A stretch of 64,000 bases of DNA from Catellatospora sp. IY07-71 (GTDB lineage Bacteria; Actinomycetota; Actinomycetes; Mycobacteriales; Micromonosporaceae). Location of the stretch: positions 7,933,001 through 7,997,000 of the forward strand of contig NZ_AP023360.1 of the NCBI RefSeq assembly GCF_018326265.1, given 5' to 3'. A program made the translations under genes and the position numbers. The notes under the pieces are model-generated. The model saw only the letters and a list, made by a program, of their open reading frames with translations, did not search any database and had not been told where the DNA came from. Numbering within the stretch: the stretch's first letter is position 1; every line of letters begins with the position of its first letter. Shown here one piece after another: positions 1 to 64,000 of this stretch.

Positions 1-470
1 CGCAGCAGGCCGGCATGGACTTCATCAAGCCCGGCGTCAAGTTCGCCGACGTGCACACCACCTGCATGCGGGTGCTCGCCGAGGGCCTGCACGAGCTGGG
101 CATCCTCCCGGTCAGCGTCGACGAGGCGATGTCCAAGGAGTCCACCATCTACCGCCGGTGGACCCTGCACGGCTTCGGCCACATGCTCGGCATCGACGTA
201 CACGACTGCGCGCACGCCCGCCACGAGAAGTACAAGGACGGCGCCCTCGACGAGGGCTACGTGCTCACCGTCGAGCCCGGCCTCTACTTCCAGCCCGAGG
301 ACGAGCTGGTCCCCGCCGAACTGCGCGGCATCGGCATCCGCATCGAGGACGACGTCCTGGTCACCAAGACCGGCGCCGTCAACCTGTCGGACGGCCTCCC
401 CCGCACGGCGGCCGACGTCGAGTCCTGGCTCGCCACCCAGCGCGAGGCCGGCCCCCGCCTCCCCGGCTGA
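1..470 (+). CDS. pepP: Xaa-Pro aminopeptidase, C-terminal part (5' end outside window)
   Basis: This is the C-terminal part of an M24-family metallopeptidase that removes an N-terminal residue preceding proline, presumably in the cytoplasm. The frame is open to the window edge, so the start and the first metal ligands lie upstream. HGFGHMLGIDVHD carries a metal-binding His. TVEPGLYF and GIRIEDDVLV carry the last two Glu ligands, in the order expected for the pita-bread fold. The frame ends normally a short distance after the last ligand. The gene converges on the amylopullulanase gene, with a palindromic element between them. The family call is firm; prolidase instead of aminopeptidase P cannot be excluded from this half alone. 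Confidence 0.9.
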   Translation, partial: QQAGMDFIKPGVKFADVHTTCMRVLAEGLHELGILPVSVDEAMSKESTIYRRWTLHGFGHMLGIDVHDCAHARHEKYKDGALDEGYVLTVEPGLYFQPEDELVPAELRGIGIRIEDDVLVTKTGAVNLSDGLPRTAADVESWLATQREAGPRLPG

Positions 471-499
471 CCGCGCCCCACGGCCGGGCGGGGTTCCCC

Positions 500-560
500 G
501 TTGATCATGAACTTATGGACGTGTTCGACGGCGTGTCCCGACCCTGGCACCGTGATCAAC
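500..560. repeat. Family A palindromic element, copy 1 (A1)
   Basis: This is a 61-bp intergenic element between convergent genes. Its ends are exact inverted repeats, GTTGATCA (500-507) and TGATCAAC (553-560). Its centre carries GTTCGACGGCGTGT, which recurs exactly in the copy at 7963-8023, as does the left-arm sequence GATCATGAACTTATGG. Its position at two gene 3' ends suggests a bidirectional terminator or a dispersed miniature repeat. The inner arms pair poorly here, so this copy looks partly decayed. Confidence 0.7.
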
Positions 561-614
561 TGAACAGACGAGGGGCGGCCCGCGCGATGCGGACCGCCCC
601 TCGGCACGTGGGCG

Positions 615-3600
615 TCAGCGGGTGACGAAGACCGCCACCGTCCGGCCGGGGACCGTGAAGGTGCCGGTGGCCGGGGCGTACGCCGACTGGCGCACCAGCG
701 GGTCCACCGAGCCGGCCAGCACCGGGTGCAGTCCGAGGCGGGCGTACTTCAGCGACGCCACGGTCTGGTCGACCGACGACGGGGTGCCGTTGAAGACCAC
801 GACCACGGTCTTGCCGTCCTTCTTGAGGACCATGGTGATGACGCCCGGCGTCTCGGCCGCGCCGGACAGCGGGAACGTCACCGCCTGCTGCACCTCGGCC
901 TGCGTACGCAGCTCGAACAGCGCGCTCGACGAGCGCACCCGCAGCAGCTCGGCGAACCGGTCCTTGGCCAGGTCGATCGCCGCGCAGCCCGGCACCAGCG
1001 CCGGATCGGCGAGCAGCGGCTTGGCGTAGGCCCACTTGCTCTCGTTGTCCGGCTTCGGCGGCAGGCCGAGGCCGAACCCGTTGCCGCTCGCGCAGTCCCA
1101 GCGGATGGCGTTGAACCAGTCGCCGGAGTTGTACGAGTTGCGGTCCAGCGACTTGCTGCGCAGCAGGTCCGAGCCCGCGGTGTAGAACCCGGTGCCCTGG
1201 CTGAACACCACCGTCGACAGCGCCAGCACCTGCATCCGCGCCCGGTCCGCCGCCGTGGTGTCCTGCGGCAGCTTGTACGCCAGCGCGTCGAACAGGATCT
1301 CGTTGTCGTGCGCGTCGACGTACGTCACCGCCTCACCGGGCGCCTTGGTGTACCCGGCCGGCGAGCCGTTGTAGTCCACCTCGGCCCCGCTCACCTTCGC
1401 CCCGCTGGAGTCGGTGAACGTGTACCCCGCCAGGTTGCCCACCAGCCCGACCTTGATCTGGTCCTGCTGGCGCAGCAGCCGCGCCTTCTGCTCGGCGGCC
1501 GTGCCGTTGACCGTGTCCCCGTTCGGGTCGGTGTACAGCCCCGACGCGAAGCCCTGGATCCGCGGGTTGCCGTCGAACGGGCCGCCGCCGCGCACGGCGT
1601 CGCGCAGCCGGTCGTTGAACGTGGCGATGCCGGTGCCCGCCATGTTCGCCTGCGTGGCCTGCTCGAACCGGGCGTCGTTCGCGACCTCGCCGAAGTTCCA
1701 GCCCTCGCCGTAGAGCAGGATCGACTTCCCGTCGACGCCGTCGCGGCTCAGCGTGAGCCGGTCCAGCGCCTCGCGCACGTCGAGCAGGTTCTGCTTCGGG
1801 TGGTGGCCCATCAGGTCGAACCGGAACCCGTCCACCCGGTAGGTCTTCGCCCAGGTGACCAGCGAGTCGACCACCAGCTTGCCCATCATCGCGTGTTCGG
1901 GCGCGGTGTTGGCGCAGCAGGTGGAGGTGGCCACGGCCCCGTCCGCCAGCAGGCGGTGGTAATAGCCGGGCACGATCCGGTCCAGCACCGACTTCGGGTC
2001 GTCGCCCGCCGCCGAGGTGTGGTTGTAGACCACGTCCAGCACGACCCGCAGCCCGGACCGGTGGATGCCGTCCACCATGGACTGGAACTCGGCGTTGCGC
2101 GCCTTACCCTCGGGCTCGGTGGCGTAGCCGCCCTCGGGCACGGTGTAGTGCAGCGGGTCGTAGCCCCAGTTGTAGCCGTCCTTCTCGGCCACGGCCGCGA
2201 CGCATTCCTGCTGCTGCTGCGAGTCCCGGGGCAGCGACGCCAGGTCGCAGGCGGGCTGCTGCTGGTCGGCACGCTTCTCGGGGATGGTCGCGAAGTCGAA
2301 CACCGGCAGCAGGTGCAGGTGCGAGACCCCGGCGTCGGCCAGCGCCTTGAGATGCGTCATGCCCGCGGTCTGCGGGTCGGTGAAGGCGGCGTACGTGCCT
2401 CGCTTGTCCTGCGGCACCGTGGTGTCGGCGACGGAGAAGTCGCGCACCGACAGCTCCTGGATCTGCGCCTTGCCGGTCCAGGCCGGGCTCTGCACCGCGG
2501 GCTTGGGCAGCCTGGCCAGGTCGATGAGCTGGCTGTGCGTGGAGTTCGCCGACAGGGCCACCGAGTAGGGGTCGGTCACCGACGCGGTGACTACCTCCTT
2601 CTTGGCGGGCTGCCACACGCTGACCTTGAACCGGTAGTACTTGCCGGTCCAGTCGGCCGAGCCGCTGACCTTCCAGACACCGGTGCTGTCGTCGCGGTTC
2701 ATCGACACGACCTGGGCGGCCGCCGACGGGGTGTCGAACAGCTCCAGCTTCACGTCCTTCGCGGTCGGCGCCCACAGCGCCAGGCTGGGCTTCCCCTTGG
2801 TGTACACCGGCCCGAGCGTCACCTCACGCGCACCGGAGTACACGTCGTCGAGCACGCCCGGCACCTGCACACCCGTGGCGGAGAGCAGCTTGCCCTCGTG
2901 GTCGCTCTCGGTGACCACGAGCTGGCCGCGCAGCGCGTTCTTCAGTGTGGACAGCGGGGCGCTCACGTCGAACGCGCCGTACGCCCACAGGTGCGGGAAC
3001 TTCCTGCGCTGCGCTTCCGACAGGCCGCCGGACGCGTTGAGCCGGATCTTCGTGAACTCGCCGGCCAGCGCCCCGTCCACCACGGACAGCCCGCCGTTCG
3101 GCGCGACGACCAGGTCGTACACCTTGCCGTCGGTGTCGCGCTTGTTCCAGGCGACCGTGCCCCGGTCGAGGAAGTGGGCGGACGACTTGGTCAGGTCGAT
3201 GTCCAGTGCCGCGCCCTTGACCGACGGCCGCAGGTACGCCTGCTGCCCGGACAGGATCCACACCTCGTTGCCGAACGTCGCGAAGTCCAGCCGCTGGTCG
3301 GCGGGCAGGTCCTTCTCGTCGCCCTTGTGCACGATGTAGTTGACCCCGGTCGCGCCCTCGACCAGCGGGATCCGCCAGTACGCGCCGTACGCGTCGGTGC
3401 CGGTGGGCAGCATGGGGCTGCCCCACTCGACCGGGTTGGCGTTGCCGTCCCACAGGTGCAGGCCCCAGCCGGCGTAGTTCCCGTCGGCGCGGCGGTAGTG
3501 CAGCACCGCGGTGCGCTCGGCGGCGGCCCGGGTCGGGTGCACGGTCGCGTCACCGGACGCGATCCACGCCTCGCCGACGCCCAGGTCGACCGCGAGATCG

Positions 3601-6359
3601 GCGTTCGGGTCCTTCTCGTCGCCCCGGTGCACGATGAAGTTCACCGGCTTGGTGGCGTCGGCGACGGGCACACTCCAGTGTGCCCCGAACGCGTCGGTCC
3701 CGTCCGGCTGGCGCGGGCTGCTCCAGTCGGTGCCCGCCCCGGCGGCCAGGCCGTCGCCCCAGAGGTGCAGGCCCCAGCCGGTGTACGCCCCGTCAGCGCG
3801 CCGGTAGTGCACGTCGGCCCTGCCGGTGGCGGCGGCACGCGACGGGTAGATCGTCGCGTCACCCGACTTGAGCCAGATCTCGCCGACCCGGCTCGGGTCG
3901 ACGCTGCGGTCGGCCTCGACGTCCTTGCTGCCGGACCCGTTCACGACCAGGAAGCCCACGTTCGTCGCGCCCGGCTTGACCTTCACCCAGGCGAACCGGC
4001 CGTAGGAGTCCTCCCCGGCGAACGGCTGCCCCTGCGGCCACGGGTGCTGCATCGAGCCGTCGACGTCGCCCCAGGTGTAGAGCCCCCACGGGTTGTAGTC
4101 GCCGTCGGCGCGCTGGTAGTGCACCAGCACGTACTCGCGCTGCGCGGCCTGCGCGGGCGAGGCCACGCTGATGGCGCTGACCGCGCTCGCGGTGCGGCCC
4201 TGCCCATCGCGGACCACGGCCTTGTAGCGCACGGTGGTGCCGCCGGCCAGGCCGGTCAGGTCGTGGTGCACGGTGTACGGCGCGCTGTTCGCGGTGCCGA
4301 GCAGCTTCCACGCCCCGTCGCCGACCTGCGCGGCGAAGCTGACCGTCGCGAGCGGGTCGCCGGTGACCTGCGCGGTGATCGCGGCCCGGGTGGCCACCTT
4401 GGTGCCGTCGGCCGGAACGATGCTCACCTGCGGGTCGCCCGCCTGCGGCACGGCCCGGTCGGCGCGCAGCACGATGCTGGACAGCGCCGGGACCGTGATG
4501 GTCACCTTGCCGTCCGCACCGGCCGTGACACCGTCGCCCGCAACCGGGTAGAGCTGCCCGAACGCCGCTCCCGCCGTCGCGGTGTCCACGGTGACGGTCT
4601 TCGGGGCGGTGCCGCTGTTGGCCGCGACCAGGTACTCCGTGCGGGAGGCGCGGTCGAGGCGGGAGAAGGCGAACACGCCGTCGCCCGCGTGCCGGGTCAG
4701 CTGCACGCCGTCGCGCAGCGCCGGGTGGGCCTTACGCAGCGCGCCCAGGTCGGCGATGGCGCGGTAGAGCGGGTGCGCGGTGTCGTACTGGTCGGCCGCG
4801 TGGGTGCGGTCGGTGCCGAGCAGGTCGTCGTCGAGGTAGTCGGCCACCTGCGTGGCGAACATGTCCTGCCGGGCGTCCTTGTCCCCGCCGTTGCCGGTGA
4901 AGCCCTGCTCGTCGCCGGAGTAGACGACCGGCTGGCCGCGGGTGAGGAACATCAGCTCGTGCGCGAGCCGGTCCCGCTGCAGCGCCGCGTCCGCGTCCGC
5001 GCCGGAGTTCCTGATGAACGTGCCGATGCGGCCCATGTCGTGGTTGCCGAGGAAGGTCGGCAGCGTGTACGCGTCCGCGCCGCGCGAGGTGTACATGCCG
5101 TCGGCGGCGTACAGGTCGGCCAGGCCCTGGCCCGAGCCGCCGGTGACGAAGCCCTGCGCCGCGGCCTGGAAGCCGAAGTCCAGGGTGGCCTGGAGCCGCC
5201 CCTGCCGCACGTAGCTCGACATGATCGCCGGGTCGGCCGAGTACACCTCGCCGAACATGAAGAAGTCCGGCTTGCCCGCCTTCTTGGCGTTGCTCGCGAT
5301 GCCCTGGCTGAACTGCGGCCAGAACTCCATGTTCACGTGCTTGGCGGTGTCCAGCCGGTAGCCGTCGACGCCGGTCGACGCGATCCAGTCGGAGTAGATC
5401 TTCGTCATGCCGCGCACCACGTCGGGGCGCTCGGTCCACAGGTCGTCCAGGCCGAAGAAGTCACCGTAGGTGCTGTTCTCGCCGGAGAAGGTGGAGTCGC
5501 CGCGGTTGTGGTACATCGTCGGGTCGTTCAGCCACGCGGGCACCTTGGCCTTCGCGTCGGCCGCGTTCTTGAAGACGGGGGTGTACGGCATCGACGTGCG
5601 GTCCACCTGCGGGAACCCGCTACGCCCGGCGGCGTAGTTGGCGTCCTCGAAGGCCCGGCCCTGCGCGTCGGCGTACGGGCTGGTCTTCTTGTCCACGTAG
5701 GAGTACTGGTTCTCCTCGTACGCGATCACGTCGGCCGTGTGGTTGACGATCACGTCGAGGTAGATCTTGATGCCGCGCTCGTGCGCGAGCTTGACCAGCC
5801 GCTTCAGGTCGGCGTTGGTGCCGAAGTGCGGGTCCACCTGGGTGAAGTCGGTGATCCAGTAACCGTGGTAGCCGGCTGACGCGTCGGCCCCGGTGCCCTG
5901 CACCGGCCGGTTCTTGAACACCGGCGCCAGCCAGATCGCGGTGGTGCCCAGGCCCTGGATGTAGTCCAGCCTGTCGATCACACCAGCCAGGTCGCCGCCG
6001 TGGTAGAAGCCCTTGTCGGTCTTGTCCAGGCCGGTCTTGAGCCGGTCGCCGCTCAGCCCGCCCTTGTCGTTGCGGGTGTCGCCGTTGGCGAACCGGTCGG
6101 GCAGCACGAAGTAGAACTGCTCCGCCTGCCGCTGTGGCGTCGCGGCGCCGGCCAGCGCGGCCGCGGCGGGCTCGTCTTGCCAGTACGTCTCCCCGGCCTC
6201 GACCCACTGCGCGGGGCCGTCGCCGGACAGGACGCGGACGATCACGATCGGCGCGGCGGCGAGCACCAGCGCCAGCAGTCCGATCAGGAGGATCCTGAGG
6301 TTTCTCGGTTTCCCGCGTAGCGGTGCCGCGGTGCGCGCGAGGGCGCGAAGGGCTGCCAT
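615..6359 (-). CDS. pulA: Secreted amylopullulanase: GH13 alpha-amylase fused to type I pullulanase
   Basis: A 1914-residue exported starch- and pullulan-degrading enzyme with two GH13 catalytic units. An N-terminal hydrophobic segment (about residues 22-42) is followed by an amylase unit with [17 protein letters not shown] (nucleophile Asp), FGEVY (acid/base Glu) and FLGNHDMG. Next come a beta/Ig-like region and three pullulanase-associated carbohydrate-binding repeats, each with an HY.RADG.Y..WGL.LW core, at roughly residues 750-1060. The pullulanase unit follows with [28 protein letters not shown] and VDAHDNE, then a DUF3372-like tail. It should cleave both alpha-1,4 and alpha-1,6 bonds. 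The start at 6359 is chosen for AGGAG seven bases upstream; an upstream ATG at 6440 has no such site and would extend through the putative operator. Fusions of this type are known in actinomycetes. Confidence 0.93.
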
Positions 6360-6436
6360 GGGCCAACTCCTGCGGAAGGGATTCGGGGGCGTCACACGAG
6401 CATCAGCGGCAACATACGGGTAACTGAAATGTTTCC

Positions 6437-6540
6437 GCAAGACCTTGCAACGGTTGCCGTGTTGACAGCATCCTCATGAAACGCGCGCCATCGCCACCCG
6501 TCCGGCGGACACCCGGAAGCAGGCCGACCCTTGTTGCAAG
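6437..6540 (-). promoter_or_regulatory. Candidate MalR-type (LacI family) operators upstream of amylopullulanase
   Basis: Two inverted repeats lie in the 251-bp gap between the amylopullulanase and the divergent small ORF. GCAAGACCTTGC occupies 6437-6448 and CTTGTTGCAAG occupies 6530-6540. CTTGCA/TGCAAG half sites are characteristic of MalR-controlled actinobacterial amylase promoters. The nearer site ends about 80 bp upstream of the chosen start, which is sensible for repression that maltodextrin would relieve. No MalR gene is in the window. The match is by eye and the regulator is inferred. Confidence 0.45.
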
Positions 6541-6610
6541 TCGGATATCCGCTATCAAATAGACCTAATCGGCCGATTCCCCGCAACTCCCGGACCGAGA
6601 GGCGGAACCG

Positions 6611-6769
6611 ATGGAAGCCATCACCGAACTGCTGGGCAGCATCCACGATCTGCTCGCCAGTCTCATCACGATCCTGACCGGCGGTGGCGCCGTGCCGGGC
6701 CTCCCCGTGGACCCGAGCCTGCCCCCCGTCCCCGAACTCCCCCTTCCCCCGCTCCCACCGATCCCGTGA
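6611..6769 (+). CDS. Small ORF, 52 residues, hydrophobic N-terminus and proline-rich tail
   Basis: This unrecognised short gene is divergent from the amylopullulanase. ATG at 6611 is preceded by a purine-rich GAGAGGCGGA and the frame closes with TGA at 6769. The product has an amphipathic-to-hydrophobic first half (MEAITELLGSIHDLLASLI) and then a tail dominated by Pro, Leu and Val (PPVPELPLPPLPPIP). There are no cysteines and very few charges. It ends five bases before a perfect 19-bp hairpin, so it has a promoter-side gap, a start, a stop and a terminator-like structure. It could be a small secreted or membrane-associated peptide sharing the maltose-responsive intergenic region. A spurious frame remains possible. 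Confidence 0.5.
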   Translation: MEAITELLGSIHDLLASLITILTGGGAVPGLPVDPSLPPVPELPLPPLPPIP

Positions 6770-6773
6770 GAGC

Positions 6774-6822
6774 AAGGAAGGGCACCTTCTTATCGCTTCG
6801 CGTATAAGAAGGTGCCCTTCCT
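6774..6822. terminator. Family E hairpin, copy 1 (E1), bidirectional terminator-like
   Basis: This is a perfect 19-bp inverted repeat, AGGAAGGGCACCTTCTTAT at 6775-6793 against 6804-6822, around a 10-base loop. It sits between the small ORF and the converging pirin gene. The AAGGAAGGGCACCTTCTT motif recurs at about 12632, 12868, 12899 and 27121. The A/T-rich ends of the stem leave short T runs on both strands, which suits a bidirectional intrinsic terminator. Confidence 0.75.
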
Positions 6823-6870
6823 AACGGGCCGCCCGGCCCCGCTGGGCCGGCGCCGGGCGGCGGTATGCGG

Positions 6871-7875
6871 TCAGAGCACGTCGTGCCCCGGGTGGTCGCC
6901 CCTGCCGACGTCCACCTTGCGCGGCTCGCTCGGGATCACGCCCAGCTTGCCCGCCTGATAGTCCTCGAACGCCTGGATCAGCTCGGCCTTCGTGTTCATC
7001 ACGAACGGCCCGTACGCCATCACCGGCTCGCGGATCGGCAGCCCGCCCAGGATCAGCACGTCCATGCCCGCCGCGTTGCGGCTCTCCTGCGCCCGGTCGG
7101 CCTCGACCGTGATCACGTCACCGGCCCCGAACACCGCCAGGTCGCCCAGCTTCACCGGCCGCCGCTCGGCGCCCACCGAACCCGCGCCCGCCAGCGTGTA
7201 CACCAGCGCGTTGAAGTCCGGCCGCCAGGGCAGCCGCAGCTGCGCCCCCGGCGCCAGCGTCGCGTGCACCAGGGCGATCGGCGTGTGCGTGATGCCCGGC
7301 CCACTGTGCCCGGCCACCTCACCGGCGATGACGCGCAGCAGCACACCACCGTCAGGCGAGCTGAGCAGCGACACCTGACCGGCCCGGATGTCCTGGTAGC
7401 GCGGCGGCGACATCTTCTGCTTCGCGGGCAGGTTCACCCACAGCTGGAAACCGTGGAACAGCCCGCCCGACAGCACCAGCTCCTCCGGCGGCGCCTCGAT
7501 GTGCAGCAGACCTGAACCCGCAGTCATCCACTGGGTGTCGCCGTCGCTGATCAGGCCCCCGCCACCGTGCGAGTCCTGGTGCCGGAACGTCCCGTCGAGC
7601 AGGTACGTCACGGTCTCGAACCCGCGGTGTGGATGCCACGGGGTCCCCTTCGGCTCGCCGGGCGCGTACTCCACCTCACCCATCTGGTCCATGTGAATGA
7701 ACGGGTCCAGAGCCCGCAGATCCACCCCCGCGAACGCGCGCCGCACCGGGAAGCCCTCGCCCTCGAACCCCGACGGCGCGGCGGTCACCGACGCCACCTT
7801 CCGCTCGACGGCCGCCTCCCCAGGCACGGTCACCCGCGGCAGCACCAACAGGTCTTCAACGGTAACGGCAGGCAT
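6871..7875 (-). CDS. Pirin family bicupin protein
   Basis: A 334-residue cytoplasmic bicupin of the pirin family. The N-terminal cupin carries the metal-binding motif HPHRGFETVTYLLDG, followed by GGGGLISDGDTQWMTAGSGLLHIE with the further His/Glu ligands. The C-terminal cupin includes YTLAGAGSVG. Some pirins have quercetin 2,3-dioxygenase activity and others bind enzymes or regulators; nothing here fixes the role. The start is ATG at 7875 because GGAGGAGGGG lies just upstream. A longer open frame to 8157 runs through a family A repeat and is not credible as coding. A second, unlinked pirin gene lies at 12957-13919. Confidence 0.88.
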   Translation of the reverse strand: MPAVTVEDLLVLPRVTVPGEAAVERKVASVTAAPSGFEGEGFPVRRAFAGVDLRALDPFIHMDQMGEVEYAPGEPKGTPWHPHRGFETVTYLLDGTFRHQDSHGGGGLISDGDTQWMTAGSGLLHIEAPPEELVLSGGLFHGFQLWVNLPAKQKMSPPRYQDIRAGQVSLLSSPDGGVLLRVIAGEVAGHSGPGITHTPIALVHATLAPGAQLRLPWRPDFNALVYTLAGAGSVGAERRPVKLGDLAVFGAGDVITVEADRAQESRNAAGMDVLILGGLPIREPVMAYGPFVMNTKAELIQAFEDYQAGKLGVIPSEPRKVDVGRGDHPGHDVL

Positions 7876-7962
7876 GACGCCCCTCCTCCACTCAAATACT
7901 CCCTGACACAATAGTTGAACAGTCAACGACCGTCCACCATTCCCAGCCCACCCACCCACCCC

Positions 7963-8023
7963 GTTGATCATGAACTTATGGCAAGGTTCGACGGCGTGTT
8001 CGTGCCACAACTTCATGATCGAC
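7963..8023. repeat. Family A palindromic element, copy 2 (A2)
   Basis: This 61-bp element has strong arms. ATCATGAACTTATGGCA (about 7967-7983) pairs with TGCCACAACTTCATGAT (about 8003-8019) at 15 of 17 positions. The GTTCGACGGCGTGT centre is identical to copy A1 at 500-560. Here it lies in a divergent gap, upstream of the pirin gene and of the ORF at 8124, so it cannot be only a terminator for convergent genes. Confidence 0.75.
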
Positions 8024-8123
8024 CTTCGGGACATGCGGGAGCGGGCTGACGGCCGGGGCTGGGATCCGTGACGGCCGGTGGGATGGGCCGGGAGGAGCTG
8101 ACCCGCGGTTCGCGGAGGCCGAG

Positions 8124-8369
8124 GTGATCGGGCACGCCGTGCTGGACCACGTCTCACGCCGGGTGACGGCGGCGCAGGCCGTCGTGGAGACCTGGCCCGA
8201 TTCGCCGGCGAAGGAGCAGATCCGGTTCCACCTCCGATTCGGCCGCGAGCGCGCGCTATCGGACAGCGACGACATGGCGCTGGTCACCGGCTGGTGGATC
8301 GGGGCGGAGGTGCCGCCCGCGTTGCGGGCCGAGGTGTTCGCGCTGCTGACCGGCTACCAGATGGAGTAG
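8124..8369 (+). CDS. Hypothetical protein, possibly the 3' remnant of a longer gene
   Basis: An 81-residue frame starting at GTG with no clear ribosome binding site; I do not recognise the family. The sequence from HAVLDHVSRRVTAAQAVVE onward looks like a normal folded helical protein with sensible composition. The frame stays open for at least 90 bases upstream of the GTG and there reads as plausible protein (GADPRFAEAE). That suggests a truncated gene whose 5' part was lost next to the A2 repeat. Its 3' end overlaps the opposing gene at 8354 by 16 bp. It could be a degenerate remnant rather than an expressed gene. Confidence 0.4.
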   Translation: MIGHAVLDHVSRRVTAAQAVVETWPDSPAKEQIRFHLRFGRERALSDSDDMALVTGWWIGAEVPPALRAEVFALLTGYQME

Positions 8370-8632
8370 CAGTAGAGCTCTCGGCCCGTCGCCTGCGCGT
8401 GCCGGGCCAGATCGCGGATCGCGGTGACCCAGCGCGTCTCGAACTCGTCGAGCAGCTCTTCGTCGGCGTACTCGGCCAGCCGCTCGTCGGGCACGTCGGC
8501 CAGCGACGGCAGCCCGTCCAGCCAGCCCTTGCGGTGGACCACCAGCAGATCCCGCTGGTACGGCGAACCGTCGAGCCCGAGCGCGGCGAACTCCGCCTCG
8601 CTCGCCGCGAAGTAGTCCACCACCACACCCAT
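8354..8632 (-). CDS. Conserved-looking hypothetical protein, 92 residues
   Basis: A small soluble acidic protein of unknown function. It begins MGVVVDYFAASEAEFAALG, contains an Asp/Glu-rich stretch ERLAEYADEELLDEFETRW, and ends YCYSIW. The acidic helix and absence of membrane segments suggest a cytoplasmic protein. The ATG at 8632 is chosen because the upstream extension is low-complexity Pro/Ala sequence overlapping the LysE gene. The start has no good Shine-Dalgarno sequence and may be leaderless. It converges on and overlaps the ORF ending at 8369. Confidence 0.6.
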   Translation of the reverse strand: MGVVVDYFAASEAEFAALGLDGSPYQRDLLVVHRKGWLDGLPSLADVPDERLAEYADEELLDEFETRWVTAIRDLARHAQATGRELYCYSIW

Positions 8633-8669
8633 ACGCGGACGGTAGCGGCCCGCACCGACACCGGACGGC

Positions 8670-9314
8670 TCAGGCGGGGGCGGGGCGGGCGTTGTCGGTG
8701 GCCATGCGCACGGCGAGCAGGCCGAGCACGGAGCCCATGAGGTAGCGCTGGGCGCGCAGCCATACCGGACGATCGGCCAGGAACCCGGCGATGGCACCGG
8801 CCGCCAGCACGATCAGGCCGTTGACGGTCACCGCGACGGCGATCTGCACCGCGCCCAGCGCGAATCCCTGTACCAGCACATGCCCGGCCTCAGGCCGGAC
8901 GAACTGCGGGATGAGCGAAAGGTAGATGATCGCGACCTTCGGGTTGAGCAGGTTGGTGACCAGGCCCATGGTGAACAGCCGCCGCGGCGAGTCCGGCGGC
9001 AGCGCGGCCGGCGCGAACACCGACACCCCACCCGGCCGCAGCGTCTTGACCGCCAGCCAGCCCAGGTAGCACGCACCGGCCAGCTTGACCGCGAGATACA
9101 GCTGCGGCACCGCGAGGAACATCGCCGACAGCCCGAGGTTCGTCGCCGACAGGTAGACCAGGAACCCCACCGCCACCCCGGCCAGCGAGACCAGCCCGGC
9201 CCGCCGCCCCTGCGTGATGCTCCGCGACACCAGATACATCATGTTCGGCCCCGGTGTCAGCACCATCGCCAGCGCGACCGCGAACACCCCCAACACCGCA
9301 CCCCACGTCACCAT
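8670..9314 (-). CDS. LysE/RhtB family amino-acid exporter
   Basis: A 214-residue polytopic membrane protein of the LysE/RhtB superfamily, which exports amino acids or related metabolites. The first helix is followed by the hallmark MVLTPGPNMMYLVSRS. Later come a helix with VGFLVYLSATNLG and the NLLNPKVAIIYLSLIPQF segment typical of the family. Length and hydrophobicity fit six helices. The ATG at 9314 is chosen because GGGAGGGTGG lies upstream; a start at 9356 would add a polar extension ahead of helix 1. Substrate is unknown. Confidence 0.87.
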   Translation of the reverse strand: MVTWGAVLGVFAVALAMVLTPGPNMMYLVSRSITQGRRAGLVSLAGVAVGFLVYLSATNLGLSAMFLAVPQLYLAVKLAGACYLGWLAVKTLRPGGVSVFAPAALPPDSPRRLFTMGLVTNLLNPKVAIIYLSLIPQFVRPEAGHVLVQGFALGAVQIAVAVTVNGLIVLAAGAIAGFLADRPVWLRAQRYLMGSVLGLLAVRMATDNARPAPA

Positions 9315-9386
9315 GCCCCCACCCTCCCCCGCCGCTCGCAGCGGGGCGAGGTCCAATCCCGACCCGGTGGCCCGGACGCCGAGGCG

Positions 9387-9743
9387 TCACAGCGGGAGGA
9401 CGAACTCCAGGCGGTTGGCGTGGGGGTCTTCGGTGTGAAAGCGGCGCATGCCGGGGACCTCGTCGCTGCCCCAGGTGACGGGGTAGCCGGCGGCTTCCAG
9501 GCGGTCGGCGAGGGTGTCGAGGTCGGGGCGGACGAGAGCCGGGTGCGCTTTACGCGCCGGGTGGAAGTCGTCTTCGACGCCGAGGTGCAGCTCGCTGCCG
9601 TGGTCGTCGACGAACCAGCAGCCGCCGCGTACGGCGAGGGCGGGCGGTTTGGGCTTCTCGGTCATGCCGAGGACGCCGACGTAGAAGGCTCGCAGGACGT
9701 CCTCGCTGCCCCGGGGGCAGGCGACCTGTACGTGGTGAATCAC
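9387..9743 (-). CDS. VOC (glyoxalase/dioxygenase-like) family protein
   Basis: A 118-residue single-domain vicinal-oxygen-chelate protein. It shows the repeated beta-alpha-beta pattern, with [20 protein letters not shown] at the N-terminus, [19 protein letters not shown] in the middle and NRLEFVLPL at the end. A His near the start, a His in the middle and a terminal Glu could form the usual metal site. GTG at 9743 is preferred because family members begin with this IHHV strand. The gene is divergent from acnA and shares its 154-bp upstream gap, including the AcnR-like motif. The reaction cannot be assigned. Confidence 0.78.
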
Positions 9744-9776
9744 GTCTCGGAGTCTGGCACGGGCTTGCGCGCATAA

Positions 9777-9796
9777 CAAGACGGACGTACGGTTTA
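9777..9796. promoter_or_regulatory. Candidate AcnR operator upstream of acnA
   Basis: The 20-bp sequence beginning CAAGACGGACGTACGGTTT matches the sequence upstream of the acnR-type gene (18212-18231) at 17 of 20 positions, including an identical ACGTACGG core. The core is an imperfect palindrome (CGGACGTACGG). The site lies about 100 bp upstream of the acnA start and 34 bp upstream of the divergent VOC gene. TetR-family AcnR proteins are known to repress aconitase, so the shared motif is a natural operator candidate. Confidence 0.65.
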
Positions 9797-9897
9797 GTTC
9801 GTCGGGCCACAGCGGAGTAAGTCTTGCCTTACCTGCTCAGGCTCCAACCTCTGCGAAAGACTCAGGCTGTAACAGACCCGCTGTGAAGGAGTACGAC

Positions 9898-12621
<2,724 letters not shown>

Positions 12622-12631
12622 CCCTGTAGGC

Positions 12632-12682
12632 AAGGAAGGGCACCTTCTTATCGCTTTGCGTAGAGGAAGGTGCCCTTCTTAA
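12632..12682. terminator. Family E hairpin, copy 2 (E2), downstream of acnA
   Basis: AAGGAAGGGCACCTTCTTA at 12632-12650 is inverted against GAGGAAGGTGCCCTTCTT near 12663-12680. The interior TCGCTTTGCG is close to that of copy E1. It begins ten bases after the acnA stop, so it is probably the acnA terminator. The arms are slightly imperfect. Confidence 0.7.
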
Positions 12683-12735
12683 CGCCCGCGGTCAGGGGCG
12701 CACCCGGTTCGCGTCCCGCAGTCGCAGCGCAGCGG

Positions 12736-12775
12736 GCCGGGCCGGGTCGGGTCGGGTCGGGTCGGGTCGGGTCGG
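12736..12775. repeat. Pentanucleotide tandem repeat
   Basis: Eight 5-bp units run without interruption, two GCCGG and then six GTCGG. It is non-coding. Similar 5-bp-period GGCCC/CCCTG tracts occur at 13964-14010 and 14716-14735, all within 2 kb of one another. Copy number is likely to vary by replication slippage. Confidence 0.85.
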
Positions 12776-12780
12776 CCACA

Positions 12781-12843
12781 AGATCGCGGCCTCGTGTCGA
12801 GAAGTCAGCTCTCACCGCACCTTCTGACACGAAGCGCCGATCT
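12781..12843. repeat. Family D palindromic element, copy 1 (D1)
   Basis: AGATCGCGGCCTCGTGTCGA at the left is inverted against CTGACACGAAGCGCCGATCT at the right, with a few mismatches and one indel, around a loop of about 16 bases. The related copy at 43983-44049 shares GATCGCGGC.TCGTGTC on one arm and GACACGA.....CGATCT on the other. Confidence 0.65.
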
Positions 12844-12867
12844 TCGCGCGAGGCGGTGGCGGGAGAG

Positions 12868-12918
12868 GTTAAGAAGGTGCCCTTCCTCTACGGAAAGCGT
12901 TAAGAAGGTGCCCTTCCT
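12868..12918. repeat. Family E element, copy 3 (E3), direct-repeat variant
   Basis: GTTAAGAAGGTGCCCTTCCT occurs twice in the same orientation, at 12868-12887 and 12899-12918, separated by 11 bases. Other E copies are inverted pairs, so this is an atypical arrangement. Each half can still form a small GAAGG-TGC-CCTTC hairpin. It ends about 40 bp before the second pirin gene. Confidence 0.75.
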
Positions 12919-12956
12919 TCGTGGGCGGCCCGCGGGGCGCGGGCTAGGGTCGTTGC

Positions 12957-13919
12957 ATGAGCAACGTTGAGGCGGCGCCGGTCGAGACGCCGTGCGGGCA
13001 CGAGCAGGTGCCGGACGGGCCGACGCACGAGCTGATGCCGGGGCGCGAGGTGGTGCTCGGCGGCCCACGCGGGATGGCGGTCAGCCGGACGCTGCCGCAC
13101 AAGGAGCGGCGCATGGTCGGCGCCTGGTGCTTCGTCGACCAGTACGGCCCGGCCGACCACGACATGCGCGTCGCGCCCCACCCGCACACCGGCCTGCAGA
13201 CCGTCAGCTGGCTCGTCGCGGGGGAGATCCTGCACCGCGACAGCGTCGGCAGCGTGGCGCTGATCCGTCCCGGGCAGCTCAACCTGATGACCGCCGGGCA
13301 CGGCATCGCGCATTCCGAGGAGTCCCCGGCCGACCGGAGCGGCCCGCTGCACGGGGTGCAGCTGTGGGTCGCGCTGCCCGAGCACGCCCGCGCGGTCGCG
13401 CCCGCGTTCGCGCACCACGCGGACCTGCCGGTGCTGACCCGGCCGGGGGCGACGGTCACCGTGCTGATGGGCGAGCTGGACGGTGCCGAGTCGCCGGCGA
13501 CGGCGTACACCCCCATCGTCGGCGCGGAGGCCGCGCTGGCCGCGGACGCCACCCTCACGCTGCCGCTGCGGCCCGATTTCGAGTACGCGGCCCTCGTGCT
13601 GGACGGCGCCGCCCACGTCGACGGCGTGCCACTCACCCCGGGCACCCTGCTCTACCTAGGCCGCGAGCGCACCACGCTGGATCTCACCACCCTGGCGACG
13701 ACGGCCCGGGTGCTGCTGCTCGGCGGGGAGCCGTTCGAGGAGGAGATCGTGATGTGGTGGAACTTCGTCGGCCGTAGCCACGACGACATCGCCGCCGCAC
13801 GCGAGCAGTGGACCGCGGCGGACGCGCGTTTCGGCGAGGTCCACGGCTACGACGGGGCGCCGCTGCCCGCCCCCGTCCTCCCGAACGCCCAGCTCAAGCC
13901 CCGCGGCCGCCGCCGCTGA
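12957..13919 (+). CDS. Pirin family bicupin protein (second copy)
   Basis: A 320-residue pirin-type bicupin, distinct from the one at 6871-7875. The N-terminal cupin has HPHTGLQTVSWLVAGE, HRDSVGS and NLMTAGHGIAHSEES with the expected His/Glu metal ligands. The C-terminal half contains RPDFEYAALVLDG and GGEPFEEEIVMWWNFVGRS, a motif shared by many actinobacterial pirins. The start is ATG at 12957. The catalytic role is unknown; quercetinase or redox-sensing functions are described for the family. It stands alone between repeat nests and converges on the PH-like gene. Confidence 0.88.
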   Translation: MSNVEAAPVETPCGHEQVPDGPTHELMPGREVVLGGPRGMAVSRTLPHKERRMVGAWCFVDQYGPADHDMRVAPHPHTGLQTVSWLVAGEILHRDSVGSVALIRPGQLNLMTAGHGIAHSEESPADRSGPLHGVQLWVALPEHARAVAPAFAHHADLPVLTRPGATVTVLMGELDGAESPATAYTPIVGAEAALAADATLTLPLRPDFEYAALVLDGAAHVDGVPLTPGTLLYLGRERTTLDLTTLATTARVLLLGGEPFEEEIVMWWNFVGRSHDDIAAAREQWTAADARFGEVHGYDGAPLPAPVLPNAQLKPRGRRR

Positions 13920-13963
13920 CGGCCCCGCCCAGACACCGCGCCCAGCCACGCCCCCGAACCCAG

Positions 13964-14010
13964 CCCGGCCCGGCCTGGCCCGGCCCTGCCCTGCCCTGCC
14001 CAGCCCTGCC
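13964..14010. repeat. Pentanucleotide CCCGG/CCCTG tandem tract
   Basis: About nine imperfect 5-bp units (CCCGG, CCTGG, CCCTG, CCCAG) run directly into the left arm of family B copy 1. It is non-coding. A further GGCCC x4 tract lies at 14716-14735, just upstream of the PH-like gene start. Confidence 0.75.
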
Positions 14011-14089
14011 ATGATCGTCCGACTTGCCTGGCAGACGGGCGCATCTTGCGCCTGCGTTCGCCCATGTGCCAGGCAAGTCGGACGATCAT
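14011..14089. terminator. Family B palindromic element, copy 1 (B1)
   Basis: This is a perfect 23-bp inverted repeat, 14011-14033 against 14067-14089. The left arm contains GATCGTCCGACTTGCCTGG and the right arm its complement. A nested GGGCG/CGCCC pair lies inside the 33-base centre. It lies between the convergent pirin and PH-like genes. Three other copies are at 22328, 30019 and 35143. The likely role is a bidirectional transcription stop or 3'-end stabiliser. Confidence 0.8.
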
Positions 14090-14116
14090 CGTCGAGAGCG
14101 GGCGGGTGGGCGTGGG

Positions 14117-14704
14117 TCAGGCGGTCGGTGGGGCCTCGCGGAGCTGGCGCTGCATCGGGGCCGCCTCGGTCAGGTCGATCACCGGTACGGACGGGGCGAA
14201 GTAGCCCACCGCCGCGGTCAGCGCGGCCTTGTCCAGCCGCCAGCCGAACGCCGGGCGGCTGGACAGCACCACCTCCGTCGGCACGTGCCAGATGGTGGCC
14301 GCGACGCTCGCCGGCATGGACGGGCGCAGCGGCGCGACCCCGGCCCGGCCCTGCACCCCGACGTACGTCGTGATGAACAGGCCCTGGTGCACCCGGAACA
14401 GGTAGATCTCGCTGATCGTCGACCACGGCACGAACGCCGACGTGCGGGCATAGATCAGCGGCCGCCCGCCGAAGAGGATGCCGTCGGTGTCGACCCGCAG
14501 GCCGGGCTTGCGGCCCAGGATCAGTGGGAGGTACAGCGCGAGCAGCGTGACCGGCAGCGCGGCGCCGCCGGCGACGAGCACGACCCGGGCGTCCTCGCCC
14601 AGCTCGAGCAGCAGGCCCGCGAGCACCGCCAGCGTGCCGACGGCGAGCATGGACAGCGTGAGCCGGCCGAACCGGAACGGGGCGACATAGGTGAACGAAG
14701 ACAT
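14117..14704 (-). CDS. Membrane protein with PH-like domain, function unknown
   Basis: A 195-residue protein beginning MSSFTYVAPFRFGRLTLSML. Two adjacent hydrophobic segments (about residues 15-35 and 40-62) form an N-terminal membrane hairpin. A mainly beta C-terminal region follows, with GLRVDTDGILFGG and FVPWSTISEIYLFRVHQG. That pattern resembles bacterial PH-like domains that sit beneath a membrane anchor, but the assignment is by pattern only. The start at 14704 lacks a good ribosome binding site and follows a GGCCC tandem tract. It is monocistronic as far as can be seen. Confidence 0.65.
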   Translation of the reverse strand: MSSFTYVAPFRFGRLTLSMLAVGTLAVLAGLLLELGEDARVVLVAGGAALPVTLLALYLPLILGRKPGLRVDTDGILFGGRPLIYARTSAFVPWSTISEIYLFRVHQGLFITTYVGVQGRAGVAPLRPSMPASVAATIWHVPTEVVLSSRPAFGWRLDKAALTAAVGYFAPSVPVIDLTEAAPMQRQLREAPPTA

Positions 14705-14777
14705 CGCGCGATCATGGCCCGGCCCGGCCCGGCCCGGCCGCGCGCCACGGAGGTGGGCGCGGCCGGGTGGGGGCGGG

Positions 14778-15704
14778 TCAGCGGACGCCCGCCTCGGCGA
14801 GGAGTTCGGCCGTGAGGGCCTGCTCGTCGAGGCCGGTCAGGCCGCGGGCGGTGAACCAGGTCGCGACGTTGTGCACGTCGCGGGCCAGGAAACGCTTGCC
14901 CTGCGGGTTGGCCACCACGTCCACGATCTGCGGCAGGTCGATGATGACCAGCCGCCCCTCGTGGACCAGGATGTTGTACGGCGACAGGTCCCCGTGCGCG
15001 TACCCGGCGCGGGCCAGCACGGTCAGCCCCAGCACCAGCTGCTGCCACAGGTCGGCCAGCCCGGCGTCGTCGGTGCGCACCTGCGCCAGCCGCGGCGCGG
15101 CGGTGCCGTCGGGCGCGCCGATGAACTCCTGCAGCACCTCGGTGCCCAGGATCTGCACCGGGTACGGCGTGAACGGCGCGACGTCGAGCTGCTGGGCGAT
15201 CTCCCACAGCCGGACCAGCGCGCCGAACTCGGCCGCCGCCCAGGTCCCGGCGATGGCCTCCTTGCCGAACGAGCTGCGGCTGGCCATGGCCCGGTTGACC
15301 CGGGACTCGCGGACCCGGCGGCCCTCGAGATAACCCGCGTCACGGTGGAACATGCGGTGGTCGTGGCTGCGGTAGCGCTTGGCCGCCAGCAGGCAGCCCC
15401 GCTGCGTGCCGGGGATGTGCCGGTGCAGCAGGAAGACGTCGGCCTCCTTGCCGGTCTTCAGCACGCCGCGTTCGACGTCCACCGCGGCCAGCTCGGTGAC
15501 GAGCCAGTCGGGGTGCGGCGCGGGCCCGCGCTCGGTCGGGGTCGACAGATCCCAGGTGGACCAGCGGTCGCCGAATTCAGGCTTGTCGGGAGTCTCGTCC
15601 CATTCGATCTCTTCGGCGTACGACTTCTCGAAGGTCAGTTCGTCGTCGTCGAAACGGTTCCGGCGGTTACCGCGACCGGCGCGCGGAAAGTCGTGCTCTC
15701 GCAC
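14778..15704 (-). CDS. RIO-type atypical serine kinase
   Basis: A 308-residue protein kinase-like protein of the RIO family. The nucleotide-binding Lys is probably in CLLAAKRYRSHDHRMFH, after the ATP-site region GVLKTGKEADVFLL. The catalytic loop is AHGDLSPYNILV and the metal-binding segment is VIIDLPQIVDVVANPQG, both in canonical RIO form. The N-terminal 60 residues are Arg/Asp/Glu-rich linker. GTG at 15704 is chosen because AAGGAG lies eight bases upstream. Eukaryotic and archaeal RIO kinases act in ribosome maturation; bacterial roles are poorly known. The 174-bp leader up to the HAD gene contains a short overlapping frame (MVAAVAVRCPQIASFFFSP) of uncertain meaning. Confidence 0.85.
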   Translation of the reverse strand: MREHDFPRAGRGNRRNRFDDDELTFEKSYAEEIEWDETPDKPEFGDRWSTWDLSTPTERGPAPHPDWLVTELAAVDVERGVLKTGKEADVFLLHRHIPGTQRGCLLAAKRYRSHDHRMFHRDAGYLEGRRVRESRVNRAMASRSSFGKEAIAGTWAAAEFGALVRLWEIAQQLDVAPFTPYPVQILGTEVLQEFIGAPDGTAAPRLAQVRTDDAGLADLWQQLVLGLTVLARAGYAHGDLSPYNILVHEGRLVIIDLPQIVDVVANPQGKRFLARDVHNVATWFTARGLTGLDEQALTAELLAEAGVR

Positions 15705-15878
15705 TGGAGGTGCTCCTTGGTCGGAGAGAAGAAGAAAGAGGCGATCTGCGGGCAGCGCACAGCGACAGCGGCAACCATTCGGCTCATCTCCCTTCTCTCT
15801 CCGCCCACGGCGATCCCGGGGGCACGAAACAACGCCGCCGAGTCTGGCGAACGCGGCGGCACCTGTCAACCGATTTAT

Positions 15879-16547
15879 TCAGCGCATCATGCGGTGGGGT
15901 GGATCGGCGGCCAGCACGGCGGCCACGGCCTGGATGGCGCCCTCGGCGATGCGGGTGGGGCCGAACCGGCGTTCAGACCACTGGCGGCCCCGGTGTATCC
16001 ACACGCTGGGTATGCCGATGGTGGTCGCGCCGCCGATGTCGGCCTCGGGGCTGTCACCGATCATCCAGGCCCCGCGCAGCCGCATCCGGGCCCGTTCCGC
16101 GGCGATCTCGAAGATGCGCGGGTTGGGCTTGCGGCAGTCGACCTCCTGCGAGACCACCCAGTCGGCGACGAAGCGGTCCAGGCCGGTACGCCGGATCTTC
16201 GCCTCCTGCTGGCGGGTCTCGCCGTTCGTGACGATCACCGGCACCCAGCCGGCGTCGGCGGCGATGCGCAGCGCCGCACCGACCATCGGGTCCAGCCGCG
16301 TGCACTCGATCTGCCCCTCGTGCAACTCCTCGACCAGGTCGATCACGGAGTTGCGCAGTCGGTAGCGGTCGCGGATCGCGTCGGCCAGATCCCAGCGCGA
16401 CGTGAGACCGTCCGCGTCGGCGTCCACCAGCCAGTCGATGTCGTACGTCGGGGCGCTGATCTCGGACAGGAACCGAGCACCCCACATCCGGAAGGCGCCT
16501 GCGCGGTCGACCAGTGTGTTGTCGAGGTCCAACAGCAACAAAGGCAC
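15879..16547 (-). CDS. HAD family hydrolase
   Basis: A 222-residue haloacid-dehalogenase-type phosphatase. Motif I is LLLDLDNTLVDR (nucleophile Asp), motif II is VIVTNGE, motif III includes CRKPNPRIFEIA, and motif IV is MIGDSPEADIGGA. The helical cap lies between motifs I and II. These features indicate an Mg-dependent phosphomonoesterase of the phosphoglycolate-phosphatase-like group, but the substrate is not readable. It starts at GTG 16547. The RIO kinase gene follows on the same strand after about 170 bp. Confidence 0.85.
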   Translation of the reverse strand: MPLLLLDLDNTLVDRAGAFRMWGARFLSEISAPTYDIDWLVDADADGLTSRWDLADAIRDRYRLRNSVIDLVEELHEGQIECTRLDPMVGAALRIAADAGWVPVIVTNGETRQQEAKIRRTGLDRFVADWVVSQEVDCRKPNPRIFEIAAERARMRLRGAWMIGDSPEADIGGATTIGIPSVWIHRGRQWSERRFGPTRIAEGAIQAVAAVLAADPPHRMMR

Positions 16548-16629
16548 GCGGGCACCTTACGTGACTCAGGACACGCTGGTGAAGCCCCCCGCGTGCCGAA
16601 ACGACGCGGAAACGAAAACGATCTCGCGT

Positions 16630-18054
16630 TTACCTCAGATCGGCGTCGACCCCGATGGTGTCACGCTGCCGTGCAGCCTTGATCTGGTTCCTGGCCCAGT
16701 TCTCGGACGGGGTCCGGCCGTACTCCCTGGCCGCCCACTCCCGCACGTGGGCCGGAGTGATCTCCTCGCCGCGGGCGAGCACCTCCGCGATCATCCGCTG
16801 GACCGGCTCCTGGATGTGGTTGAGCATGCCGCGCGAGGTGATCTCGCTGGTGTCGGACAGCGGCCGGTGGCCCATCGGCTCCCGGCCGCCGCCCGGGGCG
16901 CTCCACACGGACTCGAGCTGACCCCGCAGCGCGGGGTCCAGGATCGTGCCGCGCTCATCGCGCTCGGGCACCTGCGGTGCCCGGATGGCCGGTTCCTGCG
17001 GCTGGGGCGGCTCGGCCGGGGTCGGCTGGTACGGCACCGTCTGGGGCAGCTCCTGCGACGGCGCGACGAGGTGCTGCCCCGGCTGGTGGGACCCGTTCTG
17101 GTGGACTCCGTTCTGGTGGAGGCCGTGCGCGGGTGATCCGTTCGGGTGCGTGGCGGCCTGGTGCGACATGGGCTGGTGCGGCACCAGCGGCGTGGCGCCC
17201 GGCACCTGTCCCCCGCGCCAGCTCGCCGTACGGGCCCGGCGCACCTCCGCCTTCGCGTGCACCTCGACCAGCTTGGCCTGCTGCTCCTCGCGCACCAGCA
17301 GCGCACCGTGCAGGCGGCGCTGGCGCTTGGCCTCACGCACGTCCTCGCGGTGGGCGAGCGCGTTGCGCACGGTCGGGCGGGTGCCCTCGGCGGGCGGGTA
17401 CACGATCCAGGCGCGGCGGGCCGCGAAGGTGGACAGCGGCGCGTACAGCCAGCGCTGGCCGAAACGCGGGTAGCGGGTCTTCAGCGCCACCTCGTCGTCG
17501 TAGCTGGCCATGAACTGGTCCAGCAGCTCGTGGAACATCGCCATGCCCGCGAAGGAAAGGAAGGCGAGGTAGAGGCCGGCCCAGATGGACCACTTGTCCC
17601 GGCCGTGCACGAAGTTCAGGGTGGCCGACACGGTCGCCGCGGCGAGCACGATCTTGTACGCCCGGCCGGGGTGGCGGCCGCGCTTGACCGCCACGAACGC
17701 CCAGGCGCCGAAGGAGATGCTGATGCCGTCCAGGCTCAGCGGCACCAGCACGTTGGTCCAGTGGTCCCAGCCCATGACGTCGGCGGCGAAGCCGGTGAGG
17801 CCGATGAAGGACACGCCCATCACGGCGAGCCAGACCAGCAGGGTCGGGATGAGCGCGGCGAGGAACAGGCTGGTGTCCTTGGCCCGCTCCTTGCGCGTGC
17901 CGTACGCCTCCGGATGGGCCAGCCGCCTGCCCCGCCGCATGCCCGCCGACCGGGCCAGCGGCACGCCGATCAGCAGTGACGCGGTCAGCACCGACACCAC
18001 CAGCACCATCACCCAGGTGGGCACCCAGGTCGCGGTCAACTGCCCCAGATCCAC
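16630..18054 (-). CDS. DUF2637 (SpdB-like) membrane protein
   Basis: A 474-residue protein with an N-terminal DUF2637 membrane region of five or so hydrophobic segments (residues about 10-190). A conserved-looking soluble part follows, then a long Gln/His/Asn/Pro linker with imperfect repeats such as HQNGVHQNGSHQPGQH. A C-terminal helical domain ends AREYGRTPSENWARNQIKAA and could be a small DNA- or partner-binding module. DUF2637 proteins include SpdB plasmid-spread factors of streptomycetes, but no transfer or replication gene is nearby. GTG at 18054 is chosen because GGGGAGG lies nine bases upstream. It is divergent from acnR. Confidence 0.75.
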   Translation of the reverse strand: MDLGQLTATWVPTWVMVLVVSVLTASLLIGVPLARSAGMRRGRRLAHPEAYGTRKERAKDTSLFLAALIPTLLVWLAVMGVSFIGLTGFAADVMGWDHWTNVLVPLSLDGISISFGAWAFVAVKRGRHPGRAYKIVLAAATVSATLNFVHGRDKWSIWAGLYLAFLSFAGMAMFHELLDQFMASYDDEVALKTRYPRFGQRWLYAPLSTFAARRAWIVYPPAEGTRPTVRNALAHREDVREAKRQRRLHGALLVREEQQAKLVEVHAKAEVRRARTASWRGGQVPGATPLVPHQPMSHQAATHPNGSPAHGLHQNGVHQNGSHQPGQHLVAPSQELPQTVPYQPTPAEPPQPQEPAIRAPQVPERDERGTILDPALRGQLESVWSAPGGGREPMGHRPLSDTSEITSRGMLNHIQEPVQRMIAEVLARGEEITPAHVREWAAREYGRTPSENWARNQIKAARQRDTIGVDADLR

Positions 18055-18211
18055 AGCTCGTTCCTCCCCGGCGGGCAACGGACCTGTTGGCCCGCAACCG
18101 ATCCGCCTGGCGTCGCCTACTGCCCCCGGCGTTCAACGCGCCGGTGGACGCGGAGGATTCTTCCATGCGGCGGGGACACGCGCGATGCGTCGCAGATCTG
18201 TCACGCATGGT

Positions 18212-18231
18212 CAAGCCGTACGTACGGATTG
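18212..18231. promoter_or_regulatory. Candidate AcnR operator upstream of acnR
   Basis: This 20-bp sequence contains a perfect 12-bp palindrome, CCGTACGTACGG (18216-18227). It matches the acnA upstream motif at 9777-9796 in 17 of 20 positions. It sits 33 bp upstream of the acnR start and about 160 bp upstream of the divergent DUF2637 gene, consistent with autoregulation. Confidence 0.68.
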
Positions 18232-18263
18232 CATGTGTCCCGCCGACCTGCGAAGATCGGCCT

Positions 18264-18836
18264 GTGCCCAGGGTGAGTCAGGACCAGCTCGACGCGCGCC
18301 GCCACGAGATCCTCGCCGCGGCCCGAGCCTGCTTCGCCCGCTACGGCTACGAGGGCGCCACCGTGCGCCGGCTGGAGCAGGCCACCGGCCTGTCCCGCGG
18401 CGCCATCTTCCACCACTTCCGGGACAAGGACTCGCTGTTCCTGGCCGTGGCCGAGGACGACGCGGTCGAGATGGCCGCCACCGTCGCCGCCAACGGCCTG
18501 GTGCAGGTGATGCGGGACCTGCTCGCGCACGCCGCCGACCCGGACGCGGCGGGCTGGCTCGGCACCCAGCTGGAGGTGGCCCGGCGGCTGCGCACCGACC
18601 CGGCGTTCGCGCAGCGCTGGGCGCAGCACTCGGAGGCGATCGACACCGCCACCCGCGAGCGCCTCAAGCGCCAGGCGTCGGCGGGCGTGCTGCGCGAGGA
18701 CGTGCCGCTGGACGTGCTCACGCACTTCCTGGAGCTGGCGTACGACGGGTTGGTCAAGCGGCTGGCGATGGGCGGCTCGGCCGACGACTTCGGGCCGGTG
18801 CTGGACCTGATCGAGGAGACGGTCCGCCGCCGCTGA
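18264..18836 (+). CDS. acnR: TetR family regulator, AcnR type
   Basis: A 190-residue TetR-family repressor. The N-terminal HTH reads ILAAARACFARYGYEGATVRRLEQATGLSRGAIFHHF, shown here only to place the domain at residues 14-50; the key recognition-helix residues are SRGAIFHHF. The C-terminal ligand domain is helical. GTG at 18264 starts a typical actinobacterial AcnR N-terminus (VPRVSQDQLDARRHEIL), whereas the longer open frame overlaps the divergent DUF2637 gene. The assignment to aconitase control rests on family resemblance and on the shared 20-bp motif upstream of acnA. Unusually, it lies 5.6 kb from acnA instead of next to it. Confidence 0.82.
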   Translation: MPRVSQDQLDARRHEILAAARACFARYGYEGATVRRLEQATGLSRGAIFHHFRDKDSLFLAVAEDDAVEMAATVAANGLVQVMRDLLAHAADPDAAGWLGTQLEVARRLRTDPAFAQRWAQHSEAIDTATRERLKRQASAGVLREDVPLDVLTHFLELAYDGLVKRLAMGGSADDFGPVLDLIEETVRRR

Positions 18837-18864
18837 ACCGGTCATCCGGTCTCAGAACGGAACA

Positions 18865-18926
18865 AACCCCAGGGTTCCGCACGGGTGTGCGGGCCGGTTG
18901 GACAAAACCGGACAACCCCTGGGGTT
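18865..18926. terminator. Nested inverted repeat downstream of acnR
   Basis: AACCCCAGG (18865-18873) is exactly inverted in CCTGGGGTT (18918-18926). Within the loop, CCGGTT (18894-18899) is inverted in AACCGG (18906-18911). The structure begins 29 bp after the acnR stop and has no T run, which is usual for actinobacterial terminators. Confidence 0.5.
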
Positions 18927-19063
18927 CGGGTGGCTCCCGTGGATTCGCCAAGCCGCTGACACACGGCCTCGACGCTCCAGTCGAACCTTTGGTATCGACA
19001 GAAGTGCAGTCGATGACAGCCGCTTAGCGGGCAGCCACCTCACGTGTCCTGTAGCTACTCAAA

Positions 19064-19082
19064 GCTGGACCACCTCCTTTCC
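19064..19082. other. Sequence resembling the 3' tail of 16S rRNA (anti-Shine-Dalgarno)
   Basis: GCTGGACCACCTCCTTTCC matches the universal 16S 3' end, GCTGGATCACCTCCTTTCT, at 17 of 19 positions, including the whole anti-Shine-Dalgarno core. No other rRNA sequence flanks it. Read on the opposite strand it is instead an unusually strong ribosome binding site (GGAAAGGAGGTGGTC) followed by a 12-codon TTG-started frame. It may be chance, an anti-SD-like element in a leader, or a leftover. Confidence 0.3.
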
Positions 19083-19166
19083 CGTGTACCGCCGACACTA
19101 TCCACGCGATCACGGGATCGACAAGATATTTTCTCCGCGAGCCTCGGGGCACTACAGTGCGGCACC

Positions 19167-19271
19167 ATGGGCGCCCTCAAACCGTGGCATCTCGTTCTCA
19201 GCAGCGTCTGCTGCCTGGCCGTCGTGGCGGTGGTCGCGCTGGTCGTCGTGCTGGTAATGCGTAAGAGATGA
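19167..19271 (+). CDS. Small membrane peptide, 34 residues, coupled to ddaH
   Basis: ATG at 19167 opens a 34-residue frame, MGALKPWHLVLSSVCC then a long Val/Leu/Ala helix ending RKR. Its TGA overlaps the ddaH ATG (ATGA at 19268-19271), a classic translational-coupling arrangement. The MGALKPWHL start is like actinobacterial TatA proteins, but the amphipathic helix and tail of TatA are missing. It is likely a single-pass membrane peptide with a cytoplasmic basic end; two Cys lie at the start of the helix. The function is unknown. It is too small for automatic calling and would be missed. Confidence 0.55.
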   Translation: MGALKPWHLVLSSVCCLAVVAVVALVVVLVMRKR

Positions 19272-20035
19272 GCAACCGCACCGTCGCGCTGGTCCGCGAA
19301 CCCGGCCCGCGCCTGCCCGAGGGCATCGTCACCCACATCGGCCGCAGCGAGGTCGACCTCTCCCTGGCCCGCGCCCAGCACATGGCGTACGCCGACGCGC
19401 TGGCCTCGGCCGGGTGGGAGGTCTATCCCGCGCCGTCGGCCGACGACTGCCCCGACGCCGTCTTCGTCGAGGACGCCGTGGTGGTCTGCGAGGACCTGGC
19501 CGTGCTGACCCACCCCGGCGCGCCCGAGCGCCGCCCCGAGATCGCTGGCGCCGAGACCGCCGTGCGCGAGCTGGGCCTGCGCGTCGCGCACATCACCGGC
19601 CCCGGCACCCTCGACGGCGGCGACGTGCTGCAGGTCGGCTCGACCGTCTACGTCGGACGCGGCGGGCGCACCAACGGCGAGGGCATCCGCCAGCTGCGCG
19701 AGCTGCTCGCCCCGCTGGGCCGCACCGTGATCGCGGTGCCGCTGGGCGAGGTGCTGCACCTGAAGTCGGCGGTCACCGCACTGCCCGACGGCACCTTCCT
19801 GGCCCTGCCGCACCTGGTGCCGGTGGAGCTGTTCCCCGCGGTGCGGCCGGTGCAGGAGGAGGGCGGCTGCCACGTGGTGCCGCTCGGCGGCGACCGGGTG
19901 CTGCTGGCCGCGTCCGCGCCGCGCACCGCCGAGCTGCTGGCAGACCTGGGCTTCACGCCGGTGGTGGTGGACATCGGCGAGTTCGAGAAGCTCGAAGGCT
20001 GCGTGACCTGCCTGAGCGTCCTGATCCGCCGTTAG
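19268..20035 (+). CDS. ddaH: Dimethylarginine dimethylaminohydrolase (DDAH)
   Basis: A 255-residue enzyme of the guanidino-modifying superfamily. It hydrolyses N-omega-methylated arginines to citrulline and a methylamine, presumably in the cytosol. PDAVFVEDA supplies substrate-binding acidic residues, GTLDGGDVL is the conserved second-blade motif, His164 in VLHLKSAV is the general base, and the nucleophile is Cys248 in GCVTCLSVL near the C-terminus. All key residues are intact. Its start overlaps the stop of the 34-residue membrane peptide. The next gene follows after 47 bp, so it may head or precede the TIGR04222-MNIO unit. Confidence 0.9.
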   Translation: MSNRTVALVREPGPRLPEGIVTHIGRSEVDLSLARAQHMAYADALASAGWEVYPAPSADDCPDAVFVEDAVVVCEDLAVLTHPGAPERRPEIAGAETAVRELGLRVAHITGPGTLDGGDVLQVGSTVYVGRGGRTNGEGIRQLRELLAPLGRTVIAVPLGEVLHLKSAVTALPDGTFLALPHLVPVELFPAVRPVQEEGGCHVVPLGGDRVLLAASAPRTAELLADLGFTPVVVDIGEFEKLEGCVTCLSVLIRR

Positions 20036-20052
20036 TGGCGGCCATGGTCCAT

Positions 20053-20085
20053 CATGGGAGCACCCTCGACGAAGGAGCTCCCATG
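20053..20085 (+). promoter_or_regulatory. Start-codon-sequestering hairpin ahead of the TIGR04222 gene
   Basis: CATGGGAGC (20053-20061) and GCTCCCATG (20077-20085) form a perfect 9-bp stem with a 15-base loop. The 3' arm contains the ATG at 20083 and the last base of the ribosome binding site GAAGGAG (20071-20077), whose remaining bases sit in the loop. If it folds in mRNA it would block initiation on the first gene of the MNIO unit until melted or bound. Confidence 0.5.
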
Positions 20086-21006
20086 GCGGACACCTGGGGC
20101 ATCCCCGGCCCCACGTTCCTGGCGCTGTACGCCGCCACCGCGGCCGTCGTGCTGGTCGCCACGCTGGTCCTGCGCTCCCGGGCGTTCGCGGGGCCGGAGC
20201 GGGTGCGCATCGACCAGCTGACCCCGCAGCACACCGCGTACCTCACCGGCGGTCCCGCGCGCGCCGTCTACGCCTCGCTGGCCTTCCTGCGCCAGCACGG
20301 CGTGCTGGAGAGCGAGAGCTCGGGCCGGCTGCGCCGCACCGGCGGGCTGCCGCCCGGCGCGAGCCCGCTCGACGCGGCCGTGCTGCACGCGGCGGGCAAC
20401 GGCGTACGCTCCGCCGACCTGCGCACCGACCACAGCGTCGCGTCGGCCCTGCACACCATCAGCGCCGACCTGGAGCGCAATGGGCTCGCGGTCAGCGCGG
20501 AGACGATCGCCCGCGCCCGCCGGGGGCCGCTGCTGCTGCTCGCGCTCGCCGCGCTGGGCGTGGTCCGGGTCATCGCGGGCCTGGCCAACGACCGCCCGGT
20601 CGGCTTCCTGGTGCCGCTCACCATCGCGGTCGCCGTGTTCGGCCTGATCCTGGTCTCCCGGCGCCCGGTGCGCACCCGCGCCACCGACCGTGCCCTGGCT
20701 GACACCCGCCGGCACTACGCCCACCTGAGCCCGCGCATGAAGCCGGCGTTCTCGACGTACGGCCCGGCGCAGACCGCCCTGGCGGTCGGCCTGTTCGGCG
20801 CGGCGGTGCTGTGGGCCGCCGACCCTGCCTTCGCGGGCGAATCCGCCATCCCGGAGGAGCGGGAGGACCACGGCGCGAGCGGCGGGTGGGCCGACGGCGG
20901 CTCGTCCGGCGGGGACGGCGGTGGCGGCGGCGACAGCGGCGGCTCGTCCTGCGGCGGCGGCAGCAGCTGCGGAGGCGGCGGCTGCGGAGGCGGGTGCGGG
21001 GGATGA
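20083..21006 (+). CDS. TIGR04222-type membrane protein with Gly/Cys-rich C-terminal tail; candidate MNIO substrate
   Basis: A 307-residue membrane protein. Hydrophobic segments lie near residues 8-30, 146-163, 168-188 and 230-250, with a soluble region (about 40-140) between the first two. The last helix ends in AFA-GE (residues 249-253), which resembles a signal peptidase site. An acidic stretch follows, then a Gly/Ser tail with Cys at 290, 296, 301 and 305, spaced C-GGGSS-C-GGGG-C-GGG-C-GG. Architecture and neighbourhood match TIGR04222 proteins. GAAGGAG five bases before the ATG fixes the start. The stop overlaps the next gene's ATG (ATGA). I infer that the tail is modified by the downstream iron oxidase; this is not demonstrated by sequence. 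Confidence 0.8.
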   Translation: MADTWGIPGPTFLALYAATAAVVLVATLVLRSRAFAGPERVRIDQLTPQHTAYLTGGPARAVYASLAFLRQHGVLESESSGRLRRTGGLPPGASPLDAAVLHAAGNGVRSADLRTDHSVASALHTISADLERNGLAVSAETIARARRGPLLLLALAALGVVRVIAGLANDRPVGFLVPLTIAVAVFGLILVSRRPVRTRATDRALADTRRHYAHLSPRMKPAFSTYGPAQTALAVGLFGAAVLWAADPAFAGESAIPEEREDHGASGGWADGGSSGGDGGGGGDSGGSSCGGGSSCGGGGCGGGCGG

Positions 21007-21827
21007 CCCCCTTGGCGGACCGGGGCGTCGGCATCGGCTGGCGCCCCGAGATCGCCGGGTTCGTCGCCGGGCTGCCCGGCCTGCGCTTCGTCGAGGTGAT
21101 CGCCGAGTCGCTGCCGCACTCCGGCGAGCTGCCCGACTCCCTGGCCGCGCTGCGGGGCGCGGGCGTCGCGGTGGTGCCGCACGGGGTGAAGCTGTCCCTC
21201 GGCGGCGCGGAGCCGGTCGACCCGCACCGTGTCGAGCACCTCGCCCAGGCCGCCCGCGCCACCGGCGCCCCCCTGGTCAGCGAGCACATCGCGTACGTGC
21301 GCGCGGGCGGCGTCGAGGCCGGGCACCTGCTGCCCCTGCCGCGCAGCCGGGAGGCCGTCGACGCGGTCGTCGCCAACGTGCGGCGCACGACCGCCGAGCT
21401 GGACGTGCCGCTGGCGCTCGAGCCGATCGCGGCGCTGTTCGACTGGCCGGACGACGAGCTGACCGAGGCCCAGTTCCTCACCGAGATCCTCGAGCGGACC
21501 GGCGCCGGGCTGCTGCTCGACGTCGCCAACGTGTACGCCAACGCGCGCAACCGGGGCGAGGACCCGCTCGACCTGCTGGACCGGCTGCCGCTGGAGCGGG
21601 TGGCGTACGTGCACGTCGCGGGCGGCCGGGTGCGCGACGGCCGCTACCACGACACGCACACCGACCCGGTGCCCGGAGAGGTGCTGGACCTGCTCGCGGC
21701 GCTGTGCGAGCGGCAGCGGCCGCCCGCGGTGCTGCTGGAGCGGGACGGTTCCTACCCGCCCGCCGCCGCGCTGCGCGCCGAACTGGACGCGCTGGCCGGC
21801 GCGACCGGATACCCGGCGATCACATGA
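21003..21827 (+). CDS. DUF692 multinuclear non-heme iron oxidase (MNIO)
   Basis: A 274-residue TIM-barrel enzyme of the DUF692/MNIO family (relatives MbnB, TglH, ChrH, BufB), which oxidatively remodels Cys or other residues in ribosomal peptides. Candidate iron ligands are in order: His60 in VVPHGVKLSLG, Glu94/His95 in SEHIAYV, Glu140 in ALEPIA, Asp173/Asn176 in LLLDVANVYANARN, His204 in VAYVHVAGG, and His216, Asp217, His219 and Asp221 in YHDTHTDPVP. It lacks a peptide-recognition domain of its own, which fits the separate partner encoded next. ATGA overlaps at both ends imply co-translation with its neighbours. The chemistry performed here is unknown. Confidence 0.88.
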   Translation: MTPLADRGVGIGWRPEIAGFVAGLPGLRFVEVIAESLPHSGELPDSLAALRGAGVAVVPHGVKLSLGGAEPVDPHRVEHLAQAARATGAPLVSEHIAYVRAGGVEAGHLLPLPRSREAVDAVVANVRRTTAELDVPLALEPIAALFDWPDDELTEAQFLTEILERTGAGLLLDVANVYANARNRGEDPLDLLDRLPLERVAYVHVAGGRVRDGRYHDTHTDPVPGEVLDLLAALCERQRPPAVLLERDGSYPPAAALRAELDALAGATGYPAIT

Positions 21828-22309
21828 CCGGCCCCGCCCGCCAGCCGGATCCGGCCGACCAGGTGGGCGGCCTCGCCCGGCGTCAGGAGGAGCTGGTCCG
21901 CTCGCTCGTCGCCGGAGCGGTGACCCCGAAGGGCTTCGACCCCGGTGCGGTGGCGGCGACCCGGGAGGCGCTGCTGCGCAAGCGCGCGGAGGAGGTGGCG
22001 CGGCACTGGCCCCGGCTGGCCACCTCCGCGGCGGCCCACCCCGGCGGCTGGCCCGCCGCGTTCGGGGCCTGGGCGGCCGGGCGTGCCCCGCAGGGCTCGC
22101 TGCGCGACGGCTGGGACTACGCCCGCGCCCTGCCGCCCCGCGACCCCGCCGCCGCCCGGGAGCTGGCGCTGCGCGAGCTGCTGTGGGAGTACGACGGCAC
22201 GACCGCGCCGAAGCCGAGACGTGGCCCGGCGCTGCGCCTCCACGCCGGGGAACTCTTCGTCCGCTGGCGCGGCCGCGCCCTCACCCGCAACCTGCGCCGC
22301 GCCCCCTGA
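21824..22309 (+). CDS. Putative MNIO partner protein, helical
   Basis: A 161-residue Arg/Ala-rich helical protein whose ATG overlaps the MNIO stop. Characteristic segments are LARRQEELVRSLVAGAVTPKGFD, here residues about 14-36, and EEVARHWPRLA, WPAAFGAWAAGR and GWDYARALPPRDP. My recollection is that a similar region is fused to the C-terminus of some streptomycete DUF692 proteins (SCO6045 type), which would make this a split version. In other MNIO systems a small partner (MbnC, TglI, DUF2063) binds the substrate leader; the same role is inferred here. It contains no catalytic motif. It ends 19 bp before family B copy 2. Confidence 0.7.
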   Translation: MTGPARQPDPADQVGGLARRQEELVRSLVAGAVTPKGFDPGAVAATREALLRKRAEEVARHWPRLATSAAAHPGGWPAAFGAWAAGRAPQGSLRDGWDYARALPPRDPAAARELALRELLWEYDGTTAPKPRRGPALRLHAGELFVRWRGRALTRNLRRAP

Positions 22310-22327
22310 CCGGTCCCGCCCTGCCTC

Positions 22328-22402
22328 GATCGTCCGACTTGCCGGGCACTCGGGCGTATCTTGAGCGCGCATTCGGCCACTCGCCGGGCAAGTCGGATGA
22401 TC
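22328..22402. terminator. Family B palindromic element, copy 2 (B2)
   Basis: GATCGTCCGACTTGCCGGGC (22328-22347) is inverted against GCCGGGCAAGTCGGATGATC (22383-22402) with two mismatches. The centre CTCGGGCGTATCTTGAG resembles the other copies. It lies between the convergent MNIO unit and ABC exporter genes. Confidence 0.78.
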
Positions 22403-22418
22403 AAGCCCGCGTGACGGG

Positions 22419-24383
22419 TCAGGCGGGGGTGTCCGCGAGGCGTGGGGAGTCCGTGACGGCGCTGAGCTGCCGGGTTCGCGGCGACTCCGTCGCCGCGAAC
22501 TGGGTGCGGTACAGGTCGGCGTAGAGGCCGCCCTGGGCGAGCAGCTGCTCGTGGGTGCCGCGCTGGACGATCCGGCCGCCGTCGAGGACCAGGATCTGGT
22601 CGGCCTCGCGGACGGTGGACAGCCGGTGCGCGATGACCAGCGCGGTCCGGCCCGCGAGCGCGGTGGACAGGGCCTGCTGCACCGCGGCCTCGCTCTCGGA
22701 GTCCAGGTGCGCGGTGGCCTCGTCCAGGATGACGATCGACGGGGCCTTCAGCAGCAGCCGGGCGATGGCGATGCGCTGCTTCTCGCCGCCGGAGAACCGG
22801 TAGCCCCGCTCGCCCACCACCGTGTCGAGGCCGTCGGGGGTGGCCCGGACCAGGGTGTCGATCTGCGCGGCGGCCAGCGCGGCCCACAGCTCGTCGTCGG
22901 TGGCGTCGGGCTTGGCATAGCGGAGGTTCTCCGCGATGGTCTCGTGGAACAGGTGGGCGTCCTGGGTGACCACGCCGATGGTGTCGCGCAGCGACTGCAG
23001 CGTGGCGTCGCGCACGTCCACGTCGCCGACCAGCACCGCGCCGGAGGTCACGTCGTACATACGGCTGACCAGCATCGAGGTGGTGGACTTGCCCGCGCCG
23101 GACGAGCCGACGAGCGCGACGAGCTGTCCCGGCTCGACGGTGAACGAGACGCCGCGCAGCACCGGCTCGGCGGCGGCGCGCTCCAGGGTCGCCACGTCCT
23201 CCAGCGAGGCCAGGGAGATCTCCGCGGCGGCCGGGTAGCGGAAGGTCACGTCCCGGAACTCGACCTTCGCCGCGCGCGGCGGCACGTCCACCGCGTCGGG
23301 CCGCTCGGCGATCGCGGGCGGCAGGTCGAGCACCTCGAAGACGCGGTCGAAGGAGACCAGCGCCCCCATCACGTCGACCCGTACGTTCGACAGCGCGGTG
23401 ATCGGGCCGTAGAGGCGCACCAGCAGCAGCGCGAGGGCGACGACGGTGCCCGCGTCCAGCACGCCCTGTACGGCGTACCAGCCGCCCAGGCCGTAGACGA
23501 GCGCCTGGGCGAGCGAGGCGACCAGCATCATGGCGACGAAGAAGGTGCGCGAGTACATGGCGCTCTGCACGCCGATGTCGCGCACCCGCCCGGCGCGCTC
23601 GGCGAACCGCCCCGCCTCGACCTCCGGGCGGCCGAACAGCTTCACCAGCAGCGCGCCGGCCACCCCGAACCGCTCGGTCATGGTGGCGTTCATGCGCGCG
23701 TCGAGGTCGTACGACTCCTTGGTGATCGCGGCGAGCCGGTGCCCCACCCGGCGCGCGGGCAGGATGAACAGCGGCAGCATCACCAGCGAGAGCACGGTGA
23801 TCTGCCAGGACAGGGTGAGCATCACGCCGGCGGTGAGGATCAGCTGGATGATGTTGCCGACCACGCCGGACAGCGTCGAGGTGAACGCCCGCTGGGCGCC
23901 CAGCACGTCGTTGTTGAGCCGGCTGACCAGCGCGCCGGTCTGCGCCCGGGTGAAGAACTGCACCGGCATCCGCTGCACGTGGTCGTACACGCGGGTGCGC
24001 AGGTCGTAGATGAGCCCCTCGCCGATCCGGCTGGAGTAGAAGCGCTCGGCCAGCGACAGCAGCGCGCTGACCACGGCGAGCGCCGCGATGACCAGCGCGA
24101 TGACGATCACCGTGCGGCCCGCGTCGGCGGCCAGCGGCGCGCCGTTCTCCGGCACGATCGTGTTGACCACCCGGCCCGCCAGCAGCGGGGTGACCACGCC
24201 GATGACCGCGGCCAGCACGACCGTCAGCAGGAAGATCGTGATCTCCTTGCGGTACGGCCGGGCGAAGCCCAGGATCCGCCGCGCCGTCAACTTGCCGATC
24301 TTGCGGTTCTCCACGCTCTGCCCGCGGCGCATCGACCGCATGAGCGATTCCATACCGCCGCCGGGGCCGCCACCGAAACTCAC
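22419..24383 (-). CDS. ABC exporter, fused permease and ATPase
   Basis: A 654-residue half-transporter of the ABCB/MsbA-like exporter type. Six membrane helices (about residues 45-330) precede an ATPase domain with Walker A GSSGAGKST, signature FSGGEKQRIAIARLLL and Walker B IVILDEATAHLD. It would work as a homodimer exporting lipid, drug or peptide. The Gly-rich start VSFGGGPGGGMESLMRSM is typical of an actinobacterial subgroup. GTG at 24383 is preferred over ATG at 24389 because AGGGAGG is seven bases from the GTG but only one from the ATG. It converges on the MNIO unit, so co-expression with it is not implied. Confidence 0.9.
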   Translation of the reverse strand: MSFGGGPGGGMESLMRSMRRGQSVENRKIGKLTARRILGFARPYRKEITIFLLTVVLAAVIGVVTPLLAGRVVNTIVPENGAPLAADAGRTVIVIALVIAALAVVSALLSLAERFYSSRIGEGLIYDLRTRVYDHVQRMPVQFFTRAQTGALVSRLNNDVLGAQRAFTSTLSGVVGNIIQLILTAGVMLTLSWQITVLSLVMLPLFILPARRVGHRLAAITKESYDLDARMNATMTERFGVAGALLVKLFGRPEVEAGRFAERAGRVRDIGVQSAMYSRTFFVAMMLVASLAQALVYGLGGWYAVQGVLDAGTVVALALLLVRLYGPITALSNVRVDVMGALVSFDRVFEVLDLPPAIAERPDAVDVPPRAAKVEFRDVTFRYPAAAEISLASLEDVATLERAAAEPVLRGVSFTVEPGQLVALVGSSGAGKSTTSMLVSRMYDVTSGAVLVGDVDVRDATLQSLRDTIGVVTQDAHLFHETIAENLRYAKPDATDDELWAALAAAQIDTLVRATPDGLDTVVGERGYRFSGGEKQRIAIARLLLKAPSIVILDEATAHLDSESEAAVQQALSTALAGRTALVIAHRLSTVREADQILVLDGGRIVQRGTHEQLLAQGGLYADLYRTQFAATESPRTRQLSAVTDSPRLADTPA

Positions 24384-24626
24384 CCGCATACCTCCCTCTA
24401 AGCCCTGCCGTGCCGGTTAACGTGCGGCGCGGAGTGAAAATTCCTTAGCCGGGCTTATTAACTATTCCGCCGTCCGGGGCGCACCAGTCGCGCGGTGTAG
24501 TCGCCGGTCCGGTGGAATGAGTGGGAACCATCCTTTCCACCATCGCGAATCAGCCATGGGGAGGACACCCGAAAGGGCGTATCAACGAACGCGGAAAGGG
24601 ACGATCGGCGTCGGGGAGGCGGATTG

Positions 24627-25388
24627 CTACTCGCCCAGCCCGGCCAGATCGCGGATGCGGCGGGTCTGCGCCTCCCGCTCGGCGCGCTCCTGCTCGGCAT
24701 AGCCGCGGCCGCTCGCCGCGGCCAGCAGGGCCTTGATCTCGACGACCGCGTCCCGCGGCGCGGCCAGCACCGCGTCGGCCAGATCGGCCGCGGCCGCGTC
24801 CAGCTCGTCACGTGGCACCACCAGGTTGACCAGGCCGATCCGGTCCGCCTCGGCGGCCCCGACCCGGCGCCCGGTCACGCAGAGCTCCAGCGCACGGGCG
24901 TAGCCGACCAGCTCCACCAGGCGTTTGGTGCCGGTGAGGTCCGGCACGAGCCCCAGCGTCACCTCCGCCATCGCGAAGAGCGCGTCGTCGGCGGCGATCC
25001 GCAGGTCACAGGCCAGCGCGAGCTGGAAGCCGGCGCCGATGGCGTGGCCCTGCACCGCCGCGATGGTGATGAGGTCGGGCCGGCGGAGCCAGGAGAAGGC
25101 CTGCTGGAAACCGGCGATCCGGTCCGCGCACTCCTCCGGGTCGAGCGTGGCGAGCTCCTGGAACTCGCCGCCCTGCACCACTTTCAGGTCGAGGCCCGCG
25201 GAGAAGGACCGCCCTTCTCCGCGTACGACCACGACGCGCACATCGCCGGCAAGCCCCCGTGCGGCCGCGGCAAGACCCGTCCAGAGCTGCGGGGTCTGCG
25301 CGTTGCGCACCTCCGGGCGGTCCAATGTCACCGTCGCGACAGGACCGTCCACGGTCATGCGAAAGCCGGTCGCTGCCATGTCAGGCAT
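24627..25388 (-). CDS. Enoyl-CoA hydratase/isomerase (crotonase) family protein
   Basis: A 253-residue crotonase-fold protein acting on acyl-CoA thioesters. The oxyanion-hole segments are SAGLDLKVV and GHAIGAGFQLALACDLRIA. The first catalytic Glu of true hydratases is replaced by Gln in AGFQLAL, while AEVTLGLVPDLTGTKRL retains the second acidic position. It may therefore be an isomerase or another family activity, not a standard hydratase. ATG at 25388 has GGGAG seven bases upstream. The HTH gene lies 36 bp upstream on the same strand. About 240 bp of non-coding DNA follows before the ABC exporter start; I see no gene in it. Confidence 0.85.
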   Translation of the reverse strand: MPDMAATGFRMTVDGPVATVTLDRPEVRNAQTPQLWTGLAAAARGLAGDVRVVVVRGEGRSFSAGLDLKVVQGGEFQELATLDPEECADRIAGFQQAFSWLRRPDLITIAAVQGHAIGAGFQLALACDLRIAADDALFAMAEVTLGLVPDLTGTKRLVELVGYARALELCVTGRRVGAAEADRIGLVNLVVPRDELDAAAADLADAVLAAPRDAVVEIKALLAAASGRGYAEQERAEREAQTRRIRDLAGLGE

Positions 25389-25424
25389 CGGCCGGCTCCC
25401 ACTGCTCGGCGTGGCGCGGGCGAA

Positions 25425-25652
25425 TCATGCCTTCTTGCGCCGACGTGCTCCGCCGCGCTGCCGCAGCGCGACACCGGACTCGGTGAGCACCCGGTGGATG
25501 AATCCGTACGAACGGCCAGTCGACGCGGCCAGCGCGCGGATGGACTCACCCGACGTGTAGCGCTTCACGAGGTCCTTGGCGAGCGTCTGGCGTTCGGTCC
25601 CGACGATCCGGCGACCCTTCTCGGTGGTGGTAGCTGTGCCGGTGGCTGCCAT
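25425..25652 (-). CDS. Small helix-turn-helix DNA-binding protein
   Basis: A 75-residue basic protein. A single HTH occupies residues about 27-60 (LAKDLVKRYTSGESIRALA, then TGRSYGFIHRVLTESGV), flanked by Thr/Ala-rich and Arg/Lys-rich (GGARRRKKA) ends. The turn and recognition helix resemble resolvase-type HTH modules. I take it to be one of the small abundant actinobacterial DNA-binding proteins, target unknown. ATG at 25652 is chosen because GAGGA lies nine bases upstream. It is probably co-transcribed with the crotonase gene. Confidence 0.78.
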   Translation of the reverse strand: MAATGTATTTEKGRRIVGTERQTLAKDLVKRYTSGESIRALAASTGRSYGFIHRVLTESGVALRQRGGARRRKKA

Positions 25653-25789
25653 GTTGAAATCCTCACGTCCCGGACGATGCGGTATGCGGTCCAACCTATT
25701 AGACCGCCTCCGACGATCATGCGCTAGATATCAATTCCATGCCAACCGACACGCACGGTGCTGTCGGGTACCCGATAGCGTGTCCGACC

Positions 25790-27103
25790 GTGACCACCGC
25801 TGACCCCCTGAGCACCCGCGACCGCGAACGGCGAGACCTGTTCGGCTGGTTCGTGCTGGTGTGCATCGGCCTGCTGGCGACCTGGCTGGCGGTGCGCGGC
25901 GGCGCCCGGCTCGGCACCGCCAGCGCGCCGTTCCTCGGCAGCTACCGCTTCGAATTGTCGCCGGCCTCGCTGCTGGCGCCGCTCGTCGCGGTCGTCGTGC
26001 TCGGCGCCGCCTGGCGCGGCTGGATCCATCGACTGCCGTGGTGGGCGGTGAGCACCGGGGCCACCGTCGCGTTCTTCGCGTGGGCCGTCTCGCTCGCCCT
26101 CGTCGACGGCGCCGACGGCCTGACCCGCTCGCTCACCCCGGACAGCTACCTCGGTGACGTGCAGGAGGTCGGCGACGATCCGCTGGCGTACCTGAGCTCC
26201 TTCACGGGCCGCTCGGCCGAGCACACCACGGCGACCCGCGGCCACCCGCCCGCGCCGGTGCTGCTGCTGTGGGCCGTGCAGCGGCTCGGCGTCACCGACC
26301 ACCTCGCACTGGGCCTGCTGGTGACCGCGGTCGGCGCGCTGTCCGTGCCGATGGTGCTGGCCGCCGTACGCGACATGAGCGGCGAGGCCGCCGCGCGCCC
26401 GTACGCGCCCCTGCTGGCGCTGGCGCCGTACGCGGTGTGGACGGCGGTGTCGATGGACGCCGTGGTGGCCACGCTCGGCGCGGCGATGACGCTGGCCGGC
26501 GTGCGCGCCACCCGGCGCCACGGCTGGCGCGCGGCGCTGTGGGCGGTGCTGGCCGGGCTGCTGCTCGGCGTGGCCGCGCTGTTCTCGTACGCGGTGGCCT
26601 GGCTCGGGCTGTCCGTGGTGTTCCTGAACTTCGCGCGGCGCCGGGCCGCCCTGAACATGTTCGCCGGGCTGGGCGTGCTGCTGCCGGTGCTCGGCGCGGC
26701 CCGGCTCGGCTTCACCTGGACCGACGGGCTGGGCACGGCGTACGCCGACTTCGCCGAACGGATCGAGCCGCATCGCAGCGCGATGTGGTGGGGCCTGATC
26801 AGCGTGTGCGCGCTGCTGCTGGCGGTGGGCCCGCCGCTGTACGCGAGCCTGCGCAAGGTGCGCAACACCCCCGGCTGGCCGTTCCTGGTCGGCGCGGCCA
26901 CGGCGGTGCTGTTCTCGGTCGGCGCCGGTTTGGCGCGCGGCGGCGTCGAACACGCCTGGCTGCCGTACTTCCCCTGGCTCACCATCGCCGCCGTCGCCCC
27001 GGAACGCCCCGGCGGCGACCCCGTCCCCGCTCCCCTGCTCCTGGTCGCCGTCGGCGCCGCCTCCGCGATGGTCATCGAAGCGGTCCTGTCGACGCCCTGG
27101 TAA
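25790..27103 (+). CDS. Polytopic membrane protein, possible GT-C-like glycosyltransferase
   Basis: A 437-residue protein with roughly nine to eleven hydrophobic segments. A periplasmic-looking loop after the third helix contains SYLGDVQEVGDDPLAYLSSF and TRGHPPAPVLLLWAVQRLG. This pattern of an early loop with acidic residues and an HPP motif recalls GT-C mannosyl- or arabinosyltransferases, but I cannot name the family. GTG at 25790 is preferred over ATG at 25739: GATAGCGT resembles a -10 box placed so that the transcript would start at the GTG (leaderless). It converges on the ABC-F gene across hairpin E4. Confidence 0.65.
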   Translation: MTTADPLSTRDRERRDLFGWFVLVCIGLLATWLAVRGGARLGTASAPFLGSYRFELSPASLLAPLVAVVVLGAAWRGWIHRLPWWAVSTGATVAFFAWAVSLALVDGADGLTRSLTPDSYLGDVQEVGDDPLAYLSSFTGRSAEHTTATRGHPPAPVLLLWAVQRLGVTDHLALGLLVTAVGALSVPMVLAAVRDMSGEAAARPYAPLLALAPYAVWTAVSMDAVVATLGAAMTLAGVRATRRHGWRAALWAVLAGLLLGVAALFSYAVAWLGLSVVFLNFARRRAALNMFAGLGVLLPVLGAARLGFTWTDGLGTAYADFAERIEPHRSAMWWGLISVCALLLAVGPPLYASLRKVRNTPGWPFLVGAATAVLFSVGAGLARGGVEHAWLPYFPWLTIAAVAPERPGGDPVPAPLLLVAVGAASAMVIEAVLSTPW

Positions 27104-27120
27104 TGCATGGGCGGCGCGTC

Positions 27121-27201
27121 AAGAAGGGCACCTTCTTCTACGGAAAACGAGCCGAGCTGCTGCTCGTCTCGCTCCGCGAGCCGACGAAGGTGCCCTTCCT
27201 T
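27121..27201. terminator. Family E hairpin, copy 4 (E4), between convergent genes
   Basis: AAGAAGGGCACCTTCTTC (27121-27138) is inverted against GAAGGTGCCCTTCCTT (27186-27201). The longer loop contains CTACGGAAAACG, echoing CTACGGAAAGCG between the two halves of copy E3. It fills the gap between the membrane protein and ABC-F genes, so it is probably a bidirectional terminator. Confidence 0.72.
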
Positions 27202-27206
27202 GTCTG

Positions 27207-28805
<1,599 letters not shown>

Positions 28806-28955
28806 GTAACTCTCCCAGGTCAGGGGTGGGCCACCGGGTGGCACGAGGAAGGACTGCCCATTCTACCGAGCCGCGCGCGGCAGCTCGCCTGGGCTTTACC
28901 CCGGGCCGCCCCATTTTGGGTGTGATTCACCACAAAACTGCCTACGCTGACGGAC

Positions 28956-29987
28956 GTGAGCATCAACGAGAACGCAGAGCTCGACCCGTCACAGGTCGAG
29001 GACATGCGCGGCTCCGGCGGCGGAGGCGGCGGCGGGGGCGGCTTCCCGCCGTTCGGCGGCGGGGGCGGCGGCGGGGGTATGGGCGGCGCGGGCGCCGGCT
29101 GCCTCGCGGGCCTGCTGCCCATGCTCATGCGCAGCAAGGTCGGCATGGCCGTGCTGCTGGTCGGCGCCCTGTGCGTCGGCCTGCTCATCTGCACCGGCGG
29201 CGGCTCCAGCCTGTTCAGCGGCGTGGGCGGGCTCAACCCCGGCCAGCAGCCGGGGCAGCAGCCCGGCCCGAACGACGTCAACAGCACCGCCCTGGCCCAG
29301 CAGTGCGACCGCTCGAACCCCGACCGGTTCGACAACCCGGCCTGCCGCAACCTGCTCTACATCAACTCGGTCCAGGCGTACTGGCGCGCGGCCATGCCGC
29401 AGTATCTCGGCCAGCAGTACACGCCCGCGACGACCCGCTTCTTCACCGGCTCGGTGTCCACCGCGTGCGGCCCGGCCACGGCCGGCGTCGGCCCGTTCTA
29501 CTGCCCCGGCGACAACCACGTCTACATCGACCTGAGCTTCTACGACGAGCTGGCCAACCGCTTCGGCGCGAAGGGCCAGTTCGCGCAGGCGTACGTGCTC
29601 GCCCACGAGTACGGCCACCACATCCAGACCCTGCTCGGCACCGAGGCGCAGGTGCGCCGCGCCCAGCAGCGCGACCCCGCCAACGCCAACAGGTACTCGG
29701 TCGCCATGGAGCTGCAGGCCGACTGCTACGCGGGCGTCTGGGCGAACGCGGCCGCCAAGACCACCGACGCCACCGGCCAGCCGCTGTTCAAGAGCGTCAC
29801 CCAGCAGGACATCGACCAGGCCCTGGAGGCCGCGGCGGCCGTCGGCGACGACGCCATCCAGCAGAAGGCGGGCGGCCGCGTCAACCAGGAGGCCTTCACC
29901 CACGGCAGCTCCGAGCAGCGCCAGCAGTGGTTCTACCAGGGCTACTCCACCGGCGACCCCCGCCAGTGCGACACCTTCTCCCGCTGA
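28956..29987 (+). CDS. Neutral zinc metallopeptidase, YpfJ/KPN_02809 type
   Basis: A 343-residue membrane-anchored metallopeptidase. After a Gly-rich N-terminal stretch with PPFGGG repeats there is one transmembrane helix (about residues 62-82), then an extracytoplasmic catalytic domain. The zinc-binding motif is AHEYGHHIQ near residue 222, with a downstream acidic ligand in ELQADCYAGVW. Several Cys may form disulphides. GTG at 28956 lies about seven bases after TACGCT, which fits a leaderless transcript. The physiological substrate is unknown. It converges on the VLRF1-like gene across a perfect B hairpin. Confidence 0.88.
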   Translation: MSINENAELDPSQVEDMRGSGGGGGGGGGFPPFGGGGGGGGMGGAGAGCLAGLLPMLMRSKVGMAVLLVGALCVGLLICTGGGSSLFSGVGGLNPGQQPGQQPGPNDVNSTALAQQCDRSNPDRFDNPACRNLLYINSVQAYWRAAMPQYLGQQYTPATTRFFTGSVSTACGPATAGVGPFYCPGDNHVYIDLSFYDELANRFGAKGQFAQAYVLAHEYGHHIQTLLGTEAQVRRAQQRDPANANRYSVAMELQADCYAGVWANAAAKTTDATGQPLFKSVTQQDIDQALEAAAAVGDDAIQQKAGGRVNQEAFTHGSSEQRQQWFYQGYSTGDPRQCDTFSR

Positions 29988-30018
29988 CGCTCGCCCACCA
30001 CCTCGCGAAGGTCCACCG

Positions 30019-30075
30019 ACTTGCCTGGCAGTCGGGCGTATCTTGACTCTCGATACGCCCGACTGCCAGGCAAGT
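30019..30075. terminator. Family B palindromic element, copy 3 (B3)
   Basis: This is a perfect 24-bp inverted repeat, 30019-30042 against 30052-30075, with only a nine-base loop, the tightest of the B copies. The arm includes ACTTGCCTGGCAGTCGGGCG. Here the nested GGGCG pair of the other copies has become continuous with the outer stem. It lies between convergent genes and almost certainly folds as a strong hairpin in either transcript. Confidence 0.85.
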
Positions 30076-30090
30076 TCAATGATCTTGGGG

Positions 30091-30720
30091 TTATGGGACC
30101 AGGTGGATGCGGACGGTGTGGGCGGTGGAGATCGCCTCGACGAGGACCGCGTGGCGGGGTTCGGGGACGTCGAGCAGGCGCTCGTGGCGCAGCGGGAGCA
30201 GGGGCGCCAGGCGCTTGTCCAGCAGGATCTCGTCGACGGTGGCGCGGTCGCCGCCGCAGACCAGGGCCGCCAGGCTGTCGGCGTACGGCAGCAGGATGCG
30301 CGCGGCGATGTCGGCGGCGTCGCGGGCGGCCCCGGCGGCCTGGTTCTCCCGGCGGCGCGCGTAGCGCTGCTGCGACCAGCCGCCCGCAGCGGTCCGCCCC
30401 TGCACGTAGAACGTGTCCACCTTGGAGCTGATCAGCTCGTCGCCGTCGGCGACCCCGACCGCGACCGCGTTGCGCCGGGCCAGCAGCAGCCCCAGCCGCC
30501 GCGGCACGGCCAGCGCCGCGAGCAGCGCGTCGATGTCGGCCACGGCGCCGATACCGGGCGGGGGGAGCAGCTCAGCGGTGTCGCCGTTGGCGGCGGACAG
30601 CTTCAGCCCGTCCTCCTCCGCGCCGTCGTGGCGGGAGTAGAAGCCGTCCAGCCAGCGGCGCAGCCGCCGCGGCTCGACGTCGGCCCAGCGCCCGCCACCG
30701 GCGGCCGGTTTCGCGACCAT
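30091..30720 (-). CDS. acVLRF1-type peptidyl-tRNA hydrolase/release-factor-like protein
   Basis: A 209-residue protein resembling actinobacterial VLRF1, a relative of Vms1/eRF1 that cleaves peptidyl-tRNA on stalled ribosomes. The diagnostic segment is GGWSQQRYARRREN, combining the catalytic-loop Gln with the basic patch, followed by a helical region with AARILLPYADSLAALVCGGD and the C-terminal TVRIHLVP strand. Its ATG overlaps the stop of the aminotransferase gene by one base (TGATG), so the two are probably co-translated. The family call is by motif memory. Confidence 0.75.
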   Translation of the reverse strand: MVAKPAAGGGRWADVEPRRLRRWLDGFYSRHDGAEEDGLKLSAANGDTAELLPPPGIGAVADIDALLAALAVPRRLGLLLARRNAVAVGVADGDELISSKVDTFYVQGRTAAGGWSQQRYARRRENQAAGAARDAADIAARILLPYADSLAALVCGGDRATVDEILLDKRLAPLLPLRHERLLDVPEPRHAVLVEAISTAHTVRIHLVP

Positions 30721-31772
30721 CAGCCCACCAGCGCGTTCAGCGCGGCGTCCACATCGGCTTCCGTGGTGTACGCGTGGAACGACGCGCGGATCCGCCCGTT
30801 GCGCACGGCCGTGCGGATGCCCGCGGCGGCCAGCTTCGCGTCGGCGCCGGGCACGTCCACGGACACGATCGCGCTGTCGCCGGGCGGCAGCCCGAGCCCG
30901 GCCCGGAACCGGTTCGCCAGGCCCACGTCGTGCGCGTGGATCGCGGCCACGCCCAGCTCCTCGATGAGCTCCAGCGCGGGCGCGGTGCCGACCCAGGGGT
31001 GCCAGGCGGGCGAGATGTCGAAGGCGCGCGCGTCCTTGGCCAGCCGCAGCGGCAGCCCGTAGTACGAGCTGTGCACGTCCTCCCCGGCGTACCAGTTCGC
31101 GGCCAGCGGCCGCATCCGCTCCCGGGCGGCGGGCGCGAGATACACGAAGCCGGTGCCGCGCGGTGACATCAGCCACTTGTACGCCCCGGTGACCACCACG
31201 TCGGCGAGCGAGCCGTCGAACGGCAGCCAGCCGCACGCCTGGGTGGCGTCGACGACCACCAGCGCACCCGCCGCGCGGGCCGCCGCGACGATCGCGGCGT
31301 AGTCGGCGACCGCCCCGTCCGACGACTGGACCAGCCCGAACGACACCACGTCCACGGAGGCGTCGATGCGCTCGGCGAGCCGCGCGAACGGCGCGGTGCG
31401 CACGGTCACGCCCCGGTCGGCGTGCACCGCGAACGGGAACACCGCCGAGGTGAACTCCAGCTCCGGCACCAGCACTGTCGCGCCGTCCGGCACCGCCGCG
31501 GCGACCGGGGCGAGCAGCTGCGACACCTGCGCGCCGATCGCGACGTCGGCCGCGTCCACGCCGATGAGGCGGGCGTACGACTGCCGGGCCCGGTCGGTGG
31601 ACTCGCCCCAGCCCTCCCACGAGGTCCGCCCGCGCCGCCAGTCGGCCTGCGCGGCCTGCATGGCGTCCCAGGCCCGGTCCGGCGGCAGCCCGAAGCTGGC
31701 CGTGTTCAGGTAACCGGGCTCGACGGCGGACCAGTGCGCGGCGAAGCCGGCCGCGGGCGGAGTACTGTCCAT
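30720..31772 (-). CDS. Class V aminotransferase (PLP-dependent)
   Basis: A 350-residue fold-type I PLP enzyme related to cysteine desulfurases and kynureninase-like proteins. The cofactor Lys lies in VVTGAYKWLMSPRGTGF, preceded by LVVVDATQACGWLPFDG, where the Asp binds the pyridine nitrogen. The desulfurase loop Cys is absent, so it is more likely an aminotransferase or lyase of unknown substrate. ATG at 31772 is used; the ribosome binding site is weak. It is divergent from the broken alkylation-repair gene and coupled to the downstream VLRF1-like gene. Confidence 0.85.
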   Translation of the reverse strand: MDSTPPAAGFAAHWSAVEPGYLNTASFGLPPDRAWDAMQAAQADWRRGRTSWEGWGESTDRARQSYARLIGVDAADVAIGAQVSQLLAPVAAAVPDGATVLVPELEFTSAVFPFAVHADRGVTVRTAPFARLAERIDASVDVVSFGLVQSSDGAVADYAAIVAAARAAGALVVVDATQACGWLPFDGSLADVVVTGAYKWLMSPRGTGFVYLAPAARERMRPLAANWYAGEDVHSSYYGLPLRLAKDARAFDISPAWHPWVGTAPALELIEELGVAAIHAHDVGLANRFRAGLGLPPGDSAIVSVDVPGADAKLAAAGIRTAVRNGRIRASFHAYTTEADVDAALNALVG

Positions 31773-31831
31773 GATTCGCAGTATTCCATCCACCCTGGGC
31801 GGAAATCGCAGGCCAATATGCAGGAGGTGGC

Positions 31832-32142
31832 ATGGCCGGGGCAGCACGCGGGACCGGGCCGCCGGACTCGCGCTGACGGAAGCCCTGGCCGCGCGCCTGA
31901 CGGCTGCCGCCGACTCGGCGCTGCTGCACCAGCTGACGTACCAGGCCGACACCGACGCCGAACGGCTGCTGCGCTACTGCGCGGACCTCGCGCCGCACCC
32001 GGACTTCTTCATCCGCAAGGCCGTCGGCTGGGCGCTGCGCGAGTACGCGAAGACCGACCCGGCAGCGGTGCGCGGGTTCGTGGCGGCGCATCCGGAGCTG
32101 TCCGGCCTGTCCCGGCGGGAAGCGCTCAAGCACCTGAGCTGA
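31832..32142 (+). pseudogene. Broken AlkD-like DNA alkylation repair gene
   Basis: An intact AGGAGG and ATG at 31832 open a frame that stops after 14 codons (TGA at 31874). Immediately downstream in another frame, LTEALAARLTAAAD resembles the N-terminal helix of AlkD-type proteins. It runs straight into LRYCADLAPHPDFFIRKAVG and ALREYAKTDPAAVRGFV, the conserved C-terminal HEAT repeats. Functional members have roughly 220-240 residues, so about half the protein is missing from the middle, plus a frameshift near the start. I read this as an internal-deletion pseudogene with both ends preserved. Confidence 0.72.
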
Positions 32143-32169
32143 CCAGGGCCCTTGTGGTACTGACGAGGG

Positions 32170-32811
32170 GTGGAGGAGTCCCGTTCGCTGAACCGGCTCA
32201 CGGCGTTCACCGACGGGGTCGTCGCGATCGCGCTGACCCTGCTGGTGCTGCCGCTGGCCGACATCGCCCGGGACGCCCAGACCGAGCCGGTCCACCAGAT
32301 CGTGCGCGAGCACGCGGGCGACTTCGCCGCGTTCGTCATGTCGTTCACGGTGGTGTCGCTGTTCTGGATGGTGCACCGGCGCATCTTCGACAACCTCGCC
32401 GACGTGGGCGAGGGCATCATGCTGCTCAACGGGCTGTGGCTGCTCGGCGTGGTGTTCCTGCCGGTGCCCACGGCGGTGCTGACCTACGAGGTGGGCCAGG
32501 GGCGCGGCGCGACCATCCTGTACATGATCAATCTGCTCTTCATCGCGGTCGCCGGGCTGCTGCTCACGCTGCGCATCCGGGACCGGCGGCCGCTGCAGCG
32601 CGACGGCCGGGAGGAGGCGGTGCAGCGCGCCGTGCGCCATGGCGTCATCACCTGCACCACGATGTCGTGCACGCTGGTCGCCGCCGTGCCGCTGGCCAAC
32701 TACGCCCTGCCGCTGCTCGCGCTGCTCCCGCTGATGCAGGCCGTGGCGGAGCGGCGGGCTCGGCGCGAGCGGGAGCACCCGCACCACCGGCACCGCCCGC
32801 CGCGTCCCTAG
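32170..32811 (+). CDS. TMEM175-like (DUF1211) potassium channel family protein
   Basis: A 213-residue membrane protein with about six hydrophobic helices. The family signature in helix 1 is RLTAFTDGVVAIALTLLVL, with the FSD motif in the form FTD. VSLFWMVHRRIFDNL is the conserved segment of helix 3. Bacterial TMEM175 homologues are K+-permeable tetramers. It starts at GTG 32170 with only a weak upstream GAGG. The C-terminus is His/Arg/Pro-rich. Its stop overlaps the stop of the converging HAD gene by four bases, so no hairpin separates them. Confidence 0.82.
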   Translation: MEESRSLNRLTAFTDGVVAIALTLLVLPLADIARDAQTEPVHQIVREHAGDFAAFVMSFTVVSLFWMVHRRIFDNLADVGEGIMLLNGLWLLGVVFLPVPTAVLTYEVGQGRGATILYMINLLFIAVAGLLLTLRIRDRRPLQRDGREEAVQRAVRHGVITCTTMSCTLVAAVPLANYALPLLALLPLMQAVAERRARREREHPHHRHRPPRP

Positions 32812-33542
32812 AGAGACTTGCGCAGCAGGTCGAGCAGCTCGTTGCCGTCGGCGACCACGGCGTCGGGGGTGTGCTCGCCGGACTCCCGCGGCTCCCCCTC
32901 GGGCATGAGGATGGCCGCCCCCACCCCGGCCCGGCGCGCGCACGCGATGTCACGGTGCGGCTGGTCGCCCACGAACCAGCTGGCGGCGGCGGGCACGCCC
33001 AGCTCCCGGGCGGCGGCCCAGATCATGCTGGGGTGCGGTTTGTACACCCCGAGCTCGTCGCTGTAGATCTGGGCGGCGATCGCCCCGGTCAGCCCGAAGT
33101 CGTCGAGCGCATCGCGGTGCGCCTGCCCGCACGGGGTGTTGCTGACCACCGCCACCGGCATGCCCCGCCCGACGGTGAAGTCGAGCAGGTCGGCGATGCC
33201 GGGCCGCAGCTGCCAGTCCGTGCGCCGGGCCCACTGCCGGGTCAGGTCGGTGGCGTGTACCAGCACCGTGGCCCGGGCCACCGCGGGCCACTCGGCGGCG
33301 ATCAGCTCGCCCCAGAGGTGCTCGTGGGTGATCTCCAGGCACTCCTCGTCGTCCTCCCGCAGCCGCGAGCGTGCCTGCTTGGCGCGGCCCAGCGCATCGC
33401 GGATCTGCTCCGCGGAGACCGCCCCCGCGGTGAGCCGGTGCACCCGCTGGATCAGCGCGGAGTGGCGGTCGTGGGGTGACCGTCCAGACTCGACGATCAC
33501 CCCACCGAAGTCGAGCAGCAGCGCGGCGGGGGAAGGCAGCAT
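32808..33542 (-). CDS. HAD family hydrolase
   Basis: A 244-residue haloacid-dehalogenase-type phosphatase. Motif I is LLLDFGGVIVESG (nucleophile Asp; the usual second Asp is replaced in the GG variant), motif II VAVVSNTPCG, motif III Lys in GVYKPHPSMI, and motif IV FVGDQPHRDIACA. The helical cap between I and II is large. The DFGGV form is common in epoxide-hydrolase-like and haloacid dehalogenase subgroups. It follows the LysE-type gene after four bases and is probably in one operon with it. Confidence 0.82.
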   Translation of the reverse strand: MLPSPAALLLDFGGVIVESGRSPHDRHSALIQRVHRLTAGAVSAEQIRDALGRAKQARSRLREDDEECLEITHEHLWGELIAAEWPAVARATVLVHATDLTRQWARRTDWQLRPGIADLLDFTVGRGMPVAVVSNTPCGQAHRDALDDFGLTGAIAAQIYSDELGVYKPHPSMIWAAARELGVPAAASWFVGDQPHRDIACARRAGVGAAILMPEGEPRESGEHTPDAVVADGNELLDLLRKSL

Positions 33543-33546
33543 GCGC

Positions 33547-34173
33547 CTACTCTGCCACGACCAGCGCCAGCGCGAGCACTGAGATCACCAGGCTGGACAC
33601 CAGGGCCGTGACCAGGCGTCCGCGTGGGGTGCCGAGCACCCGGCCCACCAGCGCGCCGCCCGCCGCGACGGACAGCTGCCAGCTGGCCGAGGCGAGGAAC
33701 GCCGCGATGACGAACACCGCGCCCTGTGCCCCGGTCAGGCCGTCGATGGCCTGGCCGCCGAGCACCAGCGCGCCGAAGTAGACGATGGTCATGGGGTTGA
33801 GCAGGGTCAGTCCGAGCAGCGCGAGGAACGCCCGGCCCGGCGAGTCGAGCAGCCGGGTCTCCTTGGCCCGCGCCGGATCGCGGTAGTGGCGTATCGCGCT
33901 CACCGCGGTGAACACCGCCAGGTAGAGCAGCACGGCGACCGCGACCCAGCGCAGCGGGGTGGCGATCGGCTCGATGAAGCGGGCCAGCGCCGCCCCGCCG
34001 AGCACGGCCACCAGGGCGTAGATGCCGTCCGCCGCGGCCACCCCGAGCGCGGCGGCGGCGCCGATCCGCAGCGAGGTGCGGGCGGTGAGGCTCATCAGCA
34101 GGAGCGCGATCGCGCCGACGGGCACGGCCACGCCGTACCCCGCCAGCAGACCCGCCACGAAGGCGGCGGTCAC
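33547..34173 (-). CDS. LysE family transporter
   Basis: A 208-residue polytopic membrane protein of the LysE superfamily. The first helix contains GYGVAVPVGAIALLLMSLTAR, with the Pro-Val-Gly-Ala core that replaces TPGP in this subgroup. NPMTIVYFGALVLGG is the central helix typical of the family. Six helices are predicted. GTG at 34173 lacks a strong ribosome binding site. The substrate is unknown. It precedes the HAD gene by four bases. Confidence 0.82.
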   Translation of the reverse strand: MTAAFVAGLLAGYGVAVPVGAIALLLMSLTARTSLRIGAAAALGVAAADGIYALVAVLGGAALARFIEPIATPLRWVAVAVLLYLAVFTAVSAIRHYRDPARAKETRLLDSPGRAFLALLGLTLLNPMTIVYFGALVLGGQAIDGLTGAQGAVFVIAAFLASASWQLSVAAGGALVGRVLGTPRGRLVTALVSSLVISVLALALVVAE

Positions 34174-34330
34174 GACTGCGAGAGGCTCGCTCCGGACTCG
34201 GACCCACGCTGCTGTCGGCCCCGTCCTTCCGCCGTGGCGGACCGGGGCGCGAGGCGCAGGCAGGTATCAGTCATGCGAGCGATTCTGCTGGTCGCGCCCC
34301 GGTTCCGCGACGTGTTTTCCGGTCGATGGC

Positions 34331-35071
34331 TCAGGCGCCGGTGCGGTGCCGGATCCACACGTTGGGCTCGACGTACACGGCCCAGTCGTGCTCGGCGTCG
34401 TTGTGCACGGGGGTGAGCGCCTTCGGCACCAGCACCTGGCCGGTCTTGTCGAACGGCAGGCCGGTCCACTCGGCCCACTCGGCGCAGGTGCCCGGGATGA
34501 CCATCGAGCGGGTGGCGATCTTCTCGATCACGCCGCCGGCCCGGACGTGCACCCGCAGCCACGGGTCCACCGGCAGTCCGTCGTCGCGCGTGCGGTACGC
34601 GTACTCCGTCATGGGTTCCAGCGGGTCCTTGGCGCCGTTGGGCCGCACCGGCGCGACCAGGTGCGCGAAGCCCAGCCGGGCGGTGTTGTCCCGCATCGCG
34701 GCCAGCATCAGCGCGGACAGGCCGGTGCCCTGCCGGTCCGGGCGCACCGAGATCTCGATCGCGGACACGATGTTCGGGGTGTCCCCCAGCGCCTTGGCCC
34801 GCATGGCCCGGCGCAGCGCCCCGTCCCAGCCGTCGATCGGCAGCTCGCCGCCCTCCGGCAGCACGAACGGCACGCTGTGCCCCTTGGCCACGATCCGGCC
34901 GGGCTCGTCCGGGTCCTCCGCGACCAGGATGTACTCGGGCCAGAGCCGGGTGCACAGCCCGTAGTACAGGTTCGAGATCGGGTCGTGCAGCATGAACTCC
35001 GGCCACGCCGTGGGCATGTCCCACAGCGCGTCTTCGAGATCGGGTCGTTCGGCAAGGGTGGCGATGCGCAT
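34331..35071 (-). CDS. GNAT family N-acetyltransferase-like protein
   Basis: A 246-residue protein with a GNAT core. Motif A is EISVRPDRQGTGLSALML (acetyl-CoA pyrophosphate loop), preceded by a strand with VAKGHSVPFVL and followed by GFAHLVAPVRPNG. The C-terminal 90 residues, including YAYRTRDDGLPVDPWLRVHVR and VYVEPNVWIRHR, extend beyond a minimal GNAT domain and define a larger subgroup. The acceptor substrate is not identifiable. ATG at 35071 has TAGGAGG nine bases upstream. It is monocistronic, with family B copy 4 upstream. Confidence 0.78.
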   Translation of the reverse strand: MRIATLAERPDLEDALWDMPTAWPEFMLHDPISNLYYGLCTRLWPEYILVAEDPDEPGRIVAKGHSVPFVLPEGGELPIDGWDGALRRAMRAKALGDTPNIVSAIEISVRPDRQGTGLSALMLAAMRDNTARLGFAHLVAPVRPNGAKDPLEPMTEYAYRTRDDGLPVDPWLRVHVRAGGVIEKIATRSMVIPGTCAEWAEWTGLPFDKTGQVLVPKALTPVHNDAEHDWAVYVEPNVWIRHRTGA

Positions 35072-35142
35072 GAGCGCGAGCCTCCTACGGCAGCCCGAAG
35101 GTCATCAACCGCATTATCCCGCCGCCGCTCCCCGGACCACGC

Positions 35143-35223
35143 CAAGATCGTCCGACTTGCCAGGCAGGTGGGCGAATCATGAGCCCGCGAACGCCCATGT
35201 GCCTGGCAAGTCGGACGATCTTG
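35143..35223. repeat. Family B palindromic element, copy 4 (B4)
   Basis: This is a perfect 24-bp inverted repeat, 35143-35166 against 35200-35223. The arm contains AAGATCGTCCGACTTGCCAGG. Compared with B1, the arm reads CCAGG where B1 has CCTGG and begins CAAG where B1 begins AT, yet both arms of each copy stay complementary. The centre has GTGGGCGAATCATGAG and CGCCC. It lies downstream of sufT and upstream of the GNAT gene, both on the minus strand. Confidence 0.8.
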
Positions 35224-35308
35224 TGGCCGGACGACCAAGGGCCGGGCGGTCAAGGGCCCCGGACGCGCGAAAGGGCGCCCGGAGGGCGCCCTTTCGCGGA
35301 AGTGCTGG

Positions 35309-35746
35309 TCAGACGTTGAAGCCGAGGGAGCGGAGCTGGTCGCGGCCGTCGTCGGTGATCTTGTCGGGACCCCACGGCGGCAGCCACACCCAGTTGATCC
35401 GCATGTCGTTGACCAGGCCGCCGCCGGGGCCGGTGCACAGCGCGGCGCGGGTCTGCTCCTCGATCACGTCGGTGAGCGGGCAGGCGGCCGAGGTCAGCGT
35501 CATGTCCAGGGTGGCCACGTTGTCGTCGTCGACGTGCACGCCGTACACCAGGCCGAGGTCGACGACGTTGATGCCGAGCTCGGGGTCGACGACGTCCTTC
35601 ATCGCCTCCCGGACGTCGTCCAGCTCCGCCTTCTTGACGGTCTTCGTCGCGACCGCGTCGGTGGTGGCCTCCGCGGCGAGCGCGGCCTCCTGCTCCGACG
35701 CGCGGGTGGTGTCGACGGCGCCCTCGGCGATGTCGGTCTCGCTCAT
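35309..35746 (-). CDS. sufT: Metal-sulfur cluster assembly factor SufT (DUF59/MIP18)
   Basis: A 145-residue protein whose C-terminal 100 residues form a DUF59/MIP18 domain, with VVDPELGINVVDLGLVYG, MTLTSAACPLTDVI (conserved reactive Cys) and RINWVWLPPWGPDKI. The first 45 residues are an acidic Ala/Thr/Glu extension. SufT proteins help maturation of Fe-S enzymes. ATG at 35746 has a strong AAGGAGG and overlaps the sufU stop (TGATG). It is the last gene of the suf operon. Confidence 0.9.
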   Translation of the reverse strand: MSETDIAEGAVDTTRASEQEAALAAEATTDAVATKTVKKAELDDVREAMKDVVDPELGINVVDLGLVYGVHVDDDNVATLDMTLTSAACPLTDVIEEQTRAALCTGPGGGLVNDMRINWVWLPPWGPDKITDDGRDQLRSLGFNV

Positions 35747-36198
35747 CACACTTCCTCCTTCTCGAGGGCGACGGCCTGGGCGACCGCGTCCTTCAGCGCC
35801 ATCCAGGACAGCAGGGCGCACTTGACCCGTGCGGGGTACTTGGCGACGCCGGCGAACGCGACCGCGTCCTCCAGCACCTCCTCGTCGGGCACGATCTGGC
35901 CCTTGCCGCCCATCAGCTCGACGAACGCGGCGTGCACCGCCAGCGCGTCGGCGATCTTGCGGCCGGTCACCAGCTCGTGCAGCACGCTCGCCGAGGCCTG
36001 GCTGATCGAGCAGCCCTGGCCGTCGTACGAGACGTCGCGGATGGTCTCCCCGTCCAGGGCCACCCGCAGCGTGATCTCGTCGCCGCAGGTCGGGTTCACG
36101 TGGTGCACGTCGGCGGCGTAGGGCTCACGCAGCCCCCGGCCCTTCGGGTGCTTGTAATGGTCCAGGATGATCTCCTGGTAGAGCTGGTCGAGCTGCAT
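35746..36198 (-). CDS. sufU: SUF system scaffold/sulfurtransferase SufU
   Basis: A 150-residue zinc-dependent SufU protein that accepts persulfide sulfur from SufS. The Zn/persulfide ligands are in NPTCGDEI, GQGCSISQASAS and RVKCALLSWMALKDAV, the standard Cys-Asp-Cys-Cys arrangement. The insertion that separates SufU from IscU (around LMGGKGQIVPDEEVLEDA) is present. It starts two bases after the sufS stop and its own stop overlaps sufT. Confidence 0.94.
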   Translation of the reverse strand: MQLDQLYQEIILDHYKHPKGRGLREPYAADVHHVNPTCGDEITLRVALDGETIRDVSYDGQGCSISQASASVLHELVTGRKIADALAVHAAFVELMGGKGQIVPDEEVLEDAVAFAGVAKYPARVKCALLSWMALKDAVAQAVALEKEEV

Positions 36199-36200
36199 GG

Positions 36201-37493
36201 CTAGGCGAAGACCTTCCGCACCTGCTCGAGGCCGCGCACGAGCGCGTCGACCTCGTCGGTCGTCGTGTAGAGGTAGAACGAGGCTCGGGTGAGCGCCGGC
36301 ACCGAGAAACGATCGCAGATCGGCCGCGCGCAGTGGTGACCGACCCGCACCTGCACCCCGAGCGAGTCGAGCACCTGCCCGACGTCGTGCGGGTGGATGC
36401 CCTTCAGCGTGAACGAGATGGTCGCGCCCCGCCCCACCGGCACCTCGGGGCCGTAGATGCGCAGGTCCGGCACGGTCGCCAGGGCGTCGAGCGCGTACGC
36501 CGTCAGCTCCTTGTCGTGCCAGGCCACCGCGTCCATGCCGATCTCGGTCAGGTAGTCGATCGCGGCGCCCAGCCCGACCGCCTGCGCGATCGGCGGGGTG
36601 CCCGCCTCGAACCGGGCCGGGGCCGGCAGGTACGTCGAGCCGGTCAGCTTCACCGTCTCGATCATCGAGCCGCCGCCCAGGAACGGGGGCATCGCGTTCA
36701 GCAGCTCCTGCCGCCCCCACAGCACGCCGATGCCGGTCGGGGCCAGCATCTTGTGCCCGGTGAACGCGATGAAGTCCACGTCGTAGTCGACGACGTCCAT
36801 CGGCAGGTGCGGCACCGACTGCGAGCAGTCGAGCATGAGCAGCGCGCCCACCTCGCGCACCCGCTGGGTGATCCGGGCGGTCGCGTTGACCGTGCCGAGC
36901 ACGTTGGACATGTGCACGATCGAGACGATCTTCGTACGCTCGTTGACCAGCTCTTCGAGGTTGGTCTCGTCGAGCCGGCCGCTCTCGGTGATGCCGAACC
37001 ACCGCAGCGTCGCGCCGGTGCGCTGGCAGAGCAGCTGCCACGGCACGATGTTGGAGTGGTGCTCCATCTCCGAGATCACGATCTCGTCGCCGGGGCCGAG
37101 CCGGAAGCGCGGGTCGTCCGCGTGCGGGCCGAAGCCGTGCGCGACCAGGTTCAGCGCCTCGGTGGCGTTCTTGGTGAACACGATCTCGTCCGGGCTGGTC
37201 GCGCCGATGAACGCGGCGACCTTGGCGCGGGCGCCCTCGTACAGCTCGGTGGACTCGGTGCCCAGGGTGTGCACGGAGCGGGCCACGTTGGCGTTGTGCC
37301 GGGCGTAGTAGTCCGCCACGGCCTCGATCACCTGGCGCGGCTTCTGCGAGGTGTTGCCGCTGTCCAGGTACGCGAGCCGGTGACCGTTGACCTCCCGGTC
37401 CAGGATCGGGAAGTCGGCGCGCACGCGCTCCACGTCGAAGCGCGGCTTGTCGTCGTACTGCGGCATCCCGGCCGGGATGGTCAACGTCGTCAT
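36201..37493 (-). CDS. sufS: Cysteine desulfurase SufS
   Basis: A 430-residue PLP-dependent group II desulfurase supplying sulfur for Fe-S cluster assembly. LAYLDSGNTSQKP is near the N-terminus, MEHHSNIVPWQ stacks on PLP, FIAFTGHKMLAPTGIGVLWG carries the Schiff-base Lys, and VRVGHHCARPICDRF carries the active-site Cys. GGGAG lies upstream of ATG 37493. It follows sufC after 11 bp. It works with SufU, encoded next. Confidence 0.95.
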   Translation of the reverse strand: MTTLTIPAGMPQYDDKPRFDVERVRADFPILDREVNGHRLAYLDSGNTSQKPRQVIEAVADYYARHNANVARSVHTLGTESTELYEGARAKVAAFIGATSPDEIVFTKNATEALNLVAHGFGPHADDPRFRLGPGDEIVISEMEHHSNIVPWQLLCQRTGATLRWFGITESGRLDETNLEELVNERTKIVSIVHMSNVLGTVNATARITQRVREVGALLMLDCSQSVPHLPMDVVDYDVDFIAFTGHKMLAPTGIGVLWGRQELLNAMPPFLGGGSMIETVKLTGSTYLPAPARFEAGTPPIAQAVGLGAAIDYLTEIGMDAVAWHDKELTAYALDALATVPDLRIYGPEVPVGRGATISFTLKGIHPHDVGQVLDSLGVQVRVGHHCARPICDRFSVPALTRASFYLYTTTDEVDALVRGLEQVRKVFA

Positions 37494-37504
37494 GTCCAGC
37501 TCCC

Positions 37505-38275
37505 TCAGGCGCCCACGGCCGCGGCGCCGGTGTAGCTCACGTAGCCCTCGGCCTCGAGCTTGTCGGCCAGCTCCGGGCCGCCCTCCTCGGCGATGCGGCC
37601 GGCCACGAACACGTGCACGAAGTCCGGCTTGATGTAGCGCAGGATCCGCGTGTAGTGCGTGATCAGCAGCACGCCGGTGTCGTTGGCGTCCTTGACCCGG
37701 TTCACGCCCTCCGACACCACGCGCAGCGCGTCGACGTCGAGGCCGGAGTCGGTCTCGTCGAGGATGGCGATCTTCGGCTTGAGCAGCTCCAGCTGCACGA
37801 TCTCGTGCCGCTTCTTCTCGCCGCCGGAGAAGCCCTCGTTGACGTTGCGCTGGGCGAAGGCCGGGTCCATGCCCAGCTTCTCCATGGAGCCCTTCAGCTC
37901 GCCGGCCCAGGTGCGCAGCTTCGGCGCCTCGCCGTCGATCGCGGTCTTGGCGGTGCGCAGGAAGTTGGCCACCGAGACGCCGGGGACCTCGACCGGGTAC
38001 TGCATGGCCAGGAACAGGCCGGCGCGGGCGCGCTCGTCCACGCTCATGGCGAGCACGTCCTGGCCGTCCAGGTGCACCGAGCCGCCGGTGATCTCGTACT
38101 TCGGGTGGCCCGCGATCGAGTAGGCCAGGGTCGACTTGCCGGACCCGTTCGGGCCCATGATGGCGTGGGTCTGGCCCGACTCCACGGTCAGCGTGACACC
38201 GTGCAGGATCGGCTTGAGCTCGCCCTCGGGCAGCTTCACCGACACCTGAAGGTCGCGGATCTCCAACTTGCTCAT
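37505..38275 (-). CDS. sufC: Fe-S cluster assembly ATPase SufC
   Basis: A 256-residue ABC-type ATPase of the SufBCD complex. Walker A is MGPNGSGKST, the signature is GFSGGEKKRHEIVQ, and Walker B with the SufC-specific ending is IAILDETDSGLD. The H-loop is LLITHYTRIL. SufC powers conformational change in SufB-SufD during cluster assembly. ATG at 38275 overlaps the Rieske gene stop (ATGA). Confidence 0.96.
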   Translation of the reverse strand: MSKLEIRDLQVSVKLPEGELKPILHGVTLTVESGQTHAIMGPNGSGKSTLAYSIAGHPKYEITGGSVHLDGQDVLAMSVDERARAGLFLAMQYPVEVPGVSVANFLRTAKTAIDGEAPKLRTWAGELKGSMEKLGMDPAFAQRNVNEGFSGGEKKRHEIVQLELLKPKIAILDETDSGLDVDALRVVSEGVNRVKDANDTGVLLITHYTRILRYIKPDFVHVFVAGRIAEEGGPELADKLEAEGYVSYTGAAAVGA

Positions 38276-38607
38276 CGGGTTACTCCATTGCTTGGCGTCA
38301 GGCTGACGTAGACATCGCCGTCGCGTACTTCGACGGGGTAGACGGGGACGGGTTCGGTCGCGGGCAGCCCGGAGGGTTCGCCGGTACGAAGATCGAAACG
38401 CGATCCGTGCAGCCAGCATTCCAGGGTGCAGCCGTCGACCTCACCCTCGGACAGCGCCACCGCGGCGTGCGAGCACTCGTCGTACGCGGCGTAGAAGCCG
38501 TCGTCCTCCGCGTGCACCAGCACGATCGGGGTGCCCTCCAGGTCCACCGCGAGCGCCGCCCCCTTGGCGATCTCGTCGGCGGCACAGGCCCTCAGGAACT
38601 CGGTCAC
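38272..38607 (-). CDS. Rieske-type [2Fe-2S] protein in the suf operon
   Basis: A 111-residue non-heme Rieske ferredoxin-like protein. The cluster ligands are in the pair ECSHAAVALS (Cys-x-His) and ECWLHGSRFDLRTG (Cys-x2-His). The C-terminal strand ends VYVSLTPS. GTG at 38607 overlaps the sufD stop (GTGA) and the stop overlaps sufC (ATGA). Such a gene between sufD and sufC is common in actinobacteria. An electron-transfer role in cluster assembly or repair is inferred, not established here. Confidence 0.9.
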   Translation of the reverse strand: MTEFLRACAADEIAKGAALAVDLEGTPIVLVHAEDDGFYAAYDECSHAAVALSEGEVDGCTLECWLHGSRFDLRTGEPSGLPATEPVPVYPVEVRDGDVYVSLTPSNGVTR

Positions 38608-39761
38608 GCGCCCGCCTTCTCCAGGCGCTGCTCGATCGCCGCACCGAGCCGCTCGCGCAGCTCCTCGGCCGGGATCTTGCCGAGCAGCTCGGCGAAGAAG
38701 CCGCGCACCACGAGCTTGCGCGCCTCGGCCTCCGGGATGCCCCGGGCCATCAGGTAGAACAGCTGCTCGTCGTCGAAGCGGCCGGTCGCCGAGGCGTGGC
38801 CCGCGCCGACGATCTCGCCGGTCTCGATCTCCAGGTTGGGCACCGAGTCGGCCCGCGCGCCGTCGGACAGCAGCAGGTTCCGGTTCACCTCGTAGGTGCT
38901 GGTGCCGGTGGCCTGGTCCTGGATCAGCACGTCGCCGACCCAGACGGTGTGCGCGCCGTCGCCCTGCAGCGCGCCGCGGTAACCCACGTACGAGGTGCAG
39001 TCCGGCACCGAGTGGTCGACCAGCAGGCGGTGCTCCATGTGCTGCTCGCCGTCGGCGAAGTAGAGCCCGTACAGCTCCGCCTCGCCGCCGCGGCCGGTGT
39101 AGTCCACGCTGGTGAACTGGCGCACCAGGTTGCCGCCCAGGGTCACCTGCACGTGCACGATGCGCGCGTCGCGGCCCAGCCTGACCTTGACGTGCTGCGC
39201 CTGCACCGCGTCGGCGGCCCAGTCGGTCACCGTGACCAGGGTCAGCTTGCCGCCGTCGGCGACCGCGATCTCGACGTTGTCCGCGAGCGTGGCGTAGCCG
39301 GTCTGCTCCAGCACCAGCGTCGCCTCGGCGAACGCGCCGACCTCGACGAACATGTGGCCGAAGGTCGCCGTGTCGGCCAGACCGCCGTCGATCTGGAGGG
39401 TCACCGGCTCGGCCGGGACCGCCTCGGGCGCGAACCGCACCAGCGTCGCCGTCTCGAACGACTCGAAGGCCAGCGCGCTGATCCGGTCGAACGGCGTCAG
39501 CACGCTGCCGATCCGGGCGTCGTCGCGGCCGATGCCGGTGACCGTCACGCCCTCGGGCAGCACGCCGTGGCCGTACGCGGGCCAGTGGGCCGCCTCGTCG
39601 GCGACGTCCCCGGCGGTCATCCGGTCCAGCCCGCGCAGGCGCTTGAGCGGCGTGAAGCGCCACTCCTCCTCACGGCCGGTGAGCGCCGGGAAATCGGCGG
39701 CGTGGAACGAACGCAGCGCCTGTGACTTGGTCTTGGGCGGTGCGATTGCTTCGGTGGTCAT
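38604..39761 (-). CDS. sufD: Fe-S cluster assembly protein SufD
   Basis: A 385-residue SufD protein forming the scaffold complex with SufB and SufC. EEWRFTPLKRLRGLD is near the N-terminus, and the beta-helix core is followed by the C-terminal helical domain with HASATGRFDDEQLFYLMARG, covering the SufB-interface His and the SufC-binding motif. ATG at 39761 overlaps the sufB stop (TGATG). Length is typical for the actinobacterial form. Confidence 0.95.
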   Translation of the reverse strand: MTTEAIAPPKTKSQALRSFHAADFPALTGREEEWRFTPLKRLRGLDRMTAGDVADEAAHWPAYGHGVLPEGVTVTGIGRDDARIGSVLTPFDRISALAFESFETATLVRFAPEAVPAEPVTLQIDGGLADTATFGHMFVEVGAFAEATLVLEQTGYATLADNVEIAVADGGKLTLVTVTDWAADAVQAQHVKVRLGRDARIVHVQVTLGGNLVRQFTSVDYTGRGGEAELYGLYFADGEQHMEHRLLVDHSVPDCTSYVGYRGALQGDGAHTVWVGDVLIQDQATGTSTYEVNRNLLLSDGARADSVPNLEIETGEIVGAGHASATGRFDDEQLFYLMARGIPEAEARKLVVRGFFAELLGKIPAEELRERLGAAIEQRLEKAGA

Positions 39762-41182
39762 CAGCCGACGGCGCCTTCCATCTGCAGTTCGATCAGTCGG
39801 TTCAGTTCCAGCGCGTACTCCATCGGCAGCTCCTTGGCGATGGGCTCGATGAAGCCGCGCACGATCATGGCCATCGCCTCGTCCTCGGACAGGCCCCGGC
39901 TCATCAGGTAGAAGAGCTGGTCGTCGCTGACCTTGGAGACGGTCGCCTCGTGGCCCATGGCCACGTCGTCCTCACGGATGTCGACGTACGGGTAGGTGTC
40001 GCTGCGGGAGATGGTGTCCACCAGCAGCGCGTCGCACTTGACCGTGCTCTTGCTGTGGTGCGAGCCCTCCAGCACCTGGACCAGGCCGCGGTACGAGGTC
40101 CGGCCGCCGCCGCGCGCGATCGACTTGCTGATGATCGTGCTGGACGTGTGCGGGGCCGCGTGCACCATCTTGGCGCCGGCGTCCTGGTGCTGGCCCTCAC
40201 CGGCCATGGCCACCGACAGCACCTCACCCTTGGCGTGCTCGCCGACCATGAAGACCGCCGGGTACTTCATGGTGACCTTGGAGCCGATGTTGCCGTCGAC
40301 CCACTCCATGGTCGCGCCCTCGTGGCACACGGCGCGCTTGGTGACCAGGTTGTAGACGTTGTTCGACCAGTTCTGGATGGTGGTGTAGCGGCAGCGCGCG
40401 TTCTTCTTCACGATGATCTCGACGACCGCGCTGTGCAGCGAGTCGGAGGAGTAGATCGGCGCGGTGCAGCCCTCGACGTAGTGCACGTACGCGCCCTCGT
40501 CGACGATGATCAGGGTCCGCTCGAACTGGCCCATGTTCTCGGTGTTGATCCGGAAGTAGGCCTGCAGCGGGATCTCCACGTTGACGCCCGGCGGCACGTA
40601 GATGAAGGAGCCGCCCGACCACACGGCGGTGTTCAGCGCGGCGAACTTGTTGTCGCCCACCGGGATGACGGTGCCGAAGTACTCCTGGAACAGCTCCGGG
40701 TGCTCGCGCAGCGCCGTGTCGGTGTCCAGGAACAGCACGCCCTGCTGCTCCAGGTCCTCGCGGATGGCGTGGTAGACGACCTCGGACTCGTACTGCGCGG
40801 CGACACCGGCCACCAGGCGCTGCTTCTCCGCCTCCGGGATGCCCAGCTTGTCGTACGTGTTCTTGATGTCCTCAGGCAGCTCCTCCCAGGAGGCCGCCTG
40901 CTTCTCGGTCGAGCGCACGAAGTACTTGATGTTGTCGAAGTCGATGTCCGACAGGTCGGCGCCCCAGCTCGGCATGGGCTTGCGGCCGAACAGGCGCAGA
41001 CCCTTCAGCCGCAGCTCCAGCATCCAGTCGGCCTCGTTCTTCTTCGCCGAGATGTCGCGCACCACGGCCTCGTTGAGCCCGCGCTGCGCGTTGGCACCGG
41101 CCAGGTCCGGGTCCGCCCAGCCGTACTCGTACTTGCCCAGGCCAGCGAGCTGGTCCTCGGTCGTGGTGATCTGCTCGGTCAT
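39761..41182 (-). CDS. sufB: Fe-S cluster assembly protein SufB
   Basis: A 473-residue SufB, the scaffold on which new Fe-S clusters form. Recognisable segments are [10 protein letters not shown] at the start, [26 protein letters not shown], the conserved Cys and Glu region [20 protein letters not shown], and the C-terminal [20 protein letters not shown]. No intein is present, although actinobacterial SufB often carries one. ATG at 41182 overlaps the sufR stop (ATGA). Confidence 0.96.
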
Positions 41183-41937
41183 GAGTCCGTCCCTATCGTG
41201 GCGCGGTCGTTGATCTGAAGAAGCTGAGTACGTTTCGGCGGCTTGAGCTGCTGATCCCGGGCAAAGCCCGGAATGTGCGTGGTGCACACCCCGTCGCCGT
41301 GCGCGATCGTCGCGAGCCGCTGCACGTGCGTGCCGACCAGGCGGCCGATCACCTCGGTCTCGGCCTCGCACAGCTGCGGGAACTCGGCGGCGACGTGCGC
41401 CACCGGGCAGTGGTGCTGGCACAGCTGCCCGCCGGTCGCGATCGTGGACGCGCTCGCAGCGTAGCCCTGGGCGGTCAGCGCCCCGGCCAGCGCCTCCGCG
41501 CGGGCGAGAGGATCATCACCCGAGTCGCGTACGGCGGACTCGCAGCGCTCCTCGAGCGCGGCCACCTGAGCGGCGGCGAAGGCGGCGACCTCCTGCTGCC
41601 CGCCGCGCTCGGCGATCCAGCGCAGCGCGGCCGTGGCCAGGCCGTCATAGGCGTGCCGGCCCAGCTCGTCCCGGGCGGCGTCGGTGAGCAGGAACAGCTT
41701 GGCCGGGCGGCCCCGGCCGCGGGGCCCGCGCAGCACCTGCTCGCGGGCGGTGACCAGGCCCTCGGCGAACATCGCGTCGAGATGGCGCCGGACGCCGGCC
41801 GGGCTGAGGCCCAGCTCCTCGCCGAGCGCCGCCGCGGTGGCGGGGCCCTGGGCGAGCAGCTCGAGCACCCGATCGCGCGTGGCCGGATGGCCCGAGCGCC
41901 GATCGGATGGCTCGACGACCACCGCACCCTTTTTCAC
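41179..41937 (-). CDS. sufR: Fe-S-dependent repressor SufR
   Basis: A 252-residue winged-HTH regulator of the suf operon. The DNA-binding domain is at residues about 17-75 ([21 protein letters not shown]). The C-terminal sensor has Cys residues in [21 protein letters not shown] and [11 protein letters not shown], the expected ligands of its [4Fe-4S] cluster. GTG at 41937 is used; a second in-frame GTG at 41922 has AAAAAGGGT upstream and is an alternative. It is the first gene of the operon and divergent from ctaA, so it probably autoregulates from the 112-bp gap. Confidence 0.9.
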
Positions 41938-41985
41938 TACGCCAGTGTGACTTATTTAGTTCGACGTGCGCAAACCGCCCCCGGC

Positions 41986-41999
41986 GTGACACGTGACAC
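41986..41999. promoter_or_regulatory. Tandem GTGACAC repeat in the sufR-ctaA gap
   Basis: GTGACAC occurs twice head to tail (41986-41992 and 41993-41999), with a central CACGTG, in the gap between divergent sufR and ctaA. A nearby AT-rich segment (TTATTTAGTT, 41952-41961) is likely the -10 region of the sufR promoter. Either could be a regulator site; SufR is the obvious candidate but no consensus was tested. Confidence 0.3.
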
Positions 42000-42049
42000 T
42001 ACGCGTGCCCGCGCTCGGCGCGCCCGGAACGCACGCCTACCATCGGTTC

Positions 42050-43054
42050 GTGCGAGATGTCGAGCCCGCCCCCGCCTCCCCGCTCCCCCGGCTGACCAGG
42101 CTGCTGGAGCGCGTGCCCGTGACCCGGCGGCTGCTCGACGCCGGCCCCCTCACGCAGCGCCGCCTCGCGCTCGCGGGGCTGGCGGGCAACATCGGCATCG
42201 TGATCACCGGCGGGGCGGTCCGGCTGACCGGCTCCGGCCTGGGCTGCCCCACCTGGCCCAAGTGCACCGAGGACTCGTACACCACCACCGCCGCGATGGG
42301 GATCAACGGCGCCGTCGAGTTCGGCAACCGGCTGCTCACCTTCGTGCTCGGCGCGATCGCGGTGCTGCTGGTGCTGGCCGCCTGGCGGCACCCGCGCCTG
42401 CGGGCGCTGTCGGTCGCGCTGCTGCTGGGCATCCCCGGGCAGGGCGTGGTGGGCGGCATCACCGTCCTCACCGACCTCAACCCGTACGTCGTGGGCCTGC
42501 ACTTCCTGCTCTCCACCGTGATGATCGCGGGCTCGTACGCCCTCTGGCAGCGCACCGTGCCCCGCCCTGATGCCGTCCCAGGCGCGATCCGGCTGCGCGG
42601 GCTGACCTGGGCGCTGACCGCCGCGTCGGCCGTCGTGGTGGTGATCGGCGTCATCGTCACCGGCAGCGGCCCGCACGCGGGTGACGACAAGGCCCGGCGC
42701 ACCGGCCTGAACGCCGAGATGATCTCGCAGCTGCACGTGGACGCCGTCTTCCTCATGCTCGGCCTCGCCGTGGCCTGCTGGTTCGCCGCCCGCGCGGTGT
42801 CCTCCCCGGCCATGGCCCGCGCGAGCGCGCTCCTGCTCGCCGTCTCGCTCGCCCAGGGCGCGATCGGCTTCGTGCAGTACTTCACCCACCTGCCCGCCGT
42901 ACTGGTCGGTTTCCACATGGCCGGCGCCTGCGCGGTGTGGGTCGCCACCCTCGGCGTGGCGTGGGCGACCGGCTTCGACGCCCCCGGAGCGGCTGGGAGC
43001 GCGCCCAGCACGACCAGGCCCGAAACAGCCCGGACATTGGTCACCGTCCGGTAA
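42050..43054 (+). CDS. ctaA: Heme A synthase (COX15/CtaA)
   Basis: A 334-residue integral membrane protein with about eight helices, oxidising the heme O methyl group to give heme A for cytochrome aa3. GGAVRLTGSGLGCPTWPKC contains the conserved periplasmic Cys pair region, GLHFLLSTVMI and QLHVDAVFLMLGLAVACW carry heme-ligand His residues, and GFHMAGACAVW is the last conserved His. GTG at 42050 lies six bases after TACCAT, so the transcript is probably leaderless. Its partner ctaB is 2.6 kb away on the other strand. Confidence 0.92.
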   Translation: MRDVEPAPASPLPRLTRLLERVPVTRRLLDAGPLTQRRLALAGLAGNIGIVITGGAVRLTGSGLGCPTWPKCTEDSYTTTAAMGINGAVEFGNRLLTFVLGAIAVLLVLAAWRHPRLRALSVALLLGIPGQGVVGGITVLTDLNPYVVGLHFLLSTVMIAGSYALWQRTVPRPDAVPGAIRLRGLTWALTAASAVVVVIGVIVTGSGPHAGDDKARRTGLNAEMISQLHVDAVFLMLGLAVACWFAARAVSSPAMARASALLLAVSLAQGAIGFVQYFTHLPAVLVGFHMAGACAVWVATLGVAWATGFDAPGAAGSAPSTTRPETARTLVTVR

Positions 43055-43130
43055 CCAACGGATTCCGATCCGGGCGTCAACCGGTCCCAGACCGCCCCCG
43101 GCGGCCGCCTCGCGGAGCGATGATGGCGGG

Positions 43131-43850
43131 GTGCCGACCTCTCTGCGCCGCGCGCCGCAGGCGCACCCCGACGACTCGCTGCCCGGCGTGGTGACCCGGG
43201 CCTTCACCACTGCCGGTGACCTGGACTACTGGGCCAGCGTCCGGCACGCCGAGAACGCCGCGCAGATCACCGAGGAGCTGGCCACCCTCGTGCGCACCGG
43301 CCGCGCCCCCATCGCCCGGGAGCCGCTCGCCCACGCCGTCGAGCTGCTGCTGACCACCCTCGACCACGCCGACGACGCCTCCGGCGCGCTGGACAACCTG
43401 CTCAGCCGCCTGCTGGCCACCCACGCCGAGGCCTGCCGCCAGGACCCGCCCGACCCCGTCGAGCTGGCCGACTGGCTGGTCACCGTGCAGTTCGACGCGG
43501 GCCGCTGGTGCCCCGTCGACATCTGGGCCTACGGCCCCGCCCTGGGCAAAGAGGGCCTGGACCACTACCGCTCCGTCGTCCGCCGCCGCTGGGCCGCCGA
43601 CCCCGGCGACCTCAGCGCCCGCGACGCCGTCGAACGCCTCGCCCGCTGGGAACAGGACACCGCCACCCTCATCGAGGTCATCGGCGGCGACCTCAAACAC
43701 CCCGCCCAATACGGCCGCCTAGCCCGCGCCCTGGCCGACATAAACGAACCCACCCTCGCCCGCCACTGGGCCGAACGCGGCCTCGCCGCCCACCCCGAAG
43801 ACCCCCCAGGCGCCGGCCTCCGCGACTTCCTCGCCCGCACCCCCCTCTAA
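43131..43850 (+). CDS. Hypothetical soluble protein, 239 residues
   Basis: I do not recognise the family with certainty. The protein is helical and acidic, with a likely alpha-helical repeat layout: AVELLLTTLDHADDASG, LADWLVTVQFDAGRWCPVD, HYRSVVRRRWAADPGD and the C-terminal LADINEPTLARHWAERGLAAH, which resembles a TPR-like helix pair. There is no signal peptide or membrane segment. It starts at GTG 43131 without a clear ribosome binding site. The last part of the gene is extremely C-rich at third positions. It converges on the ATP-grasp gene across elements C1 and D2. Confidence 0.65.
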   Translation: MPTSLRRAPQAHPDDSLPGVVTRAFTTAGDLDYWASVRHAENAAQITEELATLVRTGRAPIAREPLAHAVELLLTTLDHADDASGALDNLLSRLLATHAEACRQDPPDPVELADWLVTVQFDAGRWCPVDIWAYGPALGKEGLDHYRSVVRRRWAADPGDLSARDAVERLARWEQDTATLIEVIGGDLKHPAQYGRLARALADINEPTLARHWAERGLAAHPEDPPGAGLRDFLARTPL

Positions 43851-43877
43851 CCCCACCCCCACCCCCTCTCCCGCGCC

Positions 43878-43956
43878 GATCTTGCGCGGACTGTGGGTGC
43901 GACACGCCCTTTCCGGGCATATCCCTAACATTTCGCGCAAGATCAACGTGATCTTG
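43878..43956. repeat. Family C palindromic element, copy 1 (C1)
   Basis: GATCTTGCGCG (43878-43888) is exactly inverted in CGCGCAAGATC (43934-43944). A second small palindrome, CAAGATCAACGTGATCTTG, occupies 43938-43956. The same combination occurs in reverse orientation at 60782-60860; CGCGCAAGATCAACGTGATC and the three bases that follow it are identical between them. It lies between convergent genes. Confidence 0.75.
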
Positions 43957-43982
43957 GCATGGTTGCGGGCGGTGGGGTTGGC

Positions 43983-44049
43983 GAAGATCGCGGCTTCGTG
44001 TCCAAAAGTCGGGCTGGACCCCGGGTTTGGACACGAGATGGCGATCTTC
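43983..44049. terminator. Family D palindromic element, copy 2 (D2)
   Basis: GAAGATCGCGGCTTCGTGTC (from 43983, arm to 44006) is inverted against the arm at 44026-44049, pairing at 21 of 24 positions with a 19-base loop. It follows C1 by 26 bases in the same convergent gap. It is related to D1 at 12781-12843. Confidence 0.75.
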
Positions 44050-44126
44050 CCCGGCGAGCCGGCTGGCTGAGCCGGTCGAGCCAGTCGGCCCGGCTCAGGG
44101 CGGGGCGACGGCCGGGCGGCGGGGCG

Positions 44127-45077
44127 TCAGAGGAAGGAGGCCAGGGCGGTGGCGAGGCGGGCGGGAGCCTCGGCGTGGTGGAGCATGAAGACCGAGGGCT
44201 CGGTGAGTTCCAGCTCGACGAGCAGAGGGTTGCCGCGCTCGTCGGGGATGAGGTCGACGCGGGCGTAGGCCAGGCCGCCGGGCAGGGTCGCCACGACGGC
44301 CTCGCCGACGGCGAGTTCGGCGGCGGTGGGCACGCGCGGGGTGATCTCCTCCGGCTTGTACAGGGTGTCCATGCCCTCGTCGGGGCCGGTCAGCATGGGC
44401 CCCTTGCGGATGGCGTGGCTGTACACCAGTCGGCCGGTCACCGGGTCGGCGAAGAACAGCAGCGCGGTCTCGCCGTAGGAGTCCACGGCCGGCAGGTAGG
44501 GCTGCACCATGACGATCCGGCCCGCGGCCTGCAGGCGGCGCACGTGCGCGACGGCCAGGGCTCCGTCGGCGGGACCGTAACGGCCGGTGTCCCGGCTGCC
44601 CGCGCTGACGGCGGGTTTGACGACGTACTCGCCGCCGGGCGGGGTCCAGGAGTCGCCGGGGGCGAGGAACACGGTCGGGGTGACCGGCAGCCCGGCGGCG
44701 GCCAGCTCGGCGAGGTAGCGCTTGTCGGTGTTCCAGGCGACCGTCTCGGCCGGGTTCACCAGGCGGGGCACGCGGCGGGCCCAGGCCAGGAACTCGTCGC
44801 GGCGCTGCGCGTAGTCCCAGGTCGAACGCAGCGCGACCAGGTCGTACGCGGCCCAGTCGACGGACGGGTCGTCCCACACGGCGGGCTCGGCGTCGACGCC
44901 CAGCGCGGCCAGCGCGGGCAGCACCAGCTGGTCGTCGGGCTCCAGCAGCGGGATCTCGGCGCAGGTGACGATCGCGACGCGCGGACGCCGGGCGGCCGCA
45001 GCCGGAGCGGGAACGGGGCTGGAAACCAGGGCGACCCGGGCAGCTGCCCGGGTCGCGTGGTCAAGGGGTGTGCTCAC
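44127..45077 (-). CDS. ATP-grasp domain protein
   Basis: A 316-residue ATP-grasp-type ligase-like protein. After a short Ala/Arg-rich start, residues 33-95 form a preATP-grasp domain (RVAIVTCAEIPLLEPDDQLV, LVALRSTWDYAQRRDEF). The ATP-binding part has WNTDKRYLAELA, GGEYVVKPAVSAGSRDTGRY (Lys and Gly-rich loop) and RIVMVQPYLPAVDSYGE. The metal-binding end has GGLAYARVDLIPDERGNPLLVELELTEPSVF. Substrates are unknown; similar proteins make peptide-like bonds. GTG at 45077 follows TATATT by eight bases, suggesting leaderless transcription. Confidence 0.82.
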   Translation of the reverse strand: MSTPLDHATRAAARVALVSSPVPAPAAAARRPRVAIVTCAEIPLLEPDDQLVLPALAALGVDAEPAVWDDPSVDWAAYDLVALRSTWDYAQRRDEFLAWARRVPRLVNPAETVAWNTDKRYLAELAAAGLPVTPTVFLAPGDSWTPPGGEYVVKPAVSAGSRDTGRYGPADGALAVAHVRRLQAAGRIVMVQPYLPAVDSYGETALLFFADPVTGRLVYSHAIRKGPMLTGPDEGMDTLYKPEEITPRVPTAAELAVGEAVVATLPGGLAYARVDLIPDERGNPLLVELELTEPSVFMLHHAEAPARLATALASFL

Positions 45078-45113
45078 AAGATCCGAATATAACCGGAGAG
45101 AGGTGAAAGAACC

Positions 45114-45434
45114 TCAGCGTGCCAGCGTCCGCTTGGACATGGAGCGCCAGAGGTCGTTGGTGGGCCGCATCAGCTCGATGAGCTCACGCTCCCACTCGTT
45201 CTCCACGGTGACGCCGGCCCGCTCGCAGGCGGCCCTGGCGATGTCGGTGCTCGCGGCGAACTGGTCGCCCCAGGCTCCGTCAGTGCCCACCAGCACGATG
45301 CGCGCACCACGCCGACCGACGTACTCGATGACGCCCTTCGCTCCCCCGTGCGCGCTCGCGAACTCGCGCAGGCCCGCCACGAGCGTGGCGGTGGGGTGCT
45401 CGATCGTCATCGTCGTATCTGAACCATCTGCCAT
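45114..45434 (-). CDS. Hypothetical protein, 106 residues
   Basis: An unrecognised small soluble protein. The core reads as beta-alpha: HPTATLVAGLREFASAHGG, KGVIEYVGRRGARIVLVGTDGAWGDQF and DIARAACERAGVTVENEWERELIELMRP. The GARIVLVGTDG strand-turn suggests a small alpha/beta fold. ATG at 45434 is chosen over upstream frames rich in Arg/Ser. It sits 36 bp upstream of the ATP-grasp gene on the same strand. Three evenly spaced TGTGAT-like motifs lie upstream at 45488-45521. Confidence 0.6.
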   Translation of the reverse strand: MADGSDTTMTIEHPTATLVAGLREFASAHGGAKGVIEYVGRRGARIVLVGTDGAWGDQFAASTDIARAACERAGVTVENEWERELIELMRPTNDLWRSMSKRTLAR

Positions 45435-45487
45435 GCCAAGCACCATAAGCAGAACGGGCGTCCGGCGGAGGTACTGTGAGGACCTTT

Positions 45488-45521
45488 TGTGATTCCTGTT
45501 ACGTGATCGCAACTCTGTGAT
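45488..45521. promoter_or_regulatory. Three TGTGAT-like direct repeats at 14-bp spacing
   Basis: TGTGAT (45488), CGTGAT (45502) and TGTGAT (45516) recur every 14 bp, upstream of the small gene starting at 45434 and downstream of ctaB. The region is AT-richer than its surroundings. The periodicity suggests a cooperative DNA-binding site or part of the promoter. No regulator can be named. Confidence 0.35.
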
Positions 45522-45661
45522 TATTGATCAAGTGTCCGAGTTCGCCCAGAAATATCACGGTCAATGCGTCGCAGAACGGACAGTGCTCAGTCAGCCGGAG
45601 TCAGCTGGCCGACACTCCGCTGCCAAATCGGGCGTGTCCTGCCCAAACAGCCAAGAACTGC

Positions 45662-46654
45662 TCAGATGAACACGTCGACCGCGGCGGCCACGAACACGAT
45701 CGTGAGGTACGCCGTGGACCAGTGGAACAGCCGCATCGGCTTGACCGGCTCCCCCTTCATGGTGCGGCTGTACAGGCCGTGCGCCTCCAGGATGAAGAAG
45801 CCACCGCAGATCAGCGCGGGCAGCCCGTACACCGACGACATGCCCAGCGGCCACACCGCCAGCGAGGTGGCCACCGTGAGCCAGGAGTACACCACGGACT
45901 CGATCGCGACCCGGCGCGGGGTGGCGGTCACCGTGAGCATGGGGATGCCGGCGCGGGCGTAGTCGTCCTTGAACCGGATGGCCAGCGCGTAGAAGTGCGG
46001 CATCTGCCAGAAGAAGACGACGCCGAACAGCAGCCACGCCGCCGGGGCGAGCGAGCCGGTGACCGCCGCCCAGCCGATCAACACCGGCATCGCCCCGCAC
46101 ACGCCGCCCCAGAAGGTGTTGTGCGGGGTGGTGCGCTTCAGCCAGGCGGTGTAGATCACGTCGTAGTAGACGATCGCCGCCACCGTCAGCGCGGTGGCCG
46201 GCCAGTTGGTGAACAGCGCCATCAGCACCGTCGACGCGGCGGCCAGGGACAGGCCGAACAGCAGCGCGTGCCGCGGGGCCACCTGGTGGGTGACCAGCGG
46301 ACGGCGCGAGGTGCGGCCCATCAGCGGGTCGATGTCGCGGTCGAGGTAGCAGTTGATCGCGTTGGCCGCGCCGGCCGCGAACGAGCCGCCGACCAGCACC
46401 ACCAGCATCAGCCAGAGCGACGGCAGCCCCTCGGCGGCCAGCATCATCGCCGGGACGGTGGTGACCAGCAGCAGCTCGACGATGCGCGGCTTGGTGAGGG
46501 CGACGTACGCCCCCACCTTCGCCCAGCGGGCACTGCGGGCCCGCTCCTGCGCGGCACGGGCTGCCGCGCCCGGCTGGACCGGGATCGGGCTGGTGCGGGG
46601 GGACGGGAGATCTGTGGTGGCCGCGTCGGGCGACTCTGCGGCGAGCGTGCTCAC
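45662..46654 (-). CDS. ctaB: Protoheme IX farnesyltransferase (heme O synthase)
   Basis: A 330-residue UbiA-family membrane prenyltransferase with about nine helices, adding farnesyl to heme B. The Asp-rich prenyl-diphosphate motif is [23 protein letters not shown], shown to mark residues about 98-120. The second conserved loop contains [30 protein letters not shown] is diagnostic of CtaB. GTG at 46654 is about seven bases after TACTGT, consistent with a leaderless start. It is divergent from tkt, the usual actinobacterial arrangement. Confidence 0.94.
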
Positions 46655-46882
46655 CCGCTACACAGTACGGCAACGCTGGTCAAGCCCTGCGAGCGCGCCA
46701 CCTCGCGCGGAATGGACGGGTTCGCACATGTGTCGTGCAGGGTATGAGTAGGGTCAACACCGACGCCGGCGACACCGTGGCCGCCCGCGCGACGATGCTT
46801 TGTACCTGCCGGAGCCCCTGGGCGTGGCGAACCTGTCCACGGCCTGGCGGTGACGGACTAGCCCGCTAGGAGTAGCACAGCT

Positions 46883-48967
46883 GTGACCGAGCAGTTGATC
46901 TGGTCTGACATCGACCGCCGCGCGGTGGACACCGCCCGCGTCCTGGCCATGGACGCCGTCGAGAAGGCCGGCAACGGCCACCCGGGCACCGCGATGAGCC
47001 TCGCCCCCCTCGCCTACCTCCTCTTCCAGCGGGCCATGCGGCTGGACCCCAGCGACCCCGACTGGACCGGCCGCGACCGGTTCGTGCTCTCCGCCGGGCA
47101 CTCCAGCCTCACCCTCTACGTCCAGCTCTTCCTCGCCGGCTACGGCCTGGAGCTGTCGGACCTGCAGGCGCTGCGGCAGTGGGGCTCGCTGACCCCGGGC
47201 CACCCCGAGCACGGCCACACCCGCGGCGTGGAGACCACCACCGGCCCGCTGGGCCAGGGCCTGGGCAACGCGGTCGGCATGGCGATGGCCGCGCGCCGCG
47301 AGCGGGGCCTGTTCGACCCGGACGCCGCCCCCGGCACCAGCCCGTTCGACCACCACGTCTACGTGATCTGCTCGGACGGCGACATCGAGGAGGGCGTGAC
47401 CCACGAGGTCTCCGCCATCGCGGGCCACCAGAAGCTGGACAACCTCATCGTCTTCTACGACGACAACGAGATCTCCATCGAGGACGACACCCGCATCGCC
47501 AAGTCCGAGGACGTCTGCGCGCGCTACGAGGCGTACGGCTGGCACGTGGAGAAGGTCGACTGGACCCACGGCAACACGGGGTATGAGGAGAACATCCCGC
47601 AGCTGTGGGCGGCGATCCAGCGCGCCAAGGCGGTCACCGACAAGCCGAGCTTCATCGCGCTGCGCACCATCATCGGCTGGCCCGCGCCGACCAAGCAGAA
47701 CACCGGCAAGATCCACGGCTCGGCGGTCGGCCCGAACGAGGCCGCCGCGGTCAAGGAGGTGCTGGGCTTCGACCCCTCGGTCGCGTTCCCGGTCGAGGAC
47801 GAGGTGATCAAGCACACGCGTGCCGTGGCCGAGCGTGGCCGCGTGCTGCACGCGCAGTGGAAGGACTCGTTCCAGGACTGGGCCAAGGCCAACCCGGAGC
47901 GGGTGGCGCTGTTCGACCGGATGAAGACCCGGACCCTGCCGGAGGGCTGGGAGGACGCGCTGCCCAGCTTCCCGGCCGACGCCAAGGGCGTGGCCACCCG
48001 CGCCGCCTCCGGCCAGGTGCTCAACGCGCTGGCCCCGGTGCTGCCGGAGCTGTGGGGCGGCTCGGCCGACCTGGCCGAGAGCAACAACACCACCATGAAG
48101 GGCGAGCCGTCGTTCGTCCCGGCGGAGTACGCCACCAAGGAGTTCCCCGGCCACGAGTTCGGCCGCACGCTGCACTTCGGCATCCGCGAGCACGGCATGG
48201 GCTCGATCATGAACGGCATCGCGCTGCACGGCGGCACCCGCGTCTACGGCGGCACGTTCCTGGTGTTCAGCGACTACATGCGCCCGCCGGTGCGGCTGGC
48301 CGCGCTGATGCAGCTGCCGGTGACCTACGTCTGGACGCACGACTCGATCGGCCTCGGCGAGGACGGCCCGACCCACCAGCCGGTGGAGCAGCTGACCGCG
48401 CTGCGCGCCATCCCGGGCCTGGACGTGGTCCGCCCGGCCGACGCCAACGAGACGTCGCACGCGTGGCGCATGGCGCTGCGGCACAGCGACCGCCCGACCG
48501 CGCTGGCGCTGACCCGCCAGGCGATCCCGGTGCTCGACCCGGCCAAGGCGACCGCCGACGCGTTCGCCCGCGGCGGCTACGTGCTGGAGGAGGCGTCGTC
48601 GGGCACCCCGCAGGTGATCCTCATCGCCACCGGCTCCGAGGTGTCGCTGGCGCTGGCCGCCCGCGAGCAGCTGGAGGCCGCCGGCACGCCCACCCGGGTC
48701 GTGTCGATGCCCTGCCAGGAGTGGTTCCGGCAGCAGGACGCGGCCTACCGCGAGTCGGTGCTGCCGGCCGCGGTCAAGGCGCGGGTCAGCGTCGAGGCCG
48801 GCATCGCCATGTCGTGGCGTGACCTGGTCGGCGACGCGGGCGAGTCGGTGAGCCTGGAGCACTACGGCGCCTCCGCGCCGTACCAGACCCTGTTCGAGAA
48901 GTTCGGTTTCACCCCGGAGGCGGTCGCCGACGCGGCCCGCCGCTCCCTCGCGAAGGCAGGTGCGTGA
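46883..48967 (+). CDS. tkt: Transketolase
   Basis: A 694-residue thiamine-diphosphate enzyme of the non-oxidative pentose phosphate pathway. [18 protein letters not shown] lies near the N-terminus. The TPP motif spans [12 protein letters not shown] to [11 protein letters not shown]. The PYR domain has [16 protein letters not shown] and [13 protein letters not shown], and the C-terminal domain has [14 protein letters not shown] at 46883 has AGGAG upstream. The gene is first in tkt-tal-pgi-zwf-opcA-pgl and its stop overlaps the tal start (GTGA). Confidence 0.96.
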
Positions 48968-50088
48968 ACGACATGACGGAACCACTGGGCGAGCTGTCCG
49001 CCGCGGGCGTCGCGGTATGGCTCGACGACATCTCCCGGGAGCGGCTGACCGAGGGCGGCTCCCACACCGCGCTGACCAAGCTGCGTGACGAGTCGCACGT
49101 GGTCGGCGTCACCAGCAACCCGACCATCTTCGCCGGGGCGCTGGCCGGCAGCGACGACTACGACGCGCAGCTGCACGAGCTGAAGGTGCGCGGCGTCTCG
49201 GTCGACGAGGCGGTGCGCATGCTCACCACGTACGACATCCGGTGGGCGTGTGACGTGATGCGGCCGGTCTACGACGCCACCGACGGCGTGGACGGCCGGG
49301 TCTCGATCGAGGTCGACCCGCGGCTGGCCGACCAGACCGAGCCGACCATCGCCGAGGCCAAGCAGCTGTGGTGGCTGGTCGACCGGCCCAACCTGTTCAT
49401 CAAGATCCCGGCGACCCTGGCCGGCCTGCCCGCGATCACCGCGGCGCTGGCCGCCGGCATCAGCGTCAACGTGACGCTGATCTTCTCGCTGGAGCGCTAC
49501 CGCGCGGTGATGGACGCCTGGCTGGAGGGCCTGGAGCAGGCCAAGGCCAACGGGCATGACCTGTCGAAGATCGAGTCGGTGGCGTCGTTCTTCGTGTCGC
49601 GCTTCGACACCGAGATCGACAAGCGGCTGGAGAAGATCGGCACTCCGGACGCGCTGGCGCTGCGCGGGCAGGCCGCGGTGGCCAACGCCCGCCTGGCGTA
49701 CGGCGCGCACCTGGAGGTCGTGGGCGGCCAGCGCTGGGCGGCGCTCAAGGCGGCCGGGGCGCGCCCGCAGCGGCCGCTGTGGGCCTCCACCGGCACCAAG
49801 AACGCGGCCTACCCCGACACGCTCTACGTCGAGCAGCTGATCGCGCCGAACACGGTCAACACCATGCCGGAGAAGACCATGCAGGCCTTCGCCGACCACG
49901 GCAAGGTGCCCGGCGACACCGTCACCGGCAACCTGCAGTCGGCCGAGATGACCCTCGACGCGCTGCGCGAGGTCGGCGTCGACTACGACGACGTCGTCGA
50001 GTTCCTGGAGCGCGACGGCGTGGCCAAGTTCGACGCCAGCTGGAAAGAGCTCCTCGAGGGCGTACAGGCGAAACTGGAGCAGGCGTGA
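48964..50088 (+). CDS. tal: Transaldolase
   Basis: A 374-residue transaldolase that transfers dihydroxyacetone units between sugar phosphates. It begins with [15 protein letters not shown] and [14 protein letters not shown]. The Schiff-base Lys is in [31 protein letters not shown] and LWASTGTKN are further conserved strands. The length and the SRFD region fit the longer actinobacterial form. GTGA overlaps join it to tkt upstream and pgi downstream. Confidence 0.95.
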
Positions 50089-51722
50089 CGCAGGAGATGT
50101 CTGTTGGGGGCGGGCTGACCGTCAGGGTCTCCCGCGAGATCGCGGCCGAGGCGGAGCCGGTGCTGGCCGAGCTGCTGACCGACGGCGTGCCCGCCAAGCT
50201 CGCGGCCAAGGACGCCATGCTGTGGGGTCCGGCCGCCGAGCCCGAGGCGTCGATCCGGCTGGGCTGGGTGGACACGTTCGAGCGCAGCCGGGCGCTGCTG
50301 CCGCAGCTCGCCGCGCTGCGCGACGAGCTGGGCGAGCTGGACCACGTGGTGCTGGCCGGCATGGGCGGCTCCTCGCTGGCCCCGGAGGTGATCTCCCTCA
50401 CGGTGGGCAAGCAGCTCACCGTGCTGGACACCACCGACCCGGGCCAGGTGGCCGCGGCGCTGCGCGACCGGCTGGACCGCACCGTGGTGGTGGTGTCCAG
50501 CAAGTCGGGCGGCACCGTCGAGACCGACAGCCACCGCCGGGCGTACTGGCAGGCGTTCCTCGACGCGGGCCTGAGCCCGGCCGAGGCGGGCCGCCGGTTC
50601 GTCGTGGTCACCGACCCGGGCTCGCCGCTGGAGGCGACCGCCCGCGAGATGGGCGCCTCGGTGATCCTGGCCGACGCCGACGTGGGCGGGCGCTACTCCG
50701 CGCTGACCGCGTTCGGCCTGGTGCCCACGGCGCTGGCCGGGGTCGACGTGGCCGAGCTGCTGGACCAGGCCGAGTGGTTCGCGAGCACGCTGACCGAGGA
50801 CCTCGACAACCCGGCGTTCCTGCTCGGCGCGGCGATGGGCGCGGCGGCCCGCAACGGCCGCGACAAGCTCGCGCTGGTGGACGACGGCAGCGGCATCACC
50901 GGCCTGGGCGACTGGGCCGAGCAGCTCATCGCCGAGTCCACCGGCAAGGAGGGCAAGGGCGTCCTGCCGGTCGTCGTGGAGACCCCGACCAGCGCCGGCG
51001 CGACCGGCGAGGACGTGCTGACCGCCACGGTCGGCGGGGCGCTGGGCGTCGGCGAGATCCCTGGCAGCGGCGTGGTCCCGCACGTCTCGGTCAACGGGGC
51101 GCTGGGCGCGCAGTTCCTGTGCTGGGAGGTCGCCACCGCGGTGGCCGGGCGGGTGCTCGGCATCAACCCGTTCGACCAGCCCAACGTCACCGAGTCGAAG
51201 CAGAACACCGCCAAGATCCTCGAAGAGGGGCTGCCCGCGGCGGCGCCGTCGTTCACCGAGGGCGACATCGTCGGGTACGGCGCCGGGGGCTCCGTCGAGG
51301 AGGCCCTGCGCGCCCTGCTGGACGCCGCGGGCGGGCACGGCTACGTCGCGATCATGGCGTACCTGGACCGGTTCGCCGACGCCGACACCGCCAGGCTGCG
51401 CGAGCTGCTGGCCGCCGCGAGCGGCCGCCCGGTCACCTTCGGCTGGGGCCCGCGCTTCCTGCACTCGACCGGCCAGTACCACAAGGGCGGCCCGCAGTCC
51501 GGCGCGTTCCTGCAGATCACCGGCGAGGTTGCCGAGGATCTGCCGGTGCCGGGCAGGCCGTACACGTTCGGGCAACTGCAGGCGGCGCAGGCCGGCGGGG
51601 ACCGGCAGGCGCTGGCGGGGCGCGACCGCCCGCTGCTGCACCTGCACCTCACCGACCGCGCCAAGGGCATCGCCCAGCTGCTCGACGCGGCCGCCCGCCT
51701 GGCCCCCCACAAGGAAGGGTGA
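50085..51722 (+). CDS. pgi: Glucose-6-phosphate isomerase
   Basis: A 545-residue phosphoglucose isomerase within the pentose phosphate operon. The SIS-fold segments are [19 protein letters not shown] and [21 protein letters not shown]. Later come [20 protein letters not shown] and [19 protein letters not shown], containing the catalytic His/Lys regions. This is the actinobacterial variant that groups with transaldolase-Pgi fusions elsewhere. GTG at 50085 overlaps the tal stop; zwf follows after six bases. Confidence 0.93.
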
Positions 51723-51728
51723 CGTCAC

Positions 51729-53270
51729 GTGACCGTGCCGTCCGTCCCGCAGCGGCGCAATCCGCTGCGGGACCCCCAGGACCGCCGCCTGCCGCGCATC
51801 CCCGAGCCCTGCGCGGTGGTCATCTTCGGGGTCACCGGTGACCTCGCCCGCAAGAAGCTCATCCCGGCCGTGTACGACCTGGCCAACCGGGGTCTGCTGC
51901 CGCCCGGCTTCGTCATCGCCGGGTTCGCCCGGCGCGACTGGGGCGACGGCGACTTCGAGAGCATGGCCCGCACCGCGGCCATGGAGCACGCGCGCACCCC
52001 GTGGCGCGAGGAGGTCTGGACCCGGCTGGCCGGCAACATCCGGTTCGTGGGCGGCGCGTTCGACGACGACGCCGCCTTCGACCGGCTCTCGGCCTGCCTG
52101 AACGAGCTGCGCGACAGCCACGGCATCCAGGGCAACGCCGCGTTCTACCTGTCCATCCCCCCGGCGGCCTTCCCGACCGTGCTCAAGCAGCTGGAACGCA
52201 CCGGCATGGCGGACAACGACAAGTGCGGCGGCTGGCGCCGGGTCGTCGTGGAGAAGCCGTTCGGCGAGGACCTGGCCTCGGCCAAGTCGCTCAACGACCT
52301 CGTCGACGACGTGTTCACCGCCGAGGACGTCTTCCGGATCGACCACTACCTGGGCAAGGAGACGGTCCAGAACATCCTGGCGCTGCGCTTCGCCAACTCG
52401 CTGTTCGAGCCGCTCTGGAACTCCAAGTACGTCGACTCGGTGCAGATCACCATGGCCGAGGACGTCGGCATCGGCACCCGGGCCGGCTTCTACGACGCCA
52501 CCGGCGCGGCCCGCGACGTGCTGCAGAACCACCTGATGCAGCTGCTCGCGCTGGTCGCCATGGAGGAGCCGACCACCTTCGACGCGAGCGAGATCCGCGC
52601 CGAGAAGCTCAAGGTGCTGCGGGCCACCGTGCCGCCGAAGGACGTGGCGACCGAGACCGTCCGCGGGCAGTACCTCAAGGGCTGGGTGGCCGGCGCGCGC
52701 GCCAAGGGCTACCTGGAGGAGGCCGACGTCCCGGCGGACTCGACCACCGAGACGTACGCGGCGGTGCGGCTGACCATCCAGAACCGCCGCTGGGCGGGCG
52801 TGCCGTTCTACATCCGCGCGGGCAAGCGCCTGCCGCGCCGGGTGACCGAGGTCGCGGTGCTCTTCAAGAAGGCGCCGCACCTGCCGTTCTACCCGGAGGA
52901 CGTGGAGCTGCTCGGCAACAACCAGCTGGTGATCCGGGTGCAGCCGGACGAGGGCGTGATGCTCAAGTTCGGCTCGAAGGTGCCCGGCACCCAGATGGAG
53001 CTGCGCGACATCACCATGGACTTCGCCTACGGCGAGGCCTTCACCGAGTCCAGCCCCGAGGCGTACGAGCGGCTCATCCTCGACGTGCTGCTCGGCGACC
53101 GGACGCTGTTCCCGGACGCGGCCGAGGTCGAGGAGGGCTGGCGCATCATCGACCCGCTGGAGGACGCCTGGCAGGGCACCAAGCCGGCCACCTACCGGGC
53201 CGGCGAGTGGGGACCGCGCGAGGCCGACGAGATGCTGGCCCGCGAGGGACGCTCCTGGCGGCGGGCATGA
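51729..53270 (+). CDS. zwf: Glucose-6-phosphate 1-dehydrogenase
   Basis: A 513-residue NADP-dependent dehydrogenase catalysing the first oxidative step of the pentose phosphate pathway. The Rossmann motif is [20 protein letters not shown], the catalytic signature is [14 protein letters not shown], and [14 protein letters not shown] binds substrate. [16 protein letters not shown] is another conserved substrate-binding region. It starts at GTG 51729. opcA, which encodes its assembly factor, follows after 34 bp. Confidence 0.96.
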
Positions 53271-53304
53271 ACCCATCGACGTACGTCAGCGGAAGTAGGA
53301 GCGG

Positions 53305-54303
53305 ATGCTAGCCCTGTGGGACACCACCGGTAACGAGGTGGTGCGCAAGCTCGCCTCGGAGCGGCGCAACGCGGGCGGCGTCGCCAGCGGTCTCGCGCTG
53401 AACCTGGTCGTCATCGTGGACGAGGGCCGCGTCCGGCAGGTCGAGGACGCCGCCACCATCGCCGCCGCGTCGCACCCCTGCCGCCTGCTCGTGGTCAGCC
53501 GCGGCCCGGTGGCCGGGGTCGACACCGCGACCGCCGTCGCCAAGGACCGGCTCGACGCCGAGATCGTGGTCGGCGGCCGGCTCGGCCCGTGCGAGGCCGT
53601 GATCATGCGGATGCACGGCCGGCTCGCGCTGCACAGCGAGTCGGTGGTCATGCCGCTGCTGGCCCCGGACGTGCCCGTGGTCACCTGGTGGCACGGCTGC
53701 CCGCCGGAGCACATCGCGTACGACCCGCTGGGCGTGGTCGCCGAGCGGCGGGTCACCGACATCGCCCAGTGCCCCGACCCCGCCGCGGCGCTGCGGCAGC
53801 GGGCGGTGGACTACGCCCCCGGCGACACCGACCTGTCCTGGACCCGGCTGACCGGCTGGCGCTCGCTCATCGCCGGCGCCTTCGACACCGAGCCGGCGCC
53901 CGCCGTCTCGGCTCGGGTGCACGCCTCCCCCGGCGACCCGCTGGGCGCCCTGCTGCGCGGCTGGATCATCGCGCGGACTCAGATCACGGTGGAGACGGCC
54001 GACGCGGCGCACGGCAGCCTGTCCGGCGTCGACTTCACGCTGGCCGACGGCGGCAGCCTCAGCCTGCACAGCACCGGCGACGGCATGGCGCTGCTGCGCA
54101 AGAGCGGCGTCCGGGATCAGGTGCTACCGCTGGTCGAGCGGCGCCTGGGCGAGGTCCTCGCCGAGGAGCTGCAGCGGCTCGACGCCGACCAGCCCTACGC
54201 CGCGGCGCTGGCCGCCGCCACCGGCTCGGCCGAACTCGCCGAGCGCGCGGGCGTGCGTACCCACATCTGGCAGGACCCGGCGTGGGAGACGGTGCCCGCG
54301 TGA
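53305..54303 (+). CDS. opcA: Glucose-6-phosphate dehydrogenase assembly protein OpcA
   Basis: A 332-residue OpcA protein required for active G6PDH in actinobacteria and cyanobacteria. It begins MLALWDTTGNEVVRKLASER and contains RNAGGVASGLALNLVVIV, SESVVMPLLAPDVPVVTWW and SWTRLTGWRSLIAGAFD, all typical. ATG at 53305 has AGGAG four bases upstream. Its stop overlaps the pgl GTG (GTGA). It has no catalytic motif; its role is allosteric or assembly support of Zwf. Confidence 0.94.
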   Translation: MLALWDTTGNEVVRKLASERRNAGGVASGLALNLVVIVDEGRVRQVEDAATIAAASHPCRLLVVSRGPVAGVDTATAVAKDRLDAEIVVGGRLGPCEAVIMRMHGRLALHSESVVMPLLAPDVPVVTWWHGCPPEHIAYDPLGVVAERRVTDIAQCPDPAAALRQRAVDYAPGDTDLSWTRLTGWRSLIAGAFDTEPAPAVSARVHASPGDPLGALLRGWIIARTQITVETADAAHGSLSGVDFTLADGGSLSLHSTGDGMALLRKSGVRDQVLPLVERRLGEVLAEELQRLDADQPYAAALAAATGSAELAERAGVRTHIWQDPAWETVPA

Positions 54304-55067
54304 CGGAGCAGAGTGTGATGGTGCACGCGGACGCGCGGCTGCTCGCTGAGGCGGTGGCCGCGCGCCTGATCGTGCGGGTGCTGGACGCGCAGGCCGAGCG
54401 GGGCTCGGCCGACATCGTGCTGACCGGGGGCCGGGTCGCGGCCGCCGTATACCGGGCGGTGTTGGCCAACCCGGCCCGGGACGCGGTCGACTGGTCCCGG
54501 GTCGACCTCTGGTGGGGCGACGAGCGCTTCCTGCCCGCGGGCGACCCGGACCGCAACGACACCCAGGCGCGCGAGGCTCTGCTGGACGCGCTGCCGCTCG
54601 ATCCCGCCCGGGTGCACCCGATGCCACCCGCCGACGGGCCGGACGGCGCAGACCCGGAACTGGCGGCCGCGCGCTACGCCGCGGAACTCGCCCGCTCCGC
54701 GCCCGGCTCGGGCGAGCTGCCGCACTTCGACGTGCTGCTGCTGGGCGTGGGCGAGGACGGGCACGTGGCGTCGGTCTTCCCGGAGCACCCGGTGGCCTAC
54801 GAGACGCGGCCGGTCAGCGCGGTGCGGGGCAGCCCGAAGCCGCCGCCGGTGCGCACCACGCTGACCCTGCCGGCGATCAACACGGCCGACGAGGTGTGGC
54901 TGATCGCGGCCGGACCGGACAAGGCGGGCGCGGTGGGCATGGCGCTGACCGGGGCGGGGCCGGTGCAGCTGCCCGCGGCCGGGGTGCACGGCGTCTCGCG
55001 TACCGTCTGGCTGCTCGACCGGGCTGCGGCAGCCCAGGTCCCGCTGAGCTCCCGGGCACTGCGCTGA
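54300..55067 (+). CDS. pgl: 6-phosphogluconolactonase
   Basis: A 255-residue lactonase of the glucosamine-6-phosphate isomerase fold, hydrolysing 6-phosphogluconolactone from Zwf. IVLTGGRVAAAVYRAV is the first phosphate-binding loop, DLWWGDERFLPAGDPDRN the second, and LLLGVGEDGHVASVFPEHP carries the catalytic His region. GTG at 54300 overlaps opcA. It is the last gene of the operon and is followed by a strong rho-independent terminator. Confidence 0.94.
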   Translation: MTEQSVMVHADARLLAEAVAARLIVRVLDAQAERGSADIVLTGGRVAAAVYRAVLANPARDAVDWSRVDLWWGDERFLPAGDPDRNDTQAREALLDALPLDPARVHPMPPADGPDGADPELAAARYAAELARSAPGSGELPHFDVLLLGVGEDGHVASVFPEHPVAYETRPVSAVRGSPKPPPVRTTLTLPAINTADEVWLIAAGPDKAGAVGMALTGAGPVQLPAAGVHGVSRTVWLLDRAAAAQVPLSSRALR

Positions 55068-55088
55068 GCCGACGACAGAGCAAAGGCG

Positions 55089-55124
55089 AAAGGGCGGCTG
55101 ACCCATCAGGTCAGCCGCCCTTTT
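55089..55124. terminator. Rho-independent terminator between pgl and secG
   Basis: AAAGGGCGGCTGACC (55089-55103) pairs perfectly with GGTCAGCCGCCCTTT (55109-55123) around a five-base loop, and the 3' arm ends in a T run (TTTT to 55124). AAA precedes the stem, so it works on both strands and would end both convergent transcripts. This is the only convergent gap with a conventional terminator unrelated to families A-E. Confidence 0.92.
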
Positions 55125-55135
55125 CGTGCGTGCTG

Positions 55136-55402
55136 TCAGCCGACGTTGCCGGCGGCCATCTCCAGCTTCAGCCAGAGACCGAGTCCGACAATGCAGGCGA
55201 ACCAGACGATACCCACCAGCACGGTGTAGCGGTCGAGGTTCTTCTCCGCCACCGACGAGCCCGCCAGGCTCGAGGAGACGCCGCCGCCGAACATGCTGGA
55301 CAGGCCGCCGCCCTTGCCCCGGTGCAGCAGGACCAGCAGCGTCAGCAGGGCGCTGGTGATGATCAGCAACACGATCAACGTGTAGGCGAAGCCGATCGGC
55401 AT
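55136..55402 (-). CDS. secG: Preprotein translocase subunit SecG
   Basis: An 88-residue SecG with two transmembrane helices (about residues 4-26 and 60-80) joined by the conserved cytoplasmic loop HRGKGGGLSSMFGGG. It assists SecYE-driven protein export. It starts at ATG 55402. In many actinobacteria it directly follows tpiA; here a solute-binding lipoprotein gene lies between them. Confidence 0.95.
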   Translation of the reverse strand: MPIGFAYTLIVLLIITSALLTLLVLLHRGKGGGLSSMFGGGVSSSLAGSSVAEKNLDRYTVLVGIVWFACIVGLGLWLKLEMAAGNVG

Positions 55403-55478
55403 GAGCAGGTGTCCTTAGGTTCGGTGGCCGCTCGCGCGGCCGCGGGTGTCGGTCAACAATAGCGGGCGAGGCGGGCGG

Positions 55479-57287
55479 CTAGGAGCCCGAGGAGGTCACA
55501 TCCACCGGAATCGAGGGATCCTTCAGGCCCAGCGCGGCCAGATCCGGCGCGCCGAACTGCGAGTGGATGAACGCCCCGGCCACGTTCGAACCGTACATCC
55601 GGATCGAGTTCGGGTAGAGCACGGGGATCGTCACGGCCAGCTCGGAGAGCTTGCTGTCCAGCTCGCCCCACAGCTTGTACTGCCGCTCCGCGTTGGTCTC
55701 CCCCATCGCCTCGGCGATCGCCTTGTCGATGTCGGCGTTCTGCAGGAACGAGTAGTTCGAGCCGCTCTGCTCGCCGGTCGGCTTCACCAGCTGGCCGTCG
55801 AACAGCGGCGGGATGACCGCCGAGCCGTTCGCCCAGTCCGGCAGCCAGCCGGCGTACACCAGGTGGTTGCCGTGGCCGATGTCGGCGATGGTGCCCCAGT
55901 ACTTGTCCGCGGGGTAGCGCTTGAGATTCACCTTCACGCCGATGCGCACGTACGCGTCGACCATGGTCTTCACGTAGCGGGCGATCGTGTCGTTGTCCGG
56001 CAGCGCCACCGAGATGGTGTCGGGGCAGGTCACGCCCGCGGCCTTGGCCTTCTCGATGTGCTGGAGCGCCTTGTCCTCGTTGCCGTCGCTGTCGACCAGG
56101 GTGTCGTAGTGGTCGAACTTGGCGTGCGCGGCCAGGCCCGGCGGGAGCATCGCGGTGGCCAGGTCACCGATGATCGAGCCGCCCATCGCCTGCCGGTACT
56201 TGCGCTTGTTGAACGCGTACACCAGCGCCTTGCGGCAGTCGAGGTTCTTGACCAGCTGGGTGTTGATGGCGAAGTAGCGCACCGAGCCGGTGGGGCCGGT
56301 GGCCGCCCGCTGCGACAGCTTCGGGTCGTTGATCACCTGCTGCAGGAAGTTCGGCGCGACGTTGTTCTGCAGCATGATCGTGTTGCGGTCGGCGCCCTGG
56401 TCCTGGATCAGCGCGTTGGTCACCGCCGGGTCGTTCTCGTCGACCTGGAACACGATCTTGTCCGGGTGGCCCTTGCGCACCGAGTCCAGGCTCGGCGACC
56501 AGTGCTCGTTGCGGACCAGGGTGAAGACGCTGTCCTTCGCCGTGCGCGCCTCGACCCGGTAGGGCCCGTTGGACAGCGGGCGCAGGTCGTACGCCTCCTT
56601 GTCGGCGTCGGCGCCCGGCTTGACCGGCGAGAAGATGGGCAGCGCCACCGTGTAGTTGAAGTCGCCCGCCGGCTGCTTCAGCCGGAACCGGACGGTGTAC
56701 GCGTCCTCGCAGGAGACGGACTCCAGCTCCTTGCCGCCGAACGGGCCCTCGTACGGGCTCGCGTTGTCCTTCAGCATCAGCTCGGCGTAGGGCAGGCCCG
56801 AGTCGAACGTCGCCGCGAAGTTGCGCTCGACGCCGTACTTGAGCTGCTGGCAGTTGACCTGCGCGCCGTCCTCCCACTTCATGCCCTCGCGCAGCTTGAA
56901 CTCCCAGACCGTGTTGTTCTCGCTGGGGCGGCCGAGGTCGGTGGCCAGGTCGGGCACCAGCTCGCTGCTGGCCGCGCCCGGCTCCGCCTTGTACGTGGTC
57001 AGGGTGCGCGACAGCAGCCGGCTGATGTTGGCGTCCATCGCCGCGGCGATGCGCTGCGGGTCCAGGTGCTCCGGCAGCGAGGGCAGCACCACGCGCAGCG
57101 TGCCGCCCGAGGCGACGGTGTCGTTCGCGTCGGCCGCCGAGTCGCAGGCGGAGGCGGCGCCCAGCGCCACGAGCGCCACGGCGGCCGCGGTCAGGCGGCG
57201 CAGGCGCCGGGGTTGCGGAGTCGCCTGGGGCGCCAGGTGGGTGGCGGCGCTCCGCGACGAGCCAGTTTCGGGAGAGAGGTTCGGCAT
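55479..57287 (-). CDS. Family 5 (peptide/nickel-type) ABC solute-binding lipoprotein
   Basis: A 602-residue extracytoplasmic solute-binding protein of the SBP_bac_5 family. An Arg-rich start is followed by a hydrophobic stretch (about residues 31-46) ending GAASAC, an imperfect lipobox with Ala at -3. The mature part has GGTLRVVLPSLPEHLDPQ, VWEFKLREGMKWEDG, SNGPYRVEA and YAGWLPDWANGS, all typical of peptide or oligosaccharide binders. GGGAGG precedes ATG 57287. No permease or ATPase gene is adjacent, so it is an orphan receptor here. It interrupts the usual tpiA-secG linkage. Confidence 0.9.
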   Translation of the reverse strand: MPNLSPETGSSRSAATHLAPQATPQPRRLRRLTAAAVALVALGAASACDSAADANDTVASGGTLRVVLPSLPEHLDPQRIAAAMDANISRLLSRTLTTYKAEPGAASSELVPDLATDLGRPSENNTVWEFKLREGMKWEDGAQVNCQQLKYGVERNFAATFDSGLPYAELMLKDNASPYEGPFGGKELESVSCEDAYTVRFRLKQPAGDFNYTVALPIFSPVKPGADADKEAYDLRPLSNGPYRVEARTAKDSVFTLVRNEHWSPSLDSVRKGHPDKIVFQVDENDPAVTNALIQDQGADRNTIMLQNNVAPNFLQQVINDPKLSQRAATGPTGSVRYFAINTQLVKNLDCRKALVYAFNKRKYRQAMGGSIIGDLATAMLPPGLAAHAKFDHYDTLVDSDGNEDKALQHIEKAKAAGVTCPDTISVALPDNDTIARYVKTMVDAYVRIGVKVNLKRYPADKYWGTIADIGHGNHLVYAGWLPDWANGSAVIPPLFDGQLVKPTGEQSGSNYSFLQNADIDKAIAEAMGETNAERQYKLWGELDSKLSELAVTIPVLYPNSIRMYGSNVAGAFIHSQFGAPDLAALGLKDPSIPVDVTSSGS

Positions 57288-57417
57288 CGTCGTCCTCCCA
57301 GCGGGCGTGGGGGTGGCCCGCCAAGGATCTCTAGGGGTGGTCTGGGGGTATGCCGTGCAACATCAAAGTCGCCCGGTCACGCGCACACTCTAGGCACTCG
57401 GGCGGCCCCTGCGGCAG

Positions 57418-57452
57418 CCGGGAGTCAGATCGCAACAAAGCGAGACTCCGGG
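57418..57452. promoter_or_regulatory. Perfect 9-bp inverted repeat upstream of the solute-binding protein gene
   Basis: CCGGGAGTC (57418-57426) is exactly inverted in GACTCCGGG (57444-57452) with a 17-base spacer. It lies about 130 bp upstream of the lipoprotein start and 110 bp downstream of tpiA. It could be an operator for the lipoprotein gene or a second hairpin in the tpiA 3' region. Confidence 0.35.
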
Positions 57453-57495
57453 CAGCCACGAGATCACTTTCCGTGTCCGTCCCGTGATACGGCGA

Positions 57496-57531
57496 AGCCC
57501 CGCCCGGCTGCGGCAGCAGCGGGACGGGGCT
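57496..57531 (-). terminator. Hairpin downstream of tpiA
   Basis: AGCCCCGCCCG (57496-57506) is inverted against CGGGACGGGGCT (57520-57531) with one bulge and a 13-base loop. It lies about 33 bp beyond the tpiA stop on the transcribed strand and has no T run. It probably ends the gap-pgk-tpiA transcript. Confidence 0.6.
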
Positions 57532-57564
57532 CCGCGAGCGGCTCGCGCCGCGACTTGCACCTGC

Positions 57565-58344
57565 TCAGACGCCCAGGCGGCAGATCTTGGCGAACTCGTC
57601 GCCGTCCAGGCTCGCGCCGCCGACCAGCGCGCCGTCCACGTCGGGCTGCGCCATGATCTCGGCGATGTTGCCGGCCTTCACCGAGCCGCCGTAGAGGACC
57701 CGGACCACCTGCGCGGTGGACTCGCCCTGGGTCTTGGCCAGCTGCGCACGGATCGCGCCGATGACCTCCTGGGCGTCCTCGGGCGTGGCGGTCTTGCCGG
57801 TGCCGATCGCCCAGACCGGCTCGTACGCCACGACGACCTTCTCGACCTCGGCCGGGCTCAGCTTGGCCAGGCCGCCGTCGAGCTGGGCCAGGGTGTACTC
57901 GACGTGGTTGCCCGCCTCGCGCACGTCCAGGCCCTCGCCCACGCACAGGATCGGCGTGATCTCGTTGGCCAGCGCCGCCTTCACCTTGGCGTTGACCAGC
58001 TCGTCGGACTCGGCGTGGTACTGCCGGCGCTCGGAGTGGCCGACCGTCACGAACGAGCAGCCCAGCTTCGCCAGCATCGTGCCGGAGATCTCCCCTGTGT
58101 ACGCGCCGGACGCGTACGCCGACAGGTCCTGCGCGCCGTACTTGATGAGCAGCTTGTCGCCGTCCACCAGGGTCTGCACGCTGCGGATGTCGGTGAACGG
58201 CGGCAGCACGGCCACCTCGACGTCCTCGAGCTGCTTCTCGGTCAGGCTGAACGCCAGCTTCTGCACGAGCTTGATGGCCTCGAGGTGGTTGAGGTTCATC
58301 TTCCAGTTGCCGGCCATCAGGGGCCGGCGCTTGACCTCTGCCAT
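57565..58344 (-). CDS. tpiA: Triosephosphate isomerase
   Basis: A 259-residue TIM barrel interconverting dihydroxyacetone phosphate and glyceraldehyde 3-phosphate. The catalytic Lys is in [11 protein letters not shown], the electrophilic His in [11 protein letters not shown], the base Glu in [16 protein letters not shown], and the phosphate-gripping end is [14 protein letters not shown] at 58344 overlaps the pgk stop (TGATG). It is the last gene of gap-pgk-tpiA. Confidence 0.96.
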
Positions 58345-59539
58345 CACTTCTCCAGAGCTTCGAGACCGGGCAGCTTCTTGCCCTCGAGGTACTCCAGGGA
58401 GGCGCCGCCGCCCGTGGAGATGTGGCCGAACGCGGCCTCGTCGATGCCGAGCGCGCGCACCGCCGCGGCGGAGTCGCCGCCGCCGACCACGGTGAAGCCG
58501 TCCACCTTGGTGATGGCCTCGGCCACGCCCCGGGTGCCGCCCGCGAACGGGGCCAGCTCGAACACGCCCATCGGGCCGTTCCAGAAGACCGTCTTCGCGC
58601 CGGACAGCGCGTCGGCGAACAGCGCCACCGACTCCGGGCCGATGTCCAGGCCGAGCCAGCCGGCCGGGATCGCGGTCGCGGCGACCGTGTCGGTCGCGGC
58701 GTCGGCGGCGAACTTGTCCGCCACCACGACGTCGACCGGCAGCACGATCCGGTCGCCCGCGCGCGCCAGCAGGTCGCGGCAGGTGTCCAGCATCTCCTCC
58801 TGCAGCAGCGAGGCGCCCACCTCGTGGCCCTGGGCCTTGAGGAAGGTGAAGCACATGCCGCCGCCGATGAGCAGCTTGTCGGCCCGGCCCAGCAGCGCCT
58901 CGATCACGGCGAGCTTGTCGGACACCTTCGAGCCGCCCAGCACCACCGCGTACGGCGTCGCCGCGTCCTCGGTGAGGCGCTTGAGCACCTCGACCTCGCG
59001 CCGCACCAGGCCGCCCGCGTAGTGCGGCAGCCGGGCCGGCACGTCGTAGACGCTGGCGTGCTTGCGGTGCACCGCGCCGAACGCGTCGTCGACGTACACG
59101 TCGGCGAACGCGGCCAGCTGGTCGGCGAACGCGCCGCGCGCGGCCTCGTCCTTGCTGGTCTCCCCGGCGTTGAAGCGCAGGTTCTCCAGCAGCACGACGC
59201 CGCCCGGGGCCAGCGCCGCCACGGCGGCCTGCGCCGACGGGCCGACGGTGTCCTCGGCGAACGCCACCGGCGAGCCGAGCAGCTCGGCGAAGCGGGTGGC
59301 CACCGGGGCCAGGGTGAACTTCGGGTCGGGCTCACCCTTCGGGCGGCCCAGGTGCGACATGACGATCACCGCGGCGCCCGCGTCGCGCAGCGCCGTGATG
59401 GTCGGCAGCACCGCCCGGATCCGGCCGTCATCGGCGATCGTCCCGGGGCTCTCCTTGACGAAGGGCACGTTCAGGTCGGCGCGCACCAGCACGCGCCGAC
59501 CCGAGACGCCCTCGGCGAGCAATTCGTCGAGGTTGCGCA

Positions 59540-59540
<1 letters not shown>
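58344..59540 (-). CDS. pgk: Phosphoglycerate kinase
   Basis: A 398-residue glycolytic kinase. The N-lobe has [12 protein letters not shown] and [13 protein letters not shown] (substrate-binding Arg residues), and [14 protein letters not shown] lies at the domain hinge. The nucleotide lobe has [10 protein letters not shown] and [11 protein letters not shown]. Length is normal. ATG at 59540 overlaps the gap stop (TAATG) and the stop overlaps tpiA. Confidence 0.96.
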
Positions 59541-60891
<1,351 letters not shown>

Positions 60892-61872
60892 TCAGACCGT
60901 CAGCATCTCGGCGGTGACGGCGGCTTCGGTGTCGGGGATGTTGAGGTCGCGGGCGCGCTTGTCGGCGAGGGCGAGCAGGCGCCTTATGCGGCCGGCGATG
61001 GCGTCCTTGGTGAGCGGGGGGTCGGCGAGGGCGCCCAGCTCTTCCAGGGAGGCCTGGCGGTGTTCGAGGCGCAGGCGGCCGGCGCTGGTGAGGTGGCCGG
61101 GGGCGTCGTCGGCGAGGATCTCCAGGGCGCGGGTGACGCGGGCCGCGGCGGCGACCGCGGCGCGGGCCGAGCGGCGCAGGTTGGCGTCGTCGAAGTTGGC
61201 CAGGCGGTTGGCGGTGGCGCGGACCTCGCGGCGGACGCGGCGCTCCTCCCAGGCCAGCACGCTGGCGTGCGCGCCGATGCGGGTGAGCAGGGCGGCGATG
61301 GCGTCGCCGTCCTTGACCACGACCCGGTCCACGCCGCGCACCTCGCGGGCCTTGGCGGTGATGCCGAGGCGGCGGGCCGCGCCGACCAGCGCCAGCGCCG
61401 ACTCGGGGCCGGGGCAGGTGATCTCCAGCGCGCAGGAGCGGCCGGGCTCGGTCAGCGAGCCGTGCGCCAGGAACGCCCCGCGCCAGGCGGCCACCGCGCA
61501 GCACACGCTCGCGTTGACCACGTTCGGCGGCAGGCCGCGCACGGGGCGGCCGCGTACGTCCAGCAGGCCGGTCTGCCGGGCCAGCGCCTCGCCGTCCTTG
61601 ACGATGCGCACGATGTAGTGGCTGCCCTTACGCAGCCCGCCCGAGGCGAGGATGTGCACCTCGCTCGGGTAGCCGTACAGGTCGGCGATGGTGGTGCGCA
61701 GGCGCCGGGCCACCGCACCGGTGTCCAGCTCCGCCTCCACCACCACCCGGCCGGAGACGATGTGCAGCCCGCCGGCGAAGCGCAGCAGCGCCGCCATCTC
61801 TGCCCGCCGGCAGCACGGCTTGGGCACGTCGACCCGACTGAGCTCGTCTTTGACCGCAGCGGTCATCGCCAT
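60892..61872 (-). CDS. whiA: Sporulation regulator WhiA
   Basis: A 326-residue DNA-binding protein made of a degenerate LAGLIDADG homing-endonuclease-like domain (about residues 1-225) and a C-terminal HTH (about 240-310, with [20 protein letters not shown]). It begins [20 protein letters not shown] and contains [14 protein letters not shown], the family's usual opening. WhiA acts with WhiB to start sporulation septation in streptomycetes and supports cell division elsewhere. ATG at 61872 has GAGGTGA upstream. It lies 68 bp after yvcK in the conserved rapZ-yvcK-whiA cluster. Confidence 0.95.
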
Positions 61873-61940
61873 CGTGTCGTCACCTCGTGGGCCGGTCGCG
61901 GCTGTGATGCCTGGGTGTGTCGTGCCGATTGTCGTACGTG

Positions 61941-62906
61941 CTAACGAGCGGTGCCCAAGAGTGGCACCAGTGCGCGGCCCAATCGGACCGGATCGTGTCG
62001 CGCGGTGCCGTCGGCGACGGCCACCGGCGCGATCGCGATACGGGCACCGAGTGATTCTGCCGCATTCGCGACCGGTTCGGGGTCTGGCACGGCATTCCTG
62101 TCGACCAGAACAATATCGACCTTGAGGTCCGGGAGGTAACGCCCGAGCGCATCCAGGTGGTCCGGCAGGGACAGCCCCATCGTCTCCCGGTCCGCGGCGA
62201 GGTTGAGGGTGACCAGCCGGCGCGCCCCGCTGGACGTGATCGCGTGCGCCAGCTGCGGCACCAGCAGGTGCGGGATGACGCTGGTGTACCAGCTGCCCGG
62301 CCCGAACACCAGCCAGTCCGCCTCGGCGATCGCGGTCAGCGCCTGCGGGCAGGCGTCCGGCTCCGGTGGCACCAGCCGCACCTGCACGACCCGGCCCTGC
62401 GCCACGGCCACCTGGTGCTGGCCGCGTACGGTCACCAGCCGGCCGCCGACCTCGATGTCCGCCTCGATGCTCAGCGGGCGGCAGGACATGGGCAGCACCC
62501 GGCCCACCGCGCGCAGCATCGCCGCGACGTGGTCCAGCGCCGCGACGGGGTCGCCGAGCTGCTCCATCAGCCCGCACAGCACCACGTTGCCGACCGGATG
62601 CCCGGCCAGCTCATCGGCGCCGCCGAAGCGGTACTGCAGCAGCCGCGCGCTGCGGTCGCTCACCTCGTCGGGGCCGGCCAGCGCGGCCAGCGCCTGGCGC
62701 AGGTCACCCGGAGGGAGTACGTCGCGGCCGGCCCGGATGCGGCCGCTGGAGCCGCCGTCGTCGGCCACGGTGACCACCGCGGTGATGTCCAGCGGCAGCC
62801 CCGTGGCGCGCAGCGCGCGCAGGCTCGCGCTGAGCCCGTGCCCCCCGCCGAAAGCCACCACCCGGATCCGGTCGCCGCCCCCTTGCGGCTTGGTGCCCAA
62901 GCTCAT
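61941..62906 (-). CDS. yvcK: YvcK/CofD-like family protein
   Basis: A 321-residue YvcK (GlmR-like) protein, a CofD-fold UDP-sugar-binding factor needed for growth on gluconeogenic carbon and for cell-wall precursor control in some bacteria. [18 protein letters not shown] is the Gly-rich nucleotide-binding start, followed by [17 protein letters not shown] and [31 protein letters not shown] and [18 protein letters not shown] are further diagnostic segments. ATG at 62906 overlaps the rapZ stop (ATGA). Confidence 0.93.
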
Positions 62907-63850
62907 TCGCGTCCCAGGTCGCGGTGCTGAGCGTGCGCCACCACCCGCAGCTCACGCAGGCGGCGGGCCAGCTCCTCGGAGATGGCGACGCTGCGGTGCT
63001 TGCCGCCGGTGCAGCCGACGGCGACGGTCAGGTAGCGCTTGCCCTCGCGCTCGAATCCGGGTGCGGTCGCGGTGACCAGCCGGGCGTACGTCTCCACGAA
63101 GGTGTTAGCGCCGCGCTGGCCGAGGACGTAACGGCTGACCGCCTCCTCGCGGCCGGTGTGCTCGCGCAGCTCGGGCACCCAGTACGGGTTGGGCAGGAAC
63201 CGGGCGTCCAGCACGAAGTCCGCGTCCGGGGGCAGGCCGTACTTGAAGCCGAAGCTGAGCACGGTGACCCGCAGCCGCAGCGCCTCCGGGCTGGCGAACA
63301 GCTCCTCCACCCGGGCGCGCAGCTGGTTCACGTTCAGGTGCGAGGTGTCGATCAGGACGTCGGCCTGCTCGCGCGCCTCGGCCAGCAGGGCGCGCTCGGC
63401 GGCGATGCCGTCGGACAGCCGCCCGTCGCCCTGCAGCGGGTGCGAACGCCGCACGCTCTCGAACCGGCGGATCAGCACCTCGTCGTCGGCGTCGACGAAC
63501 ACCACACGCGGCGAGAAGCCCTTCTCGCGCAGGTCGCGGATGGCCCCGGCGAGGTCCGTGGAGAACACCCGGCTGCGTACGTCCAGCACCATCGCGGTGT
63601 GCCGGGCCGCCCCGCCCGCCTTCGCGGCCAGCTCGGCGAGCTGCACCAGCAGCGCCTGCGGCAGGTTGTCCACGACGTAGTAGCCGACGTTCTCCAGCGC
63701 GCGGGCCACCGTGCTGCGGCCTCCGCCGGAGACGCCGGTCACCACGACCAGGTCCGTGGCCGGCCGCTCGCCGGTCTCGTCCGCGGCGGCCCGCTCCTGG
63801 CCGGGCGTGCCCAGCCGGGCCGTCGTATCCACGCTCACGTGTGCCCCCAC
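62903..63850 (-). CDS. rapZ: RNase adapter RapZ (RapZ/YvcJ family P-loop protein)
   Basis: A 315-residue nucleotide-binding protein. The Walker A motif is VVVTGVSGGGRSTVA, with Arg instead of Lys in the loop. VVFVDADDEVLIRRFESVRRSHPL and the C-terminal TVAVGCTGGKHRSVAISEEL (ligand-binding pocket) are diagnostic. In E. coli RapZ controls GlmZ decay; in actinobacteria the role is less clear. GTG at 63850 with GGTGA nine bases upstream is used; GTG at 63838 is a possible alternative. Overlap with yvcK indicates an operon. Confidence 0.92.
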   Translation of the reverse strand: MGAHVSVDTTARLGTPGQERAAADETGERPATDLVVVTGVSGGGRSTVARALENVGYYVVDNLPQALLVQLAELAAKAGGAARHTAMVLDVRSRVFSTDLAGAIRDLREKGFSPRVVFVDADDEVLIRRFESVRRSHPLQGDGRLSDGIAAERALLAEAREQADVLIDTSHLNVNQLRARVEELFASPEALRLRVTVLSFGFKYGLPPDADFVLDARFLPNPYWVPELREHTGREEAVSRYVLGQRGANTFVETYARLVTATAPGFEREGKRYLTVAVGCTGGKHRSVAISEELARRLRELRVVAHAQHRDLGRE

Positions 63851-63961
63851 TGCCGATGGTCACCGCCCCGTGCGGGCGGCGGCCCGCCGTCCCGACGGCC
63901 CAGCCAAGCCGTGCGAGCGGGCGAGCAGGTTGCCGCGGGATGCAGGCAACGAGAAACCATC

Positions 63962-64000
63962 CTAGCCAGGGGTGCCGGGATCCTCCGCCGCCGCCGGGGC
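63962..64000 (-). CDS. Last codons of an upstream gene, probably uvrC (partial)
   Basis: A frame entering from the window edge on the minus strand reads 12 residues (APAAAEDPGTPG) and ends in TAG. An Ala/Pro/Glu-rich tail is plausible for excinuclease subunit C, and uvrC lies immediately upstream of rapZ in most actinobacteria. The assignment is positional only; the 111 bp up to rapZ show no other gene. Confidence 0.3.
   Translation of the reverse strand, partial: APAAAEDPGTPG

Follow-up and report, generated by a model that had tools for sequence, protein, structure and literature searches.

A TIGR04222 membrane protein with a Cys-Gly-Gly tail as probable substrate of an adjacent MNIO enzyme in Catellatospora

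The locus lies in a window of 64,000 nucleotides from the genome of Catellatospora sp. IY07-71 (the window being the whole stretch of DNA that was analysed, with positions counted from its first letter) and consists of three genes on the plus strand between positions 20083 and 22309. Gene 1 (20083 to 21006) encodes a TIGR04222 membrane protein of 307 amino acids, a putative substrate or scaffold. Gene 2 (21003 to 21827) encodes an MNIO enzyme (DUF692, PF05114) of 274 amino acids, and gene 3 (21824 to 22309) a PF26136 protein of 161 amino acids that carries the SCO6045-like C-terminal domain and is a putative partner of the MNIO. The initial annotation had read the three genes as a single unit from the overlaps at their junctions, and these were confirmed: a four-base ATGA sequence joins the stop of gene 1 to the start of gene 2 (21003 to 21006) and the stop of gene 2 to the start of gene 3 (21824 to 21827). 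The arrangement supports one functional unit in which the genes would be translationally coupled.

The product of gene 1 matched TIGR04222 in the NCBIfam scan over residues 15-244 with 150.3 bits, against a curated cut-off of 43. Hydropathy analysis identified four hydrophobic segments, at residues 12-30, 150-168, 173-191 and 233-251, followed by a Gly/Ser/Cys tail of residues 252-307 (20836 to 21003) that ends in -Cys-Gly-Gly. As previously described from the sequence, the protein contains cysteines only at positions 290, 296, 301 and 305, all within the tail, and the four preceding segments agree with the earlier proposal of a substrate anchored on a polytopic membrane protein. The structure model has a mean pLDDT of 86 and is confident up to approximately residue 260, with the tail disordered. 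The N-terminus ahead of TM1 is acidic and not basic. Across 51 homologues lysine and arginine are concentrated in the 120-residue loop (mean 15.4) and the 32-residue loop preceding TM4 (5.9), compared to means of 1.0 each for the 5-residue hairpin and the tail and 0.04 for the N-terminus; the tail carries a mean of 4.4 acidic residues. Under the positive-inside rule this distribution places the large loop inside and the tail outside, and the tail is therefore predicted to be extracytoplasmic. The last hydrophobic segment, TM4 (20779 to 20835), ends in a DPxFA motif, which in our alignment (A1) is conserved at Asp247 (49/51), Pro248 (46/51) and Ala251 (51/51). TM4 is the weakest of the four segments, with a mean hydropathy of 1.64 compared to 2.46-2.70 for the others; it follows a basic loop and contains no basic residue itself. 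A relative of gene 1 in C. bangladeshensis is 93% identical over residues 1-301. The IY07-71 genome contains two further TIGR04222 matches, both below the cut-off, and the one that was examined is a GPP34 protein.

Gene 2 was assigned to the PF05114 family (MbnB_TglH_ChrH) by the Pfam scan with 266 bits, against a cut-off of 25. The nearest characterised models are BufB (183 bits, cut-off 310) and then HvfB (157 bits), both scores falling below the respective cut-offs; the MbnB model gave 28 bits against a cut-off of 325, and so a methanobactin-type assignment was not made. The putative iron ligands are His60, His95, Glu140, Asp173, Asn176, His204, Asp217, His219 and Glu246, which correspond to the tri-iron ligand set of TglH (His71, His107, Glu151, Asp184, Asn187, His216, Asp229, His231 and Glu258). 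Eight of the nine align directly with TglH and are identical residues, and the ninth, His60, sits outside that alignment and was assigned from the alignment with 3bww together with its motif. All nine positions are invariant in 52 of 52 aligned MNIO sequences, which represent 50 distinct loci as the window and genome G027 are each present twice. The complete ligand set and the family score bear out the identification of gene 2 as an MNIO iron oxidase. It is the sole MNIO match in the IY07-71 genome. Two of the other genomes (G352 and G392) each carry a second, weaker MNIO match.

Gene 3 gave no match in our Pfam (to E 0.5) or NCBIfam scans, DUF2063 included. Its database entry (P0121) is assigned to PF26136, and the name 'SCO6045-like C-terminal domain' is found on its relatives. 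A PF26136 protein adjoins the MNIO in 49 of the 50 loci, the single miss lying at a contig end, and in all 18 Streptomyces-type loci the partner domain is fused to the MNIO. Both domains of these fusion proteins are already annotated in databases. In a model of a homologous fusion the partner half is helical, and the fold-search matches listed cover the MNIO half. Gene 3 had been placed in the position of a partner on gene order, and with this near-constant neighbourhood we consider it probably the partner of the MNIO. Our literature search returned SCO6045 solely as a row in a regulon table, and no entries for SCO6043, SCO6044, SCO6046 or PF26136.

A protein search with gene 1 gave at least 1430 homologues, of which the best 120 were listed and 119 used (P0005, at 187 amino acids, was left out). 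Among these listed matches 118 of 119 end in -Cys-Gly-Gly, where 3.5 would be expected from shuffling of the tails; the single homologue with a different end (P0104) is labelled 'partial' at its source. Within the same set, a tail cysteine is followed by Gly-Gly in 392 of 456 cases, the last 60 residues contain between 1 and 6 cysteines (one alone in two homologues), and the spacing varies. Cysteine number and spacing thus drift while the end stays. A DNA pattern blind to protein family, consisting of two Cys-Gly-Gly units ahead of a stop codon, was also run over 61 genomes and gave 49 matches (45 distinct ends) compared to 25 for a reversed-pattern control, both counted before any filter on frame or composition. 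When that filter was applied to the real-pattern ends, the control count remaining unfiltered, 29 of the 45 were in frame and composed purely of Cys, Gly and Ser, and 25 of these 29 belong to TIGR04222 genes. Moreover, 28 of the 29 lie in MNIO-bearing genomes, which make up 33 of the 61. In the genome of the window, gene 1 is the only match to the pattern.

The two families also occur together across genomes. In 396 Actinomycetota genomes, with up to 7 TIGR04222 candidates scored per genome, we found TIGR04222 above the cut-off in 26, an MNIO in 30 and both in 25, where approximately 2 would be expected (Fisher p = 1.4e-33, a value that ignores relatedness, 16 of the 26 TIGR04222 genomes coming from one genus). 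Counted by genus, an MNIO is present in 8 of 9 TIGR04222 genera and in 11 of 246 genera overall. Among the 61 relative genomes 32 have both, one has TIGR04222 alone (G030, where one copy is Cys-less and the other has a broken frame) and one has an MNIO alone (G045). The association is beyond chance.

In the linkage survey the tail was read and the flanks searched for MNIO and partner in 75 of the 76 TIGR04222 genes above the cut-off, one gene (G030:C9) being dropped as it contains three in-frame stop codons and no open frame. Outside the Streptomyces-type group, MNIO-linked genes have two or more tail cysteines in 36 of 39 cases; the other three have none, and each forms a tandem with a tailed one. 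Unlinked genes outside the group have two or more in 3 of 7 and 0-1 in 4 of 7 (Fisher p = 0.006 for linked versus unlinked, counted by gene with 5 contig-edge genes set aside). The three unlinked multi-Cys tails are in G020, G050 and G027, the last at most 1.5 kb from a contig end, and all three genomes carry an MNIO elsewhere. Taken by locus, a tail with at least two cysteines is present at 35 of 35 non-Streptomyces MNIO loci, 11 of them from the genus of the window, and a copy ending in -Cys-Gly-Gly at 34 of 35.

The Streptomyces-type loci present a different picture. In the 18 genomes with the fusion, a tailed TIGR04222 protein adjoins it in 5, a tailless one is present in 11, and none was found in 2 (loci L138 and L139). 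The five tailed proteins have 7-8 tail cysteines and end in Ser, Gly or Asp, not Cys-Gly-Gly, and two of these five genomes also have a tailless copy in tandem. The eleven tailless copies are shorter and have neither the last segment nor the tail; ten are beside the fusion, whereas in G439 the tailless copy and the MNIO are on different contigs. In four of the eleven genomes (G211, G230, G279 and G332) there is an unlinked TIGR04222 protein with one cysteine at its end, and the remaining seven have no second TIGR04222 above the cut-off. Each of the 10 tailless loci checked retains the full set of nine iron ligands. The 11 tailless loci were scanned within 1 to 3 kb for frames with at least 4 cysteines in 60 Gly/Ser-rich residues; no such stretch was found in 10 of them, and in L068 the only one lies antisense to the MNIO gene. 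Conserved neighbours of these loci, which we take to be DUF4142-like and peptidyl-tRNA-hydrolase-like, have 0-2 cysteines. Near these loci there is also a protein of approximately 60 amino acids with a CxxC...CPVC pattern, presumably a zinc ribbon. As the fusion and the iron ligands are kept where the linked tail has gone, tail modification is not the only role of the enzyme across the family, and at least in the tailless loci the MNIO-partner fusion would have another substrate or role. Loss of the tail cysteines with retention of the MNIO had been named beforehand as the observation that would count against the tail as substrate; it occurs in 13 of the 18 Streptomyces-type genomes and not outside this clade, where 35 of 35 loci are tailed.

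A membrane-anchored MNIO substrate has been proposed before. In PMC12452194 (Microb Genom 2025) the C-terminal Cys-rich segments of TIGR04222 proteins, predicted to lie outside the membrane, are described as possible substrates of MNIOs encoded next to them, which act with PME-type 2 partners (helical proteins of DUF2063-like fold that lack the DUF2063 signature). MerC-bufferin fusions are also reported there, for which five membrane segments are predicted. The view of the initial annotation that a polytopic membrane substrate would be new among MNIO products must therefore be given up, and since TIGR04222 proteins are named there among the putative substrates of MNIOs, the Catellatospora locus belongs to a kind already described, with its substrate role putative. 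The published clusters are mostly from Actinomycetota, with a Micromonospora member modelled, and share with our locus the gene order of TIGR04222, MNIO and small partner as well as Gly/Ser tail cysteines predicted outside. They differ in that PME-type 2 is reported in at least 10% of TIGR04222-MNIO clusters and 490 of 1372 TIGR04222 genomes are given as lacking an MNIO, whereas here the PF26136 partner is present in 49 of 50 MNIO loci and TIGR04222 above the cut-off is nearly always accompanied by an MNIO. By term counts, 'CGG' does not occur in the main text of that study, and 'fusion' occurs there 8 times, always for other proteins. The present analysis adds the -Cys-Gly-Gly end, the presence of the partner at nearly every locus, its fusion to the MNIO and the lineage without the tail. 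A Pseudonocardia cluster predicted to encode a bacteriocin had also been listed in 2016 with a TIGR04222 protein among its members (PMC5183585).

Among systems with studied products, the nearest are bufferin, HvfABC (oxazolin) and captophorin (PMC12668002, PMC13419390). They supply the closest MNIO models, encode precursor, MNIO and partner together as here, and place Gly after Cys, in their case within EGKCG repeats. The precursors in these systems are peptides secreted by means of Sec signals, and the partners are DUF2063 proteins (PME-type 1), whereas here we find a four-segment membrane protein and PF26136. HvfB together with HvfC is reported to convert Cys to a copper-binding 5-thiooxazole, with HvfC required by HvfB, and an artificial HvfB-HvfC fusion had high activity (PMC13419390); related products have a reported role in copper detoxification (PMC12668002). 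In the TglHI system, which makes 3-thiaglutamate (PMC10880893), TglI has an RRE domain, and identity is low; the cysteine of TglA stands at the very end of the peptide, where it is added from cysteinyl-tRNA (PMC9016710). A bufferin identity (Buf1/Buf2) for the present locus was considered and rejected: instead of a short precursor with an N-terminal Sec signal, gene 1 encodes 307 residues with an acidic N-terminus, its Pfam scan gave no DUF2282 or other Buf match, the BufB score of gene 2 is below the cut-off, and gene 3 gave no DUF2063 match.

On balance we favour the view that the unit is a post-translational modification system, in which the MNIO and its partner oxidise the tail cysteines of the TIGR04222 protein. 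That the tail is the substrate is probable, given the multi-Cys tail at 35 of 35 non-Streptomyces loci and the -Cys-Gly-Gly end in 118 of 119 homologues. The PF26136 protein would hold and probably activate the MNIO, which would oxidise cysteines in the Gly/Ser/Cys tail while it is still cytoplasmic. The free -Cys-Gly-Gly end, as the most constant element, is the likely point of entry or docking. TM4 with its DPxFA motif looks like an internal signal sequence and may have a part in recognition. Most likely the cysteines of Cys-Gly steps would be converted to 5-thiooxazole, because the nearest characterised MNIOs are of the BufB/HvfB type, and its formation would precede membrane crossing. On insertion of the last hydrophobic segment the tail would then cross the membrane and end outside, tethered to the protein, where it may bind a metal, perhaps copper. 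The initial annotation had likewise suggested copper binding, and also linked cysteines or a surface structure as candidate outcomes. We infer the substrate, the timing, the topology, the 5-thiooxazole chemistry and the metal binding from these comparisons. Modification of the tail would mean that MNIO chemistry reaches resident membrane proteins and not small secreted peptides alone, in a family spread across the Actinomycetota, antibiotic-producing genera included. With the near-invariant Cys-Gly-Gly end, the natural fusion and the tailless loci, what had been a published guess can be put as specific questions: which cysteine is modified, what acts as leader and which substrate remains once the tail is lost.

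A wider interpretation, which we offer tentatively and hold to be clearly more doubtful, is that membrane-tethered tails of oxidised cysteine, for example as thiooxazole, on full-length polytopic proteins make up an MNIO product class of their own. Here the free Cys-Gly-Gly would be the entry point, the four-segment TIGR04222 body with its conserved TM4-DPxFA would replace the leader and PF26136 the RRE partner, and the Streptomyces-type lineage may have undergone fusion, then tail loss, and now act on a substrate in trans.

It is also conceivable, though in our judgement unlikely, that the TIGR04222 domain serves chiefly as a platform that holds MNIO and partner at the membrane, with another protein or peptide as the real substrate and the Cys tail a second feature, an unmodified metal or disulfide tail. 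The ten tailless copies beside the fusion would fit such a platform, as would the Cys-less copies in tandem with tailed ones in five loci and the unlinked TIGR04222 proteins whose Gly-rich ends have 0-1 cysteines (G033, G447, G211, G279 and G332). However, outside the Streptomyces-type clade tail and MNIO hardly ever come apart, and nearly all pure Cys/Gly ends lie in genomes with an MNIO.

Somewhat less probable again is that TM4 and DPxFA act as an internal signal peptide, cleavage by signal peptidase after Ala251 freeing a modified peptide of approximately 56 residues from a giant leader of 251. In its favour, the residue at -3 is mainly Ala or Gly (105 of the 117 homologues fitting the motif search), TM4 has the weak, non-basic character described above, and HvfBC prefers full-length HvfA with its Sec signal (PMC13419390). 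Release of this kind was at one stage preferred because Ala251 is invariant. It was demoted because Cys-less, almost tail-free copies retain DPAFA (G384, G040 and G027); moreover, Glu occupies -3 in 2 of 51 homologues and a good cleavage site is absent in some linked ones (L011, L059 and L062). That the tail has no function and arose as GC-rich Gly codons drifted (GGC to TGC) in a low-complexity stretch, with operon linkage alone behind its association with the MNIO, would suit the wide variation in tail length, cysteine number and spacing but is highly improbable given the excess of -Cys-Gly-Gly ends and the several unlinked relatives that are Gly-rich at the end yet have 0-1 cysteines.

Finally, gene 1 itself gave no match to PF20990, and a likeness to the DUF2207 membrane proteins of that family, short of membership, appears among its homologues as weak matches in 17 of 51 (best E 7.6e-5).

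Frames outside the TIGR04222 family also carry Cys/Gly tail ends. In MNIO-bearing genomes these comprise a frame ending CGGCGGCGGCGG (G052:C1:403962-404000) and frames ending CGGCGG in two further genomes (G020:C1:1466107-1466127 and G045:C11:290-310), which are possible further tail substrates. The sole pure Cys/Gly tail end that the family-blind pattern search found outside the MNIO genomes is GGGGCCGGGCCGG. It closes a 341-codon open frame at compared locus L147 (G038:C2:88267-88293), whose genome gave no MNIO match; the product of this frame looks DsbA-like.

Upstream of the three-gene unit in the window lies a TetR-type regulator gene (18264-18836, forward strand), relatives of which are found upstream of TIGR04222 in six of the eight loci L033-L040, a position that may reflect synteny. 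A gene on the same strand at 19268-20035, with a sub-threshold arginine-deiminase match (22.1 bits, cut-off 22.8), stops 47 bases upstream of gene 1, the TIGR04222 gene. Within the same set of eight loci, this gene's grouping was confined to the three from Catellatospora (L033, L034 and L040), so it probably does not belong to the unit.

A genome of the window's own genus also holds, at L140 (3280-5139, reverse strand), a gene for a 77 aa peptide followed by a second, different MNIO. Ending in ...GRCVTNCGCSCIA, the peptide resembles a short RiPP precursor that carries Cys at its C-terminus.

Around the MNIO-partner fusion in the Streptomyces-type genomes (L068-L083, L138 and L139), frequent neighbours include genes that we take to be peptidyl-tRNA-hydrolase-like and DUF4142-like, together with presumed hemQ-like and porphyrinogen-oxidase-like genes; the proximity of the heme genes may be simple synteny. 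A small, zinc-ribbon-like protein of ~60 aa with CxxC and CPVC motifs is encoded near the MNIO locus of L138 (8388-8576), and also near the MNIO in Streptomyces-type L071, L073, L076, L077, L081, L139 and L144.
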